Shown here: positions 1 to 34,510 of the stretch, in pieces | Position numbering within the stretch: the first letter of the stretch is position 1 | Layout: each line of letters starts with the position of its first letter | DNA from: Verrucomicrobiales bacterium | GTDB lineage: Bacteria > Verrucomicrobiota > Verrucomicrobiia > Verrucomicrobiales > Verrucomicrobiaceae | Direction of reading: 5' to 3' | DNA: 34,510 nucleotides | NCBI GenBank assembly: GCA_020439875.1 | Contig: JAGRPD010000358.1 | Coordinates: 1 to 34,510 of the forward strand | Program-made: the position numbers and the translations under genes | Notes under the pieces: model-generated | Told to the model about the DNA's origin: nothing | Database searches by the model: none | Seen by the model: only the letters and a program-made list of their open reading frames with translations

Positions 1-881
1 TCGATGCCCATGCCGAAGGCGATGGTGGCGCAAACGATGCGCGCTTCATCGCGGATGAAGGCCTCCTGGTTGGCGGCGCGGTCTTCCGGCGGCAGCCCGG
101 CGTGATAGGCCACGGCTTTGATGCCCTCGGCGGCCAGGGTGGCGGCGAGACTCTCCGCGCTGCGGCGGGATTGCACATAAACGATGCCCGCTTCCTCCGG
201 CCGCTGGTGGACAAACTCGAACACCTGACGCGCGGCCTTGGCCTTGGGCAGGATGGTGTAGCCGAGGTTGGGCCGGTTGAAACTGGCGAGGAAAACCTGC
301 GGCTCGCGCAGGTGGAGCTGGCGGATGATGTCTCCCCGCACCTGCTCGGTGGCGGTGGCGGTGAGGGCGATGAAGGGCACGCCGGGCAGCTCATCGCGCA
401 GGCGGGCGAGCATGCGGTACTCGGGGCGGAAGTCGTGACCCCACTCGCTGATGCAGTGCGCTTCATCGACGGCGACGGCGGTGACATTCCAGCGCCGCAG
501 GTCGTGGAAAAAGCCGTCCATCATGACGCGCTCGGGCGCGACGTAGAGGAGGCGGTAGTCGCCGCTGTCCAGACCGGCGTGGCGGCGTTGCACCTCGATG
601 CCGGAGAGGGTGGAGTTGATGAAGGTGGCGGCCACACCGCTGGCGGTGAGGGCATCGACCTGATCCTTCATCAGGGCGATGAGCGGAGAGATGACCAGCG
701 TCAGGCCTTCGCGCGCGAGGGCGGGCAATTGGAAACAGAGTGACTTGCCCGCGCCCGTCGGCAGGATGGCCACGACGTCACCACCCGCCAGAGCGGCCTC
801 CATGATCTCCCGCTGCAAGGGACGGAAGCTGTCGTAGCCGAAAGTTTGCTTGAGGAGGGAGGAAAGGCGGTCGGCGCTCAT
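1..881 (-). CDS. recQ: ATP-dependent DNA helicase RecQ, N-terminal part (3' end outside window)
   Basis: This is a superfamily 2 3'-5' DNA helicase for recombination and fork repair in the cytoplasm. Reading the minus strand from ATG at 881 gives 293 codons with no stop before the window edge. The order is that of RecQ: an aromatic Q-motif region (GYDSFRPLQ, about residues 15-23), Walker A TGAGKS (42-47), a motif around SPLIALMKDQVDAL, and the DEAH box inside VDEAHCISEWGHDFRPEY, which is highly typical of RecQ. The second helicase lobe begins (SFNRPNLGY, then a VYVQSR segment). The zinc-binding and HRDC domains would lie outside the window. No Shine-Dalgarno precedes the ATG. The GH25-like gene lies 40 bp upstream in the same direction, so co-transcription is possible. 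The helicase assignment is firm; only the C-terminal architecture is unknown. Confidence 0.95.
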   Translation of the reverse strand, partial: MSADRLSSLLKQTFGYDSFRPLQREIMEAALAGGDVVAILPTGAGKSLCFQLPALAREGLTLVISPLIALMKDQVDALTASGVAATFINSTLSGIEVQRRHAGLDSGDYRLLYVAPERVMMDGFFHDLRRWNVTAVAVDEAHCISEWGHDFRPEYRMLARLRDELPGVPFIALTATATEQVRGDIIRQLHLREPQVFLASFNRPNLGYTILPKAKAARQVFEFVHQRPEEAGIVYVQSRRSAESLAATLAAEGIKAVAYHAGLPPEDRAANQEAFIRDEARIVCATIAFGMGI

Positions 882-921
882 GGCTGCCAGAAGCGTTGGG
901 AAGGCCGGGGTGCCAGGCGTT

Positions 922-1839
922 TTAGCGGCGGAGGGACAGGCCGTGATGCTGCCAGAAGGCGCTCAAGGTCGCGGGGGAACCGTTGAAAACGTTGCGTTCC
1001 ACGGGTCGGTCGAGATCGCCAAAGTAGGGTGGAAACGGCCAGCGACCGTGATGATAGACCTTGGGTCGGGAGCGGCCATTTTCCCAGGCGACGCCGCCGT
1101 ATTGCCACATGGCCCAGTTCCCCCAGACGCGGTATTGACCGAGCAGGCCGTGGGGATCTCCGGGGGCGGGGAACACGGGGCCTGCGCCGCCATCATGGGA
1201 GTAGAGGGCTACCCAGTAGGGAGCGCGGCGGAGGCGGGCTTTTTGTTGAGGGCTGGCATTGCCGAGGGCGAGTTTGAGATCCTGGGTGTTCTCCAGGTAG
1301 GCGACGGGGACGACGCCGGTGGCGGCCTCCACGCGATCCATGAACTGCAGGATCTGGCTGGGGCTGAGATCGCCGTCATAATCTCCGCAGAGGAGCAGGG
1401 CGGGGCTTTGCCAGGAGCGGCTGGCGGCGAGGCTGCGGACGCGGGCGACGAATTGATCTGCCTGGCGGGTGATGCTGACGTGACGCTGGACGCGGTAGTA
1501 CACGCCCACCATCATGCCTGCGCGATCGGCAGCGGCGAGGAAGGAGGCGCATTTTTCATCCAGATCGCCGCCTTTGCCGGCGCGGGCGATGAGACCGAGG
1601 GCTCCATTGGCTCGAAGGGCGGAGACATCGTGCTCGGAGTAGCTGCGGCCAGCGCGGTGGCGTTCTTTGGGGTCGTAGGCGGAGACGTTGATGATCTCAG
1701 GCATGCGACCTCCAAAGAGGGGGCTGGAGGAGCTGGTGCCGGGGTTGCCGGAGGGGGCGACACACTGGCTGAGGGTGGCGGTGGCGATGGCGGCGGCGAG
1801 CAGGTGGGGGAGTCGGGAGCGCGTCATGCCTGTGAGCAT
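922..1839 (-). CDS. Secreted GH25-like (lysozyme-fold) protein with altered catalytic residues
   Basis: The 305-residue product has an N-terminal hydrophobic segment ending near Cys26 (context TLSQC), suggesting a lipoprotein or Sec substrate, although Gln at -1 is not a classical lipobox. The rest follows the GH25 muramidase plan: a first strand IINVSAYDP (about 49-57), a GVYYRVQ strand (112-118), an acidic strand end LLLCGDYDGD (148-157), then MWQYGG followed by a late DLDRPVERNVFNG segment. In GH25 the first strand normally carries Asp and the acidic strand ends Asp-x-Glu; here they read Asn and Asp-x-Asp. It may be a peptidoglycan-binding pseudoenzyme or have changed chemistry. An alternative ATG lies at 1827, and neither start has a Shine-Dalgarno. 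Fold assignment is by motif order only, so moderately sure. The divergent gap 1840-1983 shows no clear promoter. Confidence 0.68.
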   Translation of the reverse strand: MLTGMTRSRLPHLLAAAIATATLSQCVAPSGNPGTSSSSPLFGGRMPEIINVSAYDPKERHRAGRSYSEHDVSALRANGALGLIARAGKGGDLDEKCASFLAAADRAGMMVGVYYRVQRHVSITRQADQFVARVRSLAASRSWQSPALLLCGDYDGDLSPSQILQFMDRVEAATGVVPVAYLENTQDLKLALGNASPQQKARLRRAPYWVALYSHDGGAGPVFPAPGDPHGLLGQYRVWGNWAMWQYGGVAWENGRSRPKVYHHGRWPFPPYFGDLDRPVERNVFNGSPATLSAFWQHHGLSLRR

Positions 1840-1983
1840 GCGTCAAAGGCGAGGATTGGACAACTGAGGAGTTTGAGGAGAAAGAAGGCAAGGTTTGTGA
1901 AGTCGGCGACCGTTTCTCCGTATGGGAGGCGCGGTGGGTGCGCAGTGTTCGCGAGCCTTCGTTTCAAATCTGTGAGTGCTGGG

Positions 1984-3399
1984 ATGAATTTTCGTTTTTA
2001 TGTTCGGCTCGCTTCGGCGGCGTTGGGTCTTTTGCAGTCAAGCTGTCTGCTGGGACCCAAGGGGGAGCTGCCTGCTGCGGCGGAGCCGTCTGCGTTCAAG
2101 GGGGCGGCGGAGTCGGGCTCGGTGGAACGCCCGATGCGACCGGAGTGGTGGACGGTTTTTCACGATGCGAGGCTGGATGCGCTGGCGGAGCGGATTGAGG
2201 GGGAAAATCTGCAACTGCGCGCGGCGCTGGCGCGGGTGGATCAGGCCTACGCGGCGCTGGGTGTGGATGCGGCGCTGCGGGTGCCGCGGCTGGATGGCGC
2301 GGCGGGGGCGACGCGCAATCGGGCGTCGAAGGGCGGGCTAGGTGGCGGATTTTTCGGGGTGGATACGACGCAGTATCGCGCGGGGTTGCTGCTGGATTGG
2401 GAGGTGGATTTGTGGGGTCGGGTGCGGCGACTGGTGGAGGCTCGGCAGGCGGAGGCGACGGAGGCGGAGGCGCTGGCGGAGGATGTGAAGCTGGCGTTGC
2501 AGGCGGAGCTGGTGCGGAACTACTTTGCGCTGCGGTTTACCGACGCGGAGGCCGAGGTGCTGGAGGGGGCGGTGCAGACGAGATTGGATAATCTGGAGCT
2601 GGCACAGCGGCGATTCCAAGGCGGTGTGGCAGCGGAGCTGGATGTGGCGCGGGCTGAGACGGAACTCGCGGCGACTCGGGCGGAGGCGGCTCGATTGGCG
2701 GGCACGCGGACGCGGCTTGAGAATGCGATTGCCGTTCTGGTGGGACAGGCTCCCTCGGAGTTTCATCTGCCGGTGCGTCCGCTGTCCGGTGCGCCGCCGC
2801 AGTTGCGTGCGGGATTGCCGGTGGAGGCGCTGTCCAACCGGCCCGATATCGCGGCGAGTCAGCAGCGTTTGGTGGCGGCCAATGCGCGCATCGGGGTGGC
2901 GACGGCGGAGTTTTTCCCGAAGCTCTCGCTGATCGGTAATGGTGGCTACTCGAGTTTGAAGCCGGATACGTTTCTGCTTTGGAGCAGCCGGACGTACAGC
3001 ATTGGTCCGTCGGTGAGCATTCCGATGTTTCAGGGCGGGCGCTTGCGGATGGGGCTGAAGCGGGCGCGGGCGGAGCAGGCGGAGGCGGTAGCGGATTACC
3101 AGCAGGCGGTGTTGGTGGCGCTGCGGGAGGTGGAGGATGCGCTGGGGGATCTGGGAGCGCTGCGGCGGGAGATCGGGGCGCAGGAGGAGGCGGTGCGTTC
3201 CGCCCAGAGAGCGGTGGCACTTTCCACCAAGCGCTATGAAGAGGGGCTGGTGAGCAGCATCGAGGTGGTGGATGCGGTGAGGGAGCAGCTGACAGCGGAG
3301 CGCCGCGCCGTCCAGGTGCGTGCTCAGCAGCATGAGGCGACGGTGCGTCTGATCCAGGCGCTGGGCGGTGGGGTGCGTGCGACGGATGTCAGCCGGTGA
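1984..3399 (+). CDS. Outer-membrane factor lipoprotein, NodT/OprM family (efflux channel)
   Basis: This 471-residue protein is the TolC-like trimeric exit duct of a tripartite efflux or export pump. The reading frame stays open far upstream (to 850), but that part is antisense to the GH25-like gene. ATG 1984 gives a signal peptide ending at Cys20 (LQSSC), then the family hallmark PEWWTVFHDARLDAL, matching the usual N-terminus of NodT-type lipoproteins. Two OEP repeats follow: the first includes LDWEVDLWGRVRR, the second GPSVSIPMFQGGRL, each with long heptad-rich helices. The usual NRPDI motif (LSNRPDIAASQQRL) lies between them. No membrane-fusion protein or RND/ABC partner is adjacent, so its pump is encoded elsewhere or it is shared. 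It converges on mlaD with 18 bp between the stops. Confidence 0.92.
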   Translation: MNFRFYVRLASAALGLLQSSCLLGPKGELPAAAEPSAFKGAAESGSVERPMRPEWWTVFHDARLDALAERIEGENLQLRAALARVDQAYAALGVDAALRVPRLDGAAGATRNRASKGGLGGGFFGVDTTQYRAGLLLDWEVDLWGRVRRLVEARQAEATEAEALAEDVKLALQAELVRNYFALRFTDAEAEVLEGAVQTRLDNLELAQRRFQGGVAAELDVARAETELAATRAEAARLAGTRTRLENAIAVLVGQAPSEFHLPVRPLSGAPPQLRAGLPVEALSNRPDIAASQQRLVAANARIGVATAEFFPKLSLIGNGGYSSLKPDTFLLWSSRTYSIGPSVSIPMFQGGRLRMGLKRARAEQAEAVADYQQAVLVALREVEDALGDLGALRREIGAQEEAVRSAQRAVALSTKRYEEGLVSSIEVVDAVREQLTAERRAVQVRAQQHEATVRLIQALGGGVRATDVSR

Positions 3400-3417
3400 G
3401 TGAGCTGCTGGCGCGGT

Positions 3418-4479
3418 TCAGCGGCGGAAAAATGGCTTGCGCGTGGAGCGGCTGCTGGAGCTGGAAGAGGAGGTCTCGTCTGCATCAGCGTCCTCGGCCA
3501 CGTCGCGGTACCAAATCACGCCTTTTTCCCGCAGGTTGTAGATGAGGGCTTTGAAGTTGCTCTTGAGTTCTTGGTCGTCCATCAGAGCACCGAGCAGCCC
3601 GTCTCCGTTGCGCAAATCCCGGGCGAGAGAGGCGATTTCCTCGGCGGCTTTGCCGACGGAGGCCAGCGACTTGTCGGCTCCGTCCATCACGCCGTCGAGC
3701 TTGCCGACGGCACCGTCCAATTTGTCAAAAACCCCACCGAGGCGCTTGGCTTGGGTATCCACGGTGCCCGCCGCGCCTTTGAAGCTGGCGGCGGCTTGTT
3801 TGAAGTCTTCCAGCGCGGTGCTCAGGGCGGCAGCATTGGCGTCGCCGAGCAGTTTTTCATCCACCCGCGTCATGGTGGAGCGCAGGTGCTCCATGCTCTC
3901 GCTGAGGTTTTTCATGTTCTCGTCGGACAGGGCGCTGTCGTTCACTTTTTTCATTGCCTCACGCACGTCCACGAGGGCGACTTTGAGATCGTCGAGGGAG
4001 TGATCGATTTTTTTTGCGGCGCTCTCGGCGGTGCTTTGCAGGGCGGAGAGGCCACTGCCTTTGTTGCCAGGGATGATTTTTTCGTAGTCTTTGGGATAGA
4101 ATTCGGTGATGGGGCCATCGCTGTGAGGGATGCTCACTTCGACCAGCGCGTCTCCCATGAGTCCCGCCGAGCCGACGCTGAAGGTGGACTCGAGCGGGAT
4201 CTCGGTGTCGGTGAAGATTTCCAGAGGCACGATGACGCCGGAAGAGTCCGCTTTGAGATCGGGGTTTTGGCTGACGCGACCGATGCGTGAGCCACCCATA
4301 AAAATGGGGGAGCCGGCTTTGAGGCCAGGTGCGTTGGTGAACTCGACCCGCAGGCTGTAGGTCTTGCGAAAGGCCTCCCGCACGCGGCCAAATTGCAGGA
4401 TGATGCCTGCGAGCATCAGCAGGCCGATCAAAAGGAAGAGGCCGACGAGCAGTTCGGTCTTTTTGTTGGAGGTGTTCAT
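3418..4479 (-). CDS. mlaD: MlaD-type MCE-domain lipid transport protein
   Basis: This is the periplasmic substrate-binding ring of a phospholipid ABC transporter, tethered to the inner membrane. The 353 residues start with one transmembrane helix (about 10-30), followed directly by an MCE domain (about 38-117) with the usual GLKAGSPIFMGGSRIGRV segment. A long helical region (about 130-310) comes next; such regions form the tunnel or needle in longer MCE proteins. The C-terminus is acidic, then a serine run, then basic (TRKPFFRR). It is about twice as long as E. coli MlaD, fitting phyla that lack MlaC and bridge the periplasm differently. It is third in the operon after mlaE and mlaF, 15 bp after the mlaF stop, with no Shine-Dalgarno. 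Family assignment is firm; lipid specificity cannot be read. Confidence 0.93.
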   Translation of the reverse strand: MNTSNKKTELLVGLFLLIGLLMLAGIILQFGRVREAFRKTYSLRVEFTNAPGLKAGSPIFMGGSRIGRVSQNPDLKADSSGVIVPLEIFTDTEIPLESTFSVGSAGLMGDALVEVSIPHSDGPITEFYPKDYEKIIPGNKGSGLSALQSTAESAAKKIDHSLDDLKVALVDVREAMKKVNDSALSDENMKNLSESMEHLRSTMTRVDEKLLGDANAAALSTALEDFKQAAASFKGAAGTVDTQAKRLGGVFDKLDGAVGKLDGVMDGADKSLASVGKAAEEIASLARDLRNGDGLLGALMDDQELKSNFKALIYNLREKGVIWYRDVAEDADADETSSSSSSSRSTRKPFFRR

Positions 4480-4494
4480 GCGGCGGATGCGAGC

Positions 4495-5352
4495 TTAGTC
4501 GGGATGGATGGGGTTGTCATGCGCGGGAGCCCGATCTCCCCAGCCCGATCTCATGGTCATTTCGGAGCGGCCTGTGATGAAGTTACGCAGCAAGGGATCG
4601 CGGCTTGAGCGCAGCTCCTTCGGCGTTCCTTCGAAATAAATCACACCCTTCATCAGCATGGCGATGCGATCCGCCACTTTGAAGACGCTGCCCATGTCAT
4701 GGGTGATGACGACGGAGGTGATGCCGAAGCGCTTTTTCATGCGCCGGATCATGTGGTCGATGACGTCGGTGACGATGGGGTCGAGGCCGGCGGTGGGCTC
4801 GTCGTAGAGCAGGATCTCGGGTTGGTCCACGATGGCGCGGGCGATGCCGACGCGCTTGCGCATGCCCCCGGAGAGATTGATGGGCATCTTGGCGGCGTGT
4901 TCTCCCAGCTCCACGATTTCCAGCGCCTCTTGCACCCGCTGCTGGATCTCGTCCTCATTTTTGACTCGCGCTTCCCGCAGGGGAAAGGCCACGTTGTCAG
5001 CGACTGAGAGGCTGTCAAACAAGGCAGCATTTTGAAACAGGTAACCAATGCGGCGGCGCACGGGCCGCAGCTGCCTTTCATCCAAGTCCTCCAGCAGGGT
5101 GCCATCAAAACACACGCTGCCAGCATCGGGACGGAGCAGGCCGATGATGTGCTTGAGCAGCACGCTTTTCCCCTCACCACTGGGGCCGATGAGCACCAGC
5201 GTCTCACCCCGATAGATGTCCAAATCGAGCCCCCGCAGTACCCGCTGGGTACCGAACGCCTTCTCCACCCCGCGCAGCTGAATGAAGGAATCACCGCTGC
5301 TGGCGGACACGGCGGGGGCAGGGGATGGGGAGTGGCTTGGAGACGGCTTCAT
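4495..5352 (-). CDS. mlaF: MlaF-type ABC transporter ATPase
   Basis: This cytoplasmic ATPase powers the MlaE permease in phospholipid trafficking between the inner and outer membranes. All nucleotide-binding motifs are intact (285-residue numbering from ATG 5352): Walker A GPSGEGKS (56-63), Q-loop FQNAALFDSLSV (Gln107), signature LSGGM (160-164), Walker B LLYDE (181-185) followed by PTAGLDP, and the H-loop ITHDM. The signature LSGGMRKRVGIARA is the Mla/Ttg2A form. The first 20 residues are a Pro/Ser-rich extension not needed for the fold. A TTG six bases upstream (5358) could also serve, but ATG 5352 is preferred. The start lies 6 bp after the mlaE stop, indicating one mRNA. The C-terminus has a His/Asp-rich tail. 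Confidence 0.95.
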   Translation of the reverse strand: MKPSPSHSPSPAPAVSASSGDSFIQLRGVEKAFGTQRVLRGLDLDIYRGETLVLIGPSGEGKSVLLKHIIGLLRPDAGSVCFDGTLLEDLDERQLRPVRRRIGYLFQNAALFDSLSVADNVAFPLREARVKNEDEIQQRVQEALEIVELGEHAAKMPINLSGGMRKRVGIARAIVDQPEILLYDEPTAGLDPIVTDVIDHMIRRMKKRFGITSVVITHDMGSVFKVADRIAMLMKGVIYFEGTPKELRSSRDPLLRNFITGRSEMTMRSGWGDRAPAHDNPIHPD

Positions 5353-5358
5353 TTGCAA

Positions 5359-6165
5359 TCAGGTGCCCGTGCCCATGGGGAAAAATTGCGTCAACAGCAG
5401 GGTCAAAAAGTAATTTACAATCAGCAGCGTCAACGAGGCATACACCACAGCGCGCGTGGTTCCCAAGCCGACGCCCACCGCGCCATCCGTCGTCTCCAGA
5501 CCCTGGTGGCAGGAGATGAGCACGATGATGATGCCGAAAAAGAAGCCTTTGATCATGCCAAATGCCACATCTTCCAGGTTGGTGTGCTCCACGACGTGAC
5601 CCCAAAACCACGCGTGAGGGATGCCAAACCCCACTACCGAGACCAACCACGATGCCGCGAGGCCGAAGACGATCGACTCCGCGATGAGCAGCGGCATGGA
5701 AACCATCATCGCGATGAACCGCGGCATCACCAGATAATCGACGGGATGCACCCCCATGGCTCGCAGCGCATCGATCTGCTCTGACACCTTCATCGTGCCG
5801 ATCTCGGCGGCCATCGCCGCACCGACCCGACCCGTCACCATCAGCCCCGCCAGCACCGGACTCAGCTCCCGGCACAGCGCCACGCTGACGATGCCGCCAA
5901 TGGTCGATTCGATGCCGAAATCCTTGAATTTAAAATAGGTCTGCGCGGTGAACACAGCTCCCGTGAAGGCCCCCGTCACCACCACCACCGTCTGCGAGCC
6001 GTAACCGATCCGCACGATCTGCTCAAACATCAGGAGTACCCGCGGACGCCCTCTGAACAGCGCCCCCAGCATCTCACTCAGCAGCATGCCCAGACTGCCG
6101 AGATACCCCACAAGGTCGAGGAAAGACCGACCGAGGAGCTGCAAGGGACCACGTTTCATTGCCAT
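5359..6165 (-). CDS. mlaE: MlaE-type ABC transporter permease
   Basis: This integral inner-membrane permease works with MlaF and MlaD. From ATG 6165 it has 268 residues, the usual MlaE length. The frame continues to 6351, but that extension is polar, low-complexity and runs back over the start of the divergent sulfatase, so it is discarded; ATG 6159 is another candidate. The N-terminal amphipathic helix (LGRSFLDLVGYLG) is followed by about five membrane segments and the conserved cytoplasmic coupling segment GTMKVSEQIDALRAMGV, which is diagnostic of the family. No Shine-Dalgarno is seen. It is the promoter-proximal gene of mlaE-mlaF-mlaD. The promoter should lie in 6166-6274, shared divergently with the sulfatase gene, but no convincing -35/-10 pair was found there. 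Confidence 0.93.
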   Translation of the reverse strand: MAMKRGPLQLLGRSFLDLVGYLGSLGMLLSEMLGALFRGRPRVLLMFEQIVRIGYGSQTVVVVTGAFTGAVFTAQTYFKFKDFGIESTIGGIVSVALCRELSPVLAGLMVTGRVGAAMAAEIGTMKVSEQIDALRAMGVHPVDYLVMPRFIAMMVSMPLLIAESIVFGLAASWLVSVVGFGIPHAWFWGHVVEHTNLEDVAFGMIKGFFFGIIIVLISCHQGLETTDGAVGVGLGTTRAVVYASLTLLIVNYFLTLLLTQFFPMGTGT

Positions 6166-6274
6166 GCGAAGGCGGCACTTTGCCACCACACCTGCTGCCA
6201 TGCAACCGAGTGGTCGCTGTGTCTCGCCGTCTGCATCCGATGCAAGCCCACCTCCTCCCTCACGTTTCTGCCGA

Positions 6275-7834
6275 ATGCTTCGTTCCCTCTTGGCTTCGCT
6301 CCTCGTCTCCGCTGCTGCCGTCGCTGCAGACCGCCCGAACATCGTCTTCATCTTCTGCGACGATCTCGGTACTCAAGCCATCAGCGCCTACGGCAGTCCC
6401 TTGAAACTCTTGGACACGCCCAACATGGATCGGCTAGCGCAGCACGGCATGCTGTTCCAGCGCTGCCTTGTTCCCAACTCCATTTGCGGCCCCAGCCGCG
6501 CCGTCATCCAAACTGGCAAATACAGCCACATCAACGGCTTCATCGACAATCGCAGCCGCTTCAATGGGGACCAGCCGACGATGCCCAAAATGCTCCATGA
6601 CGCGGGCTATCAGACCGCTGTCATTGGCAAATGGCACCTCGTCTCCGACCCGCAGGGCTACGATCACTGGCACATCCTGCCCGGTCAGGGTGCCTACTAC
6701 AACCCGCCCATGATCCGCGATGGTGAGTCCGTCAAACATGAAGGTTACACCACGGATCTGATCGGAGATTTCTCCGTGGACTGGATCAAGCAGCGGGACA
6801 AATCCCGCCCCTTCCTCCTCATGTCTCAGCACAAAGCCCCTCACCGCGACTGGCAACCACCAGCCCGCCTGCTCGGCTGGAATCAAGACCGCGTCTTTCC
6901 TGAACCCGCCACCCTTTTCGACGACTACTACGGCCGCGGACGCGCGGAGAAAGAGCAGGACATGACTCTGGCGAAAACCTTCACCACGCGCGACGCCAAA
7001 CTCGCCGAACCCAAAGGCCTGACTCCCGACCAGCTCGCCGCCTGGAATGCGTACTACGGCCCCCGCAACGCGGCCTTTGAAAAAGCCAACCTCAGCGGGG
7101 AAGACCTCGTGCGCTGGCGCTACCAACGCTACATGCATGATTACCTCGCCTGCGTCAAAGCCGTGGATGAAAACATCGGCAAGGTGCTGGATTGCCTGGA
7201 AGAAGAAGGCATCGCTGAAGACACGCTCGTCGTGCTCTCCTCCGACCAGGGCTTCTACCTCGGCGAGCACGGCTGGTTCGACAAACGCTGGATTTATGAG
7301 GAAAGCCTCACCACTCCTCTCATCGTCAGCTGGCCCGGTGTCACCGCTCCTGGCAGTCGTTGCGATGCCATGGTCTCCATCATTGATATCCCCGAGACCT
7401 TCCTCCAAGCCGCTCACCTGCCCATCCCCGCCGACATGCAAGGACGCTCTCTCCTCCCTCTGCTGAGAGGAAAGACGCCCGCCGACTGGCGCAAGAGCTT
7501 CTATTATCACTACTACGAGTACCCCGGTGCCCACTCCGTCCGGCGGCACTACGGCGTCGTTACGGATCGGTACAAGCTCTTCTATTTTTATGAGCCCGAC
7601 ATGGACTACTGGGAGCTGATCGATCGCGAGACCGATCCCGATGAAATGACCAACGTCTATGCGGATCCCGCCAAAGCCAAGGTCGTGAAAGAATTGCACG
7701 CCGAACTCGATCGCCTGCGCAAGGAATTGAAAGTCCCCGCCAAAGATCCCGAACCTCCAGCTCGCACACCCGCCCCGGGCAAAGGCAAGGGCAAGGCGCG
7801 CCCCAAGGCCAGAGCAGGCAAAGCTCAGTCCTAG
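6275..7834 (+). CDS. Secreted type I sulfatase (CxPSR)
   Basis: This 519-residue formylglycine-dependent sulfatase hydrolyses a sulfate ester, probably on a polysaccharide, in the periplasm or outside the cell. ATG 6275 gives a clean signal peptide (hydrophobic core LLASLLVSAAAV, cleavage near Ala18) directly before the sulfatase start RPNIVFIFCDDLG. The maturation motif is CGPSR (71-75), with Cys71 converted to formylglycine. Other landmarks are GKWHL, the metal/substrate strand VVLSSDQGFYLGEHGWFDKR, and the C-terminal YKLFYFYEPDMDYWELIDRE. These resemble the iduronate-2-sulfatase or S1_11-like group, but substrate cannot be assigned. An odd tail of Pro, Lys and Gly (from about residue 490) follows the catalytic domain. 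The frame extends upstream to 6086, which would overlap mlaE and lacks a signal peptide, so that start is rejected. Confidence 0.93.
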   Translation: MLRSLLASLLVSAAAVAADRPNIVFIFCDDLGTQAISAYGSPLKLLDTPNMDRLAQHGMLFQRCLVPNSICGPSRAVIQTGKYSHINGFIDNRSRFNGDQPTMPKMLHDAGYQTAVIGKWHLVSDPQGYDHWHILPGQGAYYNPPMIRDGESVKHEGYTTDLIGDFSVDWIKQRDKSRPFLLMSQHKAPHRDWQPPARLLGWNQDRVFPEPATLFDDYYGRGRAEKEQDMTLAKTFTTRDAKLAEPKGLTPDQLAAWNAYYGPRNAAFEKANLSGEDLVRWRYQRYMHDYLACVKAVDENIGKVLDCLEEEGIAEDTLVVLSSDQGFYLGEHGWFDKRWIYEESLTTPLIVSWPGVTAPGSRCDAMVSIIDIPETFLQAAHLPIPADMQGRSLLPLLRGKTPADWRKSFYYHYYEYPGAHSVRRHYGVVTDRYKLFYFYEPDMDYWELIDRETDPDEMTNVYADPAKAKVVKELHAELDRLRKELKVPAKDPEPPARTPAPGKGKGKARPKARAGKAQS

Positions 7835-7889
7835 CGCATCGCTCGCTGTGCCCAGCCAGATCGCACCCTGCTGCCTGTACGGGTCGGTT

Positions 7890-8714
7890 TCATCCGAGAC
7901 CTGAGCCCTCGCGGAACTCCGTCGGCGTCATGTCCATTTGACGGCGGAAGCTTCGGTAAAAACTCGAGAGTTCGTCATAACCGCACTCGAAGGCAATGGA
8001 GGTCACGCTTCGGCGGGTCGTCGCCAGCAGATGCTGCGCGTGGTTCATCCGCAGGCGGGTCACGCGCTCATGCCAAGTCTCACCCGTCTGCTCGCGCACC
8101 AGCTGGGTGAAACGACGGCGGCTCAGTCCCGCACGGGTTGCTTCGTCATCGATGGAGCCCACCTCAAAAAAGCGCTGTTCCAGCTCCGCCAAATAGCGGC
8201 GGACACGCCCCTTCGAGGTCAACCCGCGCTCCTCCGCCATCAGCTGGCCGCGAACCAGAAGGCCCAGCAGCCGCAGCGCCCGAGCGACTCTCAGGGCGGC
8301 CGCTCCCGGCAGAGGTCGAGACTGATCAAACCACAACCGCCGCCACTCCCGGCGCACCTGTGTCACCGCTCCTTCCGTCAGCTCCAATCGCCCCGCAGGT
8401 AGCCGTGCGGCATCGGGATCCAGGGCCACCAAGTCTGCACGGATCCCCAGCACCGAGAGGGAGAGCGGCGCACCCGGCGCATCCTGGATGCAGTGCGCCA
8501 CGCCGGGCGGCACCAGGATCAAATGCCCCGGCGTGCAGGTTTCCTCCCGCTCACCCAGACGAAACACTCCTCTCCCAGCCAGCACAAAGAACACCTCCCA
8601 AAACGCGTGGCTCGAAGCCGCCATGGTGAAGCCCTCGGCGTGATGGCTTTCCAGTGCGATCACTCCGCAGGCAGGCAATTCGATCGGGGCGGGTTGGGTC
8701 CGAGTGGCGGCCAT
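7890..8714 (-). CDS. AraC-family transcriptional regulator with cupin-type sensor domain
   Basis: From ATG 8714 the 274-residue protein has an N-terminal cupin-like effector domain (histidine-containing SHAFWEVFFVLAGRG, then GHLILVPPGVAHCIQD) and a C-terminal AraC/XylS double helix-turn-helix (about residues 175-270). The second helix-turn-helix has the signature SIAFECGYDELSSFYRSFRR. The frame runs back to 8855 without ATG-like support; ATG 8714 is favoured because GAGG stands about 7 bases upstream, one of the few Shine-Dalgarno-like sites in this window, and because the extension would cross the leader of the divergent oxidoreductase. The position between a sulfatase and a Gfo/Idh-hydrolase pair suggests it activates one or both in response to a sugar-like ligand. 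That is inference from position. Confidence 0.9.
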   Translation of the reverse strand: MAATRTQPAPIELPACGVIALESHHAEGFTMAASSHAFWEVFFVLAGRGVFRLGEREETCTPGHLILVPPGVAHCIQDAPGAPLSLSVLGIRADLVALDPDAARLPAGRLELTEGAVTQVRREWRRLWFDQSRPLPGAAALRVARALRLLGLLVRGQLMAEERGLTSKGRVRRYLAELEQRFFEVGSIDDEATRAGLSRRRFTQLVREQTGETWHERVTRLRMNHAQHLLATTRRSVTSIAFECGYDELSSFYRSFRRQMDMTPTEFREGSGLG

Positions 8715-8887
8715 GGCAGCCTCATCATGCGCCGCCGCTCTACCACTGCCAACACTGGAAAACCCGAGTGGGTGACCTCGCGGGACGTTCTCAATCTTCG
8801 GATTTGGCTCCTGACGCGATTCCGATAATGATTGACGAGGTCTTTCCCGGATCACAACACTGCCCTCCAGGCTCCCTTTTCATCCTC

Positions 8888-10024
8888 ATGTCCACCACCG
8901 TCACCCACCCCCGCATCGCCATCATCGGACTCGGCTTCGGCGCTGAGTTCATCCCCATTTATCAGCGCCACCCCCATGCCGAGATGGCGGCCATTTGCCA
9001 GCGCAACCCGGATTTGCTCAAGGAAGTGGGAGACAAGTTCGGCGTCGCCAAGCGCTACACCGACTACGAGGCGCTGCTGCAGGATCCCGACATCGACGCC
9101 GTCCACATCAACACGCCCATCCCCAACCACGCAGAACATACCCTCAAGGCCCTGCGCGCGGGAAAACACGTCGCCTGCACCGTGCCCATGGCCACCAGCG
9201 TGGAGGATTGCAAAGCCATCGTCGATACCTGCCGCGAGACCGGCCTGCGCTACATGATGATGGAAACCGTCGTCTATGCCCGCGAGTTCCTCTACATGAA
9301 GCACCTGCATGACCAGGGCGAGCTGGGCAAGCTGCAGTTCCTCAAAGCCAGCCACCAGCAGGACATGGACGGCTGGCCGGGCTACTGGCCGGGCCTGCCG
9401 CCCATGCACTACGCCACCCATTGTGTCGGTCCGGTCCTAGGCCTCGCCCGCAACCAGGCAGAGTTTGTCAGCTGCTTCCCCTCCGGCACCATTCGCGAAG
9501 AAATGCACGCCTGCTACGGCTCCCCCTTCGCCGTAGAGACCACCCACATCCGCTTCAAAGACAGCGATCTCAGCGCCCAGGTCTATCGTTCACTCTTCGA
9601 CGTCGCCCGCCAGTATCGCGAGAGTTTCGAAGTCTATGGCTCTCAAAAATCCGTCGAATGGCCCCTCATCGAAGGTCGGCCCCTCGTCCTCCACACCGCC
9701 AAAAAACCCGAACCCGAAATCCCCGAAGAAGTTCATTGCCCCGACTTCGCAGATCGTCTGCCGCCTGAAATTGCCCCCTTCACCACCGGCGGTGTCTATG
9801 GTGGAGAGGGAGGGGAAGAACACCTCAGCTTCACTCAGGGCGCTGGTCATGGCGGCTCGCACCCCCACCTTGTGCATCAGTTCATCGAGTACCTCCGTGG
9901 CCACGGCGAAGGGTACCCCGATGAAGTGCAATCCGCCAACATCACTCTCTGCGGCATCCTCGCCCATGAGTCCGCTTTGAAAAATGGCGAACTCATCCGC
10001 CTGCCGGAATGGTCGCTCAAGTAA
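8888..10024 (+). CDS. Gfo/Idh/MocA-family oxidoreductase with variant active-site motif
   Basis: This 378-residue, probably cytoplasmic NAD(P)-dependent enzyme belongs to a family acting on sugars, inositols and their keto derivatives. The Rossmann fold is clear: IAIIGLGFGAEF (nucleotide loop GLGFGA), then a strand ending DIDAVHINTPIPNHAEH. The family's catalytic EKP motif should follow GKHV; here the sequence is GKHVACTVPMA, so Lys is replaced by Val. A later THCVGP may supply the conserved His. The C-terminal substrate domain is present and full length. ATG 8888 is the family-like start; an in-frame ATG at 8828 would add 20 residues without Rossmann homology. It is divergent from the AraC gene (173 bp gap), and the hydrolase gene follows 24 bp downstream. 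Substrate unknown. Confidence 0.9.
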   Translation: MSTTVTHPRIAIIGLGFGAEFIPIYQRHPHAEMAAICQRNPDLLKEVGDKFGVAKRYTDYEALLQDPDIDAVHINTPIPNHAEHTLKALRAGKHVACTVPMATSVEDCKAIVDTCRETGLRYMMMETVVYAREFLYMKHLHDQGELGKLQFLKASHQQDMDGWPGYWPGLPPMHYATHCVGPVLGLARNQAEFVSCFPSGTIREEMHACYGSPFAVETTHIRFKDSDLSAQVYRSLFDVARQYRESFEVYGSQKSVEWPLIEGRPLVLHTAKKPEPEIPEEVHCPDFADRLPPEIAPFTTGGVYGGEGGEEHLSFTQGAGHGGSHPHLVHQFIEYLRGHGEGYPDEVQSANITLCGILAHESALKNGELIRLPEWSLK

Positions 10025-10048
10025 CCCTGGTCCCATTTCGCCGCCCCC

Positions 10049-11059
10049 ATGCAAAACTCCCCCTGCATTTTCGTCGCTGCCCTCTGCCTGCTGGCCGCGT
10101 CCTCCGCCCTGGCCGAACGCACCGTCCTCCAAGCCCGCGCCAGCGAGCTCGATCCCGCCGCGCGCGAGCACCCCGAGATCGACTTCACCTTCGGTACGGC
10201 GGAAAAACCAGCCGATTTGGAAAAAGCCTCCGTCGATCTCAGCATCCAATCTCGCGGCCAGCTCGTCATCTGGCTCATGGGTTACAACGACGAGTTGTTT
10301 GTACGGCTCAACGATTATGGACTGCACGCCATCCAGGTGCACTACGCCAACAAATGGTTCGGCAAACTCTGCCGACCCACCCCAAAAGACGGCCAAGCCC
10401 GGGGCGACGTCCGGCTTGAAGCCGCCACCGGGCAGGATCACAGCCCCGAGCTGAATCTCACCCCGCCCGATGGCATGATGGAGCGCGCCCGTCACTTCCT
10501 CATCTGGCTCGCTGAAAAGCACCCCGAAGGGAACTGGCAGCAGTTTTTGACCGAGGATCACTCCGCTGTCCGATGGGACAAAGTCATCATCTCCGGCTCC
10601 TCCCACGGCTCCACCACCGCCGCGCGCTTTGCCAAGCAGGTCCAGGTCGCTCGCGTCGTCATGCTCTGCGGCCCACGGGATCAGGATCAAGACTGGCAAG
10701 CCTTGCCTTCTGCCACCCCCGCAGAACGCTTCTTTGGCTTCAGCCATGTGCTCGATGGCGGCTGGGCCGGTGACCACTACTGCCGCAGCTGGGAACTCCT
10801 CAACCTCAATCAATTCGGTCCCATCGCCGAGGTCGAAAAAGCCCAACCACCCTACGACAACACCCGCCGCCTCATCTCCACTGCTGACGTCGGCGGCAGC
10901 GACAAACAGGCTCACTCCGCCGTCACACCAGGAAAAAACACACCGAAAGACCCCGCAGGACGCTACCTCTACGAACCCGTCTGGCGCTATCTCTACACCC
11001 ACCCCGTGGACCAAGTCGGCCTCCCCGTCCCCCGGGATCCCGACTGCAATCACAACTAA
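10049..11059 (+). CDS. Secreted alpha/beta-hydrolase-like protein (BPSS1187-like)
   Basis: The 336-residue product has a signal peptide (CIFVAALCLLAASSALA, cleavage near residue 22), so it acts in the periplasm or outside. A nucleophile elbow GSSHG (183-187, Ser185) in VIISGSSHGSTTAARFAKQ gives the alpha/beta-hydrolase fold; a GHxxG-like WLMGYN strand and C-terminal Asp/His-containing segments could complete a triad. The pattern recalls the BPSS1187-type hydrolases found in environmental bacteria, an assignment from memory. There is no lid or lipase signature, so an esterase acting on small or carbohydrate esters is possible. It lies 24 bp after the Gfo/Idh/MocA gene and was probably transcribed with it. 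The leader GCCGCCCCC before ATG has no Shine-Dalgarno. Its end coincides with a sharp fall in GC content. Confidence 0.8.
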   Translation: MQNSPCIFVAALCLLAASSALAERTVLQARASELDPAAREHPEIDFTFGTAEKPADLEKASVDLSIQSRGQLVIWLMGYNDELFVRLNDYGLHAIQVHYANKWFGKLCRPTPKDGQARGDVRLEAATGQDHSPELNLTPPDGMMERARHFLIWLAEKHPEGNWQQFLTEDHSAVRWDKVIISGSSHGSTTAARFAKQVQVARVVMLCGPRDQDQDWQALPSATPAERFFGFSHVLDGGWAGDHYCRSWELLNLNQFGPIAEVEKAQPPYDNTRRLISTADVGGSDKQAHSAVTPGKNTPKDPAGRYLYEPVWRYLYTHPVDQVGLPVPRDPDCNHN

Positions 11060-11227
11060 GGCCCGTGAAGCCGCTTCTTAAATCGCGGGAAATCGGGAGC
11101 AGAAGCAGCGTTTTCGACCCTCCAATCCAATTTGGGTTTTTTGAGGGCAAGCCAACGGCAAAGGCGGATCGTGGTCGGTTCCGCCCAGCAGGCATTCAAG
11201 CTTTTGAGCGAGATTGACAGTAAGCCA

Positions 11228-11243
11228 GCCTTAAAATTAAGGC
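11228..11243. repeat. 16-bp inverted repeat (possible operator)
   Basis: The sequence GCCTTAAAATTAAGGC has 7-bp perfect arms (GCCTTAA/TTAAGGC) around an AA centre. It lies in the non-coding gap about 400 bases upstream of the barrel gene. The size and AT-rich centre fit a dimeric repressor site, but no cognate regulator is known, and chance occurrence cannot be excluded. Confidence 0.4.
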
Positions 11244-11341
11244 GCCAGAAGAAAAGGGTGCCTTTTGGCATGAAACCGGCCTTGGCATTTGGAGGTGCCC
11301 AAGTGGGAAAATAAAACGATTGACCAAGTCTCCAATCGTGA

Positions 11342-11364
11342 ATCTCGGGCAATAAAACCGAGAT
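11342..11364. repeat. Hairpin-forming inverted repeat
   Basis: Arms ATCTCGG and CCGAGAT pair over 7 bp around a 9-base A-rich loop. There is no T tract on + afterwards, so it is unlikely to be an intrinsic terminator on that strand. Role unknown. Confidence 0.35.
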
Positions 11365-11551
11365 GGAATACGAAGGTTATTCACATTCTGATACAAAGAA
11401 ATCCACTACATTAACCTCTTTATCTTGCCGTCCGTTTGATGATTTGGAAGCTCAAAAGGCTGAAAAATCCACAAAAAGTGCCGGAAACGAAAAGTTTTGG
11501 AGATGCCAAGCCTAGGTAAATACTGTTTTTTTTGCCAGCCAACTTCTTTGG

Positions 11552-11580
11552 TTGACTTTGAAGGTCGCCTCCCTGAGTAT
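11552..11580 (+). promoter_or_regulatory. Candidate sigma-70-like promoter for the barrel gene
   Basis: TTGACT (11552-11557) matches five of six -35 positions and is followed after 17 bases by GAGTAT (11575-11580), which matches only three of six -10 positions. Transcription would begin near 11587, leaving about a 60-base leader before ATG 11649. Spacing is ideal but the -10 is poor. Confidence 0.3.
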
Positions 11581-11648
11581 CGTTCCGTTAAATCAATTTT
11601 GCTCCCTTTAGTCGCAGCCTGCTTGAGCCAGATTAACCATCGATCATC

Positions 11649-13349
11649 ATGCGCCCTATTTTTCCTTCAGCCCGACTCGCCGCGATCGCCTTCACGGCTT
11701 GGCTTGGCGTCGCCCAATTGTCCGCCCAGGTTGGTGATGTCAGGTCTGACCCCGGCTATTTTCCAACCCTCCAAGACAGCCTCACGCTGAGCGGGCCTTG
11801 GGGAGCGGATCCCGATTATCCGAGGAGTTCGGGGGGGGTATTGAATGGTCCCGACCTCACAACAATTGGCGCGACCAGTGATTTCTGGGCTTACGAGACT
11901 CAGCCGACGCCGCTCAATTGGTTGCAGCGTAATCTCCAGCCGATCGATTACGTACTTCGACCTTTCACCCGTGGTCAGGGCTTCAACTTCTTCCAAAACA
12001 CGACTGGTTTTTCATCGGTTGATGTTTCTGGGAATTTCCCCTTTCTCACGCGAAGTTACGACAAGTCGAGGTCCCACCTTGCATACCTCACTCGCGCTTA
12101 CCCAGGGATCTCAAAGTGGTCGCCGTTGTTTTTCGACGTGATGAACATATCGGCTCTTGCTGCTTATGGGCACGGCTCGCGTCAGTTTGACGTGGGAGAT
12201 GGCTTCATCGCTGGAGTATCGCCGACGATTCGTGGTGGGTTCAGATTGACGGATCGCACAGCCTTTTTGGTCGATATGCGACTCTACTTTATATATGACG
12301 AGGACACAGGCGCGGACGGTGGATTCGGTTTTTACATGACATCGGGTCAGCCTGCAGCCTTTGCGACAATTCTCCACCAGTTTGAAATTGGGCAATGGGA
12401 TATTTCACTTTTTGACTTCGTTGGTGCAGTTTCCGGATGGGATCTTTTCCGCAATCAAACCTACGATGGTGCCTTCGCGCAGACGGTAGGAGCGAGCATT
12501 GGAATTCATGAATTTGATTACAGCCGAGGAGATTGGTTTGATTCAAAAAGGGCTTGGCTATACAATCAGGCAGGAATTCGAGCTGCAGTTTTTCCAACTC
12601 GTTATTCTCGATTCCAGGCTGGGATGACGCGCCGCGACTCGTGGTCGTTTGACGGTTTTGATCACACGAAAGGTAGCGAGATCTGGCAAGCTGCCCTCAC
12701 TTATGACGACAATGGATGGCCCATCGCGCCTTCGTTAACATGGTCATCTTTCAGTCAGGATCTTTCGTTCTATCAGCACATGGCGATGCTTACGGCGACT
12801 ATGCCGCTTGATTTTACTAAAGGATGGTTATTGCTGCGTAATCTGACTTTTTCAGGAGGAATAGGATATACATTCGGAGAAAATGGAGATCAACTACTCT
12901 GGAATTTAAGCGCAAATTGGAAAGTCACATCAAGACTGTTAGCTAGACTGCATTACGCCCAAGGTTATTTCTCGCCAGACGTCGGTAGTGACTGGCTCGG
13001 AACTAACTTGGGCGGTAGTCTAGTCTGGTCTCCTTCGAAACGAGCCCGACTGGGATATCATGTTGGTTGGGCCAAAACGGATAACGAAGATACGCGGTTT
13101 TTTGGAGAGGGCTTGTTTGCCACTTATGATTTAGGCAACTACTCCCAGATCTACGGCAGTATAGGTCACCAGCAGGTGAGTCAGATTTTTGATCAAACAA
13201 CAATCCTTTACCAAATTGAACTGCGATCAAGGCTGGCAACACGTTTGCAGGGCTCTCTCGGCTATCGCAATGTGGACGTTAGTAACAATGGAACCGTGGC
13301 TGATGGTGACTGGGGGACTTTCTATCTCCAGCTAGTTCGCACTTTTTAA
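11649..13349 (+). CDS. Outer-membrane beta-barrel protein of the polysaccharide locus
   Basis: The 566-residue protein has a signal peptide (RLAAIAFTAWLGVAQLSA, cleavage near residue 26) and then a region dominated by alternating hydrophobic strands rich in Tyr, Trp, Phe and Gly, ending in a C-terminal Phe (LQLVRTF), the usual signal for BAM-dependent barrel insertion. Strand pairs such as WLLLRNLTFSGGIGYTF and LLARLHYAQGYF recur to the end, suggesting a large barrel of perhaps 16-18 strands after an N-terminal plug-like section (about 27-110). No TonB box or FecR partner is seen. Gene content downstream suggests a porin partner for the OPX export protein. Codon use is far less GC-rich than the flanks. 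A related possibility is the BBP2-type porins of exopolysaccharide loci. Exact family not recognised. Confidence 0.8.
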   Translation: MRPIFPSARLAAIAFTAWLGVAQLSAQVGDVRSDPGYFPTLQDSLTLSGPWGADPDYPRSSGGVLNGPDLTTIGATSDFWAYETQPTPLNWLQRNLQPIDYVLRPFTRGQGFNFFQNTTGFSSVDVSGNFPFLTRSYDKSRSHLAYLTRAYPGISKWSPLFFDVMNISALAAYGHGSRQFDVGDGFIAGVSPTIRGGFRLTDRTAFLVDMRLYFIYDEDTGADGGFGFYMTSGQPAAFATILHQFEIGQWDISLFDFVGAVSGWDLFRNQTYDGAFAQTVGASIGIHEFDYSRGDWFDSKRAWLYNQAGIRAAVFPTRYSRFQAGMTRRDSWSFDGFDHTKGSEIWQAALTYDDNGWPIAPSLTWSSFSQDLSFYQHMAMLTATMPLDFTKGWLLLRNLTFSGGIGYTFGENGDQLLWNLSANWKVTSRLLARLHYAQGYFSPDVGSDWLGTNLGGSLVWSPSKRARLGYHVGWAKTDNEDTRFFGEGLFATYDLGNYSQIYGSIGHQQVSQIFDQTTILYQIELRSRLATRLQGSLGYRNVDVSNNGTVADGDWGTFYLQLVRTF

Positions 13350-13427
13350 TTTGATTCTGTTATTTTACTCCGCACTCCTCCATTCGGATTAAAACAGCAA
13401 AAGCCTCCCTCTCAACCCATACAAACA

Positions 13428-14321
13428 ATGAAAACCAAGACTTCCTCACGGCCCCTTGTTAGGACCTTCTTTAGTGGAATACTCCGATCCAAAGCCTTGA
13501 TGGCTATCACCCTGGCGGGAATGCCTTATGGGGCTGATTCGGTGAATGCTCAAGATGAACATTTAAGCGCCACTGCTGGCTTGCCTCGTGGCAACGAGAC
13601 CCAGATGGATGTAGCGGGTGATGTCAGTAAATACTTTGGACAGCGTCAAAACCTTTACCGAGACCCCAACCGGAAACTGGCCAAGATCGATGTTGATGGC
13701 GACTTCAATTACGATGGCACCATCAATAACTTCGATCCTGCCGACAACGGGGCATTCCAGCAAACCCCTCCTGGACTGGTGGTTGGCGTCGGTGAATTGA
13801 CTCGCGTCGTCGTCCGACTGACACCCTATAAAATCGATTATGAGGGTCGGGCGAAGGTTCGTCTTGAGGTTACTGGGATTAATCGTGACGCAAAATCCGG
13901 AGAGTTTGATAGCGATGAAGAGCGACGCAACGGGATGGGTCATATCATTGTGTGGGACACCAACCGGGAAACCAAACTCATCGACACTCGTGATCCCGAG
14001 CGCCTGAGCTACGAGTGGACCATTGACGATCGAGTTTACCCCTACAACCTGCAGATTGTTCCACGGGCCATTTATGTGGAGGGTGTTTCGCCTTCTCCCC
14101 GGTACCAGGGCGACATCCGCCTGCTGATGTCGGTGACCGATGAGAACCCCAATTACTTGGTGGATCCCAAGGCCAATCCGGTGCGTGTGGCCCGCTTCTT
14201 CCGTCCAACCTACGACCACATTTTGCTCACTGTGACTCCGACTCCACAGGAGAAGCGCTATATCAACGCTAACGCTGAAAAAGTGTGGAGTCGCAAGGGT
14301 GACACAATGACGGATAAGTGA
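13428..14321 (+). CDS. Secreted protein with one EF-hand/dockerin-like calcium loop, unknown function
   Basis: This 297-residue product has a long N-region, a hydrophobic core (about 22-35) and likely cleavage after VNAQ (residue 42). Residues 92-103 (DFNYDGTINNFD) fit a complete EF-hand loop: Asp1, Asn3, Asp5, Gly6, Ile8 and Asp12, with a further DVDGD just before. The rest looks like a beta-sandwich: VVVRLTPYKIDYEGRAKV, then IIVWDTN, then AIYVEGVSPSPRYQGDIRL. From memory this resembles the module that precedes repeat domains in large verrucomicrobial surface proteins, here standing alone. It lies 78 bp after the barrel gene and is followed by a strong terminator, so the two probably form one transcript. 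A calcium-dependent matrix or cell-surface role is plausible but unproven. Confidence 0.75.
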   Translation: MKTKTSSRPLVRTFFSGILRSKALMAITLAGMPYGADSVNAQDEHLSATAGLPRGNETQMDVAGDVSKYFGQRQNLYRDPNRKLAKIDVDGDFNYDGTINNFDPADNGAFQQTPPGLVVGVGELTRVVVRLTPYKIDYEGRAKVRLEVTGINRDAKSGEFDSDEERRNGMGHIIVWDTNRETKLIDTRDPERLSYEWTIDDRVYPYNLQIVPRAIYVEGVSPSPRYQGDIRLLMSVTDENPNYLVDPKANPVRVARFFRPTYDHILLTVTPTPQEKRYINANAEKVWSRKGDTMTDK

Positions 14322-14377
14322 TTGGGGAGATCTTGACGAAGAGGGACCACGCCAACCAACGTTTTCAGTGCCGTTTT

Positions 14378-14421
14378 GGCTCCCGCCCTGGTTTTCTTTC
14401 TGGGGTGGGAGCCTTGCTTTT
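14378..14421 (+). terminator. Strong intrinsic terminator after the EF-hand protein gene
   Basis: An 11-bp stem (GGCTCCCGCCC at 14378-14388 with GGGTGGGAGCC at 14403-14413, one G-U pair) encloses a 14-base loop and is followed by TTGCTTTT. It lies 57 bases after the stop of the EF-hand gene and before the OPX gene, so it should separate the barrel/EF-hand transcript from the assembly operon. Confidence 0.72.
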
Positions 14422-14480
14422 GAGAGGTATTCAGTTATTTCTTGCGAGTCAATCAACAATCAATCGAATCTAAAAAGTGC

Positions 14481-15191
14481 ATGTCTGAATCTGGGCAAAG
14501 TGCGATGCAATTTGAAATTAGAACGAGATCCTTCCGCAGTGGCCGGATCCTTTTAGGCGGGTTTGCGGGCTTATTGGCGAGTTGTGCTAGTGAGCTGCCG
14601 ACACCTACCAATGTGCCTCCACCTCTTCGGCCCGTTGGTCTCGAGGTCAAAGAGGACCGCACAGTAAAAGTGGGCGAGACACTCGAAATCTTCGTCATGG
14701 AAGACCCGGAGTTTTCAGGAATGCACATTGTCCGTGAACGCGGTGACATCATTCTGCCCAAGTTGGGTCGCATTGATGTTGCAGGATTGACCGTGGAAGG
14801 CGTGCAGAATCAGATCAAGCGTCTGCTCGAAGTTTCCCAACTCAAAGAAGCGACGGTGATTGTGGACAGGGTCGGCGCGAAACCTGTGACCAATTTCACT
14901 GAAATGCCCAAGATGTTGGTGTATGTCGTTGGTGGCGTCATGCGCCCTGGACAACACATGCTTGCGGTAAAGTCGGGCGTTCCCATCTATGCTTATGAAG
15001 CTATTTTGATTGCAGGAGGACTGAGTGATTTTGCGATCGATCGGGGAGCCTATGTGTTGCGACGTTCCACGGGTGGAAAACGCACCAAGATACCGCTCGA
15101 TCTGAAGGCACTCCGCAACGGTGAGGGAACGGATATTGAATTGGGGGAAGGGGATATGGTTTTTGTTCCTGAACGGCGGTTCGCATTTTAG
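14481..15191 (+). CDS. Short OPX (Wza-family) polysaccharide export lipoprotein
   Basis: This 236-residue outer-membrane-associated lipoprotein is part of a capsule or exopolysaccharide exit channel. A clear lipobox LASC places the acylated Cys at residue 35. A PES (poly_export) domain follows (about 50-125: VKVGETLEIFVMEDPEFSG, RERGDIILPKLGRIDVAGLT), then one SLBB domain (about 137-225: YVVGGVMRPGQH, then GGLSDFAIDRGAYVLRR). The protein ends at VFVPERRFAF right after the SLBB domain, so the C-terminal membrane-spanning helix of E. coli Wza is missing. The start is uncertain: ATG 14481 is used, ATG 14505 would give a shorter n-region, and TTG 14442 is also open. No Shine-Dalgarno is seen. A new promoter must lie between the terminator (to 14421) and this gene. 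First gene of the assembly operon. Confidence 0.92.
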   Translation: MSESGQSAMQFEIRTRSFRSGRILLGGFAGLLASCASELPTPTNVPPPLRPVGLEVKEDRTVKVGETLEIFVMEDPEFSGMHIVRERGDIILPKLGRIDVAGLTVEGVQNQIKRLLEVSQLKEATVIVDRVGAKPVTNFTEMPKMLVYVVGGVMRPGQHMLAVKSGVPIYAYEAILIAGGLSDFAIDRGAYVLRRSTGGKRTKIPLDLKALRNGEGTDIELGEGDMVFVPERRFAF

Positions 15192-15257
15192 CCATTCTTG
15201 GATCCTGAGCCTTTTTTCAGTATATTTTCACGAATAACCCTAACTCGAACCACAACG

Positions 15258-15413
15258 ATGAGAACGTTCCTTTTGCTTGCTGCTTTGGCACCCGCCCTTC
15301 TTCTGAGTTCTTGTATCTACGAGTCCAGCTCACGAAAAAATGATTGGTACTTTAGTGCCGGGGAAAATCGGCATTTTGTGCCAGCGCCCGTAGCTGATCG
15401 CAACTACAGATAG
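15258..15413 (+). CDS. Small lipoprotein (51 residues), unknown function
   Basis: ATG 15258 gives a typical lipoprotein signal peptide, MRTFLLLAALAPALLLSSC, with the lipidated Cys at residue 19, leaving a mature part of only 33 residues, mostly polar (SSSRKNDWYFSAG). An upstream ATG at 15198 would add an implausible n-region. It sits 66 bp after the OPX gene and 91 bp before the sugar transferase, in the same direction. A small accessory for the export channel is possible, but nothing in the sequence specifies a role. Confidence 0.68.
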   Translation: MRTFLLLAALAPALLLSSCIYESSSRKNDWYFSAGENRHFVPAPVADRNYR

Positions 15414-15504
15414 GCTTACAGCATCGGGGTTGGCACTCGGCACATGCAGCCCCTTTACGAGCGCCTTTTGCGGCTGGTTCAACTCCCGTGGAATCACCTC
15501 AACA

Positions 15505-17022
15505 ATGCTCAAAACCCATGCAATAAGCCGTCGAGTATTGCGGACTTTAGGCGGTGCCCTATTTGACGCACTCGCCGTTGTTTTCGTTTACGTGCTCGCC
15601 ATGATGGTTCGGTTTGGCGAACCATGGAATGGCATGGTCACTCGGTATTGGCCAGCGGTTTTGGTGGGGGCGATCGCTGCTCCTAGCGTGTTTTATGTTG
15701 GAGGAATGTATGGCGGTATTGGTCAGAAGACTCAAGGTGATTGGGTTTGGAGATTGCGTTTGATCTTGTCTAGCTTGGTGGTCACGACGGCAGTGATTTT
15801 GACGATTGGGTCACTGGATTTCTCCTCTCGAGTCGGTCGCGGAGTGCTTGGCCTCGCAACGCTGCTACTGGCGATTGTTTGGCTGTCGAGGCACCTTTAT
15901 TGGTCGGCCCGAAAGAGGGAAAAGACTCCGACTAGTGCGGTGTGTTTGGTTTCTTCCAGTAAAGATGAACAAGCTGCTACCTTAATGGCCCGGCAAATGG
16001 CGGGAGTGATCGTGAGGGGCGTATTGGGCGTCAATGGTTATCAGCCTTGCGGTGACTTAAAATCTCTAGGCGATGTCGGCAGTTTTGATGACCGGGAAGA
16101 GACCGGTACGCCTGATCTGATCTTGGTGAGGGAAAACCATCTGGTGGACCCTAATCTCACAGCACTTTTGAGGCGATGGCGTTTTGCGGGGGTGGAGATC
16201 GCTGCCTTGGCGGATGTGTATGAAAATGCGTTCCAAGCAGTACCGCTGGGGCTGGTCTCGGAAAGCTGGTTGTTCCGAGCGACGAGCCAGACGGGAATTG
16301 GGTACGTTCGTAAGGTTAAAAGACTCTATGATCTGGCAGTCGCCACGATTCTTCTTCTCGTGCTGGGACCATTGGCGCTCTTGGCTTTGGGATTGGTGAA
16401 AATTTTTTCACCCGGTCCGGCTCTGTTTCGCCAGGTGCGCCTGGGGCGACTGGGGCGGGAATTTGAGGTGTTGAAAATCCGCACGATGCATTTGAATGCG
16501 GAGGAGGAAGGACCGATGTGGTCGGCGGGGAAAAACGACGCAAGGTGCTATCCGTTGGGCAATTGGCTGCGGAAGTTCCGGATTGATGAGATTCCTCAGT
16601 TGATCAATATCCTCAAGGGAGAAATGTCCTTCGTGGGGCCAAGACCGGAACGTCCTGAGTTTTTTGACATGCTGGAAGCCGAGATCCCGCACTATCGAGA
16701 AAGGCTTTTGATGCAGCCCGGTCTCACTGGTTGGGCTCAGGTGAGTTATCCCTACGGCAGTTCGGTTGATGATGCGTGGCGGAAGCACGAATATGATCTC
16801 TACTACTTCAAGCACATGAGTTTGCTTTTGGATTGTGTGGTGCTGGTGCGGACCGTGCGGACGATTCTGTCTGGGGGAGTGCGAGAACCGGAATTGGTTT
16901 CCGAAGCGATGAGTGATTGGCGAAGGATGGCACGGGAAAACATGCAAGAGCGCCGTAGCAGGGTGGAAGCGGTCTCTTCCACAACCGGTGGCCAAGTGGA
17001 GCGGATTTCCAAAGCGGTTTGA
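15505..17022 (+). CDS. Polyprenyl-phosphate sugar-1-phosphate transferase (WbaP/EpsB-like initiating enzyme)
   Basis: This 505-residue inner-membrane enzyme starts a repeat unit by moving a sugar-1-phosphate from a nucleotide sugar to undecaprenyl phosphate. It has the full-length architecture: four or five N-terminal membrane helices (to about residue 135), a soluble CoA-binding-like middle (about 145-265), one re-entrant/membrane helix (RLYDLAVATILLLVLGPLAL), then the PHPT catalytic domain with FRQVRLGRLGREFEVLKIRTM, RKFRIDEIPQLINILKG, MSFVGPRPERPEF and QPGLTGWAQVSYPYG. The last stretch closely resembles the transferases linked to exosortase-type exopolysaccharide loci, though no exosortase is visible here. 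ATG 15505 is chosen over a TTG at 15430. The methyltransferase gene begins 10 bp downstream. Sugar specificity cannot be read. Confidence 0.94.
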   Translation: MLKTHAISRRVLRTLGGALFDALAVVFVYVLAMMVRFGEPWNGMVTRYWPAVLVGAIAAPSVFYVGGMYGGIGQKTQGDWVWRLRLILSSLVVTTAVILTIGSLDFSSRVGRGVLGLATLLLAIVWLSRHLYWSARKREKTPTSAVCLVSSSKDEQAATLMARQMAGVIVRGVLGVNGYQPCGDLKSLGDVGSFDDREETGTPDLILVRENHLVDPNLTALLRRWRFAGVEIAALADVYENAFQAVPLGLVSESWLFRATSQTGIGYVRKVKRLYDLAVATILLLVLGPLALLALGLVKIFSPGPALFRQVRLGRLGREFEVLKIRTMHLNAEEEGPMWSAGKNDARCYPLGNWLRKFRIDEIPQLINILKGEMSFVGPRPERPEFFDMLEAEIPHYRERLLMQPGLTGWAQVSYPYGSSVDDAWRKHEYDLYYFKHMSLLLDCVVLVRTVRTILSGGVREPELVSEAMSDWRRMARENMQERRSRVEAVSSTTGGQVERISKAV

Positions 17023-17032
17023 AGAATAGGCT

Positions 17033-17755
17033 ATGGAAGACGCAGAGTTTGATCACCACGCGCAACGTTACGATGAGGAGTTGGCCCAGGGACTGAGACT
17101 CACGGGCGAGGGGAAGGAGTTCTTTGCGGAGGGTCGAGTGACATGGATGAGACGACGTTGGTTGAAGGCACCATGGACAGCAAATTCGATTCTGGACTTT
17201 GGCTGCGGAACGGGCGGAAGTTGCGACCCGCTTGGGCGAGAGTTTGGAGGTTCCTACGTTGGGGTGGATCCCTCAATGGCGTCTTTGGAAGAGGCTCGCC
17301 GCCTCTACAACGGATCAGGGGCGACTTTTTTCACGGAATCCGGGAAGGTGGAGGATTCCACGATGGATCTAGCGTTCACCAATGGGGTTTTTCATCATAT
17401 CCCTCCGGATCAGCGAGCGGCTTGTCTTCGAGAAATCTGGCGAACCTTGACGCCGGGTGGCAGGTTTGCGTTCTGGGAGAACAATCGATGGAATCCCATC
17501 GTGCATTGGGTGATGGCACGGGTGCCATTTGACGCGGATGCTCAAATGTTGTTTCCGTTTCAGGCGCGGGCCATGCTCCGCGAGGCGGGCTTTGAGATTG
17601 AAGGCACGGATTTTGCGTTTGTGTTTCCTGCGGCACTCAAAGGGTTGCGCTGGTTGGAGCCGCTGCTTGCGAAACTGCCATTTGGTGGGCAGTACTTGGT
17701 GATAGCGCGGAAGCCGAAAGGAACCGCGAATTGCGATCAAAATGGAAACTGCTGA
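17033..17755 (+). CDS. Class I SAM-dependent methyltransferase
   Basis: The 240-residue cytoplasmic protein has the SAM-binding motif I LDFGCGTGG (54-62), motif II acidic residue in VGVDPSMAS (Asp79), and a motif IV-like region LAFTNGVFHHI. The fold is Methyltransf_11/25-like. It has no membrane segment apart from a mildly hydrophobic C-terminus. Placed 10 bp after the initiating sugar transferase and overlapping the GT2 gene by 14 bp, it probably methylates a sugar, or a lipid-linked intermediate, of the same glycan. An alternative is modification of the polyprenyl carrier. The leader GAAGAATAGGCT is weakly purine-rich. Confidence 0.9.
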   Translation: MEDAEFDHHAQRYDEELAQGLRLTGEGKEFFAEGRVTWMRRRWLKAPWTANSILDFGCGTGGSCDPLGREFGGSYVGVDPSMASLEEARRLYNGSGATFFTESGKVEDSTMDLAFTNGVFHHIPPDQRAACLREIWRTLTPGGRFAFWENNRWNPIVHWVMARVPFDADAQMLFPFQARAMLREAGFEIEGTDFAFVFPAALKGLRWLEPLLAKLPFGGQYLVIARKPKGTANCDQNGNC

Positions 17756-18911
17756 ACAAGAGACATCCCTGGACCTTACGTTTGTCTTTCCTTGTCTCAA
17801 CGAGGAGGAAACGTTGGCGGAATGCGTTCGGCAAGTGAAGGCGTCGCTGGATCAGTCTGGGGCAAGCTATGAGGTGATTGTAGCAGACAATGGCAGCACG
17901 GATCGATCTCGTGAGATTGCTGAAGAACTGGGATGTCGAGTGGTTCCGGTGGCGAGGCGGGGATACGGTGCGGCGTTGAATGCGGGCATCAAAGCAGCTC
18001 GAGGTCGGCTCGTAATGTTTGCGGATTCGGACATGACCTACCTTTATGAGGATGCCAACGATCTTTATCGAGCGGCGGTAAAAGACGAGGCGGACATGGC
18101 GATTGCTTCGCGAATGATCGGGAAGATCGAACCGGGAGCGATGCCGCCATTGCACCGCTACATTGGCACTCCCGTTTTGACCTGGCTGATCAACCGATTG
18201 TATGGAGGGAAGCTGACGGACTGCAATTCGGGCTTTCGGTGCGTGCGCCAGGAAGGCTATCTGAATTGGGAGGTGCGTTCGTCGGGGATGGAGTTTGCAT
18301 CAGAGTTGTTGATCAAGGCGCTCAAGTCGGGTGCGCGGACCGTGGAGATCCCGTCGGGTTTGCGCAAGGGACCGGAGCATCGCGTGGCGCATTTGAGAAC
18401 ATGGCGAGACGGAATGAGGCATTTGCTTTTCATTCTTTCGGAGAAGCCCTCGTTGTTTGAATGGTTGGGGCTTGTCTTGGCGGTGCCGACTTCGTTGCTG
18501 CAAGTCCTGGCCGTTTTGGTCGGGCCGATTTCGGTCGGGCCGTTTAGCATTTTTGATCTGCACACTCAGGCGCTGCTGCTTCTGGTGTCGATCTTCGGCA
18601 TTCAATGTTACCTGCTGGGATGCAGCTTGTACCTTCGTGAAGGGGACGCGCCTCTGCCGATCACTCGCCGTTTGATTCATATGGACGAGGGCAGCCTGTT
18701 CTTTTTGCTGCTAGGAGTTTTGCTGGGCGCGGGGGTGTTGGCGGCGATGTTGGTCATCGCGTGGGCAAAGGCAGGATTCAGTGGGCTGCATCACACCAAT
18801 CAGCTTCTTGCTGCGGTGCATCTTCTGGGAGGGGGAGGGATGATGGCGGCGGGTTTGTTGTCCGTTCACATGCTGAAGCGGCGTTCCAATTGGGAGGTTG
18901 GTGGGCCGTGA
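17742..18911 (+). CDS. Membrane glycosyltransferase family 2 (DPM1/GtrB-like)
   Basis: The 389-residue protein has an N-terminal GT-A domain, VFPCLNEEETLAECV, with the nucleotide-binding ADNGSTD (48-54), the metal-binding DSD (95-97) within VMFADSDMTYLY, and the acceptor motif DCNSGFRCVRQEGY typical of dolichol/undecaprenyl-phosphate sugar transferases. The C-terminal part (from about 236) has four membrane helices. It likely moves a hexose to undecaprenyl phosphate for use by a membrane transferase, or adds a sugar to the lipid-linked unit. It overlaps the methyltransferase by 14 bp, and its stop overlaps the GTG of the next gene (GTGA), showing tight translational coupling. Family certain, donor unknown. 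Confidence 0.93.
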   Translation: METAEQETSLDLTFVFPCLNEEETLAECVRQVKASLDQSGASYEVIVADNGSTDRSREIAEELGCRVVPVARRGYGAALNAGIKAARGRLVMFADSDMTYLYEDANDLYRAAVKDEADMAIASRMIGKIEPGAMPPLHRYIGTPVLTWLINRLYGGKLTDCNSGFRCVRQEGYLNWEVRSSGMEFASELLIKALKSGARTVEIPSGLRKGPEHRVAHLRTWRDGMRHLLFILSEKPSLFEWLGLVLAVPTSLLQVLAVLVGPISVGPFSIFDLHTQALLLLVSIFGIQCYLLGCSLYLREGDAPLPITRRLIHMDEGSLFFLLLGVLLGAGVLAAMLVIAWAKAGFSGLHHTNQLLAAVHLLGGGGMMAAGLLSVHMLKRRSNWEVGGP

Positions 18912-20062
18912 GCTTGAGAGGATCCAAGTGGGCTCTGATGCTGATTTTGGTGTTGGGGTTGGGAGGGAAGACGCTGAGGGCGGACCTGGCGGAGCGTCCA
19001 AAGCTGCAGATCATCAATGGAAGCCCGCAGGTGATCGATGTTTTTTGGATCCGACCCGATGGGGAGCGTGTGAAAAATGGGGTGGTGAAGCCAGGTGAAG
19101 ACACGGTGATTGGCACGACGCTGGGTCACCAGTTTCTGATGGTGGGACGCGACGATCAGAAGGAGGAGCGGGTGACGGCTGAGGTGAAGGTGCAAGCTTT
19201 TCGATATGGGGGCATTCCCGGTTTTTACACCCAGCGATTGGATGTGGGGGGATTCCCGGTGGTGGCATCGGAAAAGGTGAATCCGTATGCACTGAAAGAG
19301 GCGGCGTATTTGATCGACCTCATGCTGGCGCAGCGACCGGACGTGCGGCGAGCGATGGTTCTGAGTGGGGCGCGCTTGTGCGTGTTGGCGCATGATGAAT
19401 TCACTACCGATCAACCGGAGTGGCAATGGATGGCGCGTGGGCCGGTGCCGGGTTTCGAAGAGTTCTCAGCGCGGGATTTCCGAGATGCGCGTTCCCGCGG
19501 TATGGGAGGCAGCGCGACGGATCCGTACTGTTCTTGCGCGGAGGAGAATCTGTTGGGGTTTGAAGGAGATCCATTCCCGACGGAGTGCATTTTGATTCAC
19601 GAGCTGGCGCACAACATCCATCTGCGTGGCATGGCGAATGTGGATTCGAGTTTTGATCAGAGGGTGAAAGCGGCGTACGACGCGGCGATGAAGGCGGGGT
19701 TGTGGGCGGGAAAATATGCGTCGGTGAACCGACACGAGTACTTTGCGGAGGGGGTGCAGTCTTGGTTTGATAACAACCGAGAGAACGATCATGACCACAA
19801 CCATGTGAACACGCGGGTGGAGTTGGTGGAGTATGACCCGGGACTGGCAGCCTTGTGCCGAGAGGTGTTTGGAGACACGGAGCTGCGCTACACGAAACCT
19901 CACACGAGGTTGCGAGGTCACTTGCAGGGTTATGACCCAGAGAATGCGCCGACGTTCCGTTGGCCGAGTCGTTTGGATGAGGTTCGCAAGAGGATCAAGG
20001 AAGCGGCCCAGAAGCGTTCCGATGCGGCGCAGGCGAGTTCGCAGAAAGAGAAGAAGGAGTAG
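18908..20062 (+). CDS. Secreted protein: VHL-beta-like domain plus gluzincin-type zinc peptidase
   Basis: The 384-residue protein starts at GTG 18908, overlapping the GT2 stop and preceded by GGGAGG, a rare good Shine-Dalgarno here. The frame is open to 18761, but that part is antisense-like and lacks a signal. A signal peptide (RGSKWALMLILVLGLGG, cleavage near Ala25) is followed at about 33-80 by a stretch resembling the pVHL beta domain (INGSPQVIDVFWIRPDG, then PGEDTVIGTTLGHQFLMV). The peptidase core has HELAH (231-235) in CILIHELAHNIHLRGM and a downstream NRHEYFAEGVQSWFD, where Glu277 would be the third zinc ligand, 42 residues after the second His; this mirrors anthrax lethal factor-like gluzincins. 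A YCSC pair precedes HExxH. The C-terminus is charged and helical. No inhibitor gene is seen. Substrate unknown. Confidence 0.82.
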   Translation: MSLRGSKWALMLILVLGLGGKTLRADLAERPKLQIINGSPQVIDVFWIRPDGERVKNGVVKPGEDTVIGTTLGHQFLMVGRDDQKEERVTAEVKVQAFRYGGIPGFYTQRLDVGGFPVVASEKVNPYALKEAAYLIDLMLAQRPDVRRAMVLSGARLCVLAHDEFTTDQPEWQWMARGPVPGFEEFSARDFRDARSRGMGGSATDPYCSCAEENLLGFEGDPFPTECILIHELAHNIHLRGMANVDSSFDQRVKAAYDAAMKAGLWAGKYASVNRHEYFAEGVQSWFDNNRENDHDHNHVNTRVELVEYDPGLAALCREVFGDTELRYTKPHTRLRGHLQGYDPENAPTFRWPSRLDEVRKRIKEAAQKRSDAAQASSQKEKKE

Positions 20063-20110
20063 TGCAGGAAGCTGCAACATCCAGGGGCTCGGCACGTTCC
20101 ACCTGGACGA

Positions 20111-21667
20111 ATGAAACGTTTTCTCTTTTTGCTCTGCTTGATGGCGGTGTCGGCTCGTGCGGCGCAGGACCGACCCAACATTCTTTTCATCATCGCGGAT
20201 GATGCCTCCCGGGACAGCATGGGGGCGTATGGCAGCACCTATGTGAGCACGCCGAATTTTGATCGAATCGCCAATGAGGGAGTGCGGTTTGAGCAGGCGT
20301 ACAATTGCAATCCGAAGTGCGCGCCGGCGCGGGCGTGTCTGCTGACGGGGCGTTACTCCTGGCAGTTGGAAGAGGCCTGCAATCACAATCCGATCCTGTC
20401 CTCGAAGTGGCGTTTTTATCCGTATCTGCTGGAGGACGCGGGATACTTCATTGGCCTGACGGGCAAAGGCTGGGGTCCGGGAGACTTCGACAGTGCGACG
20501 ATGGGGAAAAACGGGGGAACTCATGCCGTCAATCCTGCGGGTTACGCGTGGGATTCCCACAAGCTGAAGCCGCCCTACTCAGGAATCGCGAGCACGGATT
20601 ACGCGGCCAATTTTGCGGAGTTTCTGGATGCACGACCCGGAGACAAGCCCTTCTGCTTTTGGTTGGGAACCAAGGAGCCCCATCGGGCCTACGAGTTGGA
20701 TAGCCACAAGAAAGAGAACCGGGATCTCTCCAAGGTCACGGTGCCTGCGTACTACCCGGACAATGAAACGATCCGGGGAGATCTGGCGGATTACGCGATC
20801 GAGGTGGAGTGGTATGACCGCCACATCGGTGGTGCGCTGAAGGCTCTGGAGGAGCGCGGGCTGTTGGAGGACACGCTGATCATTGCGACGTCGGATCACG
20901 GCATGCCGTTTCCGCGCGTGAAGGGGCAGATTTATGATGATGGCTTCCACATTCCCTTTGCGGTGCGATGGGGTGCCCGGGTGAAAGGGGGACGTGTGGT
21001 GACGGATTTTGTGACTTTCCCGGATCTGGCACCGACGCTGTTGGAGGTGGCGGGCGTGGCGAAGCATCCGCAAATGACGGGCAAAAGCTTCCTGCCACAG
21101 CTGCTTGCGGAGGGATCTGGCAGGATCGATCCTGAGCGGAATCACACGCTGCTGGGCAAGGAGCGGCATGACATTGGGCGGACGGATGGGGAGGACCTCT
21201 CGGTGGCGTATCCGGTGCGGGCTCTGCGCAATGATGCGTTCCTCTACGTGCGGAATTTCAAACCGAAGCGCTGGCCGGTGGGAGATCCTCAATACGATTA
21301 TTTGAACTGCGATGCTTCGCCGACGAAGTCCTATTTGACGGGGCTTTCGATGGGAGATGGAGACTACAAGTACTACGAGATGGCGTTTGGTCTGCGGCCG
21401 GGAGAGGAGCTTTACGACATCGACGCGGATCCCGATTGCGTGAAAAATCTGGCGGACGATCCCAACCACGCGGGGACGAAAGCGGAGATGTGGCAGCAGT
21501 TGGAGCGTGAATTAGAGTTGCAAGGGGATCCTCGCGTGCTGGGTGGAGGCGACATTTTCGATGCCTATCCGAATCATCAAGTGGAGCGTCAACAGAAGCT
21601 GTATGGCCGCCCTGACTGGAATCCGGTGACGGAGTTCGAGAAGAAATACGGGAAGAAAGGACAGTGA
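20111..21667 (+). CDS. Secreted sulfatase, sulfamidase/heparan N-sulfatase-like (CxPAR)
   Basis: The 518-residue protein has a signal peptide (MKRFLFLLCLMAVSARAA, cleavage near residue 18), the N-terminal RPNILFIIADDASRDSMGA, and the maturation motif CAPAR (70-74) with Cys70 as formylglycine precursor. The following segment and the TGKGWGPGDF strand are characteristic of the N-sulfoglucosamine sulfohydrolase-like group (S1_8). The second metal strand IIATSDHGMPFPRVKG and a C-terminal ELYDIDADPDCVKNL are present. It probably removes sulfate from a glycan. It lies 48 bp after the zinc-peptidase gene on the same strand and ends 1 bp before convergent rsuA, so it closes the polysaccharide operon. 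A 5-bp hairpin (TGCAG/CTGCA) follows the peptidase stop. Exact substrate not determinable. Confidence 0.92.
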   Translation: MKRFLFLLCLMAVSARAAQDRPNILFIIADDASRDSMGAYGSTYVSTPNFDRIANEGVRFEQAYNCNPKCAPARACLLTGRYSWQLEEACNHNPILSSKWRFYPYLLEDAGYFIGLTGKGWGPGDFDSATMGKNGGTHAVNPAGYAWDSHKLKPPYSGIASTDYAANFAEFLDARPGDKPFCFWLGTKEPHRAYELDSHKKENRDLSKVTVPAYYPDNETIRGDLADYAIEVEWYDRHIGGALKALEERGLLEDTLIIATSDHGMPFPRVKGQIYDDGFHIPFAVRWGARVKGGRVVTDFVTFPDLAPTLLEVAGVAKHPQMTGKSFLPQLLAEGSGRIDPERNHTLLGKERHDIGRTDGEDLSVAYPVRALRNDAFLYVRNFKPKRWPVGDPQYDYLNCDASPTKSYLTGLSMGDGDYKYYEMAFGLRPGEELYDIDADPDCVKNLADDPNHAGTKAEMWQQLERELELQGDPRVLGGGDIFDAYPNHQVERQQKLYGRPDWNPVTEFEKKYGKKGQ

Positions 21668-21668
21668 G

Positions 21669-22409
21669 TCAGACTTCGTCGAAGACTTCGTCAAAGACTT
21701 CGTTGAAGACTCTGCGGAGGATGCTGTCTCGTTCGGCAGGGGTGAGAGGCCGCCAGTGACCGGGCGGCAGATCGTGCGGTAACTGGATGGGGCCGATGGC
21801 TTCCCGGTGCAGGGCTGTGACGCGGTTCTGGACGCGGTGGAACATGCGCTTGATCTGGTGGTAGCGACCCTCGCTCAAGGTGAGGCGGGCGTGATGGGAA
21901 TCGAGCAGGGTGAGTTCGGCGGGTTGGGTGGTGATGTTTTCCGTGGCGAAATAGAATCCCCGGGCAAAGTCTCGGACGATGGCGGGATCCATGGGATCTC
22001 GGGTTTGCACGAGGTAGGTTTTGGTGATGCCGAAGGCTTTTTCGGTGATGCGTTTCGACCATGCGCCGTCGTTGGTGAGGAGCATGAGACCGGTGGTGGA
22101 GCGGTCGAGCCGCCCGGCGAGGTGCAGGGTTTCGCGATCGGGATCGTCGATGAGGTCAATGACGGTGCGGTGAGCTGGGTCGTGCGTGGCGCTGACGATG
22201 CCGGATGGCTTGTGCAGCATGAGGTAGAGGGCGCGGCAGCCGGTTTGTAGGACCTCGCCATCGAGGCGGACGTGATCGAAGCGCGTGACTTCCCGGTTGG
22301 CTTCGGTGACGACGGCGTCGTTGAGGGTGACGCGGCCACCGGCCAGCGCGCGGGAGGCGGCCTGGCTGCCGAGGGAGCGATGTTTGGCGAGGAGGCGGAC
22401 CAGTTTCAC
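21669..22409 (-). CDS. rsuA: 16S rRNA pseudouridine synthase, RsuA family
   Basis: This 246-residue rRNA-modifying enzyme of the RsuA/RluB/E/F family normally makes pseudouridine 516 of 16S rRNA. It has an N-terminal S4 RNA-binding domain (about 1-50: LAKHRSLGSQAASRALAGG) and the catalytic domain with GRLDRSTTGLMLLTNDG, where Asp102 is the nucleophile, and KPSGIVSATHD. The EGRYHQIKRMF motif of the RsuA family is present. The C-terminus is extended by the repeated tetrapeptide Phe-Asp-Glu-Val, encoded by a 12-bp tandem repeat. It lies 24 bp downstream of the sulfatase on the same strand. The leader is pyrimidine-rich with no Shine-Dalgarno. RluF-type specificity cannot be excluded. Confidence 0.92.
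   Translation of the reverse strand: MKLVRLLAKHRSLGSQAASRALAGGRVTLNDAVVTEANREVTRFDHVRLDGEVLQTGCRALYLMLHKPSGIVSATHDPAHRTVIDLIDDPDRETLHLAGRLDRSTTGLMLLTNDGAWSKRITEKAFGITKTYLVQTRDPMDPAIVRDFARGFYFATENITTQPAELTLLDSHHARLTLSEGRYHQIKRMFHRVQNRVTALHREAIGPIQLPHDLPPGHWRPLTPAERDSILRRVFNEVFDEVFDEV
21671..21706. repeat. rsuA: 12-bp tandem repeat (three units) in the rsuA 3' end
   Basis: Three near-identical 12-bp units beginning AGACTTCGT (21671-21682, 21683-21694, 21695-21706) differ at one or two positions, and a degenerate fourth start follows. The repeats are in frame on the minus strand and encode a repeated FDEV-like unit at the C-terminus. Copy number could vary by slippage. Confidence 0.8.
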
Positions 22410-22433
22410 GAGAGGGTCGTGAGAGGCCGGAGA

Positions 22434-23891
22434 TCAGTCGCCATCGGGTCGCCAAGGCATGGGACCATCGGGGGATTTGGGATCGAGAAAGCGGGCATCG
22501 ACCTGACGGTACCAGGCGTGAAGTTTGGCGCGCAGGTCTTTGACGCGGTTGGGTTCGGCGTAGGAGAGATCGTTTTTCTCGCCGACATCGTCTTTGAGGT
22601 TGTAAAGCTGAACGCGGCCGTCTTCGAAGCGCTCGAAGAGCTTCCAGTCGCCCATGCGGATGGCTCCACCGGGGATGCCGCCTTGATTGGAGTAGTGGGG
22701 GTAGTGCCAGTAGAGGGCCTCGCGATCGAGTGAGGTGCCGCCTTGGAGCAGCGGCACGAGACTGACGCCGTCGAGGTGTTGGGCGGGTTTGAGCGGCTGA
22801 TCGCAAAGAGCGAGCAGGGTGGGATAGAAGTCGGTGCTGATGACGGGCACGTCGCAGGTGGAGCCGGGCTGGGTGACGCCGGGTGCGCGGATGATGAAGG
22901 GCTCCCGGATGCCGCCTTCATAGACCCAACCTTTACCGGTGCGGAAGGGCAGGTTGCTGGTGGGAGAGCCCTCGGAGGTGGAGAGGCCGCCGTTGTCACT
23001 CATGAAGCAGACGACCGTCTCTTGGGTGAGGCCGGCGGCATCGATGGCGTCCAGCACCTTGCCGACGGCAGTGTCCATGGACTCGACCATGGCTGCATAG
23101 ACGGCGTGGCGTTGGAGGATGCGGACTTGGCGGGGTTCTTTGACATCGGGCAGGACCTGCTCTTCGGGGGCAAATTCGGGTTGCTTGTCGAGGCCGAGAC
23201 GGCGGGCTTTTTCTTCGTATTTTTTGACCAATTCTGGTGGAGCCACGAGGGGCGTGTGGACGGAGTAAAAAGCGAGGAAGGCGAAGAAGGGTTGGGTTTT
23301 GTGGGCCTGAATGAAGTCGGCCGTTTCGCGGGCGAGCCGCATGGGTAGGTGCTCCCCTTTGGGTCCGTCTTCGAGCCGAGGATTGCCGTAGGGCACGAAA
23401 TACTTGCCGGGGCCGTAGGGACCGCCGCGGGAGAAGCCGCCTTTGTTGACGTCGTAACCCTGGTGCTCAGGCCAAAACTCTTCGGTGGGGCCGAGATGCC
23501 ATTTGCCGGCGAAGAAGGTGCTGTAACCACCTTCCTTGAAGGCTTCGGCGACGGTGACTTCTTCGAGCGGCATGACATCTTGCAGCGGCGCGGGTTTGAA
23601 CTTCCCCTCGCGTTCTCCAGAGAAGAAATTGGTGGCCATGACGCGGGTGGGATATTTGCCGGTCTGGATGCTGTAGCGGGTGGGGGAGCAGACGGGATTG
23701 GCGGCATAGCCGTTGGTGAACATCATGCCCGAGGCGGCGAGGCGTTGGATGTTGGGCGTCTCGTAAAAGGTGTCTGGATTGTAGGGAGAGACGTCCATGC
23801 GGCCGAGGTCATCGACGAGGAAAAACACCACGTTTTTGGCGGAGGCGGTGAGGGTGAGGGTCGAGAGGAGGAGGCAAACGAGGAGGCGCAT
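22434..23891 (-). CDS. Secreted arylsulfatase-type sulfatase (CxPTR)
   Basis: The 485-residue protein from ATG 23891 has a signal peptide (MRLLVCLLLSTLTLTASA) followed immediately by VVFFLVDDLGRMDVS, the metal-binding start of the domain. The maturation motif is CSPTR (68-72). Other landmarks are FAGKWHLGP, VVCFMSDNGGLSTSEG (second metal strand), TGKGWVYEGGIREPF and the C-terminal RMGDWKLFERFEDGRVQLYNL. These features fit the broad arylsulfatase A-like (S1_16) group common in marine and freshwater verrucomicrobia and planctomycetes. The frame runs upstream to 24065 but then overlaps the start of the divergent transporter and lacks a signal, so ATG 23891 is preferred. The leader GCCTCCTTC is pyrimidine-rich. 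It is followed by rsuA 24 bp downstream. Confidence 0.93.
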   Translation of the reverse strand: MRLLVCLLLSTLTLTASAKNVVFFLVDDLGRMDVSPYNPDTFYETPNIQRLAASGMMFTNGYAANPVCSPTRYSIQTGKYPTRVMATNFFSGEREGKFKPAPLQDVMPLEEVTVAEAFKEGGYSTFFAGKWHLGPTEEFWPEHQGYDVNKGGFSRGGPYGPGKYFVPYGNPRLEDGPKGEHLPMRLARETADFIQAHKTQPFFAFLAFYSVHTPLVAPPELVKKYEEKARRLGLDKQPEFAPEEQVLPDVKEPRQVRILQRHAVYAAMVESMDTAVGKVLDAIDAAGLTQETVVCFMSDNGGLSTSEGSPTSNLPFRTGKGWVYEGGIREPFIIRAPGVTQPGSTCDVPVISTDFYPTLLALCDQPLKPAQHLDGVSLVPLLQGGTSLDREALYWHYPHYSNQGGIPGGAIRMGDWKLFERFEDGRVQLYNLKDDVGEKNDLSYAEPNRVKDLRAKLHAWYRQVDARFLDPKSPDGPMPWRPDGD

Positions 23892-24036
23892 GAAGGAGGC
23901 AACGCAGGGTGGAGGATCATGTTGCGAGGATCTGCCGAGCGGGAGGATGGAAGGGGGGGAAAAGAACGTTGCGTCGGGGAGGGGCTGCCACCAGGGTGCC
24001 CGCCCGTGGCGGCTTTCAACTCCTGGGTCCAATCTT

Positions 24037-25740
24037 ATGAGCAACCAGCATGATGACGCGAACATCTCGCAGCGAGATGGCGAAAATGAAGCGATGGCGG
24101 AGATCGTCCAGCGCCCGTTGAAATCACGGCTGGCAGCTTACGCGAAGCGGTCGGGGCCGGGGTGGTTGCAAGGGGCGATCACCTTGGGCGGGGGCTCGCT
24201 GGCGAGTGCGCTGTATTTGGGCACGATCGCGGGAGACTCAATGATGTGGCTGCAGCCAATGGCGATGATCTTGGGGGTGATCATGCTGAGCGCGATTGCG
24301 TTTGTGACGTTGACCTCGGGGCAGCGTCCGTTTCGTCTGATCAATCAACACATCAGTCCGGTGCTGGGCTGGGCCTGGGTGATCGCTACCCTGCTGGCCA
24401 ACATGGTCTGGTGCATGCCGCAGTTTGCGTTGGGCTCGGCGGCGGTGCAGCAAAATCTGCTGCCGATGCTGAACACGCCCTCCGGTGGGGTGCTGGTTTG
24501 CGGTGCGTTGTTTGCCGTGTCGTTGATGATCAATTTTTTCTATGAGAGTGGGAATCGCGGCATTCGATTGTTTGAGGGGATCCTCAAGCTGATGGTGGCG
24601 GTGGTGGTGCTGTCGTTCTTCGGCGTCGTGGTGGCGATGACGGTGGGGGGCGGGCTGGATTGGAGTTCGGTGCTGGGTGGGTTGGTGCCGGATTTTTCCC
24701 TGCTGACTCGCCCGGCAGAGGGGTTTGCATCGGCGATCGCGGCGACGGGGTCGTTCGCGGATTATTGGTCGGCGAAGATCACGGCGGATCAGCGTGACAT
24801 CATGATAGCGGCGTTTGGAAATGCGGTGGGCATCAACATGACCTTTCTGCTGCCGTATTCGATGCTGAACAAGGGCTGGGGAAAAAACCATCGAGGGCTG
24901 GCGATCTTCGATCTGTCCACGGGGCTGATCATTCCGTTTGTGTTGGCGACGAGCTGTGTGGTGATCGCGGCGTCGGCACAGTTTCACGCAAAGGGTGGCG
25001 ATGTGCTGGATGCGACGGGGAAACCGAAGCCGGGCATGGAGACGGCGTTTTATCAGGTGGTGGACGCGCGGCTGGCGGCGGAGGCGGGTGGGGCCGGGGA
25101 GCTGGGGAAATGGACGCCGGAGCAGTTGGCGGCGCGGCGGGAGGCGCTGCCTTTGGCGGACAAGGAGCTGGCGGCGATGCTGGTGCAGCGGGACAATTTT
25201 CAACTGGCCAATGCGCTGGAGCCGCTGACGGGGCCGCGCATTGCGCAGTGGGTGTTTGGCATCGGGGTGCTGGGCATGGCGTTTTCCACCATCATCATTC
25301 TGATGCTGATCAATGGGTTCGTGCTGTGTGAAATCTTCAACCAGCCGGGAAATCGGGTGCTGCACATGACGGGAGCGGCGCTGGCGGGAATCGGAGGGTC
25401 TGCGGGCCTGTTTTTCCTGTGGAGTGATAGCCAGGCGAAGGCGGCGCTGGCGGTGCCGACGTCCGTCTTTGGGGGCGCGATGATCCCGATCGCTTACTTC
25501 ACGTTTTTGCTGCTGATGAATTCCGACCGGGTGCTGGGTGAGGCGCGTCCCCGGGGGGTGGCGGCGCTGAGATGGAATGCGCTGATGCTGGTGGCCACGG
25601 GGGTGGCGACGGCGGCCACGATCTGGGTGCTGGCCAGCAAGGGGACGGCGGGCAAGGTGGGCATCGCCGTGCTGGTGGCGCTGTTTGTTTTGGGTGCGGC
25701 GGGTTTTAGGAAAAAGGGCCGCCAGCACGCGGCGGGCTGA
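24037..25740 (+). CDS. Nramp-fold membrane transporter lacking canonical metal-site motifs
   Basis: The 567-residue inner-membrane protein has 11-12 predicted helices in the Nramp (LeuT-fold) order. The N-terminal hallmark GPGWLQGAITLGGGS (40-54) aligns with the Nramp helix-1 segment, but the metal-binding DPGN is replaced by GGGS. In helix 6, the usual MPH region reads ATGSFADYWS, without Met or His. A hydrophilic insertion of about 80 residues (near 325-410; HAKGGDVLDATGK to NALEPLTGP) interrupts the later helices. ATG 24037 is the first start outside the divergent sulfatase. It converges with rlmN, with only 6 bp between the coding regions. It may carry a different ion or solute. The Nramp relation is moderately sure; the substrate is unknown. 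Confidence 0.85.
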   Translation: MSNQHDDANISQRDGENEAMAEIVQRPLKSRLAAYAKRSGPGWLQGAITLGGGSLASALYLGTIAGDSMMWLQPMAMILGVIMLSAIAFVTLTSGQRPFRLINQHISPVLGWAWVIATLLANMVWCMPQFALGSAAVQQNLLPMLNTPSGGVLVCGALFAVSLMINFFYESGNRGIRLFEGILKLMVAVVVLSFFGVVVAMTVGGGLDWSSVLGGLVPDFSLLTRPAEGFASAIAATGSFADYWSAKITADQRDIMIAAFGNAVGINMTFLLPYSMLNKGWGKNHRGLAIFDLSTGLIIPFVLATSCVVIAASAQFHAKGGDVLDATGKPKPGMETAFYQVVDARLAAEAGGAGELGKWTPEQLAARREALPLADKELAAMLVQRDNFQLANALEPLTGPRIAQWVFGIGVLGMAFSTIIILMLINGFVLCEIFNQPGNRVLHMTGAALAGIGGSAGLFFLWSDSQAKAALAVPTSVFGGAMIPIAYFTFLLLMNSDRVLGEARPRGVAALRWNALMLVATGVATAATIWVLASKGTAGKVGIAVLVALFVLGAAGFRKKGRQHAAG

Positions 25741-25746
25741 GTCGCT

Positions 25747-26856
25747 TCAACCGCCGATGGTGATGCGTTTGGCGGGGATGGGGCTCTCGATGATGCCGAG
25801 TTCCGTCTCTTGTTTGAGCCGGAGTTGACCGCAGGCGGCGGCGATGTCGTGGCCTTTTTCCCGGCGCAAGGTGGCGGGTACGCCCGCGCTGGTGAGGACT
25901 TGGAGAAAGGCTTCCTGAGCAGGCACGCTGGGGCGTCTCCAGTCGAGGCCTTCGACGGTGTTGTAAGGGATGAGGTTGACTTTGGCCTCGACGGAGCGGG
26001 CGAGTTTCACCAGATGGCGGGCCTGATCGAGGCTGTCGTTGACGCCCTCGATGAGGATGTATTCAAAGGTGAGCCGCTGCTTGTGGTGCTGCTTCCAGTG
26101 ATGCAGGGAGTCGAAGAGTTCCGCCAGTGGGTGCTTGCGATTGACGGGCATGATCTGGTCTCGCACCTCATCGGTGGCACCGTGCAGGGAGATGGCGAGG
26201 CGGATTTGCAGAGGCACCTCGGCGAGCTGCTGAATGCGCGGAGCGAGACCGCTGGTGGAGACCGTCATGCGGCGCGCGCCGAGGCGGATACCCCAGTCGG
26301 CGTTGAGGACCTCGATGGCGCGGACGAGGTTGGAAAAGTTGGCCAAGGGTTCTCCCATGCCCATGAAGACGAGGTTGTCCACGCGCTCGCCACTGAGGGT
26401 TTCGACCTGCACCAGTTGCTCGACGATTTCTGCGGCGCTGAGGTTGCGGGTGAATCCGGCTAGACCGCTGGCGCAGAATTGGCAGTCGTAGGCACAGCCG
26501 ACTTGGCTGGAGACGCAGAGGGTGCGGCGATCCGATTTTTCTCCGTAAAGGGCGGGAGAGGCGGGAATGAGGACGGTCTCAATGTAGCGGCCGTCGTGGA
26601 GGCGGAAGAGGAATTTGCGGGTGCTGTCGCTGGCTCCTTCGACGCGGGAAAGCGTCATGGTGCGGAGCGCGGTGGTGGCGCTGAGTTGATCCCGCAGCGC
26701 CTGGGGCAGATTCGTCATGGCGCTGAGGGAATCGACGCGGCGGGCGTAGATCCACTCCTGCAATTGTTTGGCGCGGAATTTTTTTTCGCCGAGAGCCAGC
26801 ACGCGGGCTTCGATCTCCTCCGGCGTGAGTGCGAGCAGGCTATCGATGTCAGACAT
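25747..26856 (-). CDS. rlmN: Dual-specificity 23S/tRNA (adenine-C2) methyltransferase RlmN
   Basis: This 369-residue radical SAM enzyme methylates C2 of A2503 in 23S rRNA, and A37 in some tRNAs. The iron-sulfur motif CAYDCQFC (Cys121, 125, 128) is exact, followed by ASGLAGFTRNLSAAEIVEQL. A GMGEPLANF SAM-contact motif and SISLHGATDEVRDQIMPVN are family hallmarks. The second catalytic, methyl-carrying cysteine is Cys342 in GHDIAAACGQLRL, showing an active enzyme. It lies 23 bp after dnaJ, probably as the last gene of a grpE-dnaJ-rlmN unit. The leader before ATG is a run of C-rich sequence with no Shine-Dalgarno. Confidence 0.97.
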   Translation of the reverse strand: MSDIDSLLALTPEEIEARVLALGEKKFRAKQLQEWIYARRVDSLSAMTNLPQALRDQLSATTALRTMTLSRVEGASDSTRKFLFRLHDGRYIETVLIPASPALYGEKSDRRTLCVSSQVGCAYDCQFCASGLAGFTRNLSAAEIVEQLVQVETLSGERVDNLVFMGMGEPLANFSNLVRAIEVLNADWGIRLGARRMTVSTSGLAPRIQQLAEVPLQIRLAISLHGATDEVRDQIMPVNRKHPLAELFDSLHHWKQHHKQRLTFEYILIEGVNDSLDQARHLVKLARSVEAKVNLIPYNTVEGLDWRRPSVPAQEAFLQVLTSAGVPATLRREKGHDIAAACGQLRLKQETELGIIESPIPAKRITIGG

Positions 26857-26879
26857 GGGGCGGGGGGAGGGGGCGCGGG

Positions 26880-28022
26880 CTAGCTGAAGAAGCGTTTGGC
26901 TTTTTGGAAAAAGGTCTCTTCCATCTCGGAGGCGTGCTCACCGAGGAGGTCGGCAAATTCCCGCAGCTTCTCCTTCTGCTCGCTGTTGAGGCGGGTGGGT
27001 ACGGCGATCTGGGCGTGGACGTAGAGATCGCCGTGGGACTCCTGGCCGAGGCGTTTGATGCCTTTGCCCCGCAGGCGGAAGCTGGTGCCATTTTGGGTGC
27101 CAGCGGGGACTTTGACGGTGGCTTTGCCGCCGATGGTGGGTACGGTGATCTCGCCCCCCAGGGCGGCGACGGAGAAGGGCATGGGCACGTCGCAATGCAG
27201 GTCATCGCCCTCGCGGTGGAAGACCTCGTTGGGTTTGATGTGGACGACGACGTAGAGATCTCCGGGGGGACCGCTTTTGGGGCCCATGTCGCCATTGCCC
27301 TGGGAGCGCAGGCGGGAGCCGTCCTCGATGCCGGCGGGGATGCGCAGGCGGACGCGGGTGTGTTCCTTGACGCGCCCGACGCCGCGGCAGGGTTTGCAGG
27401 GGTCGGTGACGACTTCTCCACTGCCGCCGCAGTCGGGGCAGGGCTGCTGGATTTGGAAAAAGCCGCGGGAGGCGATGACCTGGCCGGCTCCTCCGCAGGT
27501 GCGGCAGGCGCGTTTTCCAGAGCCACTGGTGGAGCCACTGCCGCTGCACACTTTGCAGTGGACGAGGCGGTCGTATTCGATCTCGCGCTCCACGCCGACG
27601 GCGGCGTCTTCGAGGGAGATCTCCAGAGCGTATCGGAGGTCGGAGCCGCGCTGGGGGCCATCGCTGCGGCGGCGGCCTCCGCCTCCGCCGAAGATGCTCT
27701 CAAAAATGCCGCCTCCACCGCCACCGCCGAAGACTTCGCGGAAGATATCAAAGGGGTCGTGAAATCCACCACCGCCGCTTCCGCCCATGCCGCCGCTGAA
27801 GGCGGCGTGGCCGTAGCGATCGTAGGCGGCGCGTTTGTCGGCGTCGCTGAGGATGTCGTAGGCTTCGCTGATTTCTTTGAAGCGATCTTCGGCGGCGGCG
27901 TCTCCCGGATTTTTGTCGGGGTGAAACTGCACCGCCAGCTTGCGGTAAGCCTTTTTCAATTCATCGGCGGAGGCGTTGCGGGAAACGCCCAGCACTTCGT
28001 AGTAGTCACGCTTGTCAGCCAT
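26880..28022 (-). CDS. dnaJ: Chaperone protein DnaJ
   Basis: This 380-residue Hsp40 co-chaperone delivers substrates to DnaK and stimulates its ATPase. The J-domain has HPD at 34-36 in a typical [20 protein letters not shown] helix. A Gly/Phe-rich linker (about 75-120) is followed by the four zinc-binding CxxCxGxG repeats: [27 protein letters not shown] and CKPCRGVGR. All eight Cys are present, and the C-terminal substrate-binding domains follow. It lies 45 bp after grpE; dnaK is not in the window. The leader is C-rich (GCCCCCCTG before ATG). Assignment certain. Confidence 0.98.
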
Positions 28023-28067
28023 CAGGGGGGCAAAAAATGGGGGGACGGTGGGAGCGGGGGGCAGAGA

Positions 28068-28625
28068 TCAGGCCTCTTCGGCGTGGGTCTCTTGAGGCGC
28101 ACTGGCCACCACGACGGTGGAGGGGCGGAGCAGGCGATCTTTGAGGCGGTAGCCGCGGCGTTTGACCTCGAGGATGGTGCCTTCGGCTTGATCGCTGCTG
28201 GGCTGTTGGGCGACGGCGTCGTGCAGATTGGGGTCGAAGCTTTGACCAGCGGCTTCGACTTCAGTGACGCCGAAGTCCTTGAGGAAGTCCTGAATCTGGC
28301 GGTGCACCATTTGCATGCCCATGAAGACCATGGATTTTTCGGACTCCGCGCGGGCGGCGTCGAGGCCCATCTCGAAGTTATCCAGGATGGGGAGGAGGCT
28401 GCGCAGCAGGTCGGCGTTGGCGTAGGCGCGGATGTCTTGGGTCTCGCGCGTCATGCGCTTGCGGTAGTTGTCGAGTTCCGCCTGGCTGCGGTAGGCGAGG
28501 TCTTTCCACTTGGCGATCTCGGCTTCGGCGCTGTCCTCGGGCGGGTTGGCGCTTTCAACGACGGGCGGTTCGATGTCGGAGGGATCGATCGTGGGCTCGG
28601 GGTTGGGAGGAGGAGTATCGTTCAT
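28068..28625 (-). CDS. grpE: Nucleotide exchange factor GrpE
   Basis: This 185-residue cytoplasmic dimer releases ADP from DnaK. An acidic, Pro-rich N-terminus (to about 35) precedes a long coiled helix (KWKDLAYRSQAELDNYRKRM) and the beta-wing region with VEAAGQSFDPNLHDAVAQQ, which is the GrpE signature. It heads the grpE-dnaJ-rlmN group. The 115-bp gap upstream (28626-28740) is very G-rich on + and holds no CIRCE element or recognisable heat-shock promoter, so control by HrcA is not supported by the sequence. The leader directly before ATG is a C-rich tract without a Shine-Dalgarno. Confidence 0.97.
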   Translation of the reverse strand: MNDTPPPNPEPTIDPSDIEPPVVESANPPEDSAEAEIAKWKDLAYRSQAELDNYRKRMTRETQDIRAYANADLLRSLLPILDNFEMGLDAARAESEKSMVFMGMQMVHRQIQDFLKDFGVTEVEAAGQSFDPNLHDAVAQQPSSDQAEGTILEVKRRGYRLKDRLLRPSTVVVASAPQETHAEEA

Positions 28626-28740
28626 GTGGGGAGGGGGGGAGCGGTGCCGGGAATGCGGAGGGGGAGAGGGGGCTGCCTGGAGGGGCGGCGGGTCTCGTCC
28701 GCAAAGAAAACATAACGCTCGCGGTGGAGCGGGGGGCGCA

Positions 28741-30189
28741 CTATGCCGGTTTCTTCAAGGCAATCAAGGTGATGTCATCCAGGGAGCGCTGAGCGGTGAT
28801 GGCGAAGTGGTCCACATCGCGGCTGAGGCCTTGTACCACGGCCTCGGCACCGGCGTCGGCCTGACGGGCCAGGGCTTTTTTGATGCGCTCTTCTCCAAAC
28901 ATGAGTTCCTTAGCGTCCATGGCCTCTGAGACGCCATCGGTGTAAAGCAGGAGGGTGTCTCCTGGGGCCATGGGGACCTGCACGTCGCGGGCGACGCGTT
29001 CGAAGACGCCGCCATCATCCAGGCCCACGGCCATGCCGGGGGCTTGCACCTCCTCCACGCTGCGACTGGCGGCGCGCCAGATGAGGGGCGCGGTGTGGCC
29101 CGCACGAGCGAGGGTGATGCTGCCGTTGGCGTCGATGACCAGATAGACCATGGTGACGAACATGTCCTCCTGGATGTCGGAGCAGAGCTGGCGATTGACG
29201 GCGGCGAGCACCTGGGAGGGGGAGGGCAGGCGGGGGGCGATGCAGCGCATCAGGGTGCGGCACATGGCGGAGATGAGCGCTGCGGCGGTGCCTTTGCCGG
29301 AGACGTCGGCGATGACGACGCCATGCCGCCCGCCGCCGAGGTCGATGCAGTCATAAAAATCTCCGCTCAACACGCGGGCGGCGATGTTGAGCGCGGAAAT
29401 CTCGTAGCCAGCGATTTCGAGGCCGCGATCCGGCAGGAGGATGCGCTGGACGGCGCTGGCGGCGCGCAGTTCGGACTCGATCTGCTGCTTGGCCTGGGCT
29501 TCCTCGTGGACCAGCGCGTTGGCCAGGGCAAAGGCGGACTGCTCGGCGATGGAGCGGAAGACATCGAAGTCATTGTCGCGAAACGGTTGGCGGTCGCGGG
29601 CGGCGGTGACGGCGAGGACGCCGATCTGGCGGCCACCGCACACCAGGGGGCTGACCATGGCGGAAGCGGAGGGGTGCAGGGGGTTGCTGCTGCTGCCGAG
29701 ACGCTGATCTCGCTTCAGGTCGGGGATGATTTCCGGCTTCCCGGAGGTGAAGATTTGGCCGAGCAGGGACACCTCCCGATCGACGGCGTGGAGGCGGAGA
29801 AAGCTGAGTAGGGAGCTGGGATTTTGCCGGGCGAGGGCGACGATGCGCTCGGGCAGTTTGACGAGGGGGGCGCAGCGGTCGGAGCAGTATTTGGGGACGA
29901 GGCTGCCGGTGGCTTCATCCAGCAGGTAAAGTGCGCCGCCTTCGGTATCGGTCACGCTCATGACTCCATCGACGATGAGCCGATGCATGGACACGCTGCG
30001 ATCCACGGCGGTGAGGGATTCTCCCAAGTCATGCAGAAAGCAGAACATGCGCCGCTCTTCGGCCAGCAGGGCCTTGCCTTCCTCTTCCACGCTCTGGAGG
30101 CGGCGGATGAAGCGCCGCCGGGTGAGCCAGCATCCGACGACCGTGCCCACCAGAAGGCAAATGAGGGTGAAAAGGGCGACGCGCTCCAT
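28741..30189 (-). CDS. Membrane-anchored GAF-SpoIIE (PPM) serine phosphatase
   Basis: The 482-residue protein has one N-terminal membrane helix (about 5-21), a coiled linker, a GAF domain (about 60-225), a connecting helix and a C-terminal PP2C/SpoIIE phosphatase domain. The catalytic metal motifs are present: GDFYD (276-280), ADVSGKG (294-300), RAGHTAPLIW, LLYTDGVSEA, and the terminal SLDDITLIAL. It probably dephosphorylates a STAS protein in a partner-switch circuit; that fits the STAS gene placed 24 bp upstream in the same direction. A GGAG lies about 8 bases before ATG, one of few Shine-Dalgarno sites in the window. No anti-sigma kinase is adjacent. Confidence 0.94.
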   Translation of the reverse strand: MERVALFTLICLLVGTVVGCWLTRRRFIRRLQSVEEEGKALLAEERRMFCFLHDLGESLTAVDRSVSMHRLIVDGVMSVTDTEGGALYLLDEATGSLVPKYCSDRCAPLVKLPERIVALARQNPSSLLSFLRLHAVDREVSLLGQIFTSGKPEIIPDLKRDQRLGSSSNPLHPSASAMVSPLVCGGRQIGVLAVTAARDRQPFRDNDFDVFRSIAEQSAFALANALVHEEAQAKQQIESELRAASAVQRILLPDRGLEIAGYEISALNIAARVLSGDFYDCIDLGGGRHGVVIADVSGKGTAAALISAMCRTLMRCIAPRLPSPSQVLAAVNRQLCSDIQEDMFVTMVYLVIDANGSITLARAGHTAPLIWRAASRSVEEVQAPGMAVGLDDGGVFERVARDVQVPMAPGDTLLLYTDGVSEAMDAKELMFGEERIKKALARQADAGAEAVVQGLSRDVDHFAITAQRSLDDITLIALKKPA

Positions 30190-30213
30190 GGTGGGATCTC
30201 CGGCGGGGCCGCG

Positions 30214-30759
30214 TCAGGCGGACTCGCTGCCCGTGCGCCCGACCTCTTTTTCGAGAAACTCGATCACATCCTGAAAACGGGTGGCATTGGCGTCGCTCAG
30301 ATCGGCCAGAGCCTGGTGGGCCTCCAGCACGTGCTCGGTTTGGGCCTCCTTGTCGGGCGCGGGTGCGGTGGGCTGGCTGGAGCCGGCCAGCAGGGCGGCG
30401 GCGCGGCGGCGTTGCTCCTGCCACTGGGTGCCGTTTTCATCCACCTCCAAAATGTAATTCAAGCCCAGGCTGGCCATCAGCTGGAGATTGCGCGGGTTGG
30501 CGTTGATGACATGGACCTTGCCCTCGCCGACCTCTCGCAGGCGGATGGCGATGCCCGTCAGGGTGCCGAGGAAGGTGGAGTCCATGATCGGACAACGCTC
30601 CAGATCGACGACAAAAATGCGCACCCCGGCCGTCATCATGGCCTCCATGCTGCGCTTCACCAGCAGGCTGTTTTGAAAGGTGCCGCGGCCTTCCACCCGG
30701 AGCCAAAAGAGGTCGTCGAGACGGCCGACGAGGATGGTGGTGTGAGCGGAGGCAGGCAT
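30214..30759 (-). CDS. STAS-domain protein (anti-sigma-factor antagonist-like)
   Basis: The 181-residue cytoplasmic protein has a STAS domain over about residues 8-112. The phosphorylation loop MDSTFLGTLTGI places the candidate Ser at 61, in the position used by SpoIIAA/RsbV. The other beta strands, RIFVVDLERCPI and KVHVINANPRNLQLM, fit the fold. A helical C-terminal extension (about 125-181, acidic, Ala/Glu-rich) is not part of the usual 110-residue antagonist and could bind a partner. The phosphatase follows 24 bp downstream. The upstream gap to the next gene (30760-30990) shows no clear promoter. Confidence 0.92.
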   Translation of the reverse strand: MPASAHTTILVGRLDDLFWLRVEGRGTFQNSLLVKRSMEAMMTAGVRIFVVDLERCPIMDSTFLGTLTGIAIRLREVGEGKVHVINANPRNLQLMASLGLNYILEVDENGTQWQEQRRRAAALLAGSSQPTAPAPDKEAQTEHVLEAHQALADLSDANATRFQDVIEFLEKEVGRTGSESA

Positions 30760-30958
30760 GTTCGGGGAGCGGGTGAATTCAGATGGTGGGCTTTGTCTCG
30801 ATAGCCATCATTCGCCCGCGTTCGCAACAGGAATGACACAGAATCATGCGACGACTGCCTTCGGCGCTGCGCACAAGTCGCCGGTAACGGACCGAAGAGG
30901 CCGTGGATTGAGGCACGGAAGGCGGGAGCTTCATTCTACTCAGGCTCTCACGCGGGCC

Positions 30959-30990
30959 GCCGATGAGCGGGCGCGGAGGGCGTCATCGGC
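30959..30990 (-). terminator. Possible hairpin end of the small lipoprotein transcript
   Basis: Perfect 8-bp arms (GCCGATGA/TCATCGGC on +) surround a 16-base GC-rich loop and begin immediately after the stop codon of the lipoprotein gene (30991, minus strand). There is no T tract, so it may stabilise the 3' end rather than terminate by itself. Confidence 0.35.
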
Positions 30991-31491
30991 TCATTCCCAA
31001 AGGTAGGATTGCTGGCTGGCGATTTCTTGGCCGTTTTGCAGCAGGGTCAGTTTCCAGGCGGTCACGAGGCCATCGCCGGAGTAGGCTGCACCGGTCACTT
31101 GAAATTTGCTCCAGTTGGAGCGCTTCACCGGGTCCACCACCTCTTCCAGGGTGTGGACTTTCAGGCCGGTCTGGGCCTGACGGTAGTCAAAGCGCACGGT
31201 CACGGGCTGGCTGCGATCATCCGCCTTCCATTGAGCGGCCCAGTACTGGCCGGCGCGCTCCATTTGCTGCGCGGCAGTGACGGCTCCGTAAAGCAGGTAT
31301 TGCCGCTCGAACGTCAGCGCGGGATCTTGAGCGCGCACCCGCTCATTGGGGATGAGATGCGTTTGCTTCACCTTCGTCACCTGACCGCCCGGACCCCGGC
31401 TTACGCTGGAGCAAGAGGCAGCACCGACGGTGACGAGGACCACCGCCAGCAGACGGCTCAACAGGAGACGAGAATCACGGGCCATAGGCAT
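30991..31491 (-). CDS. Putative lipoprotein, unknown function
   Basis: The 166-residue protein starts with a lipoprotein-type signal peptide: SRLLLSRLLAVVLVTVGAASC, lipidated Cys at residue 27. The mature part is soluble with alternating beta strands (ALTFERQYLLYGAVTA, then VTVRFDYRQAQTGLKV, then DGLVTAWKLTLLQNGQEI) and ends in LWE. No catalytic motif is evident and the family is not recognised. ATG 31485 is an alternative start two codons later. It is divergent from the TPR gene; the 172-bp gap between them holds a 6-bp hairpin near 31630-31647 but no clear promoter. A nearby GGAGG is about 20 bases upstream, too far to act as a Shine-Dalgarno. Confidence 0.78.
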   Translation of the reverse strand: MPMARDSRLLLSRLLAVVLVTVGAASCSSVSRGPGGQVTKVKQTHLIPNERVRAQDPALTFERQYLLYGAVTAAQQMERAGQYWAAQWKADDRSQPVTVRFDYRQAQTGLKVHTLEEVVDPVKRSNWSKFQVTGAAYSGDGLVTAWKLTLLQNGQEIASQQSYLWE

Positions 31492-31663
31492 GGAACACTA
31501 TTGGAACCCTCCGCCCAATGTCAACGCGCCAATCCGCAAGAATTGCGATGAATGCTCCGAAGTGGGAATCGCGAGGTGAAGGGTTCGTCACTTGTCATTT
31601 CGAGATTGCGGCTTCAAACTTCCCTCTTAGGATTCTGGACTGAATCCAGCTAGGCGCTTGAGG

Positions 31664-34510
31664 ATGCATGGGACCTTACGCTTTATCTTCTGCATCCGCT
31701 TGCTCGCGGCGGCTGGGGCTTTTGTGGCGACGGCATCCTGCCTGCGCGCTCAGGCGACGGTGCCGAATGCGGCATCGGTTGCGGATCCGGTGAAACTGAT
31801 CGAGGCTGGGAATCGCGCCTACGCCGCCGGAGACTGGGCGGCAGCGGCGGCGGAGTTTGAGACGTTTCTGCAAAACTTTGGCAGCGCGCCGGAGGCGGCC
31901 GAGGCGGTGGCTCAGATCAAACCGCTGGTGGCGTTGTGCAAAATCCGTCTGGGGGAGTACGGGGCGGCGGGTCAGCTCATCACGGAGGCGCTGGCGCTGC
32001 CGAAGCTGGATCCGAAGTTGCGCGATGAGTTGGCTTTTTGGAAAGGGGTGGTCCTGCTCCAGGTGCAGGCCTACCCGGAGGCGCGGGAGGCCTTTTTGGC
32101 CTATTATCAAACGCCGGAGTTTCAGGCGGCACGGCGCACGGAGTCGATCCTGCTGTTCGGCACCACCTACGTGATGGAAAATGACTTCGCCCAGGCGGCG
32201 GCGTTTTTCGAGCAGCAGGCCTCGCGCCTGTGGCAGCTGAACCCGGAGGCCAGCCTGCGCGGCCAGACGCTGCGGCTGCATGCGCTGATGGAACTCGGTG
32301 AACTCAATGCGGCGCGGGATCTCGTGGCCACTCTGCAACCCCATCTGGATCAAGTGACGCAGATCGTCTCTTTACAAGGTCTGACGGCGGATCTGGGCGG
32401 GCGCTTTTTGGATGGCGGAGATTTTTACTCGGCCATCTTCTGCCTGCAGCGGGTGTGGCCTGCGGCGCGTCTTTTGAAACATCAGGCTGATCGGGTGGAG
32501 CGGCTGAAGCGGGAGCTGGAGACGCTGAAAGCTCAGCCGGGTGGGGAGGCTTTGTTGTTTGCCAAGAAGAGCGTGCTCACCCGCATCGAGCGGGAGCAGC
32601 GCACCTTTGCGGAGGTGAAGGACTTTGACCTCGGCGTGCGCATGCGGCTGGGATTTGCCTACCTCGGCATGGAGCGCTGGCGGGAGGCGGCGCTGGTGCT
32701 GGAGCAGGCGCTCACTCTGCCGGGAGTGGCCGCCCAGCAGGCGCAGGCGGGGCTGGCGGTGATCCAGTGCTGGCAGGAGCTGCGGCGCTACCAGCGCGCC
32801 ATTTCCAATGCGGACGCCTGGCTCACGCGCTTTGAGGGGAAGGTGGAGGCCGACGCCACGGCGCGGGCGCGTTTTCTGATGGCCCAGGCGCTTTATGATG
32901 ATCAGCAGTTCACGGAGGCGGCCCGGGTCTTCGAAGAACTGCACGCCAAACAGCCCGATCATGAGCTGGGTCCGCAGGCGCTGCTGATGGCGGGCCTCAG
33001 CCACCTGATGGCGGACGCCATCGAGCCCGCTCTGGCTCGCCTGGACGAGGTGCAAAAGCAGTTTTCCAAACTCCCCGTCGCGGAGGACGCCAGCTACTGG
33101 CACGGCATGGCGCGCAGCTTTGACGGCCAGCATCAGGCCTGCCGAGATGAGCTGGAGGCGCACCTGAAACGCTACGCCCAGTCCGGCCGCTACACCCCGG
33201 CGGCGGAGTTTCGACGTGCCTCCAGCCGGTTCATGCTCGGTGATTACGAGGGGGCCATCGCGGAATTCGATGCCTACCTCGCCGCCTATCCCGAAGGGGC
33301 TGACGCCGCCGAGGCCAGCGTGCTGAAGGGAGACGCCCTCGGCGCACTGGGAGAGATCGACGCCGCGCTCGAGGCCTACGCCACCATCCCGGCCGGCGCG
33401 TCGCGCACCTGGTATGAGCAGGCCCAGTTCAAGATCGGAAAAATCCACCAGCTCCGTCGCGACTACGCCGCCATGCAGGCGCATTTTGAGACCTTTCTCC
33501 AGCAGCACCCGGATAGTCCGCGTCTCGCTGAGGCCGTGCACTGGGCGGGCGTCGCGCTCATCGCGCAGGATCAGCGAGATGCCGCCCGCCAGCTCTACTG
33601 GCAGGCCATTTCGGAATACGGCAATGAACTCGGCCACCAGGGCGTCGAGGACATTTTGCTGGCCTTGCCGCGCCTTTATCCAGGCAAAGAGGACCGCCTG
33701 GAGCTGCTGCGTGAGTTCCAACGTCGCCGTGCAGTCGCCGAAAAAGCCGGCCAGACGGGGCTCGTCTGCCGCCTGCACTGGGCGGAGGGTCAGCTTCAAG
33801 CCACGCAAAATGCCCGCCTCGCGCTCGCCGATTTCCTCATGGCCGCCGAGCACATCGACGTGGAAAAAATCAATCCCCGCGTCCTCATCGATTGTGCCGA
33901 CGCCTGCCACCGTGCGGGCAGCACCTTGCGCGCCGGAGAGCTGTATCGAGATCTGCTGAAGTGGCACCCGCGTGCCGTCGAGGTGGAGCGCGCCCGCTCC
34001 GGGCTCGGCTTCCTCGCTGCGGAAGCCGGAGATTGGCAGGAGGCCCTGTCGCAGTTTGAGCAATTCGCCAAACGCGCCGTCACTCCCGCCCTCATCGAGG
34101 AGGTCGATTTGAAAAAGGCCGCCCTCCTCGCAGCTCATGGCCGCACCACCGAGGCAACAGCGATTTACAAAGACCTGCTCGCCAGCAAACAAACCTCCGG
34201 ACGGACCAAGGCCCTGGCGCTGCTGGCCTGGGGAGAGGACCTCTCTGCCAAGGATCCCAAAGTCGCCACCGCCTACTTCGAGCGCGTCTATCTGGCCTAC
34301 GGCAAACAGCACGATCTCGCCGCCCGCGCCTACCTCACCCGAGGTCGATTGCTGGAAAAAATGGGCCAGCCGGGCAAGGCCGCGCAGGTCTATGCCGAGC
34401 TACGCGCTCAGGAAGTGCTCGCCCCCTACCCCGAACACGAAGGGGCCGCCTCCCGCCTCAAAGTCACCGGCCCGCCGCCTCCCCCCAAACCCCCGCCGCC
34501 TCCCGCCGCT
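31664..34510 (+). CDS. Large secreted TPR-repeat protein, C-terminus outside window
   Basis: The frame is open for 949 codons to the window edge without a stop. ATG 31664 gives a signal peptide (FIFCIRLLAAAGAFVATASCLRA, cleavage near residue 29), placing it in the periplasm or outer membrane. From about residue 45 the sequence is made of helical repeats of about 34-40 residues with TPR-like spacing: AGNRAYAAGDWAAAAAEFE near 50, then RRYQRAISNADAW, ARFLMAQALYDDQQFTEAA, MLGDYEGAIAEFDAYLAAYPEG and EAGDWQEALSQFEQF. This resembles Sel1/TolA-type or YbgF-like scaffold proteins. The end of the window shows a proline-rich tract (GPPPPPKPPPPPAA), perhaps the start of a linker. Two minus-strand frames over this gene (31676-32353 and 32372-34312) are shadows. 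Function unknown; scaffolding of an envelope complex is plausible. Confidence 0.87.
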   Translation, partial: MHGTLRFIFCIRLLAAAGAFVATASCLRAQATVPNAASVADPVKLIEAGNRAYAAGDWAAAAAEFETFLQNFGSAPEAAEAVAQIKPLVALCKIRLGEYGAAGQLITEALALPKLDPKLRDELAFWKGVVLLQVQAYPEAREAFLAYYQTPEFQAARRTESILLFGTTYVMENDFAQAAAFFEQQASRLWQLNPEASLRGQTLRLHALMELGELNAARDLVATLQPHLDQVTQIVSLQGLTADLGGRFLDGGDFYSAIFCLQRVWPAARLLKHQADRVERLKRELETLKAQPGGEALLFAKKSVLTRIEREQRTFAEVKDFDLGVRMRLGFAYLGMERWREAALVLEQALTLPGVAAQQAQAGLAVIQCWQELRRYQRAISNADAWLTRFEGKVEADATARARFLMAQALYDDQQFTEAARVFEELHAKQPDHELGPQALLMAGLSHLMADAIEPALARLDEVQKQFSKLPVAEDASYWHGMARSFDGQHQACRDELEAHLKRYAQSGRYTPAAEFRRASSRFMLGDYEGAIAEFDAYLAAYPEGADAAEASVLKGDALGALGEIDAALEAYATIPAGASRTWYEQAQFKIGKIHQLRRDYAAMQAHFETFLQQHPDSPRLAEAVHWAGVALIAQDQRDAARQLYWQAISEYGNELGHQGVEDILLALPRLYPGKEDRLELLREFQRRRAVAEKAGQTGLVCRLHWAEGQLQATQNARLALADFLMAAEHIDVEKINPRVLIDCADACHRAGSTLRAGELYRDLLKWHPRAVEVERARSGLGFLAAEAGDWQEALSQFEQFAKRAVTPALIEEVDLKKAALLAAHGRTTEATAIYKDLLASKQTSGRTKALALLAWGEDLSAKDPKVATAYFERVYLAYGKQHDLAARAYLTRGRLLEKMGQPGKAAQVYAELRAQEVLAPYPEHEGAASRLKVTGPPPPPKPPPPPAA

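Follow-up and report, generated by a model that had tools for sequence, protein, structure and literature searches.

Described two-part exits for exopolysaccharides

Wza of E. coli, a Class 1 OPX protein, carries Poly_export and SLBB domains behind a lipobox and continues into a D3 domain and a C-terminal alpha-helical pore domain. Shorter OPX proteins that work with a separate barrel are also on record: 453 composite OPX/barrel pairs in 10 phyla have been reported, including VpsN/VpsM of Vibrio (Schwabe et al. 2022, PMC9601211). In Myxococcus xanthus, EpsX and EpsY, which are the WzpX and WzaX of PMC9603273, stabilise each other and co-purify (PMC9601211), and WzpX is required for EPS export (PMC9603273). 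The parts of the main text available for PMC9601211 do not mention Verrucomicrobia by name, and the tree figure there covers the PVC superphylum. As we read PMC9601211 and PMC9603273, the published two-part systems pose the question of what links a ring of truncated OPX proteins to a barrel that is monomeric.

We describe here a locus from a Verrucomicrobiales bacterium, on contig JAGRPD010000358.1; the window, i.e. the whole stretch of DNA analysed, is 34,510 nucleotides long, and the source genome is a Verrucomicrobiota draft of 5.3 Mb in 700 contigs. With EpsX/EpsY the locus shares a short lipoprotein OPX of D1+D2 type, gene-linked to a large outer-membrane barrel (here a candidate), with the gene of an initiating sugar-phosphate transferase in the same cluster. 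It differs from that system in having an extra conserved middle gene and in that the co-polymerase gene is unlinked in the source genome, and the likeness drawn between the barrels is by architecture. VpsM/VpsN of Vibrio cholerae similarly couple a short OPX with a barrel (PMC9601211), a likeness taken from the description, and the available part of that account describes no middle protein. The best curated family matches for the barrel and OPX are TIGR03016 and TIGR03027, respectively, of XrtA/PEP-CTERM exopolysaccharide loci, but both window proteins lie far under the curated cut-offs (15.2 bits against 90.85 for the barrel, 66.5 against 180 for the OPX). Two exosortase genes are found elsewhere in the source genome.

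The first-pass annotation of this DNA had considered the split between a short OPX and a barrel worthy of note for lying outside the myxobacteria. Because such systems (EpsX/EpsY, WzpX/WzaX, VpsM/VpsN) were published in 2022 and span 10 phyla, the two-part exit here is rather an ordinary new case. What may be new is the conserved third gene, which in this bacterial order accompanies the OPX/barrel pair nearly always and may encode a missing part of the machine.

Gene organization of the locus

Three forward-strand ORFs make up the set, as first annotated: one for a 566-aa outer-membrane beta-barrel candidate (11649-13349), whose sequence ends in LVRTF; one for the 297-aa middle protein, which has no family name (13428-14321); and one for the 249-aa OPX lipoprotein (14442-15191), two genes downstream of the barrel. 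These are followed on the same strand by genes for a polyprenyl glycosylphosphotransferase, which initiates repeat-unit assembly (15430-17022; TIGR03025, 310 bits, above cut-off), a SAM methyltransferase (17033-17755) and a glycosyltransferase of family 2 that has membrane segments at its C-terminus (17742-18911). The same order of these three recurs in relatives (loci L090, L092 and L093). Since they stand downstream of the three-gene set, we place that set in an exopolysaccharide synthesis setting.

Of a Wzx/Wzy-pathway set (initiating transferase, co-polymerase, flippase, polymerase), the transferase is in the window and candidates for the next two are on contig C670; no Wzy polymerase was assigned. 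The co-polymerase had no match when the genome was searched with the Wzz model (PF02706); using a Wzc from a related locus as query located an orthologue (61% identity) beside a MurJ-family flippase, unlinked to the OPX locus here. In many relatives a Wzc-type co-polymerase gene adjoins the OPX gene.

A short OPX without a pore domain

The OPX protein matches Poly_export (PF02563) at residues 70-141 with 46 bits against a cut-off of 28, as do 28/28 of its relatives. A single SLBB domain follows (SLBB_2, residues 159-242 of 249; E 3e-5), its 24.5 bits being slightly below the cut-off of 27. The domain search returned nothing further, neither Wza_C nor GfcC, and the chain runs only seven residues beyond the SLBB match, which bears out the original reading that the protein ends right after SLBB and has no pore of its own. 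The lipobox is LASC, with its Cys at residue 48 nearly invariant among relatives. The 249-aa reading starts at a TTG; translation is likely to begin at an in-frame ATG, at 14481 or 14505.

Aligned to Wza, the protein covers only Wza residues ~104-235 (D1 and D2), while Wza extends to 359. The best solved relative, 9n9a (186 aa), stops at the same point as our OPX, and the alignments to both 9n9a and Wza end at OPX residue 244-246. Judged by its sequence, then, the protein shares with Wza the Poly_export and SLBB domains and the lipobox, and lacks D3 and the C-terminal alpha-helix. The published criteria for Class 3 or D1D2-type OPX proteins (PMC9603273, PMC9601211) are a length of ≤280 aa, SLBB as the only further domain, no Wza_C or GfcC, and no C-terminal helix. 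We assign the predicted protein to this type on its domain content, its length and the points where the Wza and 9n9a alignments end.

The barrel candidate

A signal peptide can be read by eye in the 566-aa protein, which also has an N-terminal module of ~110 residues with a YFPT motif at residues 37-40. An AlphaFold2 model places ~18-20 strands in residues 160-565; mean pLDDT is 60, with the strand half mostly at 70-86. Foldseek against the PDB gave 399 matches at E≤0.001 for this model, with low TM-scores, and nearly all of the best 50 of these were outer-membrane barrels or ushers; the polysaccharide porin AlgE appeared only at rank 47. By sequence, no significant match to solved structures was found, and 12/25 of the barrel relatives match weakly to TIGR03016, the PEP-CTERM-system outer-membrane protein family. 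The C-terminal Phe566 is invariant in the 25 relatives. We take the protein as an outer-membrane barrel candidate, so this part of the first-pass annotation gains support from the fold matches, the weak family match and the invariant Phe; a composite translocon calls for a closed barrel of at least 16-18 strands, and closure and strand number are left at candidate level because confidence in the model is low.

The family is present as a single copy in the source genome. Its members diverge to 20-25% identity, and a DNA-pattern genome scan that used the barrel as query turned up no relatives; change in the family is too rapid for such a scan, and profile searches were therefore needed.

A conserved middle protein with an EF-hand-like loop

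The middle protein has no match in Pfam or NCBIfam, and a PDB sequence search with it gave only beta-lactoglobulin noise. AlphaFold2 predicts an Ig-like beta-sandwich (mean pLDDT 77.6, core >90), for which the fold search returned generic matches only. Ahead of the sandwich lies an N-terminal segment with a YFGQR motif and a 12-residue loop, DFNYDGTINNFD (residues 92-103; 13701-13736, forward strand), fitting the EF-hand/dockerin pattern DxNxDGxIxxxD. The protein is secreted and probably periplasmic.

A calcium-loop protein between the two export genes had been annotated already, and the loop holds up well in comparison: D1, D5 and G6 are invariant in 48/48 homologues linked to a barrel and OPX, a conservation far beyond chance, while G6 is lost in 4/5 unlinked homologues. 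In the model a strand precedes the loop and no helix pair flanks it, and the EF-hand and dockerin Pfam models have no match in the protein. Because of the missing helix pair we call the loop EF-hand-like (dockerin-type) rather than an EF-hand, and for the same reason calcium binding is offered as a guess from the motif.

The annotation had treated this protein as incidental. To nearest relatives, however, its identity is 61-62%, compared to 47-50% for the OPX and 33-36% for the barrel, making it by sequence comparison the best conserved of the three. Across families its identity is ~45-70%, and its one-domain build and its length stay much the same. When 388 genomes were sampled evenly across the phylum, the same order was the only source of convincing matches. 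No published description of it turned up among the papers searched, and it looks to be the sole undescribed part of the three-gene set.

Co-occurrence and gene order in relatives

The survey covered 143 related genomes and used three queries: the OPX, the middle protein and a profile for the barrel. OPX proteins of this type were counted at ≥97 bits and barrels at ≥80 bits. Each of the three occurs in 56/143 genomes; 55 genomes have both barrel and OPX, and the middle protein accompanies the barrel in 54 and the OPX likewise in 54. Fisher tests give p ~1e-34 or lower for this near-perfect co-occurrence, but as these values ignore shared ancestry we prefer the counts. Joint presence and absence is patchy, even within one genus (g8).

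In the window the barrel gene is two genes from that for the OPX, inside the five-gene span allowed for composite pairs. Every barrel-bearing genome has one strong barrel place. It lies ≤2.5 kb upstream of the OPX gene on the same strand in 52/56 genomes, and of the remaining four, two run into contig ends and the other two are 6-7 kb from the OPX. Five weaker barrel relatives are neighbours of other OPX genes, at distances of 100-460 bp. Thus barrel homologues are not consistently found away from OPX genes, the outcome that the first-pass annotation had named as speaking against its proposal, and the survey of co-occurrence that it had called for came out in its favour. Together with the domain content, these results strongly support the split between a short OPX and a separate barrel.

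Complete loci follow the order barrel-middle-OPX in 40 cases and middle-barrel-OPX in 6, and no fewer than four families within the order show the arrangement. Five genomes carry the middle gene on a different contig, with barrel and OPX still together, and in two genomes that have both it was not found. Named locus relatives all carry labels of Verrucomicrobiota or its subgroups (Verrucomicrobiales, Verrucomicrobiaceae, Prosthecobacter, Verrucomicrobium etc., and one Akkermansia).

The N-terminal segments of the barrel and middle protein are both present in 34 cases and both absent in 13, with one discordant case and one truncated. Such joint presence and absence would fit contact between the two proteins, but changes on the tree are too few (4-5, making 2-5 independent pairs; not significant), and we rejected linked segment change as evidence of contact.

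A possible three-part translocon

By analogy with EpsX/EpsY, the OPX lipoprotein, with D1 and D2 only, would form a periplasmic ring taking polymer from the Wzc-type co-polymerase; since no part of the OPX crosses the membrane, the polymer would then leave through the 566-residue barrel. The middle protein would join or gate barrel and OPX in the periplasm, and a bound cation would stabilise its N-terminal segment. That a two-part OPX/barrel exit operates here seems to us very likely, and a composite outer-membrane exopolysaccharide translocon with the middle protein as its third component is probable. Whether the middle protein is a physical part of the exit is close to an even question, leaning slightly towards no. 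We put forward only tentatively the fullest version, a three-subunit translocon of the Verrucomicrobiales in which the Ig-like periplasmic protein with its EF-hand-like loop is a core part. It would bridge the truncated OPX and the barrel, perhaps at the N-terminal module of the latter, and make export dependent on a cation.

The barrel might instead be a Wzi-like surface anchor or lectin that holds the exported polymer, which would cross the membrane by another route. OPX genes do often have a Wzi-type barrel nearby, and 40 of the cases tabulated by Saidi et al. (PMC9603273, Table 1) are Class 3. Here, however, Wzi Pfam models match none of the barrel family, an OPX without a pore domain needs some barrel, and it is the one barrel per genome that tracks this OPX type, so we consider an anchor improbable. 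Still harder to credit is mere co-inheritance of a cluster whose barrel and OPX share no function. All loci do come from one bacterial order, but the patchy and yet joint presence and absence, the two different gene orders that both keep the genes together, and the wide divergence of the barrel sequences make this very improbable.

For the middle protein the alternatives carry more weight. It may act on periplasmic polymer (chain length, modification) or aid barrel assembly, without bridging anything; the inferred periplasmic location, the linkage to Wzc in many loci and the order-wide conservation would all suit such a role. A recognisable catalytic fold or family is lacking, which counts against it, though not strongly, and we regard this role as somewhat unlikely. 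Alternatively, the protein could be secreted cargo, e.g. a matrix protein that binds calcium, or one that binds the polymer, produced along with the polysaccharide. Surface and matrix proteins often have Ig-like or cohesin-like folds and dockerin-like loops; also, the middle gene can lie on a separate contig, and OPX/barrel pairs in other lineages occur without it. Against cargo, the conservation across families is high for a surface protein, the single-domain structure and length hardly vary, and in 40 loci the gene sits between the two export genes, which together leave it unlikely. In the composite translocon that we prefer, a conserved protein encoded between these two genes would be a natural candidate for the element that couples their products. 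At the same time, a protein that is shared by Verrucomicrobium, Prosthecobacter and many uncultured relatives and lacks any Pfam or NCBIfam model would gain a family.

The gap before the OPX gene carries a hairpin; its copies and conservation were checked, and it is single-copy. Strong folding of this gap is common among relatives, though not universal.

Related loci

The genome seems to carry another OPX/barrel pair, in which the barrel is different and the middle protein (the secreted, predicted Ig-like protein with an EF-hand-like loop) is absent: at locus L028 (positions 7623-11904, on contig C501 of the same genome) a second short OPX, of 192 aa, adjoins a Wzc and a BBP2_2/OMP beta-barrel protein of 421 aa. 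The middle protein also has homologues that are encoded alone, distant from OPX genes, at loci L120, L122, L123 and L127. These have lost the loop glycine, and one of them additionally the loop Asp at position 5; such changes hint at another role, or at a loop that would hold no cation.

A membrane-anchored protein of ~380 aa with the Exo_endo_phos fold is encoded at L178 (6294-7445, on contig C670 of the same genome, which bears the Wzc orthologue) and at 32 other loci, e.g. L118 (4397-5560). Such a gene lies next to export loci like the window's, or next to their Wzc gene, in roughly half of the examined loci.

Features in and around the export cluster

Upstream of the OPX gene, in the gap that separates it from the middle gene, is a G+C-rich hairpin of 14 pairs (14378-14413, + strand; shuffle z-score -4.8), followed 3' by a weak T run and present in one copy only in the genome; it may serve in transcript attenuation or protection. 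Directly after the SLBB domain, the OPX C-terminus (15165-15188) and those of its relatives read VPEKVFGF or VPERRFAF, a strongly conserved segment that might be a docking tail. Sulfatase-like genes lie to either side of the cluster (6086-7834 and 20111-21667). Two exosortase (EpsH) genes, both off the window's contig (C21, 8475-9323; C231, 3871-4650), would fit a surface system of the PEP-CTERM type.
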